A program made the translations under genes and the position numbers. The notes below the pieces were generated by a model that was given only the letters and a program-made list of their open reading frames with translations, did not search any database and was not told the origin of the DNA. From Gymnodinialimonas sp. 202GB13-11 (GTDB lineage Bacteria > Pseudomonadota > Alphaproteobacteria > Rhodobacterales > Rhodobacteraceae), in assembly GCF_040932485.1 (NCBI RefSeq), contig NZ_JBFRBH010000001.1, positions 1,426,001-1,490,000 on the forward strand: 64,000 nucleotides of DNA, given 5' to 3'. Positions 1 to 64,000 of this stretch are shown one piece after another (within the stretch, counting starts at the first letter, position 1; each line of letters starts with the position of its first letter).

Positions 1-1204
1 CGCGGATCGCCTTGCCGGAAATGGGTGAAGTCGACAGAACCTGCGCCTCGATGATCTCGGCCTCCGCATCCCCGATGGAATAGACCCCGCGTACCCGACC
101 ATGCCGGATATGGCGCAAGATCGAACTCACCGTCGTTGCCCGCGGGCTGACATAGGCGTCGATCCCCAACGGGTCCATCAACGGCACCAGAGTGGGATCG
201 TTCACCAGACTAATCGCCATGCCAGCTCCCGCCGACTTCGCCCGGACGGAGGCCAGCATGTTCGTCTTGTCATCGTCCGTCAGGCACAACATCACATCGG
301 CCCGTTCCACCCCCGCCTCGCGCAACAGGTCCATATCGAGCCCGTCACCATGCAGCACAATCGTCCGCTCCAGCGCATCGGCTGCCACCTCGGCGCGCGC
401 ACGGTTCGCCTCAATCACACGGGTGCGCATTCGGGTCTCAGACAGCTCAAGCTTCCGGGCCACTGTCAGGCCCACATTGCCACCGCCCACAATCAGAACA
501 CGCTCCGCCGCCGCCCGCGTCTTGCCGAAAATATCCAGCGTTCGCGCGACATCTTCGGCATGGGTGAAGACATAGATCTGGTCATGCGCGAACAGCTGAT
601 CGCCAGGCTCCGGCGCGAACAACGCGCCATCCCGCCGCACGCCGACGACAATGGCCCGCAGGGTCGAAAACAGCTCTGAGAGTTGCCGCAACGGCGTATC
701 AAGCACCGGGCATTCTTCATCCAGCGCGATCCCCAGCAACTTGGCATCCCCGCCGAGGAAGCTTTCCGTATCAAAGGTCGTGGGCGATGCGATCCGGTTC
801 AAAACAGCCTCCGCCACCTCCATCTCGGGTGAGATCACGACGTCGATGGGCAGGTGGTCCCGACGGTAGAGGTCCGAATAGCTGGCCTGCAAATAGCTCT
901 GCGACCGCAACCGCGCGATCTTGCGGGGCACGGCAAACACCGAATGAGCGACCTGACAGGTGACCATGTTCACCTCGTCCGAGAACGTGGCGGCAATCAC
1001 CATATCGGCATCTCGCGCGCCCGCTCGGTCCAGCACATCCGGGTGGCTGGCAAAGCCTGTCAGGCCCTGCACGTCCAGCGTATCGGTCGCACGGCGCACA
1101 AGATCGGGGTTGTTATCAACCACCGTTACATCGTTGTTTTCCGAAGACAGATGGCGCGCAATCTGCCAGCCAACCTGGCCTGCGCCACAAATGATGACCT
1201 TCAT
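1..1204 (-). CDS. trkA: Trk potassium uptake regulatory subunit TrkA (3' end cut by window edge)
   Basis: Peripheral NAD-binding subunit that gates the TrkH/TrkG potassium channel at the inner membrane. The frame stays open from the ATG at 1204 to the window edge, giving 401 codons; family members have about 458 residues, so roughly the last 57 are missing. The N-terminus has a Rossmann signature, with the glycines of GxGxxG at residues 7, 9 and 12 (ICGAGQVG), followed by the acidic strand end VVDNN. The sequence continues with typical RCK-N features (QVAHSVFAVP, ISPEMEVAE). In many alphaproteobacteria trkA lies just after ntrX in the ntr cluster; here two plus-strand genes separate them. Identification is confident. 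Confidence 0.93.
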   Translation of the reverse strand, partial: MKVIICGAGQVGWQIARHLSSENNDVTVVDNNPDLVRRATDTLDVQGLTGFASHPDVLDRAGARDADMVIAATFSDEVNMVTCQVAHSVFAVPRKIARLRSQSYLQASYSDLYRRDHLPIDVVISPEMEVAEAVLNRIASPTTFDTESFLGGDAKLLGIALDEECPVLDTPLRQLSELFSTLRAIVVGVRRDGALFAPEPGDQLFAHDQIYVFTHAEDVARTLDIFGKTRAAAERVLIVGGGNVGLTVARKLELSETRMRTRVIEANRARAEVAADALERTIVLHGDGLDMDLLREAGVERADVMLCLTDDDKTNMLASVRAKSAGAGMAISLVNDPTLVPLMDPLGIDAYVSPRATTVSSILRHIRHGRVRGVYSIGDAEAEIIEAQVLSTSPISGKAIR

Positions 1205-1388
1205 GTCCGAGGTCCGCCTTTAAGCTCCAAAAGGTTGCGCAGGATTGGCAGGTTGGGGGCCGGGCGTCAACGGGTCCACAAGAACTCCGACACCGGTCAG
1301 CGCGCCACAAAATGGTCTAAAAATAATGAAATCAGGGTCTCCATCACGCGACAGCCTCAACGAACAGTTACGATCAAGGACAGTTTTC

Positions 1389-2168
1389 ATGCGTAAGTCG
1401 GCCAGAGTATTCGTATCAGCCCTGGTCTTATTCAGCGGACAAGTGGCCCTCGCGAACCCGCAAGCCGACGCGATCCTCATTGCACAGCGCGCGCAGACCC
1501 CGGATTGGCTGGAAACTGTCCAACAAACCCTTGGAGATGCACTTGTTGATGCGTATTTCGCGCCGATCGCCGGAAACGGGATCGAAATTGCGGATCGCGA
1601 CCGGTTCAGGGCGTTGATCCCCGAAGAAATCGTCGCGCGATATGTAGAATTTCTTGAACAAAGAAGTGTCGATACCGCGCTCGAGGTCTATACGCCGGAA
1701 CAGCTTGCGACCATCGCGGCCGTTCTGCGCGCCGACCCGGATGCGACCCCGGCCGAGATTTTTGCCGAAGACTACCAACAAAGGCATGAAGCCGCCCTCA
1801 TTGAGGCTCGGAGCAATGCCGTAGCCTCCGGTTCAGACGATCCGCTCGTGCTAGAGCTCGAAGAGGTTGCCGTGCGCATGAACGCACTTTCCGCAATGCT
1901 TGAGGATGGCGGCGGCGAAGCGCTTGGGCAGGACCTTGCATTTGGCATCGCCTCCCTCTTCTCCATGGCAGCAGTTGCCAACCAGCTGGCGCAGAGCGAG
2001 GTTGAGGCCGACAATCCCGTTACCTTTGCCGCAATCAATGAGCGCGGGGTTCTCCGGTTCGCCAATCCGACGCATCGCCAAACACTGTTAAGGCAGATTG
2101 CGCCATCCACGAGTGGCGGCGGAATTCAATTCGTCAGGCCGCTGATCGGATCCGCCGGGTCGAACTAG
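1389..2168 (+). CDS. Secreted helical protein, DUF2059-like
   Basis: Function unknown. The 259-residue product begins with a basic N-terminus and hydrophobic stretch ending in an Ala-x-Ala-like cleavage site (VALANP, near residue 22), so it is probably periplasmic. The rest is acidic and helical. The segment TALEVYTPEQLATIAAVLR resembles the end of DUF2059 domains (a Phe/Tyr-Thr-x-x-Glu-Leu pattern), but the match is weak. I chose the ATG at 1389 because AAGGA at 1376-1380 precedes it at good spacing and the signal peptide starts there; the frame is also open upstream. It is divergent from trkA and co-directional with the lipoprotein gene. Confidence 0.7.
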   Translation: MRKSARVFVSALVLFSGQVALANPQADAILIAQRAQTPDWLETVQQTLGDALVDAYFAPIAGNGIEIADRDRFRALIPEEIVARYVEFLEQRSVDTALEVYTPEQLATIAAVLRADPDATPAEIFAEDYQQRHEAALIEARSNAVASGSDDPLVLELEEVAVRMNALSAMLEDGGGEALGQDLAFGIASLFSMAAVANQLAQSEVEADNPVTFAAINERGVLRFANPTHRQTLLRQIAPSTSGGGIQFVRPLIGSAGSN

Positions 2169-2317
2169 CCCGGTCTCTGGCGCTAGGCAGCTATTGAGGC
2201 GCCTTGCCCAAGTTAGTGCTCGACTTTTCATGCATCCGCAAACCCGACAGATCGCTTGTTATTGAGTGACACGGCATTGCCCCCTACCGCATGGGCATTG
2301 ATCTAGTGGAGCTTTCT

Positions 2318-2782
2318 ATGATGCACCGATTCCTTCTTGGCACACTTCCGGTGCTCGCCCTCACCGCCTGCGTGTCCGACACCGTCTACCACGCGCCCGG
2401 CGTGTCAGTGGCAAGTCGGGATGCCACTTTTGCCCAGTGTCAGTCGCAATCATTGAGCCAATACCCAATCCGCAATGAAACCCGCTTTCGCCCGCCCACA
2501 TTTGTGCCAGCGACCGAGACCTGTGATGCGGCGGGTGTTTGCACGCGAACCGAGGGCTATTGGGAACCCGGCGAGGCCTATACGGTCGATGTAAATGCCG
2601 ATTTCCGCCGGACTGCCACGCAGGGCTGTATGGGGTCTGCGGGCTTTTCGCGCGTGGAATTGCCGTTTTGCGAAGAAGGCACTGCCGTCATCCAATCCAC
2701 CACGATCCCGACGCTGAACGGCGGCACTTGCCTGATACGGCAACGAGGGGCCGAACCGTTGATCGTGAACCCCGCTCGATGA
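2318..2782 (+). CDS. Small outer-membrane or periplasmic lipoprotein
   Basis: Unrecognised lipoprotein of about 154 residues. The N-terminus MMHRFLLGTLPVLALTAC has a lipobox (LTAC), so the cysteine near residue 18 should be lipidated. The mature part is Thr/Gln-rich and has three or four more cysteines (CDAAGVC, a Cys near GCMG, FCEEG, TCLI) that could form disulfides in the periplasm. A GGAG-type ribosome site at 2307-2311 precedes the ATG at 2318; an ATG at 2291 is in frame but would put a hydrophilic tail before the signal. It faces ntrX head-on. Confidence 0.7.
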   Translation: MMHRFLLGTLPVLALTACVSDTVYHAPGVSVASRDATFAQCQSQSLSQYPIRNETRFRPPTFVPATETCDAAGVCTRTEGYWEPGEAYTVDVNADFRRTATQGCMGSAGFSRVELPFCEEGTAVIQSTTIPTLNGGTCLIRQRGAEPLIVNPAR

Positions 2783-2801
2783 GGGCAGCCTAGGCTCAAT
2801 A

Positions 2802-2823
2802 CATTTCTACAATTATAGAAATG
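2802..2823. terminator. AT-rich hairpin between convergent genes
   Basis: CATTTCTA and TAGAAATG form a perfect 8-bp inverted repeat around a 6-nt loop between the lipoprotein gene and ntrX. No strong U-run follows on either side, so it may be a weak bidirectional terminator or an mRNA-end stabiliser. Confidence 0.45.
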
Positions 2824-2904
2824 ATTTGATAGGCCGACTGTTATTTTTCAGAAACTTACGCGACGACCTTAATCCTGATCACGCGAGAGCAACCTTGCAA
2901 TAGC

Positions 2905-4302
2905 CTACCCTTCGCTCACCTGCGCCACTCGAGTCCCGGCCTTCGAGGTCGTGACAACGCCAAGCGATTTCAACTTCCGATGCAGCGCCGATCGCTCCAT
3001 TCCCACAAAGCTCGCCGTGCGGCTGATATTGCCGCCAAACCGGTTGATTTGAGCCATCAGATACTGCCGCTCGAACAGTTCCCGTGCCTCTCGCAATGGC
3101 AACGTCGTTAAAGACGCCGACAGCGCGATGTCCTCCTCCGAAGTCGGCGCCTCCGTCTGTCCAGGCAGGTCCCGCGCCTCGATCGGGCCGGAGCCTTCGC
3201 CAAGTATCAACACCCGTTCGATCATGTTCTTCAACTGCCGCACATTGCCCGGCCAAGCCATCGTTTGCAGCATCGCTGCCGCATCCTCCCCCAGATCGCG
3301 CGCCGTCAGACCCTGTTCGCGGTTGAAAAGCTCAATAAAATACCGCGCCAGTTCCGGAATATCCTCGCGCCGGTCCTCAAGGTTCGGCACCTCGACTGGC
3401 ACCACATTCATGCGGTGATAAAGCTCCTCCCGAAACCGCCCGGCGTCGATTTCGGCCTGCAAATCCCGGGTGGTTGACGACACAACCCGAAGGTCGACGC
3501 GCACCTTCGTCGTGCCGCCCACTCGCGTGAAACTTTGGTCCACCAGAACCCGCAAGATCTTCGCCTGCGTCTCCAGCGGCATGTCGGCAACCTCGTCGAA
3601 ATAGATCACCCCACCATGCGCCTGCTCGAGCAAGCCCTGCTCTACCCCGCGCTGCTGGCTTTCGCGGCCGAACAAAACCTCTTCCATGTGATCGGGCTGG
3701 ATAGACGCGCTGGAGACGGTCACGAACGGCGCATCAGCGCGGTTCGACTCCGCATGGATATACCGTGCCGCCACTTCCTTGCCCGCGCCCGGCCCGCCCG
3801 TCAGCATCACTCGGCCATTGGATTTTGTGACCTTATCAAGCTGGCTTTTCAACGTGCGGAACGCCGAAGACGACCCAACCATGTCCATCGAACGGCTATC
3901 CTGACGCCGAAGTGCCGAATTCTCTCGCCGCAACCGGCTTGTTTCCATCGCCCGTTTGATCACCACCATCAGCTGGTCGATGTTGAATGGCTTCTCGATG
4001 AAATCATACGCCCCCTGTTTGATCGCGGCGACCGCGATCTCAACATTGCCATGGCCCGAGATGATGACTACCGGCACTTCAGGGTTGTCGCGCTTCACAT
4101 GGCCCAGAATGTCGATCCCGTCCATCGAACTGTCCTTGAGCCAGATGTCGAGGATCATCAGCCCCGGCTGGCTCTTGTTTAGCTCAGCCATGCATTCGTC
4201 GGACGACCCCGCCATGCGCGTCGTGAAACCCTCATCTTCGAGGATGTCACAGATTAGCTCGCGAATATCGCGCTCGTCATCGACGACCAGAATGTCACTC
4301 AT
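2905..4302 (-). CDS. ntrX: Nitrogen assimilation response regulator NtrX
   Basis: Response regulator partner of NtrY, linked to nitrogen metabolism and redox or cell-envelope control in alphaproteobacteria. The receiver domain occupies residues 1-125 with the acidic pair at D8/D9 and phospho-acceptor D52 (MILDIWL). An AAA+ domain follows with a Walker A of the form GGPGAGKE and Walker B-like VIYFDE; a Fis-type helix-turn-helix (NISRTASFVGMERSAL) ends the protein. The GAFTGA loop that contacts sigma-54 is not present, as is usual for NtrX. Start: the stop of ntrY is followed by GTG (4305) and ATG (4302); GGAG at 4313-4316 serves either, and I prefer the ATG. It is the last gene of the dusB-ntrBC-ntrYX set. 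Confidence 0.95.
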   Translation of the reverse strand: MSDILVVDDERDIRELICDILEDEGFTTRMAGSSDECMAELNKSQPGLMILDIWLKDSSMDGIDILGHVKRDNPEVPVVIISGHGNVEIAVAAIKQGAYDFIEKPFNIDQLMVVIKRAMETSRLRRENSALRRQDSRSMDMVGSSSAFRTLKSQLDKVTKSNGRVMLTGGPGAGKEVAARYIHAESNRADAPFVTVSSASIQPDHMEEVLFGRESQQRGVEQGLLEQAHGGVIYFDEVADMPLETQAKILRVLVDQSFTRVGGTTKVRVDLRVVSSTTRDLQAEIDAGRFREELYHRMNVVPVEVPNLEDRREDIPELARYFIELFNREQGLTARDLGEDAAAMLQTMAWPGNVRQLKNMIERVLILGEGSGPIEARDLPGQTEAPTSEEDIALSASLTTLPLREARELFERQYLMAQINRFGGNISRTASFVGMERSALHRKLKSLGVVTTSKAGTRVAQVSEG

Positions 4303-4305
4303 CAC

Positions 4306-6570
4306 TTAATCTCCATGCCTGTCGGGCAAACGCGGCAACGTGATACGCGCAAGCGCCCCCAGATGCGCGCCGTCGCTGAACGGCTCCGCATCCAGAAGCT
4401 CCAGCGTGCCGCCATGCTCCTCAATGATTTTCTTGACGATGGGCAGGCCAAGACCGGTGCCCTTGTCGCGGGTTGTTACATAGGGTTCGAACAGTTTCGC
4501 GCGGTCCGGTGGAAGGCCGATGCCATTATCTGCGATGTCGATCTGGACACTATCCGCGCCAATCTCCATGGCAACGCGAAGCTCCGGCACATGGCCTTCA
4601 GGTGCGCTTTTTTCTTGAAGGCTCTCAATGGCTTCACCGCCGTTCTTCAACAGGTTCGTCAGCGCCTGTCCGATCATGGTCGCGTCAACTTCTGCCATCG
4701 CCTGCGCATCGGGAATATCGGTCACAAACCGCACCTCTGGCTGGCCCGCGCGCTGCAACATCACCGCATTGCTCAACAATTGAACGACATCCTCGACCCG
4801 TGTTTCCGGCTCCGGCATACGCGCGAACTTTGAGAATTCATCAACGATGCGCCGCAGGTCATTGGTCTGGCGCACGATCACTTCGGTCATCTGTTCCAGA
4901 GATTCTTTATCCTCATCCTCCAACCGTTTGGAGAATTTGCGGTTTATCCGTTCAGCACTCAGCTGGATCGGCGTCAACGGGTTCTTGATTTCGTGGGCAA
5001 TCCGGCGAGCCACGTCGCCCCAAGCCGCCATACGCTGCGCACTGACAAGTTGGGTCACATCGTCGAAGGCCACCACGTAGCCTTCAAGCTCGCCGTCAAG
5101 ATTGCGTCGTGTGGCCATGCGAACGAGCAGGCTTTCCTGCTTACTGCCACGGGTTAGCTTGATCTCCTCCTGCACAGCTTCGGCGGTGGTGCCCTTCAGT
5201 TTCTCGAACAGCTCGGCGAACTCTGGGACGGCGGCTTCAAGCGTCAGTCCGCTGTCGCGCTGTTCGACCAAAGACAACAGCCGGATAGCCGACCGGTTCA
5301 TGAAATCGACGCGGCCCGATTCCTCCAGCCCAATGACGCCCGCAGTCACCGAAGACAGCACAGAATCGAACAGGCGGCGGCGTTCTTCCGTTGAGGCATT
5401 TTGCTCGATCAACGTGTCGCGCTGGCCTTTGAGTTGCAGAGTCATCTGATTGAACAACCGCCCCAACATGGCGATTTCATCATCTGAGGTTTCTTCCGGA
5501 ACACGGACGTCGAGATCGCCCTGCCCGACACGCTGCGCCGCACCGGCCAGACGGCCCACAGGGCGCGAAAGACGCTCTCCAAAACTTAGGCCTGCCCAGA
5601 TGGCCGCGAGGATCATCAGTGTCGCAAAGCCAAGATAAAGAAGGGCAAAATCGAACAGCAGACGCCCACGGTCGGATTCAACCTGCCGGTAGAGCAAAAC
5701 GGTTTGCTCAGTCTCATCCAGCAGAGAAATGATCTGCCCGTCCACCTCGCGGCTGATGTAGAGGTATCGGTCGGGGAAAGCGTCTAGCCGCAGCAGCGCG
5801 CGGAATTCGTTCTGCTCCCGATCCTCGGTCAGAACCACATCGCCTTCGGCGGCGGCTATCAAGTCCTCGGCGCTCGGTTCGTCGTAGTCGAATAGATAAG
5901 ATCGCTCACCTCGCGCCCGGATCTGCCCTGCCCCGTCGATCACGAACGCCTCTCGCAACCCGCGCTGAATTTGCTGCTGTCCTTGGCTGAGCACCTGTCG
6001 CAAGTCGCCGTCACTCAGGAACGGCACCGCGCGTCGGTTGAGGTTAATGAAGGCCCCCAGCGCACGGACATCCTGTTCCAGATCATCCCGGTGCTCTTCC
6101 TGATAGGCCACGGCCGCGTCCACGGAATTGCCAAGCGCCGTTGAGACCCTGTCTGAAAACCAGCCCTCAAGGCCCATGTTCACGCTCAGAACCGCCAGCA
6201 CAGCCACGACCACCGTGGGCACAAGGGCGACCGCCCCGAAGATCGTAGTCAGACGCAGGTGCAGCCGGGAGCCCGCCGATTCCGCGCGGCGCGATGCGGC
6301 GATACGGGCCAGCTCCCGTAGAACGAGGGTCGCAATAACAAGAATATAGACAAAATCCGCGAGCAGGATCAGCGTACGCGCCGTCTGCCCCGTGACATCC
6401 CCAAGCGGGCGGAAGGCCAGATACGTCGCCAGCGCCAGAACCGGTGCGAGCACGATCAGACCAATGGTGCCGAACGACCGCACACGCTTGTTGCGCCGCA
6501 AACCCGCGACACGCGCCAGAAATGGCTGATGTTCGCCCATATCGCTGGCGGGCTTGTCGACCACTCGCAT
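4306..6570 (-). CDS. ntrY: Membrane sensor histidine kinase NtrY
   Basis: Sensor kinase that phosphorylates NtrX. The 754-residue protein has three N-terminal membrane helices (about residues 34-53, 68-86 and 109-131), an extracytoplasmic sensing region (about 132-302), a fourth helix (about 305-328), then HAMP (about 330-385), PAS (about 395-505), and kinase domains. The phospho-accepting histidine is H526 in [14 protein letters not shown]. The N box is NLLKNGGEAI, and DNGIGLPP and TGLGLPI are the G boxes. Its stop codon directly abuts the ntrX start, implying translational coupling; 85 nt separate it from ntrC upstream. Confidence 0.96.
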   Translation of the reverse strand: MRVVDKPASDMGEHQPFLARVAGLRRNKRVRSFGTIGLIVLAPVLALATYLAFRPLGDVTGQTARTLILLADFVYILVIATLVLRELARIAASRRAESAGSRLHLRLTTIFGAVALVPTVVVAVLAVLSVNMGLEGWFSDRVSTALGNSVDAAVAYQEEHRDDLEQDVRALGAFINLNRRAVPFLSDGDLRQVLSQGQQQIQRGLREAFVIDGAGQIRARGERSYLFDYDEPSAEDLIAAAEGDVVLTEDREQNEFRALLRLDAFPDRYLYISREVDGQIISLLDETEQTVLLYRQVESDRGRLLFDFALLYLGFATLMILAAIWAGLSFGERLSRPVGRLAGAAQRVGQGDLDVRVPEETSDDEIAMLGRLFNQMTLQLKGQRDTLIEQNASTEERRRLFDSVLSSVTAGVIGLEESGRVDFMNRSAIRLLSLVEQRDSGLTLEAAVPEFAELFEKLKGTTAEAVQEEIKLTRGSKQESLLVRMATRRNLDGELEGYVVAFDDVTQLVSAQRMAAWGDVARRIAHEIKNPLTPIQLSAERINRKFSKRLEDEDKESLEQMTEVIVRQTNDLRRIVDEFSKFARMPEPETRVEDVVQLLSNAVMLQRAGQPEVRFVTDIPDAQAMAEVDATMIGQALTNLLKNGGEAIESLQEKSAPEGHVPELRVAMEIGADSVQIDIADNGIGLPPDRAKLFEPYVTTRDKGTGLGLPIVKKIIEEHGGTLELLDAEPFSDGAHLGALARITLPRLPDRHGD

Positions 6571-6655
6571 CCCCCAATTCTGTCGCTCGATCGGGCTGAC
6601 AGACCCGGCGACGTCGAGGTGCCTGTACCCCGAATGCCACGCGACTGTTGCGAGA

Positions 6656-8035
6656 TTACATCAATTTTCTGCGGCGCGTAACCCGAATATCGAGGTCGGT
6701 GATCTTTTTTCTCAAGGTATTGCGGTTGATGCCAAGAAGATCGGCACATTTGGCTTGGTTGCCGCCCGTTGCATCAAGAGCAATCTCGATAAGTGGAAGC
6801 TCTACTTCCCGCAGGATTCGAGTGTAGAGGCCCGGAGCCGGAAGCACCCCGCCGTGTAGATCAAAGTAGCGCCGCAAGTGTTTGGCAACACTGGCAGAAA
6901 GCTTGTCGCCTTCGCTGTTTCCAGAGATCAGCGGCTCAATTGCTGGCTGGCTTCCGAGCACAGCCTCAACTTCCGCCAATGTGATTTCCTCACTGGCGGC
7001 GGTGACAGTCAGGCGGCGTATGGAATTCTCCAACTGGCGGGCATTGCCCGGCCAGGAATAGGCGCGGATCAGGTCCATTGCGGCATCGGAAAACCGGCGC
7101 GTGAGCGCTCCGTCCCGCTCGGCCCGCGCAAGAAAGTGATTTGCAAGCAACGGGATATCGTCGACCCGCTCCCGTAAACTGGGAACTGCGATGCCGACGC
7201 CACCGAGGCGATAAAAGAGGTCTTGGCGGAAGGCACCGGCCTCCATTTTTTCCATCAGGTCCTTTTGCGACGTCGCCATAATGCGCGGACCGCCGTCGGA
7301 CATAGAATCGAGCATGCGCACGATCTTGGCCTGGGCGTCCTCGGGCAGATCGCCAACCTCATCAAACAGGATAGAACCTCCCTTCGCGCGGGCAAGGATG
7401 GACGACGGGCCATCGATCCCCTCAAGATCCGGGGCAGAGGCTACGACAAACGGCAAGGTGCGCCGGTCTGAGAAGTCGTGAATAGCGCGCGCAATCAGCG
7501 ACTTACCAGTACCAGATTCACCTGTGACAAGAACGGTCAGGTCGGTGTTCATCACCCGGGCGACAAGGCGATAAAGCGACTGCATGACGGGTGTTCGCCC
7601 GACCAAGGGCAGGTCTTCGCCGGAGGTAGGAGCGGGGGTGGAGGCGGGTTTGGCCGTGGCTTGCAGGCGCCGCTTTTGCTCCAAAGCGCGGGCGGCGCGT
7701 TTCATCAGGTCGGGCAGGTCAAAAGGCTTTGGCAGGTAATCGTAAGCGTCTTTTTCGGTCGCCTGAATTGCCGTCATGATCGTGTTCTGTGCCGAAATGA
7801 TGATCACCGGTAGCCCCGGACGCTCCGCCGTGATTTTCGGCAGGGTTTCCAAGCCGTTGCCATCTGGCATGACCACGTCGGAGATCACCAGATCGCCCTT
7901 CCCCTCCTCAACCCATCGCATCAGGGTCATCAGGCTGGAGGTCGCGTGAACCTTGCACCCGGCCCGGGTCAACGCCTGGGTCAGAACGGTGCGAATGGTG
8001 CGGTCGTCATCGGCGACTAGAACGGTGCCGTCCAT
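6656..8035 (-). CDS. ntrC: Nitrogen regulation response regulator NtrC, GAFTGA-less type
   Basis: Transcription activator of nitrogen-responsive genes, phosphorylated by NtrB. The 459-residue product has a receiver domain (D10, D11, acceptor D53, K103), a linker, an AAA+ domain with Walker [10 protein letters not shown] at 171-179 and Walker B SILFDEV near 221, and a C-terminal Fis-type helix-turn-helix ([20 protein letters not shown]). Between Walker A and Walker B the segment bearing GAFTGA is deleted: FVVAS leads almost straight to ILARAKGG. NtrC of Rhodobacter capsulatus has the same lesion and is known to work with the housekeeping sigma factor rather than sigma-54; the same is inferred here. 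Confidence 0.96.
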
Positions 8036-8141
8036 GGGTCAGTAGCCTTTCGAGATAAGACCAGTTGAACGCAGATGCGTCCTTCTGATCGGATTTTCGT
8101 GGGAAACGCGTCCGACAGAACGCATCCCTTTTCGCAGAGGG

Positions 8142-9212
8142 TCATCCAGTCGCTCCTTTTGGTGCGACCGGCAGTGAAATGCGGAACGCAGTACGTCCGG
8201 GTACGCTATCGACACTGATCAATCCGTCATGGTCGGAAACGATCTTGGAGATCAGGGCAAGCCCAAGACCGGTACCATTTTCGCGACCCGAGACGAACGG
8301 CTCAAAAATGTCCTGCGCCAGATCGGCGGGGATGCCGGGCCCATCATCCACGACCTCGACCTGAAGCGGCACGGCGGCGCCCGAGCCGTCGCTGCGGCGG
8401 ACTTTCAGGCCAAGTTCATAAAACGTGCGGATGCGGATCGTGCCGCCCTCCGCCCCGGCTTCTGCGGCGTTCTTCAACAGGTTAAGAATGACCTGCAAAA
8501 GCTGATCGGGGTCCGCCCAGGTCAGTGGCAGCGACGGATCGTATTCATCCTCAATGGTCATATGGGCGGCAAACCCCAAGGCGGCGGACTTTCGCGCGCG
8601 ATCCAACACGTCGTGAATATTGACGCCCTTGCGATCCGGTGGACGGACATTGCCGAAGTCTTCCACCTGTTCGAGGAGTTTGAGAACGCGGCGCGTCTCA
8701 GCCACGATCAAGTCGGTCAGTTCCAGATCTTCCGGCGGCAGATTCATGGAGATGAGCTGCGCCGCGCCCGTAATCCCGGCCAGCGGGTTCTTGATTTCGT
8801 GCGCCAGCATCTCGGCCATGCCAATGGCAGACTTCGCCGCCGTTTTCGACGACATGGCCCGGTCCATCCGCCCCTGCATCTCGCGGCTTTCCAAGAGCAC
8901 CAGCACATGATCGGGTCGGTCAGTCAGCCCCGTGATCTGAACGTCACAGGAAACAGGTTTGCGGCTGCCGGTGCCGACATCGACGGCATTCACGAACAGC
9001 GCGGATTGGGCGTTGCGGACGCGGGCGAAGCTTTCTTCCAGCGGCGCATCGACGAAGATCTTGTCCCAGACCGGGAAGCCCAGAAGCGAACGACGCGACG
9101 TGTTGAGGAAGGCCTCTGCCGCCGGGTTTACGTCGGCGATGCGATCGTCAGCGTCAAGGATCAGCGCCGGGATCGGCAGGGATGCCCACAAAGCGTCGGT
9201 CACAGAGGTCAT
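8142..9212 (-). CDS. ntrB: Nitrogen regulation sensor kinase/phosphatase NtrB
   Basis: Soluble PII-controlled histidine kinase/phosphatase for NtrC. The 356-residue product has an N-terminal PAS domain ([20 protein letters not shown]), the dimerisation/phospho-acceptor motif [13 protein letters not shown] and ATPase boxes [16 protein letters not shown] and GTGLGLAL. There are no membrane helices, as expected. I chose the ATG at 9212 because the family motif [13 protein letters not shown] starts there and it overlaps the dusB stop by 4 nt (ATGA), implying coupling. A longer reading with the frame open inside dusB is unlikely. Confidence 0.95.
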
Positions 9213-10219
9213 GCGACGGCCCTCAACCCGGAGGACAAGGCCAGTGGCAGGGTCGCCATAACCTGCTTGGGATCCGTTTCCGTCAGCACCTGTTTGCGGA
9301 GATCGCGTGGCGTGGCGCTGGCATCCATGTACCAACCAAGATGCTTACGCGCGACTTTGAGGCCGAGCGTGGTGCCGTAGAAGGCCAGAATGTCTTCGTA
9401 GTGGCCGGCGACCATTTCAGCGAAGGCTGCACCTGCGGGAACATCCGGCGTGGGCGTGCCGTAAAGACTTGCGCCAATCTCGGCCAGCAACCATGGCGCG
9501 CCCTGAATACCACGCCCTACCATGACGCCGTCCGCACTAGAGCAGCGCAGCGCCTGCATCGCAGATGGCGCGTCGACGATATCGCCGTTGGCAATGACCG
9601 GGATCGATACGGCTTCTTTGACGGCACGGATGGCAGGCCAGTCGGCTGTGCCTTTGTAAAACTGGCAACGGGTGCGGCCATGGATCGTGACCATGCGAAT
9701 GCCGGCCCCTTCCGCGCGCTTTGCAAGGCGCGGCGCGTTCAGGAGGTCGTCGTCCCACCCCAACCTTGTCTTGAGCGTAACAGGAACGTCTACGGCCCCC
9801 ACCACGGCTTCGATCAACCGCAAAGCATGGTCCGGGTCGCGCATGAGCGCCGAACCAGACATGCCGCCCGTCACCTTCTTGGCGGGGCAGCCCATGTTGA
9901 TGTCGATGATCTTTGCGCCCTGCCCGGCTGCGATGCGCGCGGCCTCGGCCATCCAATGTGCTTCTCGCCCCGCGATCTGCACAGCAGAAGCTTGTTCACC
10001 AAACCCAAGCTCGGCCCGCGCGCGCACGGACGCTTTCGCCTCGACCATCTCTTGGCTTGCGACCATCTCGGACACGACAAGGCCCGCGCCGAAGCGGCTG
10101 ACCAGCCTGCGAAACGGCAGATCGGTGATCCCCGCCATGGGCGCCAGCAGAACCGGCGGCGTTAGGGTCATGGTATCGAGCTGGATGGCCAGAGCGCTTA
10201 ATCCTTGTGCGTTTGTCAT
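9209..10219 (-). CDS. dusB: tRNA-dihydrouridine synthase DusB (NifR3)
   Basis: FMN enzyme that reduces uridine to dihydrouridine in tRNA. Motifs visible in the 336-residue product: substrate/FMN site [15 protein letters not shown], the signature [14 protein letters not shown] with the catalytic cysteine, [30 protein letters not shown] and [10 protein letters not shown]. It is the first gene of the nifR3-ntrB-ntrC cluster typical of alphaproteobacteria. The start at 10219 ([12 protein letters not shown]) gives the usual family length; the frame remains open upstream into the ispDF region on the other strand, which I regard as chance. Confidence 0.95.
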
Positions 10220-10265
10220 GTGGATAGGGCTGCGCAGGGGAGAAGACAAAGTGGTGAGGCTTTCT

Positions 10266-10291
10266 ATTTGCACGCAAAAGGGCATTTGCAC
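10266..10291 (+). promoter_or_regulatory. Direct repeat ATTTGCAC in the dusB/ispDF divergent region
   Basis: ATTTGCAC occurs at 10266-10273 and again at 10284-10291, 18 nt apart start to start. The first copy includes a -35-like TTGCAC with a 17-nt spacer to CAATAA, so the region may hold the ispDF promoter. Promoter assignment is an inference from spacing only. Confidence 0.3.
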
Positions 10292-10372
10292 AATAATTAG
10301 GCACAACGATGCGAAAACGGTCAGAACGATATCGGATTGTGCGGGAGGGTGGCCTCGCCTATCACAAAACCC

Positions 10373-11518
10373 ATGGTTGAAACGCCCCCTTCCCTCACTG
10401 CCGTCATCGTCGCCGCCGGACGTGGCACACGCGCCGGTGGAGACGTGCCGAAGCAATGGCGCGAGATCGCCGGGAGGAGGGTTGTGGAGTGGACCGTGTC
10501 GCGGTTCGCGGCGCATCCGGCGGGCCTTGACATGGTGTTGGTGATCCCTCCGGAAGATTTCGGGCGGCTTGAAGGATTGGACCTTCCAAGCACGCTGCGT
10601 GTGGTCCATGGCGGAGCAGATCGGGCGGCGTCGGTGCGGGCCGGGCTTGCGGCTTGTGGCGAGGGTATTGTCCTCATCCATGATGTGGCGCGCCCCTGTG
10701 TGCCGCCGGGCGTGATTTCCGCCGTGATCGAGGGCGTGCGCCGCCACGGTGCGGCAGCCCCGGCTTTGGCGGTGACAGACGCGCTTTGGCGCGGCGGGGA
10801 GTCGGTTGAAGGCACGCAGGAGCGTGACGGATTGTGGCGGGCGCAGACGCCGCAAGGGTTTGAGCGGTCGGCGATTATTGCAGCGCATGAGGCGTTTGAA
10901 GGCGTGCCTGCCGACGATGTCGAAGTTGCGCGTGCGGCGGGCCTGGACGTCGCGATTGTGCCGGGCGATGAGGCCAATCTGAAGATCACTGGCCCAGAAG
11001 ACTTCGCGCGGGCCGAGGCGCTGTTGAAAGGCGAGAAAATGGATATTCGTGTCGGCAATGGATTTGACGTGCACCGGTTCGGTCCGGGCGATCAGGTCTG
11101 GCTATGCGGTGTCTCCGTGCCCCATAACCGGGGCTTGCAGGGGCATTCGGATGCGGATGTGGGCCTGCATACGGTGACAGATGCGATCTATGGCGCGCTG
11201 GCAGTGGGGGATATCGGCACACATTTCCCGCCGAGTGACCCACATTGGAAAGGGGCGGAGAGCCATATCTTCCTGAACCATGCAGTGGAACTGGCCGCAG
11301 AACGGGGGTTCGAGATTTCGAATGCCGATCTGACGTTGATGTGCGAGCGCCCCAAGATCGGCCCTGTCGCTGGTGCGATGCGGGCGCGATTGGCAGAGTT
11401 GCTGCGGATCGAGTTGGGCCGCGTCTCCGTCAAGGCGACGACGACGGAGCGGCTGGGCTTCACGGGCCGCGAGGAAGGGATTGCGGCGATGGCAACGGTC
11501 ACGCTGGTGGCGCGATGA
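10373..11518 (+). CDS. ispDF: Bifunctional IspD/IspF isoprenoid enzyme
   Basis: Fusion catalysing two MEP-pathway steps: MEP cytidylyltransferase (IspD) and 2-C-methyl-D-erythritol 2,4-cyclodiphosphate synthase (IspF). The IspD part spans about residues 8-215, with the nucleotide-binding [11 protein letters not shown] and PKQW and later IHDVARP. The IspF part starts near residue 223 with FDVHRF (zinc ligands D232 and H234), [25 protein letters not shown] and C-terminal [13 protein letters not shown]. The fused form is common in alphaproteobacteria. I used the ATG at 10373; a TTG at 10337 is also in frame. The stop overlaps the pgpA start (ATGA). Confidence 0.95.
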
Positions 11519-12000
11519 CGCGGTTGATTGCGATTGTCGGCGGTGTGGGATTGCTGAGGCCAGCGCCGGGCACTTGGGGCAGCCTTGTGGGGCTTGGGCT
11601 GGGCGTGCTGGTGCACATGGTCGGCGGGGCGCTGTTGCTGGTTTTAGCGACGCTGGCGGTGACGGCCCTAGGCTATTGGGCGGTGCAGGTCGAGGTTGGC
11701 ACTTCGGACGAAGACCCAAGCGAGATCGTGATTGACGAGCTGGCAGGACAATGGGTTGCCCTGTGGCCGGTCTCGGTCGGCGCGCAGATGACGGGATCGG
11801 AGATCACCGCGCTTTACCCGGGGCTGATCGTGGCGTTTCTGGCGTTCCGCTTCTTCGACATCTTTAAACCCGGACCTGTGGGTTGGGCAGACCGGCAGCA
11901 CGGCGCTTTCGGGATCATGGCTGATGACGTGATCGCAGGCTGGCTGGCAGCGATGATCGTGGCGCTGGCCGCCGTGCTTGGTCATCTGTTGTTCTTGTGA
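11515..12000 (+). CDS. pgpA: Phosphatidylglycerophosphatase A
   Basis: Inner-membrane phosphatase that removes the phosphate from phosphatidylglycerophosphate to make phosphatidylglycerol. The 161-residue product has family motifs [25 protein letters not shown] and [16 protein letters not shown], and three to four hydrophobic helices (about 25-50, 95-110, 140-160). Its ATG overlaps the ispDF stop by 4 nt and its stop overlaps the following GTG start, so ispDF-pgpA-cinA is probably one translationally coupled transcript. Confidence 0.93.
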
Positions 12001-12473
12001 ACCCGCAAGCCGTCAATGAGGCGCTGCATAAGGCCGGGATGATGCTGGCCACGGCGGAAAGCTGCACGGGCGGGTTGATCGCTGGGGCGATCACGGATGT
12101 GCCGGGCAGCTCGGACGTGCTGGATCGGGGGTTCGTGACCTATTCCAATGCGGCCAAATCAGAAATGTTGGGCGTCGATCCGGCGCTGATAGAGGCGCAC
12201 GGCGCGGTGTCAGAGCCGGTCGCCCGCGCGATGGCGGCGGGCGCCTTGAAACACTCAGGCGCGGATATAGCGGTGTCTGTCACGGGCGTGGCCGGACCGG
12301 GTGGAACGGATGCGAAGCCGGAAGGCATGGTCTGCTTTGGCCTCGCCATGGACGGGCACGAGACAAAGGTCGAGACCGTGCAATTCGGCCCGCTGGGGCG
12401 GCCAGTTGTACGGATGCGGACGATCGAACATGCCTTGTCGATGATCCTCGACGCGCTCAAATCCAAGGCTTAG
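11997..12473 (+). CDS. CinA C-terminal domain protein (nicotinamide-nucleotide amidase type)
   Basis: Stand-alone CinA_C/PncC domain. Family members deamidate nicotinamide mononucleotide to nicotinate mononucleotide in NAD recycling. The 158-residue product shows LATAESCTGGLIAGAITDVPGS and AVSVTGVAGPGG, the family's core motifs with the catalytic Ser/Thr region. It begins at a GTG whose last two bases are part of the pgpA stop (GTGA). The N-terminal MoCF-like domain of full CinA is absent, as is normal for PncC-type proteins. Confidence 0.9.
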   Translation: MNPQAVNEALHKAGMMLATAESCTGGLIAGAITDVPGSSDVLDRGFVTYSNAAKSEMLGVDPALIEAHGAVSEPVARAMAAGALKHSGADIAVSVTGVAGPGGTDAKPEGMVCFGLAMDGHETKVETVQFGPLGRPVVRMRTIEHALSMILDALKSKA

Positions 12474-12613
12474 CCCGGCAATAGCGCCTATTTTTCGAGC
12501 AAATTATAAACCGCATAGGTTTTGGGCGGCAAAATCCCCACCTGCCTCTTTTTCCCGCACGCGCTTCGCGGTTTGTGCCGCCCCAAGAGGGACAAAGGAA
12601 GGGAGCATCCGCC

Positions 12614-13795
12614 ATGGTCGGAGCCGACACCGCCTGGATCATCGTCGCAACGGCGCTGGTCCTTTTCATGACATTGCCGGGACTTGCGCTGTTCTACGGA
12701 GGGCTTGTGCGCTCTCGCAACGTGCTGAGCGTTTTCATGCAATGCTTCTCAATCGCCTGCCTGATGAGCGTTCTGTGGCTCGCCATTGGCTATTCCATCG
12801 CCTTCGGGGATGGCAATGCCTATTGGGGCGGACTTGGGAAAACCTTTCTGAACGGGGTCGACGCTGACACCTTGTTCGGCACCATCCCAGAAGTTCTGTT
12901 CTTCGCCTTCCAAATGACATTCGCGATCATCACCCCTGCCCTGATCGTCGGCGCCTATGTGGAGCGGATCAGCTATGGCTTCGTTATGGCCTTCTCAGCG
13001 CTGTGGATGCTGATTTGCTACGCGCCGGTTGCGCACTGGATCTGGGGCGGCGGATTGCTGGCCGGCGAAGAATGGTCGCTGTTTGAGAACGGCGTGAACG
13101 ACTTTGCGGGCGGCATCGTGGTGCACCAGACCGCCGGTCTGGCGGCGTTGATCCTGGCCTTCTTCCTGGGCCAACGGTCGGACAAGTCTAAACCCCCGCA
13201 TAATCCGGGCATGGTGATGATCGGGGCTGCAATGCTGTGGGTCGGCTGGTTCGGCTTCAATGGCGGCTCGCAACTCGCCGCTGATGGTGGGGCCGCGATG
13301 GCGCTGACCGTCACGCACATCTCGGCCGCCACGGCGTCGCTGACCTGGGCGCTGTGGGAACGGATCCGCTACGGCAAAGCCTCGCTTGTGGGCATGGTAA
13401 CGGGCACGATTGCCGGACTTGCCTCCATCACGCCTGCCTCGGGCTCCGTCAGCCCGGTAGAGGCCATGATCATCGGTGCTGTTGCCGGTGTCATGTGCCA
13501 GGTCCTGTGTGGCGTCGTGAAAGACCTGATGAACATCGACGACACACTGGACGTCTTCGCCGTGCACGGCGTTGGCGGCATGTTCGGGATCATCATGCTG
13601 GTCGTTTTCGGCCATGCGGGCGCGACCGAGCAATTCGGTGGACTGGCCGTTGTGGGTGCCTGGACGGTTGTAACGACCACGGTGATCATACTTGTCGTGA
13701 AGGCGATCTTCCCGCTGCGCGTGACGCAGGAGGACGAATATACCGGCCTCGATCTGTCGTCCCATGGGGAACGAGCCTACGACATGACCTCGTAG
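12614..13795 (+). CDS. amtB: Ammonium transporter (AmtB/Amt family)
   Basis: Inner-membrane ammonium channel. The 393-residue product has about 11 membrane helices and the twin pore histidines in GGIVVHQTAGLAAL and DVFAVHGVGGMFG. It starts MVGADTAWIIVATALVLFM, so it lacks the cleavable signal peptide of enterobacterial AmtB. Start: AAGGAAGGGAG at 12595-12605 lies 8 nt before the ATG at 12614. glnK, the PII gene usually linked to amtB, is not next to it on either side. A terminator hairpin follows at 13820. Confidence 0.95.
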   Translation: MVGADTAWIIVATALVLFMTLPGLALFYGGLVRSRNVLSVFMQCFSIACLMSVLWLAIGYSIAFGDGNAYWGGLGKTFLNGVDADTLFGTIPEVLFFAFQMTFAIITPALIVGAYVERISYGFVMAFSALWMLICYAPVAHWIWGGGLLAGEEWSLFENGVNDFAGGIVVHQTAGLAALILAFFLGQRSDKSKPPHNPGMVMIGAAMLWVGWFGFNGGSQLAADGGAAMALTVTHISAATASLTWALWERIRYGKASLVGMVTGTIAGLASITPASGSVSPVEAMIIGAVAGVMCQVLCGVVKDLMNIDDTLDVFAVHGVGGMFGIIMLVVFGHAGATEQFGGLAVVGAWTVVTTTVIILVVKAIFPLRVTQEDEYTGLDLSSHGERAYDMTS

Positions 13796-13819
13796 ATCCG
13801 CATCATCTGGAAAACAAAG

Positions 13820-13841
13820 CACCCGGCCAATTGGTCGGGTG
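13820..13841 (+). terminator. Terminator after amtB
   Basis: CACCCGGCC and GGTCGGGTG form a 9-bp stem (one G-U pair) with an AATT loop, followed by TTTGCGTT. On the other strand it is followed by CTTTGTTTT, so it can serve both amtB and the convergent ratA. Confidence 0.75.
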
Positions 13842-13886
13842 TTTGCGTTCTGCGGGAATGTGAACACGAAGTGTTCCGGGCGGCAT

Positions 13887-14351
13887 TCAGGCCGTTTCGG
13901 CGGCCCCTGCCCCATAAAGGTCGTGAGCGCGTGCTTCGAACGCGCGAACGATGCGCTGCATGGCGTCCATGAAGAACAGACCTGCCGCGCCTTGGAGAAG
14001 TCGGTTCTTGAACTCGAAATCCACGGCGAAGTTCACATCGCAGCCCGTGGCCGTGTCCACGAATTCCCAATTCGAATTGAGGTACTTGAACGGGCCATCG
14101 ACATAGGCCGTGTCGATCTTGCGCGCGGCCTCATAAAGCTCAACCCGGCTCAGGAACTTCTCCCGGAACATCCGGAACCCAACGACCATGTCCGCATGCA
14201 TAAGCGCGTGATCGCCCTTATCCTCCACCGAACGCACGCGCGTTGCGACCGTCCACGGGATGAACTCCGGATAGCGCGCCACGTCAGCGACAAGGTCGTA
14301 CATCTGCTGCGCTGAGTACGGCAGCTTGCGGGTCTCAGAATGGCTAGGCAT
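13887..14351 (-). CDS. RatA/Coq10-type START-domain protein
   Basis: Polyketide cyclase/START-fold protein of the RatA-Coq10 family. In mitochondria and many bacteria the family binds ubiquinone or supports respiration; the E. coli homologue RatA was described as a ribosome-association toxin. The 154-residue product has the family motifs [22 protein letters not shown] and [10 protein letters not shown] chose the start at 14351 ([10 protein letters not shown]), which is where homologues usually begin; an ATG at 14384 is in frame. It is divergent from the phosphoribosyltransferase gene. Confidence 0.85.
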
Positions 14352-14435
14352 GGGCCCCTTTCGCCTTTTCGTCTTGTGGCTCATGTCATAAACCTGACCG
14401 GCGATTGCAAGGTTCCGGGGGGAATTGGGGGCGAA

Positions 14436-14972
14436 ATGGCGCAGCAAAGCTACACTGTCGACAAGATGATCTCGGCCAAGGCCATTGCCGCCCGGATCGA
14501 AGAACTGTCGCGTGAGATCGAGGCAGAGTTCGGCGGAACTGACAAGCTGGTGGTGGTGGGTCTTCTGCGCGGAAGCTTCGTATTTATCGCTGATCTTGTG
14601 CGTGAGATTGACCTGCCGGTGGAGGTCGATTTTTTGGAGGCCTCCAGCTATGGCAACGCCATGGAAAGCAGCCGCGAGGTGCGCATCCTGAAGGATTTGC
14701 GTGGCGAAATTCAGGGCCGAGATGTTCTGGTTGTCGAAGATATTGTCGATACAGGCCACACGCTAAAGCATGTTGTGGGCCTGTTGGCGCAGCGCGAACC
14801 GGCGCGGATGAAGACCATTGCGCTACTGGACAAGCCAACACGGCGTGAAGTCGATATTCGCGCGGATTGGACCGGTTTCGAGATCCCTGATGAATTCGTG
14901 GTCGGCTACGGCATTGATTATGCGCAAAGAAACCGGAATCTGCCGTTTATTGGCAAAGTGTCAATGAAATAA
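14436..14972 (+). CDS. hpt: Hypoxanthine/purine phosphoribosyltransferase
   Basis: Purine salvage enzyme converting hypoxanthine or guanine with PRPP to the nucleotide. The 178-residue product carries [18 protein letters not shown], the PRPP motif [13 protein letters not shown] and ALLDKPTRR, all typical of bacterial HPRT. The start at 14436 gives [13 protein letters not shown] and the normal family length; an in-frame start 32 codons upstream would overlap ratA. Substrate preference cannot be read from the sequence. Confidence 0.92.
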
Positions 14973-14998
14973 GGGGCTGTGGCACCCCTGCAACGCAA

Positions 14999-15013
14999 TT
15001 GACCTTAGGTCAA
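14999..15013 (+). promoter_or_regulatory. Palindrome TTGACC-TTA-GGTCAA upstream of the barrel gene
   Basis: A perfect 15-nt inverted repeat lies 79 nt before the porin-like gene. It resembles an FNR/CRP-type half-site arrangement but the central spacing is one base too long for the usual TTGAT-N4-ATCAA. The binding protein is unknown. Confidence 0.4.
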
Positions 15014-15054
15014 CGAAGGAACAACAGGGACGTTGCATGACCCGTTTGGTGGGC

Positions 15055-15068
15055 TGCACGATAGTGCA
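15055..15068 (+). promoter_or_regulatory. Inverted repeat TGCAC-GATA-GTGCA
   Basis: A perfect 5-bp inverted repeat with a 4-nt centre lies 23 nt before the start codon of the outer-membrane barrel gene, close enough to act as an operator or as a leader hairpin. Confidence 0.35.
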
Positions 15069-15091
15069 ACACCACCACCGAGGACTATTTC

Positions 15092-16069
15092 ATGAAACGT
15101 ATTTTCGTTCTGTCAATGACAACGGCCATCGGCCTTAGCAACGCGGCACAGGCGGGTCCAATTGATCCAACAATCGGGTTTTCCGGGGATGTTCGGATCG
15201 GTGCCTTCGACATCAGCAATGCCGACAGGCTGGATTATTTCGACCTGGATCTGACGGCGCGCGTCCTGTTCACACCCTTTTTCGGGATTGATCTGGGATA
15301 TGACGGTTTCAGTGAATTCAACGGACCCCTCCGGGACCGTTATACGGCATACTTTTTCTATGAGTTCTTTGAAGGCGGCACGATTGGTGCGGGCTACGTC
15401 CCCTCTCCCATCGGGCAGGTCACTCTTGATGACCGGATCGGCTACGGCGCACCGATTGAATTCGAAGTCGGTGCCATTTTGCTCGAACCGTTTCCTCATT
15501 TGATCGCGCTTCTTGATGAGGAGCCTGTGGCGGGTCTTCTGTACGAGGGCAATTACGGGTCAGTTTGGGCCGGGGCGAGTGTCCACTTCAACCCAAGCGG
15601 CGACGGCGAGGTGTACTCGGTCGCTGCAACCTATTCCGGAAGTCTCGCCAACGGGATCGACTACGACTTGGGTGGCGGCGTCGAATATGTCGACAGCGAA
15701 ACGGCAGACGATTTCGTGCGGATCTTTGCCCGTGCCAATCTTGAGAATGAAAACTTCGATGGTGGGTTGGCCATCGTCGGCGGAGACTCACCACTGGGCA
15801 GCGACCGATTGACGGTGATTGACGCTAGCGTGGGCTACACACCGGATATTCCGACGCTTGCAGGGAGCTTGTCGAGCGAGCTGCGATTGGGTGCGGATCT
15901 TACCCATGCCTTCCGTTCCAACGGCGGCTCGACGCTGACTGTCTATGGGCTTGGTGCGGAGATCACATTCGAGGAACAATTCGGCCTGGGACTTAGCGCG
16001 GGCCGCACAGACTCGGGCGGTGGAAGTGACTCGGAATGGGTCGCAATCGAAGCGTTCCTGAGGTTCTGA
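15092..16069 (+). CDS. Outer-membrane beta-barrel protein, porin-like
   Basis: Probable outer-membrane protein of 325 residues. There is a signal peptide (KRIFVLSMTTAIGLSNAAQA, cleavage near residue 21). The mature chain shows alternating hydrophobic/hydrophilic strands with frequent aromatic girdle residues, long acidic Gly-rich loops, and a terminal phenylalanine in EAFLRF, the signal recognised by the BAM machinery. These features fit a 14- to 16-strand barrel, but I cannot name a family or substrate. The upstream region has two inverted repeats (14999 and 15055), so expression is likely regulated. Confidence 0.7.
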   Translation: MKRIFVLSMTTAIGLSNAAQAGPIDPTIGFSGDVRIGAFDISNADRLDYFDLDLTARVLFTPFFGIDLGYDGFSEFNGPLRDRYTAYFFYEFFEGGTIGAGYVPSPIGQVTLDDRIGYGAPIEFEVGAILLEPFPHLIALLDEEPVAGLLYEGNYGSVWAGASVHFNPSGDGEVYSVAATYSGSLANGIDYDLGGGVEYVDSETADDFVRIFARANLENENFDGGLAIVGGDSPLGSDRLTVIDASVGYTPDIPTLAGSLSSELRLGADLTHAFRSNGGSTLTVYGLGAEITFEEQFGLGLSAGRTDSGGGSDSEWVAIEAFLRF

Positions 16070-16202
16070 TCATCGCAAAGATGAGCGGTGGGGCACACGG
16101 GCCGTGCGCCTTCGCACTGAGTTGTGAGTTGACGGAATGTCGCACCTGTCTACCCTTAGTGACATAGCGACCTGTCAGCCACGTAACCACGGAGCCTTCG
16201 CC

Positions 16203-16664
16203 ATGACCCTGTCCCGCATTCTTATCGCATCTGCTTTGACCGGCGCCTTCGCCCTGACGGCGACGGCACAGGAAAGCAATCCAGCCGTCGATGCACGGCA
16301 AGGTCAATTTCAGGTCATGGCGCTCAATATCGGTGTTCTGGGTAATATGGCGCGCGGCAACACAGACTATGATGCCGAAGCCGCCCAAGCGGCAGCAAAC
16401 AACCTGCTGACGATGAGCCAGATCGACCAGCGCTTCCACTGGGTGCCGGGAACAGACAATGCCAGCATCGAGGGCACGCGCGCCCTTCCCGCGATTTGGG
16501 AGGAAGGCAGCCGCGTGATCGAGATTTGGGGTGAGTTCGGTACGGGCGCTGAAGGTCTGGCCGCGGTTGCCGGTGACGGGTTGGATGCCATGCGCGCCGC
16601 GCTTGGTCCCGTGGGGGCCGCTTGTGGATCGTGTCACGACGATTACCGCGCTGCTGCGAACTAA
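16203..16664 (+). CDS. Cytochrome c' (cytochrome c class II)
   Basis: Periplasmic four-helix haem protein. The 153-residue precursor has a signal peptide (cleavage after ALTATAQ) and a single haem site CGSCH at residues 141-145 near the C-terminus, the class II layout. Cytochromes c' bind NO or take part in electron transfer; the ligand here is not determinable. It is followed at 3 nt by a diheme c-type cytochrome gene, so the pair probably works together. Start at 16203 is the first codon of the signal peptide. Confidence 0.9.
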   Translation: MTLSRILIASALTGAFALTATAQESNPAVDARQGQFQVMALNIGVLGNMARGNTDYDAEAAQAAANNLLTMSQIDQRFHWVPGTDNASIEGTRALPAIWEEGSRVIEIWGEFGTGAEGLAAVAGDGLDAMRAALGPVGAACGSCHDDYRAAAN

Positions 16665-16667
16665 GCG

Positions 16668-17558
16668 ATGCGTGGCCTGATCCGCCTTTTGGGTCTTTTG
16701 GCCGTTCTGGCCCTTGCAGCAGGTCTTTGGCTGACCCGGGCGGATCACATCACGGAGGACGAGGTGGCCGGGCTGACCGGCGATCCGGCGGCGGGTGAAG
16801 CCGTTTTCTGGGCGGCAGGCTGTGCGTCCTGCCATGCTGCCGACGAGGCCGAGGGCGAAGATCGGCTAATCTTGTCCGGCGGTCAGGCTTTTCCCAGTGA
16901 GTTTGGCACGTTCCGCGCCCCCAATATCTCGACCGACCCGGTCCATGGCATCGGGGACTGGACATTGGCCCAATTCCTGACGGCACTGCAAAACGGCATC
17001 AGCCCCGAAGGTCAGCACTACTACCCTGCCTTCCCTTACACCGTCTACCGGCTGGCGGAGCGTCAGGACCTCGCAGACCTTTATGCTTTCATGCAAACCC
17101 TGCCCGCGTCTGGCGTGCCATCAGAGCCGCATGACGTAGGCTTTCCGTTCTCGATCCGGCGCGCGGTCGGAGCATGGAACCTGCTGCATCTGCGGGACGA
17201 TTTCGCGGTGAACGCTGAACTAAGCGCCGAGGCCGAGCGCGGGCGGTATCTGGCAGAGGCGCTGGCGCATTGCGGTGAATGCCACACGCCGCGCAATGCC
17301 ATTGGAGGGCTTGATCTGGCGCGCTGGTTTGGCGGCGCTCCCGACCCGTCCGGCAGCGGGACGATCCCCAACATCACGCCTAATGCATTGGGCTGGTCCG
17401 CCAGTGAAATCGCAGCCTACCTCAATGATGGCTTCACGCCGGACTTCGACGTGGCAGGTGGCCATATGCGGTCCGTGATCCTCAACATGGCCGAACTAAC
17501 CGAGGCCGATCGCGCAGCGATTGCGGACTATCTGCTTCAGGTTCCTGACATTCCCTAA
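16668..17558 (+). CDS. Membrane-anchored diheme cytochrome c
   Basis: Periplasmic electron carrier of 296 residues. An N-terminal hydrophobic segment (residues 4-22) anchors or exports it. Two class I haem sites are present: CASCH at 52-56 and CGECH at 202-206, each followed by a domain with a candidate Met ligand. This resembles the diheme subunits of alcohol/aldehyde dehydrogenases and cytochrome c oxidase-linked donors. It starts 3 nt after the cytochrome c' stop, implying one operon. The electron donor and acceptor are not visible in the neighbourhood. Confidence 0.88.
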   Translation: MRGLIRLLGLLAVLALAAGLWLTRADHITEDEVAGLTGDPAAGEAVFWAAGCASCHAADEAEGEDRLILSGGQAFPSEFGTFRAPNISTDPVHGIGDWTLAQFLTALQNGISPEGQHYYPAFPYTVYRLAERQDLADLYAFMQTLPASGVPSEPHDVGFPFSIRRAVGAWNLLHLRDDFAVNAELSAEAERGRYLAEALAHCGECHTPRNAIGGLDLARWFGGAPDPSGSGTIPNITPNALGWSASEIAAYLNDGFTPDFDVAGGHMRSVILNMAELTEADRAAIADYLLQVPDIP

Positions 17559-17596
17559 GCGGTGCCAAAAACTCACGAACGGGCCCGTCCGCGACA

Positions 17597-18967
17597 TCAG
17601 TACGTATTCAGCAACTCAGCCGAACGGGAAATTGCCGCGCGCTGCTCATCCTGGCTAAGGTTCTGCGCGAGGTCGGCGCAGTTCAGGCGGTATTCATCCC
17701 GCGTGTCCGGGTTATCTTCCCGCTCCGCACTGAAATGGCACCATGCAACGCCTTCCACCGGATCAACGGGGGATTTCGTGGTATCGGTGAGGATGTAGGC
17801 GAGGTTCTGCGCGCCCAATGTGTGCCCGCCCTGAGCCGCCTGCTGATAAAGATGCGCCGCGCCTGAGATATCAACCGGCCCGCCCAGACCTTGTTGCAGC
17901 ATCACGCCCAGATCGTTCATGGCGCCGTAATCGTTTTGCTCTGCCGCATGGGTAAGCAGACGGCGCGCCTCGTCAAAATCGACCGGGCCGCCAACGCCGT
18001 CCCAATGCAGGTAGCTGAGCGCAACGCTTGCATCGAGATTTCCCATCTCGTGCCCGACCTCATAAAGACGCCGCGCGCGGACCGGATCATCGGGCACGCC
18101 CGGATCGCCATCAGCCAACAGATCAGCCAAATTGACGTGGGACCATTCATCACCCGCGGCAATCCCGCGCTCATACCATTCAACAGCTTGTTCAAAGTCC
18201 ACCGGCACGCCCGTCGCACCATAGTTGAAAAGCAACCCCATATCATTCGCGGCGGCGACATCCCCCAGGTCCCACGCTTCGCGGTAGAGTGCTTCGGCAC
18301 GCGGCACATCTTCCGGCCCGCCGATGGAGAACTCGAGCATATAGCCAAGCATCCGCATCCCGCGCGGCGACCCGACGGAGACGGAGCTTTCGGCCCATTG
18401 CCGCGCCAGTGAGGGGTTTTCAGGAACGCCGTCGCGACCATTAAGGAAGACATTGGCGAGATTTGCGGCGGCGCTTGGCTCGCCGAGGTTGGCTGCGCGC
18501 GCATAAAGGTCGATGATGGAGGCCCAGTCCGGCGTGCCAAGCAGCCCTTCTTCTTGCATCAGCGCGAAATTGTTCATCGCAAACTCGCTGCCCCCCTCGA
18601 TCGCGCGTTCGTAGAGTTGGCGCGCGCGGGCCACATCAACCTCCTGCCCCAGAAAGCCATAATGGTAGACGCGGGCCAGATTGTTCATGGCTCCGGTGAA
18701 ACCGGCATCGGCAGATCGTGTGTAGAGGTCTAGCGCGCGTACGGGATCTACGGGCAGCCCACCAAGCCCGTCATCATACATCAGACCCAGCATATTCATC
18801 GCCGCCGCATCGCCGGCCTCGGCCAATGGCATGACCAGTTCTGCAGCCCGCGCAAAATCGCCCGCATCATAGGCGGCGCGCGCATCGTCGTAGGTTTGAG
18901 CGGAAAGCGGAGCTGCAAGCGCTACGGCGAAAGCCGCGGCCATTGCGAAGGTCGAAAATCGGGACAT
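17597..18967 (-). CDS. Periplasmic Sel1-repeat (SLR) protein
   Basis: Protein of 456 residues with a signal peptide (MSRFSTFAMAAAFAVALAAPLSAQ) and about ten Sel1-like repeats of about 36 residues, recognisable by patterns such as AAMNMLGLMYDDGLGG, GAMNNLARVYHYGFLG and GAMNDLGVMLQQGLGG. SLR proteins are interaction scaffolds; the partner is unknown. I chose the ATG at 18967 because it begins the signal peptide. It is convergent with the diheme cytochrome gene and co-directional with lipA. Confidence 0.88.
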   Translation of the reverse strand: MSRFSTFAMAAAFAVALAAPLSAQTYDDARAAYDAGDFARAAELVMPLAEAGDAAAMNMLGLMYDDGLGGLPVDPVRALDLYTRSADAGFTGAMNNLARVYHYGFLGQEVDVARARQLYERAIEGGSEFAMNNFALMQEEGLLGTPDWASIIDLYARAANLGEPSAAANLANVFLNGRDGVPENPSLARQWAESSVSVGSPRGMRMLGYMLEFSIGGPEDVPRAEALYREAWDLGDVAAANDMGLLFNYGATGVPVDFEQAVEWYERGIAAGDEWSHVNLADLLADGDPGVPDDPVRARRLYEVGHEMGNLDASVALSYLHWDGVGGPVDFDEARRLLTHAAEQNDYGAMNDLGVMLQQGLGGPVDISGAAHLYQQAAQGGHTLGAQNLAYILTDTTKSPVDPVEGVAWCHFSAEREDNPDTRDEYRLNCADLAQNLSQDEQRAAISRSAELLNTY

Positions 18968-19049
18968 GAAGGGCATCCAGCTGTGAAGGGTGCGCCCAAT
19001 ATAGGCACACCCATTGCTGGCTGCGAAGGCAGGAATTCCCGTAAGGCGC

Positions 19050-20003
19050 TTAGGCTTGACCCAGTTTGGCCAACCGATTTTCGCGCAGGCGGGCAAAGTC
19101 ATTACCCGCGTGGTAGGAGGACCGCGTCAGTGGCGTGGCCGAAACCATCAGGAACCCTTTGCCCCAGGCCGCTTTCTCATACCCCGCGAATTCCTCGGGC
19201 GTAACGAACCGGTCCACCTTGTGGTGCTTCGGTGTGGGTTGCAGGTACTGGCCAATGGTCAAGAAATCGATGTCGGCGGCGCGCATATCGTCCATCACCT
19301 GATGCACCGCCTGCTTATCTTCGCCGAGGCCTACCATGATGCCGGATTTGGTAAAGATCGTGGGGTCCATCTCTTTCACGCGTTGAAGCAGACGAAGCGA
19401 ATGGAAATAGCGCGCGCCAGGCCGGACCTCTGGATAAAGGCCGGGGACAGTCTCGAGGTTGTGGTTGAAGACATCAGGCTTGGCATCGACCACGATTTGT
19501 AGCGCATCGGGCGTTGATTTGATGAAATCAGGTGTCAGGATTTCAATCGTCGTCTCCGGCGCACGGTGTCGGATCGCACGAATGGTTTGGGCAAAATGCT
19601 CCGCCCCGCCGTCGGACACGTCATCGCGGTCAACGGAGGTGATCACAACGTGGTTCAGGCCAAGTTTCTGGACCGCATCGGCCACGCGGCCGGGCTCAAA
19701 CACATCTAGGGGCTCTGGCGGCTTGCCTGTGGCGATATTGCAGAAGGTGCAGGCGCGTGTGCAGACCTCGCCCATGATCATCATGGTGGCATGGCCCTGC
19801 GACCAGCATTCGCCCACATTCGGACAGCCCGCCTCTTCACAAACGGTGGTCAGCTTATGCTCCCGCATGATCTTGGCGGTGGATTTATACCCCTCGCCCA
19901 CAGGTGCTTTCACGCGAATCCAGCTTGGCTTTTTCGGCTGCGGATTATCGGGCCGCCGCGCCTTTTCGGGGTGGCGCTGTTCAGGGATCTTCAGATCGCG
20001 CAT
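19050..20003 (-). CDS. lipA: Lipoyl synthase
   Basis: Radical SAM enzyme that inserts two sulfurs into octanoyl groups on lipoyl domains. The 317-residue product has the auxiliary cluster motif [12 protein letters not shown] and the radical SAM motif CTRACTFC. The conserved C-terminal RSSYHAG is present. I favour the start at 20003 ([10 protein letters not shown]), where a GAGGAAG site precedes the ATG; the ATG at 20033 has no ribosome site. A 12-nt palindrome lies just upstream. No lipB is nearby. Confidence 0.95.
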
Positions 20004-20032
20004 GGCTTCCTCATTCGGTGCGTTGAGGATCA

Positions 20033-20044
20033 TTTAACGTTAAA
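20033..20044. promoter_or_regulatory. Palindrome TTTAACGTTAAA upstream of lipA
   Basis: A perfect 12-nt palindrome sits about 30 nt upstream of the preferred lipA start, overlapping the alternative start codon. It could be an operator; no known regulator can be assigned. Confidence 0.35.
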
Positions 20045-20109
20045 CGATCCCTACGTCACCCGGGCGAGTTGGCACAGCCGCTATGTCCCATATGCAAGTC
20101 CCGCTGAGT

Positions 20110-20352
20110 TCACTGATCGGTGCCGGACGTCGAAAGTGTTACGGATGTTCCAGTTTGCGGGGTTGCAAACGTGCCCGGCGCAGACGCGTTCGCGGCCAAG
20201 GACCGGAAGTACGGCATGCAGGCTGCCATCACTACCGGGTCAGCCTGCTGCGGCCCGATGATTAGAGCCTGTTCGCACTGCGCTGCGCTTTGGGCGAAAG
20301 CAGGGCCGGTGACCAGGGCAAGCACAGCGGGGATGGCGAGTTTTCTAAGCAT
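20110..20352 (-). CDS. Small secreted protein
   Basis: Eighty-residue protein with a signal peptide (MLRKLAIPAVLALVTGPAFA) and a short mature chain with two cysteines (QCEQAL, ACMPYF), then a Thr/Ser-rich tail. GAGG lies 7 nt before the ATG at 20352. I do not recognise a family. It lies between lipA and the DUF6456 gene on the same strand, with separate intergenic gaps. Confidence 0.6.
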   Translation of the reverse strand: MLRKLAIPAVLALVTGPAFAQSAAQCEQALIIGPQQADPVVMAACMPYFRSLAANASAPGTFATPQTGTSVTLSTSGTDQ

Positions 20353-20519
20353 TCTGAACCTCGGATGTATGAGTGAGAGGTTTCTACACTCACCATTCCC
20401 GCCCGCGCATGAACCCGGAGAGCATTTCGAATTTTTCGCTATTTCACAAAGCCTTGGCGCAACTGACAAAAAATCCACGAAGACTTTTATTCGAAGTCTC
20501 CCGTCCTCTCCTCTGGCGC

Positions 20520-21665
20520 TTATCCCCGTGTAGCAGGGACGAATCCTTGCGAGGCCTCGTAGTGCTGCAACAAGCGCTGCAAGCCGATCTTCAGCACTAC
20601 TTTGCCTGAACGGGCCGACCAACCAAGCCGCTTTTCGGCTGACTCCAGCCCCTCCAGGAAACAACAGACCCGCATCACGACATCCGCCAGTCCCGGACCC
20701 AGATCGTCCAGCGCATCAGAGACGCGTTTGCGCGCATCCATTGGGCCTTCGCCGATGCCTCCATCCGAAAGGAAGCCACCGCGATCCCCGCCTGTCAGGA
20801 AGCGGTCCCAGTTCTGGCCGACGCGTGGCCCCATCTGGGCGCGCTCAAAGTCCTCTCGCAAACGCTCACCCGCCTGAACCAACTCCGGGCCAAGGAAAGG
20901 CTTTCCGTCCGGCCCCTTGCGGCGGGCCAATCCAGCCAATGGTGATTCCGACAGGTTCACACGCAGCTGAACGGGCTTTCCGTCGTCTCCTGCAACCTTG
21001 CGTTTGCCCCAATTGGCATGTTGGCCCTGAAACGCTGTCGGCCCCTCCGCGAAACCGGCATTTCCCACACGACGCTTGCGATCTTCCTCAATCAAACGCT
21101 TAAGCGCCGACTTTCCGGCATTTGTGATGCCGTAACGTGCGATGCGGCCGCCCTTTTTTACGCATTGGATCCAGTCTTTGACCGCGAACGCCTGCGCAAC
21201 GCGGCGATCCACAACTGCGGTGCGTGTCTGGTCCCCGTCTATGCCCTGGCGCAGCACTACGGCCTTGTCCATATCCTGTGCTACGGCCAAAACGGCCCCC
21301 GTCTCACACAGGCGGCGCAAAATCCGCCGAGCCTCGCGTGTGATCTGCGTCTCATCTTCAATCGGCGTCCGTATCGGGGCAGTCATGCGCCGCGTCTCCT
21401 CATGTTGATTGGTGTTTTTCGTCAGTTCGCACGGGCGGAAACCGGATAAGGTGTCGAGTGCTTCATTCAGCAACGGATCGTCCCGCCGATCCTCGAAATC
21501 CCGCACCTGGCGACAGATTGTCGAAGGCGATTTGCCGACCGTTCCGGCGATATTGCGATAGCTTTGCCCCGATGCCGTATGGGCCAAATATTGCTGTGCC
21601 TGTTGAGGCACCCAAGCAGGTAAGTGCGGAACAGCAACCGTTTTTGCAGAGTCAGTATTGTTCAT
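20520..21665 (-). CDS. DUF6456 protein with N-terminal helix-turn-helix
   Basis: Conserved alphaproteobacterial protein of unknown function, 381 residues. Residues about 25-55 form a probable helix-turn-helix (QSYRNIAGTVGKSPSTICRQ), suggesting DNA binding; a second wing-like segment (KKGGRIARYGITNAGKSALK) is near residue 155. The C-terminal part (about 290-370) is the DUF6456-like region ending in ESAEKRLGWSARSGKVVL. The start at 21665 follows from the first in-frame ATG before the HTH. It is divergent from the DUF6477 gene, with a DnaA box in the shared intergenic region. Confidence 0.75.
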   Translation of the reverse strand: MNNTDSAKTVAVPHLPAWVPQQAQQYLAHTASGQSYRNIAGTVGKSPSTICRQVRDFEDRRDDPLLNEALDTLSGFRPCELTKNTNQHEETRRMTAPIRTPIEDETQITREARRILRRLCETGAVLAVAQDMDKAVVLRQGIDGDQTRTAVVDRRVAQAFAVKDWIQCVKKGGRIARYGITNAGKSALKRLIEEDRKRRVGNAGFAEGPTAFQGQHANWGKRKVAGDDGKPVQLRVNLSESPLAGLARRKGPDGKPFLGPELVQAGERLREDFERAQMGPRVGQNWDRFLTGGDRGGFLSDGGIGEGPMDARKRVSDALDDLGPGLADVVMRVCCFLEGLESAEKRLGWSARSGKVVLKIGLQRLLQHYEASQGFVPATRG

Positions 21666-21738
21666 GGCCAAAGGCCTCGCGATCAAAAGGTTAATGCCTG
21701 CAAAATTCCGCCGTATTGATTACTGAATGGTTAAATTC

Positions 21739-21747
21739 TGTGGATAA
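21739..21747 (-). promoter_or_regulatory. DnaA box (perfect TTATCCACA)
   Basis: TGTGGATAA on the plus strand, the reverse complement of the consensus DnaA box, lies in the AT-rich region between the divergent DUF6456 and DUF6477 genes. Confidence 0.55.
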
Positions 21748-21873
21748 CTGGAAAATTGTTTCTGAATCGTAAACTTTTTCAGGGGGTCCGCGCGCATGTT
21801 CTTTGATTCATGCAACGCCCCCGTATCCGGTGGCAGCCTGTGGCAGTGAAATCCATTGTCTGGGGACGCCGAA

Positions 21874-22116
21874 ATGACCGAACTGACCAAACATCTCAGC
21901 ACTATTCGCCGGCCGGGCCTTCTTGTCCGAGCCGCCACAATGGCTTGTGATACGGGCGATGCCCACCGCCGGGCCAAGCGGCGTCCGGTGACGAAACTGC
22001 TTGCCGAAGAGGAAATGCTGAATGCAGCCCGCATGGGCGGCGGCATGGGCTATTCTCCCACGCGTCACGTCCAGGTCATGAGCGCACTGCTGGCCGCGGC
22101 ACGCGCCGTCAATTGA
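21874..22116 (+). CDS. DUF6477 family small protein
   Basis: Eighty-residue protein of the Rhodobacterales-type DUF6477 family, function unknown. It is basic in the middle (RRAKRRPVTKLL) and ends MSALLAAARAVN; no signal peptide or membrane segment is present. ATG 21874 (MTELTKHLSTIRRPGLL) is the likely start; a TTG 18 nt upstream is also open. It is divergent from the DUF6456 gene and bracketed by two DnaA boxes. Confidence 0.75.
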   Translation: MTELTKHLSTIRRPGLLVRAATMACDTGDAHRRAKRRPVTKLLAEEEMLNAARMGGGMGYSPTRHVQVMSALLAAARAVN

Positions 22117-22136
22117 ACGGCGCATTTACCTTTTGG

Positions 22137-22145
22137 TGTGGATAA
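22137..22145 (-). promoter_or_regulatory. Second DnaA box (perfect)
   Basis: TGTGGATAA again matches the consensus DnaA box, in the same orientation as the one at 21739 and 20 nt after the DUF6477 stop codon, between it and the converging methyltransferase gene. Confidence 0.5.
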
Positions 22146-22157
22146 CCTGCGGCCAGT

Positions 22158-23714
22158 TCAGATGAACGCGTCCGGCATCGACGCCTTCTTTTCGCTGACA
22201 TAGGCGCGCAGTTCTTCGTTGATGGCCGGATCCAGCGCGGGTTGCTGGTAATCGGCCAGCATCTTCTCAACCTTCAGCGCGGCAAGCTCATAGCTCGACT
22301 GACTGCCATCCTCGGCCCAAGTCTCGTAGGGCTTGTAGTCAAGCACATTGGTCCGCCAGAACGCTGTCTGGTAATTGGCCTGTGTGTGCTCGCACCCCAA
22401 GAAATGCCCGCCCGGCCCCACTTCGCGCAAAGCGTCAAGGGCTTGCGCATTCTCATCCACGGCAATGCCTTCGGCCATCTTGTGCAGAATGCCAAGCTGG
22501 TCGGCGTCCAGAACGAACTTCTCCGGCGACGCGGACAAGCCACCTTCCAGCCAACCGCAGGAATGCAGCATGAAGTTCACGCCCGACAACAGCCCCATGT
22601 TCAGCGAATTCGCGGTCTCATACCCCGCCTGCGCATCGGGAATTTTCGAGCCGGTGAAAGACCCGGAGGAGCGGTATGGCAGGCCAAGGCGGCGGGTCAG
22701 CTGGCCCATGCCGTATGTGATCTGCGAAGTCTCAGGCGTGCCAAAGGTCGGCGCGCCGGAGTTCATGTCGATTGACGTCACCATGGCACCCATGATCGCG
22801 GGGGAGCCCGCTTTGACCAATTGGCTATAGGCCACGCCCGCCAGCCCTTCGGCGAGGCATTGCGTGAGCGTCCCGGCCACAGAAACAGGTGCCATCGCCC
22901 CACCCACGATGAAGGGCGAGATGATGGAAGCCTGCCCGGCCTCGGCATACACCTCCAACGCGCCCATCATGGTGCTGTCGAAGGTCAGCGGCGAGTTAAT
23001 GTTGATGAGCGAGGTCATCACCGTGTGGTTATCGACCACATCTGCACCAAAGAGGATCTTCGACATTTCAACCGAGTCGACCGCGCGTGAGGGTTCGGTG
23101 ACAGAGCCCATGTACGGCTTATCGCTGAGCGCCATATGGGCGTAGAGCATATCCAGATGGCGCTTGTTGACCGGCACATCGGTGGGCTCACAAACGGTGC
23201 CGCCGGAATGGTGCAACCATTTCGACATATAGCCGAGCTTCACGAAAACCTCGAAATCGGCCATGGTGGCGTAACGGCGCCCCCCTTTGAGGTCGTTTAC
23301 AAAGGGCGGTCCATAGACCGGCGCCAGTACCATCGTGTTGCCGCCAATCTCGACATCGCGGGCGCGGTTGCGGGCGATCTGGGTGAACTTCGACGGTGCC
23401 GTCTTGATCAGCTCGCGCGCAAGGCCACGCGGAATGTGCACACGCTCGCCCTGCACATCAGCCCCGGCATCGCGCCAACGCGCCAACGCGCCCGGGTTTT
23501 CGACGAACATAACGCCGATTTCTTCCAGCACGGTCTCGGCGTTGGTCTCGATAATCTCGAGCGCCTCGTCATGCAGGATGTCGAGGTTGGGAATCTTCCG
23601 CTCAATAAAACGTGCTGTCTCAAAGCTGACCGCTGAACGGCTGGCTCGGCGTGCGGCCCCACCGCCCCCACGTGCCCTGCGCCGACCGCCCGTTGCCTGT
23701 TCCGCTTCGCCCAT
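22158..23714 (-). CDS. MttB-family corrinoid methyltransferase, non-pyrrolysine type
   Basis: Member of the trimethylamine methyltransferase (MttB) superfamily, 518 residues. The N-terminus is basic (GGRRRARGGGGAARRASR), then the TIM-barrel family sequence runs without interruption (APVYGPPFVNDLKGG, HHSGGTVCEP, NSGAPTFGTPETSQITYG, MLHSCGWLEGG). Pyrrolysine-type MttB has an in-frame TAG; this gene has none, so it belongs with the glycine-betaine-type (MtgB-like) homologues that lack pyrrolysine, which demethylate quaternary amines. Substrate is not shown by sequence. The start at 23714 follows GGAGGG, which lies in a hairpin. Confidence 0.88.
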   Translation of the reverse strand: MGEAEQATGGRRRARGGGGAARRASRSAVSFETARFIERKIPNLDILHDEALEIIETNAETVLEEIGVMFVENPGALARWRDAGADVQGERVHIPRGLARELIKTAPSKFTQIARNRARDVEIGGNTMVLAPVYGPPFVNDLKGGRRYATMADFEVFVKLGYMSKWLHHSGGTVCEPTDVPVNKRHLDMLYAHMALSDKPYMGSVTEPSRAVDSVEMSKILFGADVVDNHTVMTSLININSPLTFDSTMMGALEVYAEAGQASIISPFIVGGAMAPVSVAGTLTQCLAEGLAGVAYSQLVKAGSPAIMGAMVTSIDMNSGAPTFGTPETSQITYGMGQLTRRLGLPYRSSGSFTGSKIPDAQAGYETANSLNMGLLSGVNFMLHSCGWLEGGLSASPEKFVLDADQLGILHKMAEGIAVDENAQALDALREVGPGGHFLGCEHTQANYQTAFWRTNVLDYKPYETWAEDGSQSSYELAALKVEKMLADYQQPALDPAINEELRAYVSEKKASMPDAFI

Positions 23715-23752
23715 GACACCCTCCAAAGGCAAATGACCCGTTGGAAGGTGTC
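23715..23752 (-). promoter_or_regulatory. Leader hairpin sequestering the ribosome site of the MttB-family gene
   Basis: Read on the minus strand, GACACCTTCCA pairs with TGGAGGGTGTC (11 bp, one U-G pair) around a 16-nt loop. The right arm contains the GGAGGG ribosome site and ends directly at the ATG of the methyltransferase gene. Formation in mRNA would block initiation. It could also be a DNA operator. Confidence 0.55.
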
Positions 23753-23857
23753 TAACGCGCGGGCCAACCGGTCAGCGGGCGAATTACGTCATCTGCGACG
23801 CGGATGCGACATGGTCGCGTGCTTGCGGGTTCCGCGCGAACGCCCTTAAGGAAAGGG

Positions 23858-24313
23858 ATGGCAGACGAAACAGTCACACACCATTGGCGGCCTTCCCCTT
23901 ACCCTAGATGCATCGCCATCGGCCTGATTAAGGACAATGGCAGACTTCTATGCGCTGAGGTCACCTGCGACGACGGCGGGATCAAGGGGTATCGCCCACT
24001 GGGAGGCGGAATCGAAATCGGTGAAACCGCCGCCGATGCCCTTGCCCGTGAATTCAAAGAAGAGGTCCGGGCAGAGGTAAAGGTCGGTCCGCGCCGCGCT
24101 GTGTTGGAAAACATCTTTCAGCATGAAGGCGCGTTGGGGCATGAGATCGTGTTCGTTCATGAAGCCGTAGTGATCCGTCCCGGATTGATCCAACCAAAGC
24201 GGTTCCTGCTTGAAGAGGCAGGCCGTGTCACTGCCCTTGATTGGGTCCCGCTGGACAGTTTCAAAAGCGGTCAGGCTGTGCTGTTTCCCGATGGTGTGTT
24301 GGCGCTTCTCTAG
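23858..24313 (+). CDS. Nudix hydrolase
   Basis: Nudix-fold pyrophosphohydrolase, 151 residues. The Nudix box is visible as GGGIEIGETAADALAREF followed by KEEVRAEV, matching Gx5Ex7REUxEExGU with a Val in the last hydrophobic position. Substrate is unknown. AAGGA at 23848-23852 precedes the ATG at 23858. It lies between the MttB-family gene (divergent) and guaA (43 nt downstream, same strand). Confidence 0.9.
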   Translation: MADETVTHHWRPSPYPRCIAIGLIKDNGRLLCAEVTCDDGGIKGYRPLGGGIEIGETAADALAREFKEEVRAEVKVGPRRAVLENIFQHEGALGHEIVFVHEAVVIRPGLIQPKRFLLEEAGRVTALDWVPLDSFKSGQAVLFPDGVLALL

Positions 24314-24356
24314 TCAGGGCCTTGCACGCCCCTGCCCCGCGGCTTAATCCGCGTCC

Positions 24357-25961
24357 ATGACCAACGCTGCTGTCCCCGACCCCGCCGACCATGAACGCCT
24401 GCTGATCATCGACTTCGGGTCGCAGGTCACGCAATTGATCGCCCGCCGCCTGCGCGAGTTGAGCGTGTATTGCGAGATCCACCCCTATCAAAACGTTGAT
24501 GACGCTTTCATCGAAGCCTTCGCGCCAAAGGCGATCATCTTCTCGGGCGGGCCGGATTCGGTTGTTCGTGAAGGCTCGCCGCGTCCTCCGCAGGCTGCCT
24601 ACGACGCGGGCGTTCCGATCCTGGGCATCTGCTACGGCCAGCAGGTGATGATGCAGGACCTTGGCGGCGAAGTGCACGGCGGCAAAATCTCTGGCGGTGG
24701 CGGCACCGCCGAATTCGGACGCGCCTTTGTGGAGCCGAAGGGGGAGCTGGACCTTCTGACCGGTTGGTTCGGCACTCCGGAACAGGATGGCCGCGAACAG
24801 GTATGGATGAGCCATGGAGATCACGTTGCGAAGCTGGCCCCCGGCTTTGAGGTCTATGGCACCTCGCCCAACGCGCCCTACGCGATCACGGCTGATCTGA
24901 GCCGGCATTTCTATGCCGTGCAGTTCCACCCAGAGGTACATCACACGCCCAAGGGCGCGAAGCTATATGAGAATTTCGTGCGGCTCGCCGGGTTCTCGGG
25001 CGACTGGACGATGGAAGCCTACCGCGAGCAGGCGGTCGAGGCGATCCGCGCACAGGTGGGCGATGCCAAGGTGATCTGCGCCCTGTCAGGCGGCGTGGAC
25101 TCGTCGGTGACGGCGGCGCTGCTGCACGAAGCCATTGGCGATCAGTTGACCTGCGTCTTCGTGGATCACGGCTTGCTACGCCACAAGGAAGGCGAAGAGG
25201 TTGTGGCTATGTTCCGCGATCATATGAACCTTTCGGTCATCCACGCCGAAGAGCAGGAGCTGTTTCTGGGCGAGTTGGAGGGGGTCAGCGACCCTGAGAC
25301 GAAGCGGAAGATCATTGGCAAGCTCTTCATCGACGTGTTCCAGAAATACGCCAACGAAATCGAAGGCGCAAAATACCTAGCGCAGGGCACACTTTATCCG
25401 GATGTGATTGAAAGCGTGTCGTTCTCCGGTGGGCCCTCGGTGACGATCAAATCCCACCACAATGTCGGCGGCCTGCCCGAAAAGATGGGTCTGAAGCTGG
25501 TGGAGCCGCTGCGCGAGCTCTTCAAGGACGAGGTGCGGGCCTTGGGCCACGAACTTGGTCTGCCGGCCCATTTCATCGCGCGCCACCCCTTCCCCGGCCC
25601 CGGCCTCGCCATCCGCTGCCCAGGTGAGATCACGCGGGAGAAGCTGGATATCCTGCGGCTGGCTGATGCCGTCTATATCGACCAAATCCGGAAGCACGGC
25701 CTTTATGATGAAATCTGGCAGGCTTTTGTCGCGATCCTGCCCGTGCGCACCGTGGGCGTGATGGGCGACGGGCGCACATATGATTACGCCTGCGCCCTGC
25801 GCGCTGTAACATCGGTCGATGGCATGACCGCCGACTATTATCCGTTCAGCCATGAGTTCCTTGGCGAGACGGCAACGCGGATCATCAACGAAGTTCCCGG
25901 GATCAATCGGGTCACATACGACATCACCTCAAAACCGCCCGGCACGATCGAGTGGGAATGA
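24357..25961 (+). CDS. guaA: GMP synthase (glutamine-hydrolysing)
   Basis: Converts XMP, ATP and glutamine to GMP. The 534-residue protein has a class I glutamine amidotransferase domain (about 15-205, catalytic Cys in GICYGQQ, with QFHPEVHHT later), an ATP-pyrophosphatase domain with P-loop SGGVDSSV, and the C-terminal dimerisation domain ending [10 protein letters not shown]. Length and motifs are standard. It follows the Nudix gene closely. Confidence 0.97.
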
Positions 25962-26102
25962 CCCACGAACGGTTGCGAAAGATGTTCATGCTTTGAAGAC
26001 CTTTGGCAGGTAAGAGCGGGCCATGTCGGCACATATCGAGACATTTGCCCTTTTGGCAGTTTTTGATTGGCAGTTCATTTGGCCCTGATCCGGCCCATCA
26101 AA

Positions 26103-26702
26103 ATGCGGCGCGTCCGGCGCGTTCTGCGGCTGATGGTGATCTTCTATGCCGCGACGCTTGCAATGGTCCTGCTTTGCAACTGGTTTTGGCCGCGTGACAC
26201 GCTTCCTGCCCCTGCTGCACAGGTGATTTGCCTCGGTGGCCAGTCACATCAGGGTGTTCTGGCCAGCGACAGCACCTCGAGGGCTGAACGGTGCGCCGAG
26301 TTGCTTCTGGCCGGATTGGCGGACGAAATTCTTGTCACAGGATCAGGCACCGGCACACTGATGGTGGATCACATCCTGGCCTTGGGGGTCCCGGCAGAAG
26401 CGGTCTCGCTTGAGGCCATGTCACGTTCCACCCTGCAAAACGCGCTATTCTCTGCCGACATAAGCGACGTTGAGCAGCCCGTAATCGTGGTGACAGACGC
26501 ATATCATTTGCCCCGATCGTGGGTCTCGTTCCGCGCAATGGGCTTTCAGGATGTTCGCCTATCCTCATCCTCGTCGATGGTGGACCGGCCCAAACCCCTT
26601 TTACGTGAGGTTTCCGCAATCTGGTTCAACGCGCTCAGGCTTTTGGTTTACAGCGCCCTGTTCTGGGTCGATCCAGATATTCGCGCGGCGCTGATGGCGT
26701 GA
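26103..26702 (+). CDS. YdcF/DUF218 family membrane protein
   Basis: DUF218 proteins such as YdcF and SanA have a Rossmann-like fold and are linked to envelope functions. The 199-residue product has an N-terminal membrane segment (about 10-30), then family-like sequence QVICLGGQS, ILVTGSGTGTLMV, EAMSRSTLQNALF and VVTDAYHLPRSWVSF with the conserved Asn and the Tyr-His pair. The start is uncertain: ATG 26103 gives the usual basic N-terminus, but no strong ribosome site is seen. Confidence 0.72.
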   Translation: MRRVRRVLRLMVIFYAATLAMVLLCNWFWPRDTLPAPAAQVICLGGQSHQGVLASDSTSRAERCAELLLAGLADEILVTGSGTGTLMVDHILALGVPAEAVSLEAMSRSTLQNALFSADISDVEQPVIVVTDAYHLPRSWVSFRAMGFQDVRLSSSSSMVDRPKPLLREVSAIWFNALRLLVYSALFWVDPDIRAALMA

Positions 26703-26712
26703 CGGCGGCCCC

Positions 26713-28056
26713 TTAGCGGAAAGCTTGTAGCCGACCGCCCTCTGTCACAACCAGCAGCGTGTCGTTGACCACAATCGGGTGGGCTGCCGCGCCATCGCGC
26801 ATTTCAACCGCACCGACCAACTGGCCGCTTTCCGGGCTGAAGAAACGGATATTTCCATCGCCTGAGACCACAACCAGGCGACCACCCGCAAGGATTGGCC
26901 CGAAATGGGTGAAGACGGCCCGACGGCGACGCTCCCGATCATTGACATAAAGCGGCAGTTCCGTGCCCCAGACGCGTGCGCCCGATCCGGCATCAAGGCG
27001 GATAAGCTCGTTGCGGTCGGACACGAAAAACAAGTCACCACCGGTGGCCAGAACGGGCGAATACGCGCCTTCTTCGGCGGTCCAAAGACGCGTGCCCGTT
27101 CCCGGGTTCAGCGCAACGACACGGCCCGATTGGTTGCCGACATAAATGCGCCCGTTCGCGATCACGGGGTCAGAGGTCACATCATTGATGTTCGCATAAG
27201 CAACACCACTGCGCCCACCGGCCACGGACGTAACCCACAAAGGCGCACCGGACCGGCGCAACGTGCCCGAAAGCTCACCCGAGCCGAAAGGGAACAAAAC
27301 GATGCGGTCGGTCACTGCCGGGGCCGCGGCACCACTGAGAAGCGGATCGGTTGTGGTCGCTGGCACTTGCCAGATCAAACGGCCATTGGACACATCCAGC
27401 GCCCAAGCCTGATTGTTACGGCTGACGATGTAGACGGTGTTGCCCGAAATCGTAGGCGCGCCGATGCCTGCATCAAGTCGCTGCCGCCAGTTCACAGCAC
27501 CCGTGGCGGCGTTGACTGCGATCAACTCCCCAAAGCCGGTCGTCACGAACAGCGTGCCGCCGGACAAAGCCAAACCACCACCTGAGACGGAGCCGCCGCG
27601 ATCAAATCCTGGCTGAAGGTCAGCGGACCAGACCGTTCCACCTGTCGCAAGATCGGTCGCAACCACCCCTGCCGTTGCATCCATCGTGAACACGCGCGCC
27701 CCGTCCGAGACAGGATCAGCGGTAATCCGGTTTCGCCGTGAATTTCCACGTCCGATCTCAGCCGTCCAAACAGGCGTCAGGCTGGAGCCGAGATTGGCAT
27801 GTGGTGTGCGGTTCGAAGAATTATAGCCGCGCTGTTCCCAAGTCGCGATGCGCACGATGCTTGGCAAGCTGATCGCGCGCGGCGCGTCTGCGGCCCCCGC
27901 ATCGGCAAGCGACCGCGTGGCGTCACCGCTGAGAACATCGGCCAACGGCGTGTCGATAGAGAAACGCTCACCCGGCAAAATCACCTCACGCTCACAGGCT
28001 GCGAGGCCAAGAACGGCGACACAGGCGAAGGCGCTGGCTTTAACAAATGTGCTCAT
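26713..28056 (-). CDS. bamB: BamB-like outer-membrane assembly lipoprotein
   Basis: Beta-propeller lipoprotein of the BAM complex, which inserts beta-barrel proteins into the outer membrane. The 447-residue product has lipobox LGLAAC with Cys21 as lipidation site, and about eight PQQ-type repeats (LIWQVPATTTDPLL, VVALNPGTGTRLW, LIRLDAGSGARVWG). It lies 79 nt downstream of the YfgM-like gene, the usual order. In many bacteria der follows bamB; here der is at 60930. ATG 28056 starts the signal peptide. Confidence 0.9.
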   Translation of the reverse strand: MSTFVKASAFACVAVLGLAACEREVILPGERFSIDTPLADVLSGDATRSLADAGAADAPRAISLPSIVRIATWEQRGYNSSNRTPHANLGSSLTPVWTAEIGRGNSRRNRITADPVSDGARVFTMDATAGVVATDLATGGTVWSADLQPGFDRGGSVSGGGLALSGGTLFVTTGFGELIAVNAATGAVNWRQRLDAGIGAPTISGNTVYIVSRNNQAWALDVSNGRLIWQVPATTTDPLLSGAAAPAVTDRIVLFPFGSGELSGTLRRSGAPLWVTSVAGGRSGVAYANINDVTSDPVIANGRIYVGNQSGRVVALNPGTGTRLWTAEEGAYSPVLATGGDLFFVSDRNELIRLDAGSGARVWGTELPLYVNDRERRRRAVFTHFGPILAGGRLVVVSGDGNIRFFSPESGQLVGAVEMRDGAAAHPIVVNDTLLVVTEGGRLQAFR

Positions 28057-28135
28057 CTCGTGCCCACCACTCATTGTCTTGGGATCGTTTGGCGATCCTG
28101 AAAATGTCTTGCGCCGGACCAATCGGGCCATCGGC

Positions 28136-28999
28136 TTATTCCGTTTCCGCCTCGGCCTCTTCCGCCGCTGCAGGCTCCTCTTCGGCACCGTCTTCTTCGC
28201 CGGGTGCTTCTGCCGCCGCATCGTCCGCTTCTGCGGGTTCCTCGGCAGGTTCCCCCTCTTCGGAGCCTAGCTCACCAACGGCTTCATCCTCAACAGGCGC
28301 GTCCTCCCCCGGCGCCTCTTCTTCAGGGGCCTCTTCTTCTACTGGCGCGTCCACCAGCACTGCTCCACTTTCCAGCGACACAATCAACTGCGCAGCGCGT
28401 TGTTGCAAGCCTGCAGTGGCCGCAGCGCTGTTCTCGATGCTGCGCAAACGGTCGAGGCCCGCATCAAGATTACCGGCCCGAATGTCGACAAGGGCCAACT
28501 GCTCTTCCGCAAGGGCTGAATAGGGCGCGCCGGGCTCGGCCAACCGCTCAAGCACGAGGCGTGCTTCATCTTCCGGGGCCGGGTCCATCATCTGCGCCTT
28601 CAAAAGCGCCAGATCGACGTAACGGCGCGGCAATCCGGGTGCCTCAGCGGCTTCGCGAAGGCGGGCCGCAGCGGCTGCGGTATCTTCTGAATTGGCCTCT
28701 TCTCCCGCGGCCAGCAGGGCCAGGATCATGGCGACCTCAGGCGAAGGTGTCTCGATTGCGGACAGGGCGGCGATACGCGCCTCAGGGTCTTCGCTTTCCA
28801 GGCCGGCCAGAAGCGCGTCGCCAAAGGCCTCGGACTCTGCACGCTGCTGCGAGGATTGCCATTCAAACCATGCGGCGGCTCCGACGATGGCAACCACAAC
28901 CAGAATGGCCAGCCATCCCCACCGACGGAACAGCGAAAACAGCCGATCACGGCGAACTTCCTCGCTGACTTCCTCGATAAAACTGTCGGTATTGGACAT
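28136..28999 (-). CDS. YfgM-like TPR membrane protein with acidic tail
   Basis: Inner-membrane protein of the YfgM/TPR_21 family, thought to assist periplasmic chaperones and found next to bamB. The 287-residue product has one membrane helix (about 28-46), a periplasmic TPR-like region (about 55-210: alanine-rich helices such as RYVDLALLKAQMMDP and YSALAEEQLALVDI), and an unusual C-terminal tail (about 215-287) that is almost entirely Glu, Ala, Pro and Asp. The acidic tail is not typical of E. coli YfgM. Confidence 0.82.
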   Translation of the reverse strand: MSNTDSFIEEVSEEVRRDRLFSLFRRWGWLAILVVVAIVGAAAWFEWQSSQQRAESEAFGDALLAGLESEDPEARIAALSAIETPSPEVAMILALLAAGEEANSEDTAAAAARLREAAEAPGLPRRYVDLALLKAQMMDPAPEDEARLVLERLAEPGAPYSALAEEQLALVDIRAGNLDAGLDRLRSIENSAAATAGLQQRAAQLIVSLESGAVLVDAPVEEEAPEEEAPGEDAPVEDEAVGELGSEEGEPAEEPAEADDAAAEAPGEEDGAEEEPAAAEEAEAETE

Positions 29000-29119
29000 G
29001 CCTGCCGCTCCACCCCGGAATTCTTTGTTGCGCAGGGATTACCCCGGCATTGGGTCAAGGCGCAAGGGCCGGAAGAGCGGCGGTTTATCCCGCCCATACT
29101 CAACCCGAGGGCGAGTATT

Positions 29120-29132
29120 CTGAACCGTTCAG
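29120..29132. promoter_or_regulatory. Operator-like palindrome CTGAAC-C-GTTCAG
   Basis: A 13-nt perfect inverted repeat about 143 nt before the RND operon. It shares the CTGAACC core with the 18-nt repeat at 29167, suggesting two sites for one dimeric regulator. Confidence 0.5.
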
Positions 29133-29166
29133 TTCACTCTTGTAGCTCCGGCGGAAAAAAAGTAAT

Positions 29167-29184
29167 CTGAACCGGACGGTTCAG
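29167..29184. promoter_or_regulatory. Operator-like palindrome CTGAACC-GGAC-GGTTCAG
   Basis: Perfect 7-bp arms around GGAC, 90 nt before the membrane-fusion gene. The TGAACC-N4-GGTTCA core is the kind of site bound by TetR-family regulators of RND pumps. A weak promoter (TTGTAG, 17-nt spacer, TAATCT at about 29162-29167) would overlap it. No TetR gene is adjacent. Confidence 0.55.
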
Positions 29185-29274
29185 CGTAACTCGTCAACAC
29201 GGGATGATGCCAGGCCATGCGAACGGGCTGGCGTTCCAACGCCGGGGGGCGTTTGGACAAGAAAGGTCGAAGGC

Positions 29275-30618
29275 ATGAAGCTGTTTCCAATCCTGACCGC
29301 GGCGCTCGTCTGCGTTGCGCTCTACTTTGTCGTACTCGACCGGGAGAGCCTGACCGACTTCGCGGCCGGCTTTGTGCCTGAGCCGCAAAATGCCCCTGAG
29401 GAAATGGCCGACGATGAGACGGCCGACGCCCTAGCCGAAGAGGCAGAGGCTACGTCCGATGATGGCCGAATGCACGTCGTTGTGCGCCGATCAGAGGCAC
29501 AAGTGACTGAAAACGCAGTATTGATGCGCGGTCGCACCGAAGCGATCCGGCTGGTTGATGTCGCATCCGAGACATCAGGGCGCATCATTTCCGCCCCTAT
29601 TCGGGCCGGTGCCTTCGTCGAAGAAGGTCAGGTTATGTGCGAAATCGACCCCGGCACATCGCAAACCGCCTTGGAGGAGGCTCAAGCACGTCTAGCCGAA
29701 GCGCAAGCGCGCGTTCCCGAGGCGGAAGCCCGCTTGCCCGAGGCGCAGGCCCGCCTTCCTGAGGCCCGCGCGATGCTGGCACAGGCTCAGGCGCAACTCG
29801 CCTCGGCTCAGATCGATGGCAATGCAGCATCGCGGTTGAGCGAGTCGGGTTTCGGCTCTGAGACACGTGCGGCGTCGGCTGCTGCTGGAGTTGCAGCGGC
29901 TGAGGCTGGCGTGCAAAGCGCCGAGGCCGGTGTCGAAGCAGCCGATGCAGGCGTACAATCGGCACGGGCTGGCATCCAGTCCGCACTCGCCGGTGTCAGA
30001 GCGGCAGAGGCTGCCGTGACGCGCGCGGAAGACGCGATTGCTGACCTGACGATCTACGCCCCCTTCTCGGGCCTGCTGGAGTCGGACACGGCAGAGCTGG
30101 GAACGCTGATGCAGCCGGGCGCCATTTGCGCGACGATCATTCAACTGGATCCAATCAAGCTAGTTGGCTTTGTGCCGGAGGCGCAGGTGGATCGCGTCAC
30201 ACTCGGTGCAAGGGCCGGGGCGGATCTGTCCTCTGGTCAGCGCGTCGAAGGAGAAGTCACGTTCGTCAGCCGGTCCGCCGACGACAGCACGCGCACCTTC
30301 CGGGTCGAAATCACCGTTGAGAACCCGGAGCTTCTGATCCGGGACGGCCAGACAGCAGACATTCTGGTGCAGACCGAAGGCATTCCCGCGCACCTCCTGC
30401 CCTCCTCCGCCTTGACGCTGGACGATGATGGCCGCCTCGGCGTCCGCACGGTTGTGGACGGCGTCGTGGAGTTTGTCGAGGTCCAGATGATCCGCGACAC
30501 ACCGCGCGGTGTTCTCCTGACTGGCCTGCCCGAGGTGGCGGATGTGATCACCGTGGGACAGGAGTTCGTGACCGCCGGTGTCGAAGTCCGCACCACGTTT
30601 GAGGAGCTGACGCAATGA
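29275..30618 (+). CDS. RND efflux periplasmic adaptor (membrane fusion protein)
   Basis: Adaptor subunit of a tripartite RND pump. The 447-residue protein has an N-terminal membrane segment (3-20), an acidic linker, a lipoyl-like half motif (residues about 95-125), a coiled-coil hairpin (about 131-256), the second lipoyl half, and a beta-barrel domain. The hairpin arms are near-perfect heptads: repeats of the EAQARLP type in the first arm (131-180) and AEAGVQS type in the second (197-256). It overlaps the permease start by 4 nt. No outer-membrane TolC-like gene is adjacent. Confidence 0.92.
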   Translation: MKLFPILTAALVCVALYFVVLDRESLTDFAAGFVPEPQNAPEEMADDETADALAEEAEATSDDGRMHVVVRRSEAQVTENAVLMRGRTEAIRLVDVASETSGRIISAPIRAGAFVEEGQVMCEIDPGTSQTALEEAQARLAEAQARVPEAEARLPEAQARLPEARAMLAQAQAQLASAQIDGNAASRLSESGFGSETRAASAAAGVAAAEAGVQSAEAGVEAADAGVQSARAGIQSALAGVRAAEAAVTRAEDAIADLTIYAPFSGLLESDTAELGTLMQPGAICATIIQLDPIKLVGFVPEAQVDRVTLGARAGADLSSGQRVEGEVTFVSRSADDSTRTFRVEITVENPELLIRDGQTADILVQTEGIPAHLLPSSALTLDDDGRLGVRTVVDGVVEFVEVQMIRDTPRGVLLTGLPEVADVITVGQEFVTAGVEVRTTFEELTQ

Positions 30619-33600
30619 CCGGCATCATCGACTGGGCCGCCAGCCGCGCCCGCATGGTCATCGCCTTCGTCCTGCTGTCGCTGACGGCGGGCGCTGCGGC
30701 CTATATCGGTCTGCCCAAGGAAGGTGAGCCCGATATCGACATTCCCGGCCTGTTCGTCTCGGTCCCCTTCCCCGGCATTTCGGCCACGGACAGCGAACGC
30801 CTGCTGATCCGCCCCATGGAGGCAGAGTTCCAGGACCTCGACGGGCTACTCAGTATCAACTCGACCGCTGGCGAAAGCTATGCCGGTGTGTTCCTTGAAT
30901 TCGAATTCGGTTGGGACAAGGGCGAGACAATCGCCGATGTCCGCGATGCCATGGGACGCGCGGAAGTGCAGTTCCCTGAGGGCGCGGAAAGCTATTCGAT
31001 CAACGAAATCAACTTCTCCGAATTCCCGATCATCATCGTGGCGCTATCCGGTGATGCCCCTGAACGCACGCTGATCCGCCTTGCAAATGAAATGCAGGCC
31101 GAGCTTGAGACGCTTTCCCCTGTTCTGGAAGCAGGGCTGGCCGGTACACGCGATGAGATGCTGGAGGTTATCCTCGATCCGCTTGCGCTGGAGGCTTACA
31201 ACGTCACCGCCGCCGATTTGATCAACGCTGTGGTCAACAACAACCAGCTGATCGCTGCCGGTGAAGTTGAAACGGCGGGCGGCGCGATTTCCATCACGAT
31301 CCCGTCGAGCTTTGACAACGCACAGGACGTCTACAACCTTGCCGTGACAGTGAATGGCGACCGCGTTGTGACCCTTGGGGAACTCGCTGAAATCCGCCTG
31401 ACCTACCAAGACGAGACCGGCACCGCACGCTTCAACGGTGAGACGACGGTGGCGCTTCAAGTCGTCAAACGGCAGGGTTTCAACATCATCGACACGGTTG
31501 AATTGATCCGCGCCGAAGTGGAGCGGGTTCAGGAAAGCTGGCCCGAGGAACTACGCGCCTCCGTCACTGTTGAGACAACGCTCGACCAATCCGTGCAGGT
31601 GGACTCCATGGTCCGCCAACTTGAAGGTTCCGTCCTGACGGCCATCGCGCTTGTGATGATCGTCGTTCTGGCCGCCCTTGGCACACGCTCCGCCCTTTTG
31701 GTGGGCTTCGCCATCCCAACATCGTTCCTTCTGTGCTTCATCCTTCTGGGTGTGATGGGCATCACCATCTCAAACATCGTGATGTTCGGCCTGATCCTCG
31801 CGGTGGGTATGCTGGTGGACGGCGCGATTGTCGTCGTTGAATACGCCGATCGCCGCCTGAAAGAAGGCGCGCGGCCGATGCAGGCCTATGCCGACGCCGC
31901 CAAACGGATGTTCTGGCCAATCGTCTCGTCGACCGCGACAACGCTTTGTGCCTTCTTGCCGATGTTGTTCTGGCCCGGTGTGCCTGGCGAATTCATGGGC
32001 ATGTTGCCTGTGACACTGATCTTCGTTCTGTCGGCATCGCTAATCGTGGCGCTAATCTACTTGCCTGTTCTGGGCGGTGTGGCTGCGCGGTTCAGCCGGG
32101 TGATCGACAATGCGGCGGCGGTCGTGAAGGGATTGATCCCTTGGTATCTCGCGCGCCTCGCCCTGACGATCGGCGCAGGTTACCTGATGTTCAGGGCGGC
32201 GCTGAACGTCGTGCAGCCCGGTGTGTTGCTGCCGATGCCCGCCGACATGTCGCCAGTGATGCAAATGGCGCTCGGCGGCATCGTATTTGTCGTGACTTGC
32301 GTGATCATGTCCGTTCTGATCGCGACCGTGCAATTCGCACGCCGCGAAAAGGCCGTGCAGTCTGGCTACAAACGCTCGCCCTTCGGGTGGTTCGTTCATT
32401 TCCTGACGGGCAACCCGTTGATGCCAGTTGTCTCAGTAGTGGCCGTGCTTGGCTTTGTCGGGTTCACGTTCAGCTACTTCGGTGAGAACAGCAACGGCGT
32501 GGAATTCTTCGTGGCGACCGAGCCCGAGAATGCCATCGTCTATGTCCGTGCGCGTGGCAATCTCAGCGTGCAGGAACAAGACGCGTTGGTCTCACAGGTC
32601 GAGGACATTGTGCTTGAAACCGATGGTGTGCGGGACGTGTTCGCCTTTGCAGGCTCCGGTGGGTTGAACAACAACACTGGCGGCGCGGCGGCCCCGTCCG
32701 ACACAATCGGGCAGGTCCAGATCGACCTTGAGCCATGGGGCGAACGCGCTGACGGCGACATGATCCTTGATGCGCTGCAAGCACGCCTAGACCAGATCCC
32801 CGGCATCCAGACTGAGATCTTCTCGGCCTCCACTGGCCCGGCGGAAGGCAAGCCTATCAGCCTGCGCCTTGCGGGCGATAATTGGGAAGAGCTTCAGGAA
32901 GCCACCCGGATCGTGCGGGAGTATTACGCCAGCCTCGATGGCCTGACACTGATCGAAGATACGCTCCCCCTGCCCGGCATCGACTGGCAGATCAACGTCG
33001 ATGTTGAAGCCGCTGGCCGCTACGGCGCTGACGTGGCGACCGTGGGTGCAATGGTGCAGCTTGTGACGCGCGGTATCCTGCTCGACACGATGCGCGTGCC
33101 AACCTCGGATGAGGAAATCGACATCCGCGTCCGTTTCCCGGAAGAGGCGCGCGTGCTGTCCACACTCGATAGCCTCCGGGTGCGCACCCGCGACGGTCTT
33201 GTGCCGCTGTCCAACTTCGTCTCGTGGGAGCCGACGCCCCAATTGGCCACCATCGAACGCTACAACCAGCAGCGCTTTTTCATGGTGAAGGCGGATGTCT
33301 ATTCCGGGTTGGAACGAGTCGACGATGCGGACGGGAACATCATCGCCCTGATCCGCGATGTGGCCGAGATCGCCACAGGCGACACGACAGCGGATTTTGA
33401 ACATCAGGAGGTCGGCTATCAGCTCTATGCGAATTACTCCGACCTCGATGTGTCCGAGATCGCGGATGGCGTGATTGCGGGTGATTTACCAACCACCCCA
33501 GTCACGGCTAACGAACGGATCGAGCGCATCACCGAATGGCTTGAGACGCAGGATGTTTTGCCGGCCTCAGTCAGTTGGGAATGGGCAGGCGACCAGGAAG

Positions 33601-34454
33601 ATCAGGCGGAAAGCCAGGCCTTCCTGAGTTCGGCCTTCGCTGCAGCCCTTGGCTTGATGTTCATCATCCTGCTGGCGCAATTCAACTCCGTCTACAATGC
33701 GATCCTCGTGCTGCTGGCCGTTGTCCTGTCCACCACGGGCGTGTTGTGGGGCATGATCGTGATGGATCAGACCTTCTCAATCATCATGACCGGAACGGGC
33801 ATCGTGGCGCTGGCGGGGATCGTGGTGAACAACAACATTGTTCTGATCGACACCTATCAGGAATACAGTCGCTACATGCCTCGGCTTGAGGCGATTGTCC
33901 GCACGGTCGAGGCGCGTATTCGTCCGGTTCTGTTGACCACCATCACAACCATGGCCGGTCTGGCACCGATGATGTACGGCATCAGCCTGGATTTCGGCAG
34001 TGGTGGCTATACGATCGACAGCCCCACGGCGCTTTGGTGGAAACAGCTGGCGACGGCAGTGGTCTTCGGCCTTGGCATCGCAACCTTCCTGACGCTTTTG
34101 TTCACGCCGTCGCTTCTGGCACTTCGCATCTGGTTCTGGACGATCCTGTCCTGGGGTGCGCGAGGTCTTGCGCGGGTAGGTGCAAACAGCATGAGCCAGC
34201 GGGCGCAGGATTGGGCGTTGCAACGACAGGCTCGCCGCGCGCAGAACCCGGTCATCTTCTGGGACGAAGACCCGCGCGAAGATGAGGTGGCGGCTCTGGA
34301 AGTGCCGGAAGAGGATCTGACGTTGAACGAGATGGCAACGGAAGATCCGATCCCACCTGCGCCGGAGGATCTGCCGCCCGAGGCTGATCCATTCGAGGAT
34401 ACGGAACTCGACAACGACATCCCGCCGCAACCGCCCCTGCGCGCCGCGGAGTGA
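30615..34454 (+). CDS. RND efflux permease, enlarged
   Basis: Proton-driven RND transporter of 1279 residues, about 240 longer than typical HAE1 permeases. The first half shows FVSVPFPGISATDSER and conserved TM4-type MLVDGAIVVVEYADRRLKEG with the acidic/basic proton relay; the second half has GIVALAGIVVNNNIVLID. Two differences explain the length: an extra region with two hydrophobic helices between TM6 and TM7 (residues about 495-590), and an acidic C-terminal tail (about 1185-1279, rich in Glu, Asp and Pro). Substrate is unknown. Confidence 0.93.
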   Translation: MTGIIDWAASRARMVIAFVLLSLTAGAAAYIGLPKEGEPDIDIPGLFVSVPFPGISATDSERLLIRPMEAEFQDLDGLLSINSTAGESYAGVFLEFEFGWDKGETIADVRDAMGRAEVQFPEGAESYSINEINFSEFPIIIVALSGDAPERTLIRLANEMQAELETLSPVLEAGLAGTRDEMLEVILDPLALEAYNVTAADLINAVVNNNQLIAAGEVETAGGAISITIPSSFDNAQDVYNLAVTVNGDRVVTLGELAEIRLTYQDETGTARFNGETTVALQVVKRQGFNIIDTVELIRAEVERVQESWPEELRASVTVETTLDQSVQVDSMVRQLEGSVLTAIALVMIVVLAALGTRSALLVGFAIPTSFLLCFILLGVMGITISNIVMFGLILAVGMLVDGAIVVVEYADRRLKEGARPMQAYADAAKRMFWPIVSSTATTLCAFLPMLFWPGVPGEFMGMLPVTLIFVLSASLIVALIYLPVLGGVAARFSRVIDNAAAVVKGLIPWYLARLALTIGAGYLMFRAALNVVQPGVLLPMPADMSPVMQMALGGIVFVVTCVIMSVLIATVQFARREKAVQSGYKRSPFGWFVHFLTGNPLMPVVSVVAVLGFVGFTFSYFGENSNGVEFFVATEPENAIVYVRARGNLSVQEQDALVSQVEDIVLETDGVRDVFAFAGSGGLNNNTGGAAAPSDTIGQVQIDLEPWGERADGDMILDALQARLDQIPGIQTEIFSASTGPAEGKPISLRLAGDNWEELQEATRIVREYYASLDGLTLIEDTLPLPGIDWQINVDVEAAGRYGADVATVGAMVQLVTRGILLDTMRVPTSDEEIDIRVRFPEEARVLSTLDSLRVRTRDGLVPLSNFVSWEPTPQLATIERYNQQRFFMVKADVYSGLERVDDADGNIIALIRDVAEIATGDTTADFEHQEVGYQLYANYSDLDVSEIADGVIAGDLPTTPVTANERIERITEWLETQDVLPASVSWEWAGDQEDQAESQAFLSSAFAAALGLMFIILLAQFNSVYNAILVLLAVVLSTTGVLWGMIVMDQTFSIIMTGTGIVALAGIVVNNNIVLIDTYQEYSRYMPRLEAIVRTVEARIRPVLLTTITTMAGLAPMMYGISLDFGSGGYTIDSPTALWWKQLATAVVFGLGIATFLTLLFTPSLLALRIWFWTILSWGARGLARVGANSMSQRAQDWALQRQARRAQNPVIFWDEDPREDEVAALEVPEEDLTLNEMATEDPIPPAPEDLPPEADPFEDTELDNDIPPQPPLRAAE

Positions 34455-34464
34455 TCCTTCCTTA

Positions 34465-34496
34465 GGGTCGGGCACGTTGCAGGACGTGTCCGACCC
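34465..34496 (+). terminator. Strong hairpin after the RND operon
   Basis: GGGTCGGGCACGT and ACGTGTCCGACCC make a 13-bp stem with one G-U pair around TGCAGG, 10 nt after the permease stop. There is no U-run, so it may be a stability or weak termination element. Confidence 0.55.
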
Positions 34497-34631
34497 GGCT
34501 TGATGCGCTGGCCCAATGGCGGATCATCGGGTGATACAAAAAGTCTAAGAAGCGTAAACGAAAATCCGTTTATGCCATTAAATCAATATCTTAAACTCTA
34601 AGTGCAACTATGCATATTCCGCTTTCGGGCG

Positions 34632-36500
34632 TCAGGCGGCCTCGTCTTCGTTCGCCTGCCGATGCCAAAGCTGCGCATAGCGTCCATCCTGCTCTAGCAA
34701 CGCATCGTGCGTGCCTTCTTCAACCACCTCGCCCTTCTCAAGCACAACGATCCGGTCCGCATCCACGATGGTGGACAGACGGTGAGCAATGGTGAGAACT
34801 GTCCGCCCCTCACCCATCGCCTTCAACTCGGCCTGAATCTCCATCTCCGTATCCGTATCAAGCGCAGACGTCGCCTCATCCAGAACAAGGATCGGCGGAT
34901 CTTTCAGAAGGGTCCGCGCAATACCCACACGCTGTTTTTCACCGCCCGACAATTTCAAGCCCCGCTCACCAACGGCTGTCTCGTAGCCCTCCGGTAGTGA
35001 CAGGATGAAATCATGCACCTGTGCAGCTTTCGCCGCCGCCTCAACCTCATCCCGGCTCGCGCCATCGCGGCCATAAGCGATGTTGTAGAAAATGGTGTCG
35101 TTGAACAGCACCGTATCCTGCGGAACCACACCAATCCGCGCGTGTAGGCTTTCCTGCGTCACATCCCGCAGGTCCTGTCCGTCGATGGTGATCCGCCCGT
35201 CGCCGACATCGTAGAACCGGAACATGAGCCGCCCGATGGTGGATTTGCCTGACCCGGAAGAGCCGACAACGGCAACAGTCTGCCCGGCTGGGATGTCGAT
35301 ATCGACGCCTTTAAGGATCGGGCGCGACGGCTCATAGCCAAAAACAACGTTTTCCAGGCGCACATTGCCGCCCTCGACCTGCAGAGGCTTGGCGTCTGGG
35401 GCATCACGCACTTCTTGCGGCTGTTCCAGCAGATCAAACATCTCACCCATATCCACAAGCGCCTGCCGGATTTCGCGGTAGACCGTGCCAAGAAAATTCA
35501 GCGGCATGGTGATCTGGATCATGTAGGCGTTGACCATGACGAAATCGCCAACGGTCAGATCGCCCGATTGCACGCCCATGGCCGCCATGACCATAACTGC
35601 AACCAGACCGCCGGTGATAATGAGGGATTGCCCGAAGTTGAGCGCCGCCAAGGAATAGGAAGTTTTGAGCGCCGCCGCCTCATACCCCTCCATCGAGGCA
35701 TCGTAACGGCGCGCCTCGCGGGTCTCAGCGCCAAAGTACTTGACCGTCTCGAAGTTCAGCAAACTGTCGACGGCTTTCTGGTTCGCATCAGTGTCCTGAT
35801 CGTTCATCTCCTTGCGGATACGAACGCGCCATTCCGTGACCTTGAAGGTGAACCAGACGTAAGCCGCAATCGTGACGGCGAGCACGAACAGGTAGTTGAT
35901 GTCGAAGACTACGGCCAGGATGATCCCGGTGAGCGCGAGCTCAAGGATCAGCGGACCGATGGAAAACAGCAGGAAGCGCAGAAGGAATTCAACACCTTTC
36001 ACCCCGCGCTCGATGATGCGGCTGAGGCCACCCGTCTTGCGCGTGATGTGGTAGCGAAGGGACAGCGCGTGGATGTGCTGGAACGTCTCCAATGCCAGCT
36101 GTCGCAGCGCCCGCTGTGCGACACGGGCGAACACGGCATCGCGGAGCTGCTGGAAGCCCACGTTCATGACGCGGGTCAGGCCGTAGACGACAGTGATTGC
36201 GACGGCCCCTGCCCCAAACATCCAAGCGGGCGACGTCCCTTCCCCTGACAGGATATTCACGGCTTCACGGTAGAAAAACGGTGTGGTGACGGCGATCACT
36301 TTGGCCAAGGCCAGCATGCCCAAGGCGATCACAACGCGCTGCTTTACCCATGGTTTGTCGTCGGGCCAAAGGTAAGGCGCGACTTTGCGGATCGTGCGCC
36401 AGCCAGAGCGACGCTCGGCCACCTCCTGCGCTTCAATGGGATCGGGTGTGTTGCTAGGCGCGGGGCCGCTTTGCCCCTGCGCACTTGTGTCGGCTGGCAT
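34632..36500 (-). CDS. Atm1-type ABC exporter (permease-ATPase fusion)
   Basis: Half-size ABC transporter of 622 residues in the Atm1/HMT1 family, which exports glutathione-linked or sulfur species and heavy-metal conjugates. Six membrane helices span about 50-330; the ATPase domain has Walker A GSSGSGKST, signature LSGGEKQR and Walker B ILVLDEATSAL. The motif set and N-terminus (KVAPYLWPDDKPWVKQRV) match alphaproteobacterial Atm1. It functions as a homodimer. The LysM gene lies upstream on the other side and transcribes toward it from 36571-37908. Confidence 0.9.
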   Translation of the reverse strand: MPADTSAQGQSGPAPSNTPDPIEAQEVAERRSGWRTIRKVAPYLWPDDKPWVKQRVVIALGMLALAKVIAVTTPFFYREAVNILSGEGTSPAWMFGAGAVAITVVYGLTRVMNVGFQQLRDAVFARVAQRALRQLALETFQHIHALSLRYHITRKTGGLSRIIERGVKGVEFLLRFLLFSIGPLILELALTGIILAVVFDINYLFVLAVTIAAYVWFTFKVTEWRVRIRKEMNDQDTDANQKAVDSLLNFETVKYFGAETREARRYDASMEGYEAAALKTSYSLAALNFGQSLIITGGLVAVMVMAAMGVQSGDLTVGDFVMVNAYMIQITMPLNFLGTVYREIRQALVDMGEMFDLLEQPQEVRDAPDAKPLQVEGGNVRLENVVFGYEPSRPILKGVDIDIPAGQTVAVVGSSGSGKSTIGRLMFRFYDVGDGRITIDGQDLRDVTQESLHARIGVVPQDTVLFNDTIFYNIAYGRDGASRDEVEAAAKAAQVHDFILSLPEGYETAVGERGLKLSGGEKQRVGIARTLLKDPPILVLDEATSALDTDTEMEIQAELKAMGEGRTVLTIAHRLSTIVDADRIVVLEKGEVVEEGTHDALLEQDGRYAQLWHRQANEDEAA

Positions 36501-36570
36501 GCAGGCTCGCCCCTTTATTCGTCAGGTGCATAACCTAGGGTGTCGCCCCGGGGACTACCAGTGCTGCCGC

Positions 36571-37908
36571 TCAGTTCCGTGCTGTGTCGTCGCCCATTTC
36601 CGGCATGCGGAAAATCTGGCCCGGAAAGATCCAGTTCGGATCGCGGATCTGATCGCGGTTTTCCTCAAAGATCTGAACGTAGAGGATGCCATCGCCGAAG
36701 TTGTTTTCGGCCATGCCCCACAGGGTAAAGCCGGGCTGCACCGTGATCACGTCGATGCCCTGTGCTGCGGCCTGCGCGGGTGCCTCGGCCACACGCTCCG
36801 GATCTTCGCGCAGGAATGGCGTTGTGACCTGGCTTTCGACGGTGCCATCTTCGGCCAGTTCCGCCACCACCAAATCGTACGTGCCCGGGTCGACATCGGG
36901 CAGTTGCAACGACCACGCGCCATTGGCCCCGACCTCGCCCAATTGGATTGGCTGGTTGTTGAGGTAGACCTGAATATCTGCCGTCGCAGGACCACGCCCG
37001 GCCAGAATAACTGCTCCACTTGCGTCGTATGAAATTGCGTCCAGTTGCACCTCGGTCTGCACAGCCGGTGTACCCGGGCCCTGCGCAATGCGCAGACCGT
37101 CCGGCCCGGCGATCAGCACCGCCGGGGGTTGGCTTGGCTCAGCTGTGGCAAGGTTCGGTGCGGCGGCGATGGGGCCGGTGGAACCGGCGGTCGCTTCAAT
37201 GGCGGCTGGCGGACCTAGAGAAGGTGCAGCGGCAACGGTCTCGGGTTGCGGCGCTGCCGGGCCTTCTGCAAGAGTTTCGGGGTCAACATCTGGCGCGGCT
37301 TCAGGTGAGGCAGCTTCTGAATCGGCCGTTTGATCACCTTCATCGACGATAGGCTCAGCTATTTCCTGCTCAACCGTTTCGCCCTCCGCAGCGGTTGGGA
37401 GGTCGTCCGGCGAAGGATCGACGCTCGCCAGAGCAAATGGCGCGACAAGAACAGACTCCGGGCCGGGCAAAGCTGGCACGCCTTCGGGGCGACCCTCGGC
37501 TGAAATCATGCGCGGGGCGTCTGAGGGCTCTAGCGTCAGGAAGGCCACAAAATCGCCTGCGCCGTCCGCCTCAACCAGTGCGACTTCTGAGCCATCGAGC
37601 AGAATGGCAACCGGCCAACCCGGCTCTGTCTGGCCCGCGATCAGCGTGCTTCCGTTAGGCTCGACGCGGACCACATCCAGCAGCGGCGCGCCAATCGCTG
37701 GCTCCTCTGCCAGGTCAGGTTGCACGGGTGCTTCCGGGGTTGCGGGGGAGAGCTCGACACTTTCGAGGATCGGAGCAACTGGCGTTTCGGGATCGGCGTC
37801 CGACGTCAAAACCGAGTAGCCAACAGCGCTGGCAACCAACAGCACGGCCCCACCGGCGGCCGCGCCGACAACTCCGGAACTTGAACCAAACATTGCCGCG
37901 ATCTTCAT
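36571..37908 (-). CDS. LysM-domain protein with disordered Pro/Ala-rich region
   Basis: Likely envelope protein of 445 residues. It has one hydrophobic segment near the N-terminus (about 12-33), then a long Ala/Pro/Glu-rich low-complexity stretch, a central domain (about 240-370), and a C-terminal LysM domain (ITVQPGFTLWGMAENNF to IFPGQIFRMPEM), which binds peptidoglycan. ATG 37908 (MKIAAMFGSSS) starts the anchor. The family is common in Rhodobacterales; a specific function is not known. Confidence 0.8.
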   Translation of the reverse strand: MKIAAMFGSSSGVVGAAAGGAVLLVASAVGYSVLTSDADPETPVAPILESVELSPATPEAPVQPDLAEEPAIGAPLLDVVRVEPNGSTLIAGQTEPGWPVAILLDGSEVALVEADGAGDFVAFLTLEPSDAPRMISAEGRPEGVPALPGPESVLVAPFALASVDPSPDDLPTAAEGETVEQEIAEPIVDEGDQTADSEAASPEAAPDVDPETLAEGPAAPQPETVAAAPSLGPPAAIEATAGSTGPIAAAPNLATAEPSQPPAVLIAGPDGLRIAQGPGTPAVQTEVQLDAISYDASGAVILAGRGPATADIQVYLNNQPIQLGEVGANGAWSLQLPDVDPGTYDLVVAELAEDGTVESQVTTPFLREDPERVAEAPAQAAAQGIDVITVQPGFTLWGMAENNFGDGILYVQIFEENRDQIRDPNWIFPGQIFRMPEMGDDTARN

Positions 37909-38031
37909 GGACGACCCCGCCGCATGATATTCCCCTCGGAACGCTCCACGGCCGCTTCGCCATGACGGCTTGAGCGGCCCGCACATCCTCCCTATCAGGG
38001 GGGAAAGGAATCCAAAACACAAGGTATAGTG

Positions 38032-38571
38032 ATGTCCACCTTCTCATTGTGTGTCTATTGTGGCGCGCGACCCGGTTCCAACCCGTCATATATGGCTGCA
38101 GCAACAGAGCTGGGGCAGGCCATTGCACAGGCGAATATGCGTCTGGTCTATGGCGCCGGAGATGTCGGGATCATGGGCGCGGTTGCGCGCGCCGCACAGA
38201 CAGGTGGAGCCGAAACCTTTGGCGTGATCCCTACTCATCTGATGGACATGGAAGTGGGCAAGACAGACCTGTCAACTTTCGTCGTCACCGAGACGATGCA
38301 TGAGCGCAAGAAGGTGATGTTCATGAATGCCGATGCGGTGGTTGTTCTTCCGGGGGGCGCGGGGTCGCTGGATGAGTTTTTCGAAGCTCTGACATGGCGG
38401 CAATTGCGGCTGCATGAAAAGCCGATCTTCCTGCTGAATGTAGACGGCTATTGGGACCCGCTGCGCGCAGTGTTGGATCATGTTGTGCGCGAGGGTTTTG
38501 CGGATCCATCCCTTTTGTCCTTCGTTCAAACCGTAGCAGACGTACCTGACCTGATGGCGAAGCTACAATAA
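38032..38571 (+). CDS. LOG family protein (TIGR00730)
   Basis: Member of the LONELY GUY family, Rossmann-fold proteins some of which hydrolyse cytokinin riboside monophosphates or AMP. The 179-residue product has MGAVARAA and the motif PGGAGSLDEFFE, where the family consensus is PGGxGTxxE; a Ser replaces the Thr. GTG at 38029 and ATG at 38032 are both possible starts; AAGG at 38021 suits the ATG. It is divergent from the LysM gene. Confidence 0.88.
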   Translation: MSTFSLCVYCGARPGSNPSYMAAATELGQAIAQANMRLVYGAGDVGIMGAVARAAQTGGAETFGVIPTHLMDMEVGKTDLSTFVVTETMHERKKVMFMNADAVVVLPGGAGSLDEFFEALTWRQLRLHEKPIFLLNVDGYWDPLRAVLDHVVREGFADPSLLSFVQTVADVPDLMAKLQ

Positions 38572-38626
38572 GGCAGCGCACTGCCCCGCATTTCGACGGC
38601 AAGGCAGTGAGATGAGGGAATAAGCG

Positions 38627-39130
38627 CTAAGCGTCGACAGTCGCGTCTGTGATGCGCGTGGCGATCTCGTCGATCGGGTGATTGGTCAACACCAAGTCGA
38701 TCTCCGCGACCACTTTGCCGGTTACCACCTGGTGAAGCTCTCGCCGCAACTCGCCTAGGATCTTGGGCGCTGCACATAGGATGATGCGGTCAAACCGCCC
38801 GTGATGCGCTTGCTTGTAAAGAATTTCGGCGAGATCGGACGCAAAGCGCTCTTTCTCCAACCAATGCCAATCGGTGTCGTCAACGGCCGAGCGCTGAACT
38901 TGAGGGCCATCGTTAAAGCGACCGGGTTTGTCTGTCCCCTGCGCACGCGTTGGCGGATTGTCCTGCTCTTCTTCACGGAAGACGCTTAGGTTCGGATCAT
39001 CTGCATCTCCGTCATTGCGCAGAAACAAAGCCTTTTCGCCATCGGCCACCAAAACCCAAGTCCCGGTCGTCAAGGGAGATGAGTTACGACGCACGTAGTC
39101 GATTTCAGGATTTTTCAGCGGGTCTGCCAT
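38627..39130 (-). CDS. Host-attachment family protein
   Basis: Matches the host-attachment family (first described as a protein needed for attachment to host cells in Rhizobiaceae), 167 residues. Key features are WVLVADGEKALFLRND at the N-terminus, DGPQVQRSAVDDTDWHWLEKERFA, and ILCAAPKILGELRRELH at the C-terminal half. No signal peptide. It is just 1 nt after the small gene at 39132-39362, so they are likely one transcript. Confidence 0.85.
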   Translation of the reverse strand: MADPLKNPEIDYVRRNSSPLTTGTWVLVADGEKALFLRNDGDADDPNLSVFREEEQDNPPTRAQGTDKPGRFNDGPQVQRSAVDDTDWHWLEKERFASDLAEILYKQAHHGRFDRIILCAAPKILGELRRELHQVVTGKVVAEIDLVLTNHPIDEIATRITDATVDA

Positions 39131-39131
39131 C

Positions 39132-39362
39132 CTACTTATTCCTTTCGCCCAAGTTGTCGGTGCCAGGTTTTTCTTCGTCGGACTTGGTGATGCGCGTCGC
39201 GCCAGCTGATCCGTTCTCAAACCGGCGCAATTCAGCTTTCGTGCCGGTTTTCCGCGCCAGATCACCGCCATCGCGGCCTGCATGGCTGGGGGTGGAGGGC
39301 ATGTCGCCCAGAAGCTCTTGAGTTTCGCTGCGTCCATCGCTTGATCTGTGCCGCATGGCCAT
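39132..39362 (-). CDS. Small basic protein preceding the host-attachment gene
   Basis: Seventy-six-residue hydrophilic protein (MAMRHRSSDGRSETQELLGD...), rich in Gly, Ser, Glu and Arg, probably disordered. GGAGG lies 7 nt before the ATG at 39362, a strong site. It ends 1 nt before the start of the host-attachment gene. I do not recognise a family, but the pairing and coding-like sequence support it as real. Confidence 0.65.
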   Translation of the reverse strand: MAMRHRSSDGRSETQELLGDMPSTPSHAGRDGGDLARKTGTKAELRRFENGSAGATRITKSDEEKPGTDNLGERNK

Positions 39363-39421
39363 CCTTTTTCCTCCATCGTTGAATGCACTTGTTGATCAAC
39401 GCGAGGCGCGGGTCTGGGTTC

Positions 39422-39458
39422 CGAAACGAAAAAGGCCCGCCGTTGCAGGCGGGCCTTT
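39422..39458 (-). terminator. Rho-independent terminator of the sodB transcript
   Basis: On the minus strand AAAGGCCCGCC pairs perfectly with GGCGGGCCTTT (11 bp, loop TGCAAC), followed by TTCGTTT. It lies 19 nt after the sodB stop and likely ends the sox-sodB transcript. Confidence 0.9.
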
Positions 39459-39476
39459 CAAGGAATGGTTGGCGGC

Positions 39477-40076
39477 TCACATGCGTGAAGCGACGTTTTC
39501 CCAGTTTACGAGATTGTCGAGGAAGTTCGACAAGTAAGCCGGGCGCTTGTTGCGGAAGTCGATGTAGTAGGAATGCTCCCACACATCGCAGCCCAGAAGC
39601 GCGGTCTGACCGAAGCAGAGCGGGTTCACGCCGTTTTCGGTCTTGGTGACCTTGAGGCCGCCATCGCTGTCCTTGACGAGCCAGCACCAGCCCGAGCCGA
39701 ACTGGCCAGCACCTGCGGCGGAGAACTCTTCCTTGAATTTGTCGACGGAGCCGAAGGATTCGGTCAGCGCCGCTTCCAGCTCACCCGGCATTCCGCCATC
39801 GCCCGGGCCCATCATTTCCCAGAACTGGTTGTGGTTCCAAAGCTGCGAGATGTTGTTGAAGATGCCCGACTGCGCGACAGCGTTCGCGTCGTAGGTGCCG
39901 GTGATGATCTCTTCCATCGACTTGCCGTCCCACTCGGTCCCGGCGATCAGCTTGTTGCCGTTGTCGACATAGGCCTTGTGGTGCAGGTCGTGATGATATT
40001 CCAGCGTCTCGGCGGACATGCCCTTGGAAGCAAGTGCATCGTGCGCATAGGGAAGATCGGGAAGGTCGAATGCCAT
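39477..40076 (-). CDS. sodB: Superoxide dismutase (Fe)
   Basis: Fe/Mn-family superoxide dismutase of 199 residues. Metal ligands are in EYHHDLHHKAYVD, NHNQFWEMM and DVWEHSYYID; FGSGWCWLV and the length fit the Fe type. Start at 40076 (MAFDLPDLPYAHDAL) is standard. It lies 93 nt downstream of soxG on the same strand, with a terminator at its end. Confidence 0.95.
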   Translation of the reverse strand: MAFDLPDLPYAHDALASKGMSAETLEYHHDLHHKAYVDNGNKLIAGTEWDGKSMEEIITGTYDANAVAQSGIFNNISQLWNHNQFWEMMGPGDGGMPGELEAALTESFGSVDKFKEEFSAAGAGQFGSGWCWLVKDSDGGLKVTKTENGVNPLCFGQTALLGCDVWEHSYYIDFRNKRPAYLSNFLDNLVNWENVASRM

Positions 40077-40169
40077 GTTGGCCCCCTGTTTTTCATGTGG
40101 TGCGTTCTGCGGCACAGATGGAGGCCGCAAGGGGTAAACGTCAAGGGGCCAGCTCCAGTTCCCTGACAC

Positions 40170-40742
40170 TTAGCCCTTTGCGTGATAGCCGACTTCGCCA
40201 CCTTCTTTGGCCGCTGTGCAGAGCAAATCATAAACGTATTGCGCCACGGAACGGAAGCAGATGACGGCCGCGTGGTTGTGGCTGTTCATCCAGAACGCCG
40301 CGGGCACTTGGGCCAAACGAGACCGGCGCATTTCGCGGATTGGCAGATTGCCCAGATCCGCTGGCGTGAGCTTGCCCAAAACCTCCCGCACATCACGGGC
40401 TTCGATGGTGAAGACCGCGCGCGCGTCGGAAACATTGACGGCGAGGTGGTGCGCGCTGCCCATCTCTTTTGTCAGGGTCGCCACAACCTCATCGGCCTTC
40501 GCATGGTCGCAGAACAACAGCAGCTCGTCGGGTGCCATCCAAGCGACGCCGTCCTCCTTCTTTCCGCTGCTCATGCCGCGTGGTTCAGGGATATCCGCCC
40601 CCACAGCCGCTTTCACAGCCTTTTTCGTGGCCGCCGCTCCAAGATCAGCCTTGAGCGTGACCATACCAGCAAGGCCCATCTCCTTAATGTGGGCGAAGCC
40701 AGTCTCTGACACACCCTGCAACGCGCTGACAGCATTAGACAT
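40170..40742 (-). CDS. soxG: Sarcosine oxidase gamma subunit
   Basis: Small subunit of the heterotetrameric sarcosine oxidase. The 190-residue product has the gamma-family motifs WMAPDELLLFCDH, AVFTIEARDVREVLGKLTPADL and the C-terminal FWMNSHNHAAVICFRSVAQY. ATG 40742 starts it; it overlaps the 3' end of soxA by 8 nt, implying coupling. It is the last sox gene. Confidence 0.92.
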   Translation of the reverse strand: MSNAVSALQGVSETGFAHIKEMGLAGMVTLKADLGAAATKKAVKAAVGADIPEPRGMSSGKKEDGVAWMAPDELLLFCDHAKADEVVATLTKEMGSAHHLAVNVSDARAVFTIEARDVREVLGKLTPADLGNLPIREMRRSRLAQVPAAFWMNSHNHAAVICFRSVAQYVYDLLCTAAKEGGEVGYHAKG

Positions 40743-43731
40743 TTTGCTTCTCCCCTTCCGGGTCATAGAATACGGGGCTGAGGATCTTGGTTTTGATAAG
40801 TTCGCCGTCGACGGTGTTGAACTCGATCACTTCACCCATGCGGTCGGGCCCTTTGTGAACCAAACCCATGGCGATACCGCGCGCCAGCGTGGGCGAATAG
40901 TAGGTCGAGGTCACACGCCCCTGCACATTGCCCTGCCCGTTCGCATTGGTGCCATCAGCCACACAGTAAGAGCCATCGGGCAGGACTGAGCCGTCTAGCG
41001 TTTCCAACCCGACCAATTGCCAGCGGTCCTCTGACGCGAGGAAGGTTCGTTGCTGACCGCGCTTGCCTAGGAAATCCTCTTTCTTCTTGGAGATCGCCCA
41101 GTTCAGGCCAAGGTCCTGCGGGATCACGGTGCCGTCGGTCTCGTCCCCGATCATGATGAAGCCCTTCTCGGCCCGCATGACGTGGAGCGCCTCTGTGCCG
41201 TAGGGTGTCGCTTTCCACTCTGCCCCTGCCTCATGCAGCGCATCCCAGAAGGCGCGCCCCTGGCTGGCGGGAACGGCGATCTCGTAGCTGAGTTCGCCCG
41301 AGAAAGAGATGCGGAACACGCGGGCGTCGAAGCCACCGAGCTTTCCCTCGGCCATCTGCATGAAGGGCAACGTGTCTTTGGACACATCCATGCCGCCGAG
41401 CTTCTCAAGCAGTTTGCGGGCATTCGGACCGACCACGGCGATCTGCGCCCATTGCTCGGTCACATTGGCGGTGTAGACCTTCCAATCCCACCATTCGCAC
41501 TGCAGCCAATCTTCCATGTGGGCATGGACATGATCGGCACCGCCCGAGGTCGTGTGGCACAGGAAGGTATCTTCATCGAGCCGGACAACGACGCCGTCAT
41601 CCATCAGGAACCCGTTCTCGGAACACATCAGCCCGTAACGGCATTTGCCCGGTTTAAGCGTGGACATCATGTTGGTGTAGAGCATGTCCATGAATTTCGG
41701 CGCATCCGGGCCTTTGACGATGATCTTGCCAAGGGTCGAGGCATCGAGCAGCCCGAGGGACCGGCGCGTTGCGTCAATCTCACGGTTCACGGCATCGGCA
41801 TGGCTTTCCCCATCACGCGGGAAGCAATAGGGCCGCCGCCAATGCCCGACGGGTTCCATGTAGGCGCCCTGTTCTTCGTGCCAGTCATGCATCGGCGTGC
41901 GGCGCAGCGGCTGGAAGATTTCGCCCCGCGCCTCGCCCGCAATCGCGCCCATGGAAATGGGGGTGTAAGGCGGACGGAAGGTTGTGGTGCCAACCTGTGG
42001 GATGCCCTTGTCGAGCGCATCAGCCAGCACGGCGAGGCCGTTGATATTGCTGAGTTTCCCCTGATCGGTCGCCATACCGAGCGTTGTGTAGCGTTTGGTG
42101 TGTTCGACGCTTTCATAGCCTTCCTGAGCCGCAAGCATCACGTCGGACACTTTCACGTCGTTCTGAAAATCGAGCCACATCTTGGCGCGCTTCTTGGCGC
42201 CTGCATAGGCGGGCATGACCCAAACCGGTGCCAACGGCGCCTCGCTGGCGGTCTTAACCGCTATTTCGTCTGCGTCGATGCCCAACCCTTTCAAGCCAAG
42301 GCCGACCGTCTTTGAAGCTTCACTGCCCGTCAACCCGCCTGCTGCAGTGCCGATACAGGTGACAAAGCCTTCACCGTTCTGGTTCGTCGGCGGGCGGTCC
42401 GGGTCGGGTGAGAAGCAGGCCCGCGCCTCATCCCAATTCAGCTTGCCACCGCAATGGGACCAGAGATGGACCACCGGCGACCAGCCGCCGGACATGGCGA
42501 CCGCATCGCAGGGGATTTCCTCAAAGCTGCCATCATCCTCGGCAAACGGTTGCACACGAACGGCCACCACGCGCTTGAGGCCCTTTACCTTGCTGATGGC
42601 CGATCCCGTCTTGATGGGCACGCCGAGCGCACGGACCTGTTGCGGAAGCTCCCCGTCAACCTCTGCGCGCGGGTCCACAACGCAGGCGACCTCCACCCCT
42701 GCAGCGCGGGCCGTCAGAGCGGTGCGGTAGCCATCGTCGTTGTTCGTCACGACTACGATCCGGTCGCCCGGCGTCACACCGTAGTTGACGATGTAATCGC
42801 GCACGGCCGAGGCGAGCATGACCCCCGGCTTGTCGTTACCGGGGAAGCTGAGAGGGCGTTCGATCCCGCCAGTCGCGGCCACGATATGACCGGCCCGGAT
42901 GCGCCAAAGGCGGTGGCGCGGGGCATCCTCATCATCCAGATGGTCGCTGACACGCTCATAGGCCAGGGCGTATCCATGGTCGTACACACCGGAAAGCTGT
43001 GTGCGAAGGCGGAGCGTCACATTCTCCATCTTTTCAAGCGCTTCAACGGCGTTCTTCACCCATTCATCGGCGGGCAGGCCATCGATCACATCTCCATCTA
43101 CCGGTGCGCGCCCACCCCAATGGGCGGATTGTTCCATCAGCAGCACGCGTTTGCCTGCCTTGCCCGCCGCCAGCGCCGCCATTAGGCCCGCCATGCCGCC
43201 ACCGGCAATGGCCAGATCGACATGGGCGTAGAAATGCTCATACCGGTCCGGATCGCGAGTTTCGGGATGCGGCGCCGCGCCAAGACCTGCCGATTGGCGG
43301 ATCACAGGCTCGAACACATGCTTCCAGAATGCGCGCGGGAACATAAAGGTTTTGTAGTAGAAACCCGCCGGCAAGAAGCGCGAGACCATCGAGTTAATCG
43401 CACCCACATCGAATTCAAGCGACGGCCAGTGGTTCTGGCTGGTCGCCTCCAACTTCTCAAACAACTCGGTCGTGGTGACACGTTGGTTCGGCTCATGCCG
43501 GTCCTTGCGGCCCAGGTTGACCAAAGCATTGGGTTCTTCCCCGCCACTGGCCACAATCCCGCGCGGGCGGTGGTATTTGAACGACCGGCCTACCAGCATC
43601 TGGTCATTCGCCAGAAGCGCGGAGGCCAGAGTATCGCCCGAATGTCCACGCATCCACTTGCCGTTGAAGGTGAACTTCACAGTGGTCGAACGGTCAATCA
43701 GGCGACCGTGGGTTTCAAGACGGGTGCTCAT
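40735..43731 (-). CDS. soxA: Sarcosine oxidase alpha subunit
   Basis: Largest subunit of tetrameric sarcosine oxidase, which oxidises sarcosine to glycine, methylene-tetrahydrofolate and H2O2. The 998-residue product has an N-terminal ferredoxin-like domain (about 10-110), a Rossmann domain (DLAIAGGGMAGLMAALAAG near 175; VVVTNNDDG) that binds NAD+, and a C-terminal GcvT-like folate-binding domain (about 600-990, LGLLDASTLGKIIVKGPDA, FRISFSGELSYEI). The start is directly after the soxD stop, and the 3' end overlaps soxG. Confidence 0.96.
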   Translation of the reverse strand: MSTRLETHGRLIDRSTTVKFTFNGKWMRGHSGDTLASALLANDQMLVGRSFKYHRPRGIVASGGEEPNALVNLGRKDRHEPNQRVTTTELFEKLEATSQNHWPSLEFDVGAINSMVSRFLPAGFYYKTFMFPRAFWKHVFEPVIRQSAGLGAAPHPETRDPDRYEHFYAHVDLAIAGGGMAGLMAALAAGKAGKRVLLMEQSAHWGGRAPVDGDVIDGLPADEWVKNAVEALEKMENVTLRLRTQLSGVYDHGYALAYERVSDHLDDEDAPRHRLWRIRAGHIVAATGGIERPLSFPGNDKPGVMLASAVRDYIVNYGVTPGDRIVVVTNNDDGYRTALTARAAGVEVACVVDPRAEVDGELPQQVRALGVPIKTGSAISKVKGLKRVVAVRVQPFAEDDGSFEEIPCDAVAMSGGWSPVVHLWSHCGGKLNWDEARACFSPDPDRPPTNQNGEGFVTCIGTAAGGLTGSEASKTVGLGLKGLGIDADEIAVKTASEAPLAPVWVMPAYAGAKKRAKMWLDFQNDVKVSDVMLAAQEGYESVEHTKRYTTLGMATDQGKLSNINGLAVLADALDKGIPQVGTTTFRPPYTPISMGAIAGEARGEIFQPLRRTPMHDWHEEQGAYMEPVGHWRRPYCFPRDGESHADAVNREIDATRRSLGLLDASTLGKIIVKGPDAPKFMDMLYTNMMSTLKPGKCRYGLMCSENGFLMDDGVVVRLDEDTFLCHTTSGGADHVHAHMEDWLQCEWWDWKVYTANVTEQWAQIAVVGPNARKLLEKLGGMDVSKDTLPFMQMAEGKLGGFDARVFRISFSGELSYEIAVPASQGRAFWDALHEAGAEWKATPYGTEALHVMRAEKGFIMIGDETDGTVIPQDLGLNWAISKKKEDFLGKRGQQRTFLASEDRWQLVGLETLDGSVLPDGSYCVADGTNANGQGNVQGRVTSTYYSPTLARGIAMGLVHKGPDRMGEVIEFNTVDGELIKTKILSPVFYDPEGEKQNV

Positions 43732-44052
43732 TTATGTCAGGCTCCAGTCGGGGCGTTTCGCCTTAATGGCTTTGATGATGTCAGCGGGCGGCTCGGTGGT
43801 TTGGGCGGAATAGGTGCCAAACACTTCCAGCGTTGCCGTATCGCGCGCGGCAAGGAACCACTTGCCGCAGCCCATGGCGTGGCGCCAGCGTTCAAAATGC
43901 ACACCCTTTACGTTGGGGCGCATGAACAGATATTCCTCAAACTGCTCATCGGTGGAGCCAGGGCCATAGCGCTTGAGATGTGCTTCACCGCCTGCGGCAA
44001 GCTCAGTCTCGCAGGCGTCCACGCCGCAGACGGGGCAGGTCAACGTCAACAT
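43732..44052 (-). CDS. soxD: Sarcosine oxidase delta subunit
   Basis: Zinc-binding small subunit, 106 residues. CPVC near residue 6 and the later WRHAMGCGKWFLAARDT give the Cys/His ligand set seen in SoxD; the family motif FEEYLFMRPN is present. The stop precedes the soxA start without gap, and the start overlaps the glycosyltransferase-like gene by 7 nt. These overlaps indicate translational coupling. Confidence 0.93.
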   Translation of the reverse strand: MLTLTCPVCGVDACETELAAGGEAHLKRYGPGSTDEQFEEYLFMRPNVKGVHFERWRHAMGCGKWFLAARDTATLEVFGTYSAQTTEPPADIIKAIKAKRPDWSLT

Positions 44053-44798
44053 GGGTCAGTCTCCGTAGGGAAATCGTCGGTCAGCGCCATGGGCTCGGTC
44101 GCGTCGAGCTTGGCGAGAATATCAGCGTGCAGCGCGCGGGCTTCGGCCTCCGGTGGCTTTTCGTACTTGTCCAGCGTGCTGCCCCAATGGTGCTCGGCAT
44201 AGATGCGACCGGGGCCATCATAGCGCGGGCCGGTCTTGTGTTGCGGCACGAAGAAATAGGCCGGCCAGATGCGCAGATCCGTGATCTCGTCACGGTACTT
44301 CTGCAGAAATTCGCGCAAGAAGAGGTTGCCCACCGAAATCCACGGCTGGCGTGCGGTCTCAGGTGCGTGAGCAAAGGTTTCGTGGATCTCGTCAATGGTC
44401 AGCGCCAACGTGTGTGTGCCGGGTGCCGATGCGAGATACGGTGTCAGTTTAGAGCGACGCTTGGGGTAGGTTTCATAGCAGGTATAGGTGCAAGGCTCGG
44501 AAAACAGCTCCTCGCAACACTGCAACGCTTCGAAATCCGCACCGGGCAGGAATCCGCCCTGCTCGAACAGGATCTCGTAACGCATGAGGTCCGCCACGCC
44601 CTCATAGTGCTTCTTGCGGAAATAATGCGCGATCAGGCGCTGGTTCCGCCAACGACGTCCCGTGAGATAGGCGTTGTCGAACAGGCGATAGGCCCAGTTG
44701 GGGTGCAGCCGCTTCCAGCTGTCGAGCCACCGCGTGGGCGCAGGGCGCGGGCCGATCCAGATATGGCCCAGGCGCATGGGGATGGCGACCGTAGTCAT
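44046..44798 (-). CDS. Glycosyltransferase-like protein within the sox operon
   Basis: Resembles capsular/sugar-binding-type (Gly_transf_sug) glycosyltransferases: HIWIGPRPAPTRWLDSW and GVADLMRYEILFEQGGFL are typical, about 250 residues. At the position of the usual DXD sugar-nucleotide motif it reads LPGADFEAL, so the first Asp is not in the usual place; activity is uncertain. It sits between the small membrane protein and soxD and overlaps soxD by 7 nt. I chose ATG 44798; a GTG at 44807 is also possible. Confidence 0.7.
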   Translation of the reverse strand: MTTVAIPMRLGHIWIGPRPAPTRWLDSWKRLHPNWAYRLFDNAYLTGRRWRNQRLIAHYFRKKHYEGVADLMRYEILFEQGGFLPGADFEALQCCEELFSEPCTYTCYETYPKRRSKLTPYLASAPGTHTLALTIDEIHETFAHAPETARQPWISVGNLFLREFLQKYRDEITDLRIWPAYFFVPQHKTGPRYDGPGRIYAEHHWGSTLDKYEKPPEAEARALHADILAKLDATEPMALTDDFPTETDPC

Positions 44799-44825
44799 GG
44801 CCGCCACCCACCATGGGAGAGGGTC

Positions 44826-45065
44826 TTATTCGGTCGGTGCGGGCGCTGCCGGCGCTGTTGTGTCGGCGGCAGGTGCCGTGCCTTCAACGGCTGGCACTGC
44901 GGCCCCGTCTTCGGGAAGCGTGCTTGTGCCACTGCCCATGAAGATGACGGCAAGCACGAACAATGCGATGATCCCGCCAATGAACATGAGCGCACCGGAA
45001 CCGGAGCCGCCACGGGTGGGCGGCGCGTAATCGAAAGCTTGGTTTCTGTGGTCGTAGTCAGACAT
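44826..45065 (-). CDS. Small single-pass membrane protein in the sox operon
   Basis: Seventy-nine residues: hydrophilic start (MSDYDHRNQAFDYAPPTRG), one membrane helix (about 26-44, ALMFIGGIIALFVLAVIFM), and an Ala/Pro/Thr-rich acidic tail. The ribosome site GGAGG lies before the ATG at 45065. It is not a known sarcosine oxidase subunit. Its place between soxB and the glycosyltransferase-like gene points to the sox transcript. Confidence 0.65.
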   Translation of the reverse strand: MSDYDHRNQAFDYAPPTRGGSGSGALMFIGGIIALFVLAVIFMGSGTSTLPEDGAAVPAVEGTAPAADTTAPAAPAPTE

Positions 45066-45196
45066 GAGGCATCCTCCATTTGGATGACCTCAGCCTCGCG
45101 CCCTGCCCCATTTGCCTCAACGACCACACCCAAGCGGTCGGTTCCTCGGCCGGAAAGAGCCATTTCCGACCAAAGCCGTGCGCTATTCCCTGCCGC

Positions 45197-45226
45197 GTCC
45201 CGATCACGTTTTGTGACCGGCGGGAC
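45197..45226 (-). promoter_or_regulatory. Hairpin between soxB and the downstream genes
   Basis: GTCCCG ... CGGGAC-type arms enclose GGTCAC-AAAAC-GTGATC (one G-U pair) in the 205-nt gap downstream of soxB. It may shape mRNA processing or relative expression of soxB; no U-run follows. Confidence 0.45.
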
Positions 45227-45270
45227 GTTGCCGAATGGGGGCCCATGCAATGTCGTGGTTACGGCAGACA

Positions 45271-46515
45271 CTAGTGCGCCACCCCGGCCGCAACCGACTC
45301 GTCGATGAAGCGGCCTTCCTTGAACCGCTCCATGCCGAATTCCGCCGTCAGAGGCGAATGTCCTTTGGCCATCAACTCGGCAAAGCCCCAGCCAGAGCCC
45401 GGGATTGCTTTGAACCCGCCCGTGCCCCAGCCGCAATTGATGAACACGCCATCGACCGGTGTTTTGGAAAGGATGGGCGAACGGTCGCCCGTCACATCCA
45501 CGATCCCGCCCCATTGGCGCAGCATCTTCAGACGCGAGAGCATCGGGAAGGTCTCGATCAGCGCGCGCACGGTTTCCTCAACATGATGGAATGACCCGCG
45601 CTGGGTGTAGTTGTTGTGACTGTCCGTACCACCGCCGATCACCATCTCACCTTTGTCGGACTGGCTGAGATAGCCATGGACCGTGTTGGCCATGACGACC
45701 ACATCCATGCAGGGTTTGATCGGCTCGCTGACCAGCGCCTGCAGCGGCACAGATTCCAGCGGCAGACGGAAGCCCGCCATCTCGGCCACCACGCCTGAAT
45801 GACCCGCAACGACAACGCCAAGTTTCTTGCAGCCGATGAAGCCGCGGGTTGTCTCTACGCCCGAAACTGCGCCGCCTTCACGCCGCACGCCCGTCACCTC
45901 GGTCTGCTGGATGATATCCATGCCCATGTCTGAACACGCCCGCGCATAGCCCCACGCCACCGCGTCATGGCGCGCCGTACCTCCGCGTGGCTGCCAGAGT
46001 CCGCCTAGAACCGGATAGCGCGGCCCTTCGATGTTCATTATCGGGACGAGCTTCTTGACCTCGTGTTTGTCGATGAACCGGGTATCTACACCCTGCAATG
46101 CATTCGCATGCGCTGTGCGGATGTAACCGCGTACCTCGTGATGGGTCTGCGCCAGCATGATCACGCCGCGCGGGGAGAACATGATGTTGTAGTTCAGGTC
46201 CTGGCTCAGCGTCTCGTAGAGCGAGCGCGCCTTCTCGTAGATCGCGGCCGAGGGGTCCTGCAGATAATTCGAGCGGATAATGGTCGTGTTCCGGCCCGTA
46301 TTGCCACCACCCAGCCAGCCCTTCTCGATCACCGCGACATTGGTGATGCCGAAATTTTTGCCAAGGTAATAAGCCGTCGCAAGGCCGTGCCCGCCTGCAC
46401 CCACGATGATCACATCGTAGGACGCTTTAGGCTCAGGCGAGGCCCAGGCCCGCTCCCACCCTTTATGGTGGCGGAACGCTTCGCGGGCGACGGCAAAGGC
46501 AGAATATTTGCGCAT
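45271..46515 (-). CDS. soxB: Sarcosine oxidase beta subunit
   Basis: Catalytic flavoprotein subunit of 414 residues. FAD site DVIIVGAGGHGLATAYYLG lies near residue 34; GGTARHDAVAW contains the histidine that covalently carries FMN in this family. GDRSPILSKTPVDG and NCGWGTGGFKAIPGSG are other SoxB marks. It is first in the operon soxB-(membrane protein)-(glycosyltransferase)-soxD-soxA-soxG and divergent from ccmI. Confidence 0.96.
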   Translation of the reverse strand: MRKYSAFAVAREAFRHHKGWERAWASPEPKASYDVIIVGAGGHGLATAYYLGKNFGITNVAVIEKGWLGGGNTGRNTTIIRSNYLQDPSAAIYEKARSLYETLSQDLNYNIMFSPRGVIMLAQTHHEVRGYIRTAHANALQGVDTRFIDKHEVKKLVPIMNIEGPRYPVLGGLWQPRGGTARHDAVAWGYARACSDMGMDIIQQTEVTGVRREGGAVSGVETTRGFIGCKKLGVVVAGHSGVVAEMAGFRLPLESVPLQALVSEPIKPCMDVVVMANTVHGYLSQSDKGEMVIGGGTDSHNNYTQRGSFHHVEETVRALIETFPMLSRLKMLRQWGGIVDVTGDRSPILSKTPVDGVFINCGWGTGGFKAIPGSGWGFAELMAKGHSPLTAEFGMERFKEGRFIDESVAAGVAH

Positions 46516-46720
46516 GGAAATTCACTCCGGAACCTGTTGCTTCGCTTTTCGCGCGAGACCGAAAAAAGAGGATACTCCGCGCGACCTTTGAACGCCATTT
46601 TGCGACCCCATGCCATGTTGTCGCGGCTGTGCCGAAATTGTCATGCACATATGCTTTCGCTCGGTCGCTGCGCGGCTTATGTGAAGGGGACGTTAAGTAC
46701 TCACGGAAGGGTTGCGGAAC

Positions 46721-47944
46721 ATGGCATTCTGGATCGCCGCAGGGTTGATCTGCCTCGTTGTGGCGGCTCTCGTCATCATGGCAGCGCGTCGGTCTGGCCC
46801 CGCAGAAGCACCCAAGGCGGCCTATGACCTGCAAATCTACCGCGATCAGCTTCGTGAAGTTGAGCGTGACGTTGCCCGTGGCACCCTAACCGAGGAAGAG
46901 GCCATCCGCGCCCGCACCGAAGTGAGCCGCCGCATCCTTGACGCCGACCGCACCTTGCAAGCCGAGCAGGCGCAGACCGCCGACGGCAAAGGGTCAGCGC
47001 TGATCTTCGGCGGGCTATTGGCTGCTTTCGCGATTTCGGGCTGGACATATTGGCAGATCGGCGCGCCGGGCTACCCCGACCTGCCCCTACAGGGCCGTAT
47101 CGCACTGATCGAAGATGCTCGCGAAAACCGCCCCGACCAGGCCACGGCAGAAGAGCAAGCGCCGGAGCGGCCTGAGAGACAGGTTGATCCCGAGCGCGTC
47201 TCACAAGTTGAACAATTGCGCACTATCCTCGAACAGCGCCCTGACGATACGCGCGGATTGGAACTGCTTGCAGCCAACGAAGCGATGCTTGGCAATTTTC
47301 GCGCAGCCCGAAACGCGCAAGGCCGCCTGCTGAGCCTGCTGGAAGACGACGCCACCGGCCGCCATTGGATCGACTACGCTGAGATGCTGATCTTCGCGGC
47401 GGGCGGTTATGTCTCGCCCGAGGCCGAAGACGCGCTTGTCCGTGGCCTGGCGCTTGAGCCGCGCGATGGCACCGGCCGCTATTTTGCGGGGCAGATGTAC
47501 GCGCAACAAGGCCGCCCGGACCTCGCTCTACCGATCTGGGTAAACCTACTGCGCGAAAGCCGCCCAGAGGCGCCGTGGGTGCAAGCCATTCAAGCGCAAA
47601 TTGCCGAAGTGGCGTTTGCGGCTGGCGTCGAGTTGGACCCGGCCATGCTGGAAAGCGCCGCGCCCGTCGACATCGCCGCGATGGAGGGCCTCAGCGCCGA
47701 TGAACAGGCCGAAATGATCGAAACCATGGTCGCGGGCCTTGCCGACCGTCTCGCGACCGAAGGCGGCACGCCGCAGGATTGGGCGCAACTCATCACGGCC
47801 TATGGTGTTCTCGGACGCTCCAACGCCGCGCAGATCGTGCATGATGATGCGCAGACCACTTTCGCCGAATTCCCCGAAGCGCTTGAGATCATTGATGAAG
47901 CCTTCCGCGCCGCCATGGCCCGCGCCGGTGGGGCGGCGGAATGA
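46721..47944 (+). CDS. ccmI: Cytochrome c biogenesis protein CcmI
   Basis: Inner-membrane chaperone that delivers apocytochrome c to the haem lyase. The 407-residue product has two membrane helices (about 3-22 and 91-110) separated by a cytoplasmic coil with YDLQIYRDQLREVERDVARG, the CcmI-1 signature, and a periplasmic TPR region (about 165-330). Window cytochromes at 16203 and 16668 would be clients. ATG 46721 is favoured; a TTG at 46712 is also open. It overlaps ruvX by 4 nt. Confidence 0.93.
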   Translation: MAFWIAAGLICLVVAALVIMAARRSGPAEAPKAAYDLQIYRDQLREVERDVARGTLTEEEAIRARTEVSRRILDADRTLQAEQAQTADGKGSALIFGGLLAAFAISGWTYWQIGAPGYPDLPLQGRIALIEDARENRPDQATAEEQAPERPERQVDPERVSQVEQLRTILEQRPDDTRGLELLAANEAMLGNFRAARNAQGRLLSLLEDDATGRHWIDYAEMLIFAAGGYVSPEAEDALVRGLALEPRDGTGRYFAGQMYAQQGRPDLALPIWVNLLRESRPEAPWVQAIQAQIAEVAFAAGVELDPAMLESAAPVDIAAMEGLSADEQAEMIETMVAGLADRLATEGGTPQDWAQLITAYGVLGRSNAAQIVHDDAQTTFAEFPEALEIIDEAFRAAMARAGGAAE

Positions 47945-48426
47945 TCCACGATACGCTGGAAGCGCTCGCCGGCGCTGCACGCCCGATGTCTGGCCTGATC
48001 GGCTTGGACCTTGGCACCAAAACAATCGGCGTCGCGCTGTCGGACCGTTTGCTCAATTCGGCAACCGCGCTTGAGACGATCAAACGCAAGAAGTTCACGC
48101 TGGATGCGGATCGGTTGGCCGAGCTAGCGAAACAACACGAGGTCGGCGGCATCATCCTTGGCCTGCCCCGCAACATGGACGGTACTGAAGGCCCTCGCGC
48201 GCAGGCCACCCGTGCTTTCGCGCTCAACCTCTCCCGCCGCCCGGATTTCGCTTACATGCCGCTGGCGTTCTGGGACGAACGGCTCAGCACCGTTGCGGCA
48301 GAAAAGGCACTGCTTGAGGCGGATACGACCCGCAAACGTCGCGCAGAGGTGATCGATGCGGTCGCCGCGGGCTATATCCTGCAAGGAGCGCTGGATCGTT
48401 TGCGCCATATCAGGAGCGGGTCATGA
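47941..48426 (+). CDS. ruvX: Pre-16S rRNA nuclease YqgF/RuvX
   Basis: RNase H-like nuclease that matures the 16S rRNA 5' end (YqgF; also annotated as RuvX). The 161-residue product has GLDLGTKTIGVALSD with the catalytic Asp, GLPRNMDGTEG, and FWDERLSTVAAEKAL with the Asp-Glu pair, then the KRRAEVIDAVAAGYILQGAL motif. It overlaps ccmI (ATGA) and the following DUF1289 gene (ATGA), implying coupling. Confidence 0.93.
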   Translation: MIHDTLEALAGAARPMSGLIGLDLGTKTIGVALSDRLLNSATALETIKRKKFTLDADRLAELAKQHEVGGIILGLPRNMDGTEGPRAQATRAFALNLSRRPDFAYMPLAFWDERLSTVAAEKALLEADTTRKRRAEVIDAVAAGYILQGALDRLRHIRSGS

Positions 48427-48659
48427 CAGACGAGGTCTGGAAACGGGACGAGATCGAAAGCCCCTGCGTAAAGATTTGCGTCGTCCATCCCGAGGCGCGG
48501 ATTTGCACCGGTTGCCTACGCTCCATCGACGAAATCACTCAATGGTCCCGCATGGCACCCGAGGCCCGGCGCGAAGTGATGGCCGCCCTTCCCGACCGCC
48601 GCGCCCTGACCCAGAAGCGCCGGGGTGGTCGTGCGGCACGGATTGCACGCGAAGGCTGA
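48423..48659 (+). CDS. DUF1289 protein
   Basis: Seventy-eight-residue DUF1289 protein. Four cysteines form CVKIC ... CTGCL, with the typical spacing, and EITQWSRM follows. Function is unknown; the cysteines may bind metal or a cluster. ATGA overlap with ruvX suggests coupled translation. There is no signal peptide. Confidence 0.85.
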   Translation: MTDEVWKRDEIESPCVKICVVHPEARICTGCLRSIDEITQWSRMAPEARREVMAALPDRRALTQKRRGGRAARIAREG

Positions 48660-48713
48660 CGGAACCCCCTGAAGCCTGCTGCGTTCTCCTTCCATCACAC
48701 GGAAGGATAGACC

Positions 48714-48929
48714 ATGGCCAACTTCAAACAGGGCGACAAAGTTGAATGGGATTGGGGCAAAGGCTCCGCCCAAGGCACGGTCGAAAAAACCTACACCCAG
48801 AAGATCACCCGCAAGCTGCAAGGCAGTGAGGTCACGCGCAATGGGTCGGACGATGACCCTGCCCTCTACATCGAGCAATCTGATGGTGATGGCGTGCTGA
48901 AGCTGGCGTCCGAAGTGCGTAAGGCGTGA
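48714..48929 (+). CDS. DUF2945 (hypervirulence-associated TUDOR-like) protein
   Basis: Seventy-one-residue cytoplasmic protein of the DUF2945 family, with FKQGDKVEWDWGKGSAQGTV and DDPALYIEQSDGDGVLKLASEV. The fold is TUDOR-like; function is unknown. GGAAGG precedes the ATG at 48714. It ends 1 nt before the stop of a convergent gene, which has no clear terminator. Confidence 0.82.
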   Translation: MANFKQGDKVEWDWGKGSAQGTVEKTYTQKITRKLQGSEVTRNGSDDDPALYIEQSDGDGVLKLASEVRKA

Positions 48930-48930
48930 T

Positions 48931-49710
48931 TTAAGGCGCGGAAAGCCACGCTTCGGGATCGTCGAAACACGGCCTAAAATAAGCTATCGCCCGCCCCTCG
49001 AGCGCGGCCTTCGTGCCATCCGCCCAAGGGGCAACGCCGTGAATGACGTGGCGGTGCAAAAGCACGCTTTCCCCAATGGACAACGGCACCTCAAAGCGTT
49101 TGCAGGTCTCGAAAACCTCGGCGCGCGCGTCTTTGTAGATGTCCGTCACGTCCACATCGCCCCAATCCGTGGGCGCAATCCCCTCAAACGCGTCCGAGAA
49201 GGCGCGCGCGATGATGCGATGACTTCCTTCCCAGACGACCAATGGCGCAGCGTCCGCATCTGCCTCCGTCAACGCGATGCCCAGAATCCAAGCATGCGGC
49301 TCTCGCAAGTGGCGCCGTTTCTGCGGACCCTCGGGCAGCAGGCCATCCAGGTGCGCCGCATCCCGCACTAATCGAAACCGATGCGCGGTCTCGCTTTCGT
49401 CCACGTCCTGTCGCGGATAGCCCGGATAGGTGATGGACACCTGCGCCCGGTGCAGCAGGGATACGCCCGTCGCTGCAACCGCCGCGCCGTAAGCCGCGCC
49501 GCCCAAGGCCGGGCCAAGTCCGACATGACCCTCGGCGTCGTTGTCCAGCGCATCCACACCTACGAACCAGGTCCCGCCATGGCGCAGCCAAAGCTGGCGT
49601 AGTTCCGGGTCCTCTGCCGCGGTCAGCGCCGCGTTTCTCGCCGCCTCACACCAGGCATCAACTGCAAATTCGCGCGGGAAAAGCTGATAACCCGCCTCAA
49701 GCCAAGTCAA
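48931..49710 (-). CDS. PhyH-like Fe(II)/2-oxoglutarate dioxygenase candidate
   Basis: Protein of 259 residues resembling phytanoyl-CoA dioxygenase-type enzymes. A candidate distal histidine is in LLHRHVIHGVAPW and an Arg/Tyr in GRAIAYFRPCF; the HxD half (SHRII or earlier LHRAQ) is less sure. It overlaps the TauE-like gene start by 4 nt (ATGA), so both probably belong to one operon. The substrate is unknown. Confidence 0.6.
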   Translation of the reverse strand: MTWLEAGYQLFPREFAVDAWCEAARNAALTAAEDPELRQLWLRHGGTWFVGVDALDNDAEGHVGLGPALGGAAYGAAVAATGVSLLHRAQVSITYPGYPRQDVDESETAHRFRLVRDAAHLDGLLPEGPQKRRHLREPHAWILGIALTEADADAAPLVVWEGSHRIIARAFSDAFEGIAPTDWGDVDVTDIYKDARAEVFETCKRFEVPLSIGESVLLHRHVIHGVAPWADGTKAALEGRAIAYFRPCFDDPEAWLSAP

Positions 49711-50531
49711 AACCCGAACGCCTTTCGCAGCATGTTCAATGCCATAAGAATGATGAAGAACGCGAAGACCCGCTTGAGCAGCTTTGGGTCCAGGGCATGA
49801 GCCAGCCGTACACCAAGCGGCGTGGTGATTAGCGTCATCGCAACAACCAAACCGAACGCGACAAGATTGACCTGACCCACGGTGAAGGGTGGCCGATTTG
49901 CGCCATCACCACTGACCAGCAGGAACCCGATAACCGAAGGTACCGCGATTAACAGCCCAAAGCCGGCTGCCGTTGCCACGGCGCGATGGATGGGCTGGCC
50001 ATAAAGTGTCATCATCGGCACCCCGAACGAGCCGCCACCAATGCCCATCAGAACTGACAAAAACCCAAGCACGGGAGAAGAAACGGCCGTGCCGACCCCT
50101 CCCGGCATGGCATCCCCCAAGCGCCATTCTGCTCGGCCAAAGGCCATGTAGAGCCCCACGATCATGCCCAATACGCCGAAGATGATCATCAGTGCCTCGT
50201 TGCGCAGGCCGCTGGCCGCGACAACGCCCAAGGCTGACCCAATCACGATCCCCGGCCCCCAGGCCTTCAGGATGTCCCAATCCACGGCGCCCTTCTTGTT
50301 GTGCCCATGAACAGACCGCAACGAGGTCACGACAATCGTTGCCAGAGACGTGGCAAGGCAAATTTGCATCAACCCATCTGGGCCGTATCCCAGCCCCTCG
50401 AACGCGAAGTAGAACGCGGGCACCAGAACGATGCCGCCGCCGACACCCAGTAGCCCGGCAATCACACCGCCCAAGGCCCCGATGGCAAGGATCAGCGCCA
50501 CCATCGGCAGCAATTCGGAAAGCTCTGGCAC
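49707..50531 (-). CDS. TauE/SafE family permease
   Basis: Anion permease of the TauE/SafE family, 274 residues with about eight membrane helices and the two internal repeats typical of the family (GLLGVGGGIVLVPAFYF and LMGIGGGSFGVPMMTLYG). Members export sulfite or organosulfonates. GTG at 50531 with GAGGAG upstream is the start. Its stop overlaps the PhyH-like gene start (ATGA), so both belong to one operon. Confidence 0.9.
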   Translation of the reverse strand: MPELSELLPMVALILAIGALGGVIAGLLGVGGGIVLVPAFYFAFEGLGYGPDGLMQICLATSLATIVVTSLRSVHGHNKKGAVDWDILKAWGPGIVIGSALGVVAASGLRNEALMIIFGVLGMIVGLYMAFGRAEWRLGDAMPGGVGTAVSSPVLGFLSVLMGIGGGSFGVPMMTLYGQPIHRAVATAAGFGLLIAVPSVIGFLLVSGDGANRPPFTVGQVNLVAFGLVVAMTLITTPLGVRLAHALDPKLLKRVFAFFIILMALNMLRKAFGF

Positions 50532-50614
50532 GGTCGTTCTCCTCAAGCGCGGCGCAGAGCTAACGCAAGGGAGCGGCGGGCAAAAGGCCGCCCTTCGAAA
50601 AATCTCGCGGGCGT

Positions 50615-53600
50615 CTATTCGGCTGCTTGAGCCGTAACCCTGCCGCCCGCCTGAAGGCTTGCCAAAATCACAGCGCGGCGATTGGCGGCGCGAGACGCAT
50701 TTGCCTCTTTCACAGGGCCAAACCCTCGGATGTCCAGCGGCAATTCTGCCAAGGCCACCATGGCGTCCATCCGGTCGGGCGTGGCGTCGGGCAACCAAAG
50801 GGTCATGTCCCGCTCATATTCACGGATCAGCGCGCGTTCCATCTTGCGCTCGGCGGCATGGCCAAACGGATCGAACCATGTCCCGCGCAGGCCGCGCATC
50901 TTCGACAGCAGCTTGAACGCCGTTCCCATCCAGCTCCCGAAAGCACGTTTGCGCGGACGGCCATTGGGTTCCTTCCCGGGCAGAAGCGGTGGGGCAAGGT
51001 GGAAAGACATCTTGAAATCACCGCCGAAGGTCTCGCGGGCCTTGGCCTCAGTCTCCAAATGCAGGCGGGCAACCTCGTATTCATCCTTGTAGGACAGGAG
51101 CTTGTGGTAGCCCTTCGCCACCGCCTCCTTAAGCCGTGGCTCTTCGACCTTATCGACCAGCGCGCGATACCGTTTCGCCAGGCGCTTACCGCCATAAGCC
51201 ACCAGATGCCCTTCGCGGTAGGCGATTTTCTCGTCCAGCGTCTTGGGCAAAGCGATGACGTTTGGTGTGGTCAGCCGCTCGGCCTCCACCGGATTCTCGA
51301 CCGCCCAACGGCCCATCTCGAACGCCTGAAGGTTCGCATCGACTGCCGCGCCATTCATTCCGATGGCCGTGGTGATTGCGTCATGGCTCAACGGCACCAA
51401 CCCCATTTGCCAGGCCGCGCCGAAGACCATCATGTTCGAATAAATCGAGTCACCCAACAGCACACGCGCCAGTTCTGTTGCGTCAAACAGCACCAAGCGA
51501 TCCCGTAATCGTGCTTGAAGAGCGACCTCCAAGTCTTTGCCCGGAACAGTAAATTCTGTATCGAGGGTGAAATCGCCGGTTGTGATTTCATGGCTGTTGA
51601 CCGCCGCGCCCGTGCGCCCCGTCGCCATCTGGCCGAGCGTCTTGGCTCCACCCGTCACAACCAGATCGCCGCCGATCACGGTGTCGGCCTCTCCCGCGCC
51701 CACGCGGATGGCAGCGATCCCGTCCGGGCTGTTGGCCAAGCGCAAATGGATCGCGACTGCCCCGCCCTTTTGGGCCAACCCGGCCATCTCGATCATGCCG
51801 ACGCCCATGCCATCCAGCTGCGCGGCTTGCGCCATCACAGCACCGATGGTGACAACACCCGTGCCACCAACACCTGTGACCAGCACATTGTGCGTGCCGT
51901 CAATCGCGGGCAGCGCGGGCTCCGGCAGTCCGCGCAAGTCAACGGAGGCCGAGGCCTCTTTCTTGATGACAGCGCCTTCCAAAGTCACGAAGGACGGGCA
52001 GAACCCCTTCACGCAGGAGAAGTCTTTGTTGCAGGTCGATTGATCAATCGCCCGCTTGCGACCCAATTCGGTCTCCACCGGCACGATGGACACGCAATTC
52101 GATTGTACCCCACAATCGCCACATCCCTCACAGACGTCGTTATTGATGAAGACGCGCTTGTCGATATCCGGGAAGGTCCCCCGCTTTCGGCGGCGCCTTT
52201 TCTCTGCCGCACAGGTCTGCAAGTAGATGATGGCCGAGACGCCTTTGACCTTGGCCATACGCTCCTGCACGTTCATCAACTCGGCGCGCTCAAACCGCTC
52301 AACGCCGCTAGGAAAGGACTGGAAATCAACGTCTTCCTTTTCATCGTAGACCAGTGCGACCTCACCCACACCCATCGCCTTCAGCTCATGGGCAATCCGG
52401 CCGGGCGACAGCTCCCCCTCATTTGTCTGCCCGCCGGTCATCGCCACCGCATCGTTGAACAGAATCTTGTAGGTGATGTTTGTGCGGGCCGCCAAAGCCG
52501 CCCGGATCGCCAGAATGCCCGAATGGTTGTAGGTCCCCTCGCCTAGGTTCTGGAACATGTGATCGCGGGTTGAGAATGGCGCCTCACCCACCCAGTTCAC
52601 GCCCTCACCGCCCATATGCGTATAGGCCTCGGTTTCGCGGTCCATCCACTTCGCCATAAAGTGGCACCCAATCCCCGCCCCCGCGCGAGAGCCTTCGGGC
52701 ACCTTGGTCGAGGAATTGTGCGGACAGCCAGAACAGAACCAAGGCGTGCGTTTGGCGAGGTCCGGCGCGTTGGTGGCCCTCTGCGCCTCCTCCACACGCG
52801 CCATGCCCGCCCGCATCCGGTCAGTCATGCAGCCTTCTTCTTCTAAAACACGCCCCAGCTTCAGCGCGATATCCGCCGGGTCCAGCGCGAAATGTTGCGG
52901 GAACAGGGTATTCCCGTGCCCGTCCTTGTATCCATAAACGCGCCGACCGCGTCGATCGTCGAAAATGGCTTCTTTGACCTGAACCTCGATCAGCTTGCGT
53001 TTTTCCTCGACCACCACAATCAGGTCGAGCCCTTCGGCCCAATCGTTGAAGCCCTTCATGTCAAGCGGCCAGACCTGCCCGATCTTGTAGGTTGTGATCC
53101 CCAGCCGCTCGGCTTCCGCTTCATCAATTCCCAACGCAGCGAGCGCCGACAGAAGGTCGAGCCAGTTCTTACCCGCCGCAACGAAACCAATCTTCGCGCC
53201 CGGCTTGCCATGCACTCTCTTGTCGATGCCGTTGGCGTGCGAAAACGCCTCTGCCGCCCACCGCTTATGCTCCAGCAGACGCTCTTCTTGCGGAATCCAG
53301 TGATCTCCAAGACGAATGTTCAGCCCGCCCTCAGGCATGTCGAAGTCCGGCTCAACAAAGCTCAAACGATCCGGGCGACCATCCACCACAGCCGTCGCTT
53401 CCACCGTGTCCTTCAGACATTTCAGCCCAACCCAAACCCCTGCAAACCGGCTGAGCGCGTAGCCGTACATGCCGTAATCGAGGATTTCCTGAACGCCCGC
53501 CGGACTGAGCACCGGCATATGAGCATCCACCATGGCCCAATCGCTTTGGTGGCATACAGTCGAGGACTCACCGGTATGATCATCGCCCATCGCCATGATG

Positions 53601-54019
53601 ACGCCGCCATGCTTCGACGTCCCCGCCATGTTCACATGACGCATCACATCGCCCGTGCGGTCCACACCCGGCCCCTTGCCATACCAAAGGCCGAAGACGC
53701 CGTCATATTTCCCCTCACCGCGCAATTCCGCCTGTTGGTGGCCCCAATGAGAGGTCGCGGCGAGGTCTTCATTGAGGCCCGGACGGAACAGCACATCATT
53801 CTCCGCAAGGCGCTTTTCATTGCGGGCCATCTGCAAATCGACCGCCCCAAGGGGTGAGCCGCGATAGCCCGACACAAAGCCCGCCGTGTTCAGGCCGGCC
53901 AGCCTGTCACGCTCCTTCTGCATCAGCATCAAACGCACGAGCGCCTGCGTGCCGTTCAGCAATACCGGGGATTTCGAAAGGTCGAACTTGTCGTCGAGCG
54001 AGACCTGCTGCACTCCCAT
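50615..54019 (-). CDS. Indolepyruvate:ferredoxin oxidoreductase, fused IorA-IorB type
   Basis: Cytosolic thiamine-diphosphate/iron-sulfur enzyme oxidising aryl pyruvates with CoA to acyl-CoA in aromatic amino-acid breakdown. The 1134-residue fusion has an N-terminal pyruvate-oxidoreductase gamma-like domain (GYRGSPLGAVD), a ThDP domain (near 480-560, GEGVNWVGEAPF, NDAVAMTGGQTNEG), cluster ligands CEGCGDC and CNKDFSCVKGFC, and a C-terminal gamma domain (VLVTGVGGTGVVT). ATG 54019 has a strong GGGAGG; ATG 54049 is weaker. An operator-like inverted repeat lies upstream. Confidence 0.94.
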   Translation of the reverse strand: MGVQQVSLDDKFDLSKSPVLLNGTQALVRLMLMQKERDRLAGLNTAGFVSGYRGSPLGAVDLQMARNEKRLAENDVLFRPGLNEDLAATSHWGHQQAELRGEGKYDGVFGLWYGKGPGVDRTGDVMRHVNMAGTSKHGGVIMAMGDDHTGESSTVCHQSDWAMVDAHMPVLSPAGVQEILDYGMYGYALSRFAGVWVGLKCLKDTVEATAVVDGRPDRLSFVEPDFDMPEGGLNIRLGDHWIPQEERLLEHKRWAAEAFSHANGIDKRVHGKPGAKIGFVAAGKNWLDLLSALAALGIDEAEAERLGITTYKIGQVWPLDMKGFNDWAEGLDLIVVVEEKRKLIEVQVKEAIFDDRRGRRVYGYKDGHGNTLFPQHFALDPADIALKLGRVLEEEGCMTDRMRAGMARVEEAQRATNAPDLAKRTPWFCSGCPHNSSTKVPEGSRAGAGIGCHFMAKWMDRETEAYTHMGGEGVNWVGEAPFSTRDHMFQNLGEGTYNHSGILAIRAALAARTNITYKILFNDAVAMTGGQTNEGELSPGRIAHELKAMGVGEVALVYDEKEDVDFQSFPSGVERFERAELMNVQERMAKVKGVSAIIYLQTCAAEKRRRRKRGTFPDIDKRVFINNDVCEGCGDCGVQSNCVSIVPVETELGRKRAIDQSTCNKDFSCVKGFCPSFVTLEGAVIKKEASASVDLRGLPEPALPAIDGTHNVLVTGVGGTGVVTIGAVMAQAAQLDGMGVGMIEMAGLAQKGGAVAIHLRLANSPDGIAAIRVGAGEADTVIGGDLVVTGGAKTLGQMATGRTGAAVNSHEITTGDFTLDTEFTVPGKDLEVALQARLRDRLVLFDATELARVLLGDSIYSNMMVFGAAWQMGLVPLSHDAITTAIGMNGAAVDANLQAFEMGRWAVENPVEAERLTTPNVIALPKTLDEKIAYREGHLVAYGGKRLAKRYRALVDKVEEPRLKEAVAKGYHKLLSYKDEYEVARLHLETEAKARETFGGDFKMSFHLAPPLLPGKEPNGRPRKRAFGSWMGTAFKLLSKMRGLRGTWFDPFGHAAERKMERALIREYERDMTLWLPDATPDRMDAMVALAELPLDIRGFGPVKEANASRAANRRAVILASLQAGGRVTAQAAE

Positions 54020-54062
54020 GATGGGCCTCCCGTGCTGCGTGGTGTTCATCCGTTAAGGGCAA

Positions 54063-54087
54063 GATAGGTCACAAAAGCTGACCTGTC
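54063..54087 (-). promoter_or_regulatory. Operator-like inverted repeat upstream of the oxidoreductase gene
   Basis: GATAGGTCA and TGACCTGTC (9-bp arms with one mismatch) flank CAAAAGC, 44 nt upstream of the ATG at 54019. Such a site often binds a dimeric regulator; the regulator cannot be named. Confidence 0.45.
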
Positions 54088-54155
54088 TAGCAAAACAATC
54101 GTGAAACCTTGTGTCCCCCGCACCGTTGCGCCAGCATCGCACCTGCCCATCCATG

Positions 54156-54257
54156 TGTGGCTAGGGTTCCGCTGACGATGCGTCAGGTCTGGAGCGAGCG
54201 CCACGGCAGCCGGTGCACCGGCGGACACCTTAAGGGATAGAAGACCAGGGGGGATGG
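54156..54257 (+). ncRNA. ykkC-class (guanidine-I-like) riboswitch candidate upstream of the EamA gene
   Basis: The conserved blocks are CTAGGGTTCCG (54161-54171), GGTCTGG then CGAG (54186-54198), ACAC (54225-54228) and GGGATAGAAG (54234-54243) then a G-rich end. GTGGC (54157-54161) pairs with GCCAC (54200-54204) to close P1, with hairpin CTGACG-ATG-CGTCAG inside it. Canonical ykkC has CUGGUCCGAGAG and AAAAGCCCGGGAG; this copy differs at several of those positions, so ligand class is uncertain. Confidence 0.6.
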
Positions 54258-54313
54258 CATGGGCGCGGCTTTGCCGTGCCTTGCAACCTCCTGCCCCGAA
54301 AGGGCCGCCACAC

Positions 54314-55165
54314 ATGACACTTCTTGGCTTCTCCCTTGTTCTCGCCGCCGCATTTGCCCATGCCGGGTGGAATTTTCTGGTAAAACGCCTCAATGGCGGA
54401 CCCGAGCTTATCTGGCTCTTCGGTACCGTTTCGCTACCGATCTTCGGACCTCCGGCGATATACTTTGCCCTCACCTTCGACGGCTGGACCTGGCTTGCCG
54501 TGCTGGCACTTGTCGGCAGTGCGCTACTTCATCTGGTCTATTTCTTGCTCCTGCAAGCGGGCTACCGCGTCGGTGATCTGTCCGTCATCTACCCCACCGC
54601 CCGCTCTACTGGCCCAGTCCTTTCGTCACTTTTGGCGTTTCTGCTTCTGGGACAGGCGCTACCACTGCAAGCAGCAATCGGTGGCGCGGTCATCGTGTTT
54701 GGCGTCGCCATGCTGACCTTTGGCCCCAAAGGCAGTACTCGCCCGCTAAAATCACTGGCTTATGGCTTAGCCGTCGGCCTGCTGATTGGTAGCTACACGG
54801 TTTGGGATGCCTGGGGCGTGTCGGTCCTGCTTATCCCGCCCATCGTGATGGATTATGCCACAGCCCTATTACGCTCGATCCTACTGTTGCCCTATGCACT
54901 GAAACGCTGGGATAGTGTCTGTGTGCTCTGGAGCGATCATAGAATAGAAGTCGTAGCCATTGCCGTACTTAGCGGCCTGGCCTACATCCTAGTGCTCTAC
55001 GCGCTGACCTTCACACCCGTGATCTACGTCGCCCCCTTGCGTGAAGTCTCTGTTCTGATTGCAGTACTCCTCGGATCCATCATGCTCGGCGAAGGTCAGC
55101 TTGCCCGAAGATTGATCTGGGCGAGCGTTATTCTGGCAGGCGTCAGCATTCTGGCGACAAGCTGA
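54314..55165 (+). CDS. EamA/DMT-superfamily permease
   Basis: Inner-membrane permease of 283 residues with about ten helices in two EamA repeats; the second repeat has YALTFTPVIYVAPLREVSVLIAVLLGSIMLGEG and ends with LIWASVILAGVSILAT. DMT-superfamily members export small metabolites. The ATG at 54314 is the start of a typical first helix; an in-frame start 60 nt upstream would extend it into the riboswitch candidate. That leader is the only clue to substrate. Confidence 0.88.
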   Translation: MTLLGFSLVLAAAFAHAGWNFLVKRLNGGPELIWLFGTVSLPIFGPPAIYFALTFDGWTWLAVLALVGSALLHLVYFLLLQAGYRVGDLSVIYPTARSTGPVLSSLLAFLLLGQALPLQAAIGGAVIVFGVAMLTFGPKGSTRPLKSLAYGLAVGLLIGSYTVWDAWGVSVLLIPPIVMDYATALLRSILLLPYALKRWDSVCVLWSDHRIEVVAIAVLSGLAYILVLYALTFTPVIYVAPLREVSVLIAVLLGSIMLGEGQLARRLIWASVILAGVSILATS

Positions 55166-55234
55166 CAGAAACCTTTTGCATACACAGGCATGCGTTCTTA
55201 GGTTGCCCTTCAACGCGCGCGAACAGGTGACACA

Positions 55235-56149
55235 ATGGATTGGGACAAACTGCGCATATTTCATGCGGTCGCCTCGGCGGGCTCTTTGACCCATGCCGGT
55301 GACACCTTGCACCTCAGCCAATCCGCCGTCTCACGCCAGATCCGGGCGCTTGAGGAAGGGTTGAACACCACCCTCTTTCACCGCCATGCGCGCGGCCTGA
55401 TCCTGACCGAACAGGGTGAGCTTTTGTTCGACGCCACCCGCGCCATGACCAAGCGCCTCGATGCCGCATCGGCCCGCATCCGCGACAGCGAGGAAGAGGT
55501 GTTTGGAGAGCTGCGCGTGACCACTACTATCGGCTTCGGCTCTCTCTGGCTCGCCCCGCGCCTGCCCGCGCTTTACGAGAAATATCCGGATCTCAAGATC
55601 GACCTCATGCTCGAAGAGCGGCTGCTGGACCTACCGATGCGCGAGGCTGACGTCGCCATCCGCATGAAGGAACCCAGTCAGGCCGACCTGATCCGCCGCC
55701 GGTTGATGACGATCAACATGCGTCTCTTTGCGACCCCGTCCTATATCGAGGCCAACGGGATGCCGGAAACGGTCGAAGATCTTGGCAACCACCGGCTGAT
55801 TTCGCAAAACGCGTCCGCTGCTCAGGTCAGCGCTGGCGCTTTGTTGGTGCGCGAATTGCTTAGCTACGATGTCGGCTCCACTCTTAGCGTGAACAACTAT
55901 TTTGGCGTGCTACAGGCCGTGATCCACGATCTCGGCATCGGCGTGCTGCCCGATTACTTGACGCAGGACTTCCCGGACATTGTCCGCGTTCTGCCTGAGG
56001 TTGAATCCGCCGAAGTACCGGTCTTCCTTGCGTATCCCGAAGAATTGCGGCAATCACGCCGGATAGAGGTGTTCCGCGACTTCGTGATGGAAGAAGTGAT
56101 CGCCTATCGCCGCCGCCAACGCGAGGCCGAGGCTGATCCAAGCGCCTGA
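55235..56149 (+). CDS. LysR-family transcriptional regulator
   Basis: DNA-binding regulator of 304 residues. The winged helix-turn-helix is at residues 4-62 (LRIFHAVASAGSLTHAGDTL, SQSAVSRQIRALEEGL), followed by a ligand-binding domain (about 90-295). It sits just downstream of the EamA gene in the same direction, so it could control neighbours, but no inducer is evident. It starts at 55235 (MDWDKLRIFHAV). Confidence 0.93.
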   Translation: MDWDKLRIFHAVASAGSLTHAGDTLHLSQSAVSRQIRALEEGLNTTLFHRHARGLILTEQGELLFDATRAMTKRLDAASARIRDSEEEVFGELRVTTTIGFGSLWLAPRLPALYEKYPDLKIDLMLEERLLDLPMREADVAIRMKEPSQADLIRRRLMTINMRLFATPSYIEANGMPETVEDLGNHRLISQNASAAQVSAGALLVRELLSYDVGSTLSVNNYFGVLQAVIHDLGIGVLPDYLTQDFPDIVRVLPEVESAEVPVFLAYPEELRQSRRIEVFRDFVMEEVIAYRRRQREAEADPSA

Positions 56150-56154
56150 AAATC

Positions 56155-56333
56155 GGGCAAACCGCCTACTAAGTCTGTGTGCTATGCGCCACAGACATAC
56201 CGGGTTTGCGCAGTCAATCCCCATTTTGCCTTGATTGAACGCAATCTGCCACTTACTTCATCAAGTGTCAGAGCAAATTGCTTTGACACCTCCCTGTTGG
56301 ACTTCGGCCGAGATTCGTCTCGGCCTTTTTTTT
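56155..56333 (+). ncRNA. Structured RNA candidate ending in a terminator (sRNA or leader)
   Basis: After the LysR stop, the 180-nt gap folds by hand into several strong elements: GCAAACC (56157) with GGTTTGC (56203) enclosing GTCTGTG/CACAGAC; TCAATC (56214) with GATTGA (56233) inside TTGCG/CGCAA, which excludes the first stem; GTGTCAGAGC (56265) with GCTTTGACAC (56280), 10 bp; and the terminator at 56306. CACCTCCCT (56287-56295) between the last two is anti-Shine-Dalgarno-like. I cannot match a known family. Confidence 0.5.
56306..56333 (+). terminator. Rho-independent terminator with UUCG loop
   Basis: GGCCGAGA and TCTCGGCC form a perfect 8-bp stem with a TTCG tetraloop, followed by eight T. 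It lies 20 nt before the GNAT gene start and ends the structured region. Confidence 0.9.
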
Positions 56334-56352
56334 GGAAATTCAGAGGGATGCG

Positions 56353-56850
56353 ATGGTTTCCAAAATAGAAACAAACCCGCAATCCGTCGATTGGCTAGCT
56401 CTGCTTCACCTGCTTCGATCATGCTTTGCCTATATGCATGATCGGATTGATCCGCCTTCTTCATTAAATCGAATGTCGCTAGAGGACTTGATTGCGAAGG
56501 CAAATCACGAGGATCTGTTCCTCATTCAAGACGCAAACACCCCTATCGCCTGCCTTTTCGGCGCGCAGCGCCCTGATACCTATTACGTCGGGAAAATGGC
56601 CGTAGCCCAAACGCATCAAGGCAAAGGGCTTGCCAAGCAATTGGTTGAAGTCGCGGCAAATCGCGCCCTCGCCCTCGGCCACACGTCCCTAGAACTCGAA
56701 AGCCGTGTCGAGCTGACTGAAAATCACGCTGCTTTCACACGTATCGGCTTCGTCAAAATCAGCGAGACAGCGCACAAAGGCTACACGCGCGCCACCTCTT
56801 TCACCTTTCGCCGTGACCTCTCTTCCCCCCACGGCGCAGGCGGCTTATAG
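56353..56850 (+). CDS. GNAT-family N-acetyltransferase
   Basis: GNAT acetyltransferase of 165 residues. The coenzyme A motif is in [20 protein letters not shown] (Q/R-x-x-G-x-G/A), with VGKMAV before it and [13 protein letters not shown] near the end, the typical fold. Acceptor substrate is unknown. AGAGGG lies 5 nt before ATG 56353. Base use is somewhat more AT-rich than neighbours. It starts 20 nt after a terminator, so readthrough control may apply. Confidence 0.88.
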
Positions 56851-56873
56851 ACCGCCGCAACTGGGGGACATAC

Positions 56874-59033
56874 ATGCAAGAGCCAACCATCACACCCGAG
56901 ATCATCGCAGCCCACGGCTTCACCGACGGCGAGTGGGCCGAAGTGAACAACATCCTCGGGCGCGCTCCGAATTTCACCGAGATGGGCATATTCTCGGCCA
57001 TGTGGAACGAGCATTGTTCCTACAAAAGCTCCAAAAAGTGGCTCCGCACCTTGCCAACCGAAGGCCCCCAAGTGATTTGCGGCCCAGGCGAAAACGCGGG
57101 CATCGTCGATATCGGCGACGGGCAATGCGTGGTCTTCAAAATGGAAAGCCACAACCACCCCTCCTACATCGAGCCCTATCAGGGCGCGGCGACAGGCGTT
57201 GGTGGCATTCTGCGTGACGTTTTCACGATGGGTGCGCGCCCGATTGCGGCAATGAACGCGCTTAGTTTCGGGCAACCCGACCATCCGAAAACACGTCAGC
57301 TTGTAAACGGCGTGGTCGAAGGCATTGGCGGCTACGGAAACTGCTTCGGCGTGCCAACCGTGGGCGGCGAAATCCGCTTCCATCCTGCCTACAACGGCAA
57401 TTGTCTGGTAAATGCCTTTGCGGCTGGTTTGGCCGACACGGACAAGATTTTTTATAGCGCGGCCTCAGGGGTCGGTATGCCCGTCGTCTACCTCGGCGCG
57501 AAAACCGGCCGCGATGGTGTCGGCGGCGCGACGATGGCCTCGGCCGAGTTTGACGACACGATCGAAGAAAAGCGCCCCACTGTTCAGGTTGGCGACCCCT
57601 TCACCGAAAAGCGCCTTCTGGAAGCCTGTCTTGAGCTGATGGAAACCGGCGCCGTGATCTCAATCCAGGACATGGGCGCTGCTGGCCTGACCTGCTCCGC
57701 CGTGGAAATGGGCGACAAGGGCGGGCTTGGCATCAAGCTGACCCTCGACCATGTCCCGCAGCGCGAAGAGAACATGACCGCTTACGAGATGATGCTGTCC
57801 GAGTCCCAGGAACGGATGTTGATGGTCCTCAATCCCGACCTTGAGGATCAGGCCCGCGCCATCTTCGAGAAATGGGACCTCGACTTCTCCATCGTAGGCG
57901 AGACCATCGCGGAAGACCGCTTCCTGATTATCCACGGAAACGAAACAGTCGCAGATCTTCCGCTGTCAAAGCTCGCCTCCACCGCGCCCGAATATGACCG
58001 CCCGTGGGTTGAGACACCCGCAGCCGAGCCGCTGGCCGACGTGCCTGAGATTGACCCTATCGACGCCCTCCGCGCGCTGGTCTCCTCCCCCAACTACTGC
58101 TCCCGCGCCTGGGCCTATCAGCAATACGACAGCCAGGTCATGGCCGACACGATCCGCGCGCCCGGTCTTGGCGCGGGCGTTGTGCGTGTGCACGGCACCG
58201 ACAAGGCACTGGCCTTCACCTCCGACGTGACGCCCCGCTACGTCAAAGCCAACCCCGTCGAAGGCGGCAAGCAGGCCGTGGCCGAAGCCTTCCGCAACCT
58301 CTGCGCTGTTGGGGCCAAGCCGCTTGCGACCACCGACAACATGAACTTCGGCAACCCCGAAAAGCCCGAGATCATGGGCCAGTTCGTCGGCGCCATCAAA
58401 GGCATCGGTGAAGCCTGCCTCGCACTCGATACTCCCATCGTCTCCGGCAATGTCTCGCTTTACAACGAGACCGACGGCACCGGCATCCTGCCCACGCCTA
58501 CCATCGGCGCGGTCGGTCTGCTCGACCACACCGACGACCTCATCGCCGGCACCGCGCGCGACGGGCACATGCTGCTGCTTGTTGGGGAAACCCAAGGCCA
58601 TCTGGGCCAATCCGCCCTCCTCGCCGAGGTCTTCAATCGCGAAGACGGCGATGCCCCCGCTGTGGATCTGGACGCCGAGCGTCGCAACGGTGAGTTCATC
58701 CGCGAGCAACGCGAATGGATCGGCGCCTGCACCGACCTGAGCGACGGCGGCCTGGCGCTCGCTGCATTCGAGTTGGCCGAAGCAGCAGGCACTGGCGTCA
58801 CACTTGACGTGGCCGATACGCCAGCGCTGTTTGGCGAAGATCAGGGGCGTTACCTGATCTCCACGAGCTTTGACAAAGCCGAGGCATTGATGATCGCCGC
58901 AGGCCACAAAGGCGTGCCCATCGTCACGGTAGGCAAGGTCGGCGGCGAAACCATCAAGATCGGCACTTCCGAAGCGCCCCTGTCCGAACTGAGCGAAGCC
59001 TGGTCCGGCGCTTTTGCGGAGACGTTCGCCTAG
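56874..59033 (+). CDS. purL: Phosphoribosylformylglycinamidine synthase, PurL subunit
   Basis: Purine biosynthesis enzyme that makes FGAM from FGAR, ATP and glutamine-derived ammonia supplied by PurQ. The 719-residue product is the small PurL type used with PurS and PurQ. It has the PurL motifs [46 protein letters not shown] and ATP-binding regions. GGGGGA precedes the ATG. Its 3' end overlaps the convergent MerR gene by 4 nt. Confidence 0.97.
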
Positions 59034-59788
59034 AGCCGCCGTGCGGCATAGGCGTCCATTGTATCAGGCAACCATTTACCGAAGCCCGGAGCGAGTGCCT
59101 CATACCGGGCCACAAAACCTGCATGACGGCGGTATAGCTCTGCCAAACCCGCATAGGCTTCGACCGTGCAGGACCGTCCCCACATGTTCGTCACCCAACC
59201 GCGATGCGCGTCGAGCAAAAGATCCGTTTCGTTCTCGTCATTTTGAAATGCCTGAACGAGCGCTTTCTCAATTTCACGCAACCGAGCCATGCTTGCCTCC
59301 AAGTCCGATCCCGAGAGATGGGCCTGGGACGTGGCAATATCGTCTGCAAGTGACGCGCCGTAGCTTTGCGTCAGCCAGTCTTCGTGATCCTTCTGCGTTT
59401 CGGGTGTGAAGGGCGTGTACAAGTCTTCCAAAGCCATGGGGGGGTCTCCTCTTATCACCGCAATGCTGCGTTCAAGGGTCGCTATGACCTGAGCTAGATC
59501 TGCCGCCTGCCCCATAAGACGGGCACGGTGGGCTTCAAGCCGGGACAACCGATCCTCCGGTCCATCCAGCAGCGCGGCGATCTGCGCTAAGTCCATACCT
59601 GTGGCGCGGTAAAACAGGACCTCCTGCAAACGCTCAGCCTCGGCCCGGCCGTAAAGCCGATAGCCATTGGCCCGGACATGAGCAGGTTTCAACAAACCAA
59701 TCGCATCGTAATGATGCAGCGTCCGCACCGAAATGCGGGCCGCCTTGGCCAGTTGTCCGACCGAATATTCCTCGATTCGCTTCTCCAT
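59030..59788 (-). CDS. MerR-family regulator with TipA-type effector domain
   Basis: Regulator of 252 residues. The MerR winged helix is at about 6-75 ([31 protein letters not shown]), followed by a coiled coil (about 80-115), and a TipAS-like domain at about 130-250 with a repeat of globin-like helices ending [20 protein letters not shown]. TipA-type regulators bind small antibiotics. Start at 59788 ([12 protein letters not shown]). It is divergent from bolA, so it may regulate that operon or itself. Confidence 0.88.
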
Positions 59789-59894
59789 GGCTCCTCTATC
59801 GGGCCTCACGTGGCGTGAGGGTCAAGCATCGGCTTGCGGCTGCCCCAACCGCGTCCTACATTTCTTCTCAAGACAGCCAAGGACAACGCAATCC

Positions 59895-60131
59895 ATGCCC
59901 ATGCAAGCCAACGAGATCGAGGCCCTCCTGCGCGAGACCTTCCCCGACGCCCAGATCGAAGTCGCGGGCGATGACGGCGTGCACATGTCAGCCATGGTCA
60001 TCGACGAAAGCTTCCGCGGAAAGAACCGCGTCCAGCAACAGCGCGCGGTCTACGCGGCATTGAAGGGCAAGATGGATGGCCCTTCGGGTGAGTTGCATGC
60101 GCTGGCGCTGACGACTAAGGCACCGGAATAG
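59895..60131 (+). CDS. BolA-family protein
   Basis: Seventy-eight-residue BolA/IbaG-type protein. Family features: ETFPDAQIEVAGDDGVHMSAMVIDESFRGKNRVQQQRAVY, with a conserved His in GVHM and the FRGKNRVQQQR block. BolA proteins form [2Fe-2S]-linked heterodimers with CGFS monothiol glutaredoxins; one is encoded just downstream (60449). The stop TAG overlaps the start GTG of the next small gene by 1 nt. Confidence 0.92.
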   Translation: MPMQANEIEALLRETFPDAQIEVAGDDGVHMSAMVIDESFRGKNRVQQQRAVYAALKGKMDGPSGELHALALTTKAPE

Positions 60132-60328
60132 TGGGGAAGATTGCCTCATTTCTCGTCGCGGGCTTGTTCCTGAAACCTCTCATCAACAGGTTTCTCGGGG
60201 CGTCCTACCGCGAGGCGGAGCCGTTCTTCGACCGAATGACACGTGACGGCAAACGCCGCGCTTTGGGATCGCGCTCCGAGGTGCCAGACTCAGATAACGC
60301 GCAAAGCAAAAGGGACATCCGAACATGA
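60131..60328 (+). CDS. Small hypothetical protein between bolA and grxD
   Basis: Sixty-five codons from a GTG that overlaps the bolA stop by one base. A hydrophobic stretch (residues 4-20, IASFLVAGLFLKPLINRFL) is followed by a basic hydrophilic tail. Third-base GC is high throughout, supporting coding. Its TGA overlaps the start of the next ORF (ATGA). I do not recognise a family; confidence is limited by the short length. Confidence 0.45.
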   Translation: MGKIASFLVAGLFLKPLINRFLGASYREAEPFFDRMTRDGKRRALGSRSEVPDSDNAQSKRDIRT

Positions 60329-60459
60329 AAGCCTTCCTCCATGGCGCCTTCATCGCGCTTCTCGGCCCCTTCGCGCTGTTGTACCGTCCCACGCGGCAGC
60401 AGCTGAACCCCATTCCCATTCGTACCGACGACCAAAGGATCCCGCCACATGAGCGCTGA
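60325..60459 (+). CDS. Forty-four-residue ORF overlapping the grxD start
   Basis: ATG at 60325 in the previous stop (ATGA) opens a 44-residue frame with a hydrophobic N-terminus ([20 protein letters not shown]) and a basic end. It runs 11 nt into grxD. The overlap pattern and high third-base GC suggest coupled translation. It could also be a chance frame. Confidence 0.4.
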
Positions 60460-60808
60460 AGATCAGATCAAGCAAACCATCACCGACAACACCGTCGTCT
60501 TGTTCATGAAGGGCACCAAAGAGATGCCGCAATGTGGGTTCTCTTCGCGGGTTGCAGGTGTGTTGAATTACATGGGTGTCGAATATCAGGATGTGAACGT
60601 GCTGGCCGATGAGGGCATTCGCCAGGGCATCAAGGATTTCTCCGACTGGCCCACGATCCCGCAGCTCTACGTGAAGGGTGAGTTCGTCGGCGGCTGTGAC
60701 ATCATCACCGAGATGACCCTATCGGGCGAGCTGGACTCGATGTTTGCCGAGAATGGCGTCGGGTTCGACAAAGACGCGGCTGACAAAATCCGCGAAGCGA
60801 ACGCCTGA
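60449..60808 (+). CDS. grxD: Monothiol glutaredoxin (CGFS type, Grx4-like)
   Basis: Iron-sulfur-cluster carrier glutaredoxin of 119 residues. The catalytic CGFS motif is at residues 29-32, with [37 protein letters not shown] and the usual C-terminus. Grx4-type proteins bind a [2Fe-2S] cluster with glutathione and pair with BolA, here encoded upstream. The start at 60449 lies within the end of the upstream small ORF, so translation may be coupled. Confidence 0.95.
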
Positions 60809-60839
60809 GGCGTTGCGCCCGCTGACGCGGTCGCCGAAT

Positions 60840-60885
60840 GCGAGGGGCCAGCCCCTCGCGCTCCCCGGAGTATTTTTGACCAATG
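60840..60885. repeat. Hairpin plus CTCCCCGGAGTATTTTT motif (Rhodobacterales-type intergenic element)
   Basis: GCGAGGGGC and GCCCCTCGC form a 9-bp stem at 60840-60859, followed by CTCCCCGGAGTATTTTTG. A hairpin plus this tail recurs between genes in Rhodobacterales genomes. It lies between convergent grxD and der and may serve as terminator; only one copy is seen in this window. Confidence 0.55.
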
Positions 60886-60929
60886 GAAGACCGGGCGTTT
60901 TGGCGAGGCGGGTCAACGCAGGCGGGTGA

Positions 60930-62366
60930 TCAACCGTTCTTCGTCTCACCCTTCCGCACGTGCTTGTTGAGCCGTGACGGCGTCGATTTCTTGCGGTTCT
61001 TGTAAGGGTTATCGTCAGCCTGGCTGCGCATCCAAAGCCGGATCGGCGTGCCGGGCATGTCGAAATCCTCCCGCAACCCATTGACCAGATAACGCGAATA
61101 GGCCTCAGGCAGTTTATCGGGGTGAGAGCACATCACCACAAAGCCCGGTGGGCGCGTCTTCGCTTGCGTCATGTAACGCAGCTTGATGCGGCGGCCGCCC
61201 GGTGCAGGGGGCGGGTGCGCCTCGATCATGCCACCGAGCCATTGGTTCAGCTTCGCGGTCGAGACCCGAGTGTTCCACGTCTCATGCGCTTTCATGATCG
61301 CCGCGTGCAATCGGTCGAGACCCTTGCCGGTCTTGGCTGAAACAGTGATCAAAGGTGCCCCGCGCAACTGCGGCAATAACTTTTCAAAGCCTTGGCGAAG
61401 ATCTTTCAGCTTTTGCTGCTTCTCAGGCTCGATATCCCATTTGTTGACCGCCACGACGACAGCACGTCCCTCACGCTCCGCCAGATCCGCTATGCGCAGA
61501 TCCTGCGTCTCAAACGGAATGGCAGCGTCGAGAAGCACCACGACAACTTCGGCGAATTTCACCGCGCGCAGGCCATCGGCGACCGAGAGCTTTTCCAGCT
61601 TCTCCTGCACCTTTGCCCGTTTGCGCATCCCCGCCGTGTCAAAGATTTTCATCGGCACGCCGTCCCATTCGAACGGCAGCGCGATGGCATCTCGGGTGAT
61701 CCCGGCTTCGGGGCCAGTCAACAGGCGGTCTTCACCGATGATCTGATTGATCAAGGTCGATTTGCCGGCATTCGGGCGACCAACAACCGCAATCTGCAAG
61801 GGTTTTGAGCGACTTATAACGCGATCTTCACCCTCAACGTCGACATCCGTTTCGGCCTCTTCGTCTGGCTTGGCCTCGATCAGAGGCGCAAGTTCGGCGG
61901 CCAGATCGCTCATCCCTTCGCCATGTTCGGCGCTCAGCCCAATCGGCTCTCCCAGGCCAAGGCCAAAGGCCTCCAGCATCCCCGACTGGCCTGCATTGCC
62001 CTCAGCCTTGTTGCAGCCCAGAAGCACAGGCTTGCCGGACTTGCGCAGGATGTCGGCGAAGTATTCATCCGCCGCCGTCACACCCGCACGCGCATCGATC
62101 ACGAACAGCGCCGCATCGGCCATCTCTACCGCATGTTCGGTCAGCCGCCGCATCCGCCCTTGCAGGCTATCGTCCGTCGCATCCTCAAGTCCCGCCGTGT
62201 CCACCACCGTGAAGCGAAGCGGCCCTAGCCGTGCATCCCCTTCGCGCAGATCGCGCGTGACGCCGGGCTGGTCATCGACCAGCGCCAGCTTCCGGCCCAC
62301 AAGCCGGTTGAACAGCGTCGATTTGCCGACATTGGGACGCCCGACAATGGCGAGGGTGAAAGACAT
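60930..62366 (-). CDS. der: Ribosome-assembly GTPase Der (EngA)
   Basis: Essential GTPase for 50S ribosome assembly. The 478-residue product has two G domains: the first with [11 protein letters not shown] at residue 8 and the second with [11 protein letters not shown] near residue 205; the switch/G3 motifs DTAGL and DTAGM and NKWD (G4) are visible. A KH-like C-terminal domain ends in a basic tail ([18 protein letters not shown]). In several bacteria der follows bamB; here it is unlinked. Confidence 0.97.
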
Positions 62367-62411
62367 TGGACTACCTCTAACAGAAGGCGCGGCTCTACGC
62401 CCTTCTGTGCA

Positions 62412-62867
62412 CTATTTCAAGCGCCGCAGCGCGGTCTCGATGGCATTGGAAAAGGCCGACCGGTCCGCTTTGCTGAACGGCTTCGCACCGCCAATCCCCT
62501 GCCCGTCCAGACCTGCGCGAATATCGGCCATGATCGCACGCGTCGCCACCTGGGATCCGATGGAGTTTTTTGTGAACGCCCGGCCTTTCGGGTCCAGTAC
62601 AGCTGCGCCCTTTTCAAGGCAGCGCTCCGCCAGAAGGATGTCTGCCGTGATCACCAAGGATCGCTCATGGGCAGCCTCTGCAATAAGATCATCCGCCGCA
62701 TCGAACCCGTCACCTGCCATTTGCATCGAGATCAGCGGGTGCTCGGGGTGGCGCAGATATGACCCAGCCACAAGCCGCACCGCGATCCCATGGCGCCAAG
62801 CAGCCTTGTAGATTTCCTCCTTCACCGGGCAGGCATCGGCATCGACGAGGATCAGGGGCTCAGCCAA
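62412..62867 (-). CDS. YaiI/YqxD (UPF0178) family protein
   Basis: Conserved UPF0178 protein of 151 residues: ILVDADACPVKEEIYKAAWR with the conserved Asp residues at the N-terminus, VITADILLAERCLEKGA, and FSKADRSAF at the C-terminus. The family has a PIN-like nuclease fold, but function is unproven. Its start overlaps the upstream gene by 8 nt. Confidence 0.92.
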   Translation of the reverse strand: MAEPLILVDADACPVKEEIYKAAWRHGIAVRLVAGSYLRHPEHPLISMQMAGDGFDAADDLIAEAAHERSLVITADILLAERCLEKGAAVLDPKGRAFTKNSIGSQVATRAIMADIRAGLDGQGIGGAKPFSKADRSAFSNAIETALRRLK

Positions 62868-63903
62868 AGTGACCCTCCGGGAATGGCAAGGAGATCTCAG
62901 CGCCGGAGGCTTCTCGCAAGGTCAACGTACCCTTCTTCAACGTCACCGCCTCTACCTCCGTCCAACCCGGCGGGCGCGGCAAAGATACCATCGCGTGCCG
63001 GATCGTGTGCAATTCTCCCAAAGGCAGCGTTGTGGGTACGTCCATCGACGTCAGCACGTTTTCTGCCATTGCGGCCGCCAGCCCCTGCCCGCCCATGGCG
63101 CGCCCATCTTCGATCCCCAGAACGCCGGTATGGCGGCTGTTCCAAGGCGGAAAGTCCCGCGCACCGTTGGAAATCCACAGCATCGTCACAGGCATCATGA
63201 CCGGGTCCTTCAGGACCAACAGCATGTCATCCTCGGCATTGCGCATAACGCAGGTCCAGCCGAGCGTGTTCTCGCGGGACTCTACCAAGGTGCAGAAATC
63301 CTCCACCAGATGACCGGCCGGATAGGTCCGCCCGTCCCATTGGCCACCACCTTCCAACTCAAGATGAAGATCGCCGCGCAATTGGCTCAATTGCCAGTAG
63401 TTGAACCCGTCATGTTGAGGCGCAGGATCGGTCAACGCCGCGCGCTTCTTGCTGAAAGAGACGCGCCCGCCCTCTTCCATCCGCACCATCGGATGGTGGG
63501 CGAAGGTCACATCGCCGCGCCCCTTGTCGATGACATGCCGTTGCAAAAGGCACTCGCCCACAACCTGAATTTCCTTGGCAACGACAGCATCGTTCAGTTT
63601 CGTCAGGCCATTGGCAAAGACACCCTTATTGCCCTCTGTGCTCAGGATCACCCAAGGGTCATTCGCCGTAGGTCCATGGATGGGATGACCATGCACATCA
63701 TCGCGTCCAAACGGCATGCAGAAAAAATCTCCCGCCAGCCGTTTGTCGACATCTGCTACGTTCGGGTCGGACTGCACCGCCTCTTCATCCCGCCAAGGGG
63801 CAACGTGCAAGGGCGAACGCCCGCCCACCGTCCAGACAGGGATATTGCCTGCCTCCATATCGAAGACGGCATGGGCATCGCCGTGTTTAAGATCGACTCT
63901 CAT
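62860..63903 (-). CDS. Aldose-1-epimerase-like protein
   Basis: Protein of 347 residues with the galactose-mutarotase-like beta-sandwich pattern: GGRSPLHVAPWRDEE, FFCMPFGRDDVHGHPIHGPTAND, and GGQWDGRTYPAGHLVEDF in order. The catalytic His-Glu pair of the epimerases cannot be fixed with certainty. It overlaps the YaiI-family gene and the stop of an upstream gene (ATGA), so all three are probably co-transcribed. Substrate is unknown. Confidence 0.6.
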   Translation of the reverse strand: MRVDLKHGDAHAVFDMEAGNIPVWTVGGRSPLHVAPWRDEEAVQSDPNVADVDKRLAGDFFCMPFGRDDVHGHPIHGPTANDPWVILSTEGNKGVFANGLTKLNDAVVAKEIQVVGECLLQRHVIDKGRGDVTFAHHPMVRMEEGGRVSFSKKRAALTDPAPQHDGFNYWQLSQLRGDLHLELEGGGQWDGRTYPAGHLVEDFCTLVESRENTLGWTCVMRNAEDDMLLVLKDPVMMPVTMLWISNGARDFPPWNSRHTGVLGIEDGRAMGGQGLAAAMAENVLTSMDVPTTLPLGELHTIRHAMVSLPRPPGWTEVEAVTLKKGTLTLREASGAEISLPFPEGHFG

Positions 63904-64000
63904 CCTTCGGCCAGCTCCGACAAGGCGCTTTGCAACAGGGAGGCGTCCGATCCGCAGCCAAGGAACGTGACCCCCAACTCGATCATTCGCGCTTCGGCCT
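63900..64000 (-). CDS. C-terminal end of a probable HpcH/HpaI aldolase (cut by window edge)
   Basis: Only the last 32-33 codons are in the window. The residues ARMIELGVTFLGCGSDASLL and the end LQSALSELAEG look like the end of HpcH/HpaI aldolase-family proteins, which carry G-V-x-F-L-x-x-G-S-D at this position. Its TGA overlaps the ATG at 63903 (ATGA). The 5' end is outside, so the call is tentative. Confidence 0.45.
   Translation of the reverse strand, partial: AEARMIELGVTFLGCGSDASLLQSALSELAEG

Follow-up and report, generated by a model that had tools for sequence, protein, structure and literature searches.

Subtype 2d of the ykkC riboswitches is an orphan class found before EamA or TauE genes, and in the passages of the 2020 text that treat it (PMC7266159) it is the ykkC class whose ligand had yet to be found. 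Subtype 2 as published is marked by a pyrimidine at the position of A46, and the same passages describe the three solved subtype-2 classes as binding phosphorylated ligands. The published guess for 2d is a guanidine-like toxic compound, and its consensus is called most similar to guanidine-I in the relevant passage of PMC5912903. No ligand is given in the 2018 and 2020 open-access papers naming 2d, sources that would miss a later solution, and no mention of the subtype was found in the available text of the 2022 and 2025 reviews. Guanidine-I RNAs contact their ligand through the G33-A34 bulge, G63, G64 and G81, A34 in 5U3G touching the guanidinium (available text of PMC11661666), while the PRPP aptamer holds its ligand with G48, C49, C77, C78, G96, G104 and bases of the P0 region (available text of PMC6031431). 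The latter text also describes the guanidine-I, ppGpp and PRPP members as ON switches.

The window, meaning the whole stretch of 64,000 nucleotides analysed here, contains a match to the Guanidine-I model RF00442 that spans the full length of the model at 54150-54253 (42.2 bits; E 1.6e-6 in a local scan on 291 nt, E 5.3e-6 when scaled to the whole genome), and this copy is the sole RF00442 match up to E 1 in the whole-genome scan. The score falls short of the gathering score of 63, for which reason a default cmscan of the window lists no Rfam family; by that cut-off the RNA lies outside Guanidine-I, and it belongs to the ykkC scaffold by its significant covariance-model match and its conserved helices. 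The first-pass annotation, made from the letters of the DNA, had proposed a ykkC-class RNA and had set such a match beforehand as the test, which bore it out. The blocks that it recognized stand in the order given, CTAGGGTTCCG at 54161-54171, GGTCTGG at 54186-54192, CGAG at 54195-54198, ACAC at 54225-54228 and GGGATAGAAG at 54234-54243, and P1 is closed, as described, by GTGGC (54157-54161) with GCCAC (54200-54204). The aptamer is slightly longer than first noted, P0 reaching from 54150 to about 54259. We consider it likely that 54150-54259 is the aptamer of a subtype 2d ykkC riboswitch turning on the EamA exporter; that its ligand would be anionic is less sure. The parts are the following:

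54150-54154, forward strand: 5' strand of P0 (UCCAU), pairing with 54254-54259
54156-54161, forward strand: 5' strand of P1 (cmscan alignment; covariation helix 2)
54161-54171, forward strand: ykkC core block CTAGGGTTCCG, nearly unchanged across guanidine-I, PRPP and EamA-type rows, although fixed by the search pattern in pattern-scan rows
54169-54192, forward strand: P1b hairpin (covariation helix 4; 94.9% of cells paired, both-side changes in 5 of 8 pairs)
54194, forward strand: window-specific G in place of an otherwise universal C, breaking the P1a pair with G54165
54198-54199, forward strand: pocket dinucleotide G-C, G-A in guanidine-I (alignment columns)
54200-54205, forward strand: 3' strand of P1 (cmscan alignment; covariation)
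54209-54222, forward strand: P2 hairpin GCCGG-UGCA-CCGGC (fold; covariation helix 5, 73.4% of cells paired)
54225-54229, forward strand: pocket strand ACACC, CACGG in guanidine-I
54234-54248, forward strand: P3, A-rich loop, CCAG and long-range pair C54226-G54248 (C-G in 86 of 86 rows, the G being fixed by the search pattern in 72 of them)
54254-54259, forward strand: 3' strand of P0 (AUGG, bulged C, A; flank-helix tests)
54262-54280, forward strand: hairpin GGCGCGGC-UUU-GCCGUGCC directly 3' of the aptamer (sequence; free fold)
54307-54316, forward strand: GCCACACAUG, including the EamA start codon
54314-55165, forward strand: EamA-family transporter gene, 283 aa (PF00892, E 1.5e-11)

The evidence for an RNA is comparative, drawn from aligned relatives, and not a matter of fold energy, which is not unusual for the candidate alone (z -0.90). 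In an alignment of 86 rows, fitted to the model and hence biased in its favour in the covariation test, standard pairs occupied 83.4% of pair cells against 70.1% after shuffling, both sides had changed in 20 of 29 pairs (17.0 in shuffled alignments, 2 of 500 reaching the observed value) and 382 cells were changed on both sides, compared with 140 ± 13 in shuffled and 47-88 in slid controls. Five of the six P1 pairs change on both sides in these 86 sequences, the outermost being unpaired in 71, so that the expected conservation of P1 in relatives holds. The parallel expectation of a conserved GGGATA block survives in part: in group A, the window's own type as defined below, G54234 is kept in 22 of 26 RNAs and G54235 in 26 of 26, whereas the third G is kept in 8 of 26, and relatives vary in the block (e.g. 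AGGACGAAAAG). Covariation and the genome-wide E-value rule out a chance match, and the predicted conserved fold of the window RNA is shown by comparison to be real.

Scanning of 295 genomes of the family with RF00442 yielded 58 matches in 55 genomes with a bimodal distribution of scores, 50 (47 genomes) lying over the cut-off at 66-92 bits and eight at 30-52 bits. Seven of these eight, the window copy among them, precede EamA; the other, L044 (5005-5114; 51.9 bits, under the cut-off), is guanidine-I-like, carries CAAGAA instead of CGAGAG and stands before another gene. A variant covariance model, R1, built from 11 variants, gives 77-114 bits to variants and up to 54 bits to guanidine-I RNAs across the 295 family and 385 class genomes. 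Scans of these and of 13 genus genomes (five with the RNA) make up a variant set of 14, and the guanidine-I set comprises the 50 RNAs aligned out of 52 loci, L024 and L044 standing outside the alignment. An EamA gene follows all 14 variants (in part judged by eye), and an EamA-like ORF is found among the two longest downstream of none of the 50 guanidine-I RNAs, 43 of which are followed by a protein that resembles ABC substrate-binding proteins and carries W[ST]IYxGWMP. The RNAs themselves part in the same places: CACC in 14/14 variants against CACGG in 50/50 guanidine-I RNAs, and CCAG in 13/14 against CCCGGG in 50/50. A discrete break from guanidine-I and an association with EamA are shown by this comparison of sequences.

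A pattern scan of species genomes, which forced CTAGGGTTCCG, CRAGYG and CCAGRGG, gave 80 loci among the matches listed (at least 119 stretches), and R1 matches 79 of them; L179, the sole listed locus without an R1 match, was taken as chance. Seven Firmicutes loci among those listed precede purine-synthesis or xanthine phosphoribosyltransferase-like genes, as judged by eye, and are taken as PRPP-type RNAs. The 72 EamA-type loci listed come from Alphaproteobacteria, Burkholderiales, cyanobacteria, Chloroflexi and others, seven of them from genomes also present among the 14 variants; EamA is seen in 71 (63 by phmmer, six by mutual clustering, two of these Pfam-checked, and two by eye, L143 and L146), the stretch of L194 ending before the gene. 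The gene context that marks subtype 2d, EamA or TauE downstream, is therefore present in the window (PF00892), in 14/14 variants and in 71/72 listed loci, one being cut off, and it is by this context and the published text that the window RNA is assigned to 2d. The 79 distinct non-PRPP rows of the alignment, taken from the variant set and the listed scan matches together, comprise group A, the UCCAU...AUGGA type of the window (26 rows), group B, the AUCGAC...GUCGA type (42 rows), and group C, with UCAAC...GUUGA and others (11 rows). The regular expression sorted L207 into C, yet it resembles the group-A RNAs apart from an altered 5' end. The variant at L060 (1501-1609), perhaps decaying, has an altered core (CTAGGGATCTG) and stands before an EamA gene, and at L141, L200, L207 and L210 the EamA match is split over two reading frames, from broken genes or assembly errors.

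In the model-fitted alignment P0 is paired in only 58.5%, since its register is a different one in groups B and C. The raw flanks of 77 RNAs gave a helix score of 5.62 against 4.81 with permuted partners (best of 200, 5.09), whereas those of 49 guanidine-I RNAs gave no P0 signal (4.91 against 4.90, 94 of 200 as high); L060 and L085 stand outside the 77 and outside the flank-helix, start-codon, RBS and folding tests. With permutation within groups and a free helix search, group C exceeded its controls (6.77 against 5.37, 0 of 200 as high) and no excess appeared in group A (37 of 200) or in the near-invariant group B (39 of 200). Group A finds its support in a fixed register, with 4.79 of 5 pairs against 4.60 permuted (0 of 2000). 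There, 20 of 24 distinct RNAs hold all five pairs, UCUAU/AUAGA (5 RNAs) and UUCAU/AUGAA (1 RNA) being compensated types; the window's type, UCCAU/AUGGC (3 RNAs), holds four and one other RNA three. The window's own best flank helix is UGCCCAU/AUGGGCG, not P0. For five of the seven PRPP-type RNAs the best flank helix adopts the same register of P0. That P0 closes the aptamer, and that it is absent from the guanidine-I RNAs compared here, is shown by this comparison of flanks.

The second departure from guanidine-I concerns the pocket. Column 54199 is C in 79/79 EamA-type and 7/7 PRPP rows, and A in 49/50 guanidine-I rows; C or T at this column was fixed by the search pattern in most EamA-type and PRPP rows, and C is found in all 14 RNAs obtained without the pattern, the window included. 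Columns 54229-54233 of guanidine-I were shifted by the model and are left out of the counts. C54199 is the subtype-2 pyrimidine at the A46 position, and with CACC it replaces the A of the AG bulge and the CACGG of guanidine-I; from the differing end of the motif, the first-pass annotation had suspected a divergent subclass with another ligand. With Guanidine-I (RF00442, subtype 1) the RNA shares CTAGGGTTCCG, P1, P1a, P1b, P2, P3 and the long-range C-G pair, and it differs by the changed pocket positions, a longer strand before P3, the added P0 and another target gene. Were the RNA instead a divergent guanidine-I riboswitch controlling a guanidine exporter, this would accord with the best Rfam match, which is Guanidine-I, and with the single superfamily to which phn_DUF6 proteins and guanidine transporters are assigned in a passage of PMC5912903. 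However, the A that contacts guanidinium (A34 in 5U3G; available text of PMC11661666) is C in 14/14 variants, and CACGG, which by our own mapping contains G63 and G64, is CACC in all 14, so that we regard this explanation as highly improbable. The window RNA is thus a ykkC-scaffold RNA divergent from guanidine-I and placed before an EamA gene, and its ligand is probably not guanidine.

By position, in our own transfer of the PRPP-aptamer numbering, G54198-C54199 correspond to G48-C49, ACACC (54225-54229) to A74-C78, with C54226-A-C-C54229 as C75-C78, and G54248 to G96 (contacts from the available text of PMC6031431). The window thus carries C49, C75-A76-C77-C78 and G96 of the PRPP riboswitch (2b), besides P0, and the seven PRPP-type RNAs have C at 54199 and CACC in common with the EamA-type RNAs. 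In the two PRPP-type RNAs tested, the RF00442 score was 54-55 bits, also under the cut-off. In contrast, the pyrophosphate site, A103-G104-G105 with A5-G6, is not reproduced, U standing for A5 while G6 is kept; a purine gene is likewise missing from the gene context, and the window leader shows no terminator. Group A ends in GGGG-AUGGA, and UAGG adjoining P0' is found in 0/24 group-A, 0/42 group-B and 7/11 group-C RNAs. A riboswitch of subtypes 2a-2c, for PRPP, ppGpp or a nucleoside diphosphate, with an exporter as its incidental target could explain the presence of G48, C49, C75, A76, C77, C78 and G96 (own mapping; available text of PMC6031431), the UAGG before P0' in group C and the AAG before P1, at the pyrophosphate site, in several group-C RNAs. 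The lack of UAGG in groups A and B, the U for A5 in group A, and the EamA context in 71 of 72 listed EamA-type loci (one cut off), compared with purine genes in the seven Firmicutes loci, make it quite unlikely; UAGG is itself a weak marker, because it occurs in just 4/7 PRPP-type RNAs. The mark of ppGpp RNAs (2a), a base other than G at 96, is absent, as G54248 aligns with 96 and pairs with C54226.

The pocket seems made for a small molecule resembling phosphate, not for guanidine. Since two guanidine-pocket positions carry the bases that hold the 5-phosphate of PRPP, and P0 is present, we infer with less assurance a ligand that is a phosphate-bearing or similar anionic metabolite. A phosphate-like anion is also the parsimonious guess for 2d, because the solved subtype-2 classes bind phosphorylated ligands, and it is predicted here because the pocket matches the PRPP class better than it does the published guanidine-like guess. 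More specifically, and only as a tentative proposal that we hold at somewhat less than even odds, the EamA-linked ykkC RNAs may form one class for such metabolites: they would share the 5-phosphate/ribose half of the PRPP pocket, have its pyrophosphate half exchanged and occur in three or more P0 architectures. On that reading EamA would serve as a valve for the efflux of an oxyanion compound (phosphorylated sugar-like, phosphonate-like or other), counter to the published expectation of a guanidine-like toxin. The EamA-type RNAs, with their helix and pocket, would turn the search for the 2d ligand from guanidine-like cations to phosphate-like anions and would indicate a substrate type for an EamA exporter family of unknown function; they also offer clean constructs for ligand testing.

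Subtype 2d would instead be a mixture if group A were a class apart from group B with a ligand of its own. The position of P0 and the 3' end differ between them (GGGGGGAUGGA in A, GGMGGAGACGUCGA in B), as does the base before CAC (A in group A, G in group B), and the EamA clades differ as well, with phmmer scores to the window protein of 254-476 bits in group A (intact genes) and about 130-165 in group B. Yet the pocket bases are identical in both groups, and the EamA genes behind the cyanobacterial group-C RNAs L172 and L217 are closer to those of group A (223-228 bits), for which reason RNA and protein groups do not coincide; separate classes are an unlikely solution. With 2d as published (available text of PMC7266159 and PMC5912903) the RNA has in common the EamA gene downstream, the ykkC scaffold and the pyrimidine at the A46 position. 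Extra conserved flanks are mentioned there for 2a-2c only, whereas P0 and a PRPP-like pocket are seen here, and P0 with CACC fits poorly with a 2d consensus nearest to guanidine-I (PMC5912903, same passage). The available published text does not describe for 2d the helix and the pocket seen in the set of 79 distinct EamA-type RNAs (the window and its relatives); subtype 2d, the extra helix P0 and the PRPP-type pocket were not named by the first-pass annotation either.

The EamA gene that it had placed downstream is borne out by PF00892, and homologues support the start codon at 54314; they also rule out translation from the ATG at 54254 inside the aptamer. The nearest NCBIfam model of the protein is phn_DUF6, TIGR03340 (119.1 bits, under its cut-off of 288), and no PDB relative was found at E 0.01. 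None of the best 30 TIGR03340 loci of 398 phylum genomes (six over the family cut-off) has an R1 match, and none of 18 TIGR03340 loci scanned has an RF00442 match. In the fetched stretches, no gene besides EamA recurs widely across genera as an operon partner that might hint at the ligand. An RpiB-like gene (ribose-5-phosphate isomerase B-like; PF02502 in L178) lies divergently upstream of the EamA leader at L049, L178 and L188, in Donghicola and Sphingomonas/Sphingomonadales; as a ligand clue it was set aside, two lineages being what chance allows by a rough reckoning. Seven RNAs (L143, L144, L173, L177, L181, L192 and L201), from Chloroflexi, Actinomadura, Fraserbacteria and Armatimonadota, retain almost all of the PRPP contacts, with UAGG in six; the EamA genes after them belong to a different subfamily, near TIGR00950 in the two tested, and these RNAs are possible PRPP sensors for an exporter.

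By analogy with the ON-switch members of ykkC, ligand binding would turn the exporter on. The small molecule would bind at the P1a/P3 junction and stabilise P0 and P1; in its absence the 5' strand CAUGUGUGGC (54152-54161) would form a perfect duplex with GCCACACAUG across the start codon (OFF), and with ligand that strand would be held in P0/P1, freeing the start codon from it. A repeat search shows 54152-54161 to be a perfect 10-bp complement of 54307-54316, a pairing used in the free fold and not conserved in most group-A relatives. The distance of 62 nt from CCAGGGG to the start codon, together with a terminator search of the window leader that found none, makes control at translation probable. 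Among the 74 of 77 leaders with a resolved start, the start codon lies 35-66 nt after CCAGRGG, apart from L195 (125) and L157 (25), exceptions with doubtful start calls. The window RBS is unpaired at 0.17 in the free fold and 0.52 with the aptamer forced, a gain of 0.35 exceeded by 1/12 shuffles, and forcing makes the RBS more accessible, by over 0.1, in 13/22 group-A, 26/39 group-B and 3/11 group-C leaders. Shuffled downstream sequences give nearly the same gain (real against shuffled: A 0.139 and 0.123, B 0.136 and 0.124, C 0.081 and 0.127), so a general anti-RBS platform is not supported, and translation control stays, for the same reason, a matter of inference. The forced aptamer costs about 22 kcal/mol in an energy model that is blind to tertiary contacts and with P3 left out. 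In the free fold, pairing of the RBS with the aptamer exceeds that of shuffled sequences in groups A (0.52 against 0.37) and C (0.53 against 0.42), without excess in B (0.42 against 0.44). Complementarity of tail and RBS shows no excess in group A (-12.97 against -13.06 shuffled), and in group B a complement GAGACGUCGAGAUC / GGAGGUCUC before the start codon reaches -14.30 kcal/mol against -11.05 shuffled over 39 leaders, seven of which attain p 0.05 singly. Pairing of the 5' strand with the RBS beats shuffles at p 0.05 in 2/23 group-A leaders, the window and L086, and L051 has p 0.08.

G54194 is unique to the window, C being found at this column in 135/136 rows (guanidine-I 50/50, PRPP 7/7, A 25/26, B 42/42, C 11/11). 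The EamA gene is present in seven of the 13 genus genomes, and in five of these seven the RNA is there too; the other two keep EamA (91% and 85% identical) without the aptamer. In one (G006) the leader passes from the initial P0/P1 bases straight into the region of the downstream hairpin, and in the other (G004) nothing aligns past the shared promoter region, the leader alignment being read without row L266. Because of the unique core change and of these two relatives without the RNA, the window copy may be weakening.

Two further elements were seen near the leader. A TauE/SafE exporter gene (PF01925; 49710-50570, reverse strand), the other gene type named for subtype 2d, follows a large oxidoreductase gene 3.5 kb from the EamA leader, and a TauE/SafE-like gene is similarly placed in the same-genus loci L051-L054. 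An inverted repeat, GCAAGATAGGTCA-N7-TGACCTGTCTAGC (54059-54091), is found between the EamA leader and the divergent oxidoreductase gene; it may be an operator and is largely kept in aligned same-genus relatives with and without the aptamer.
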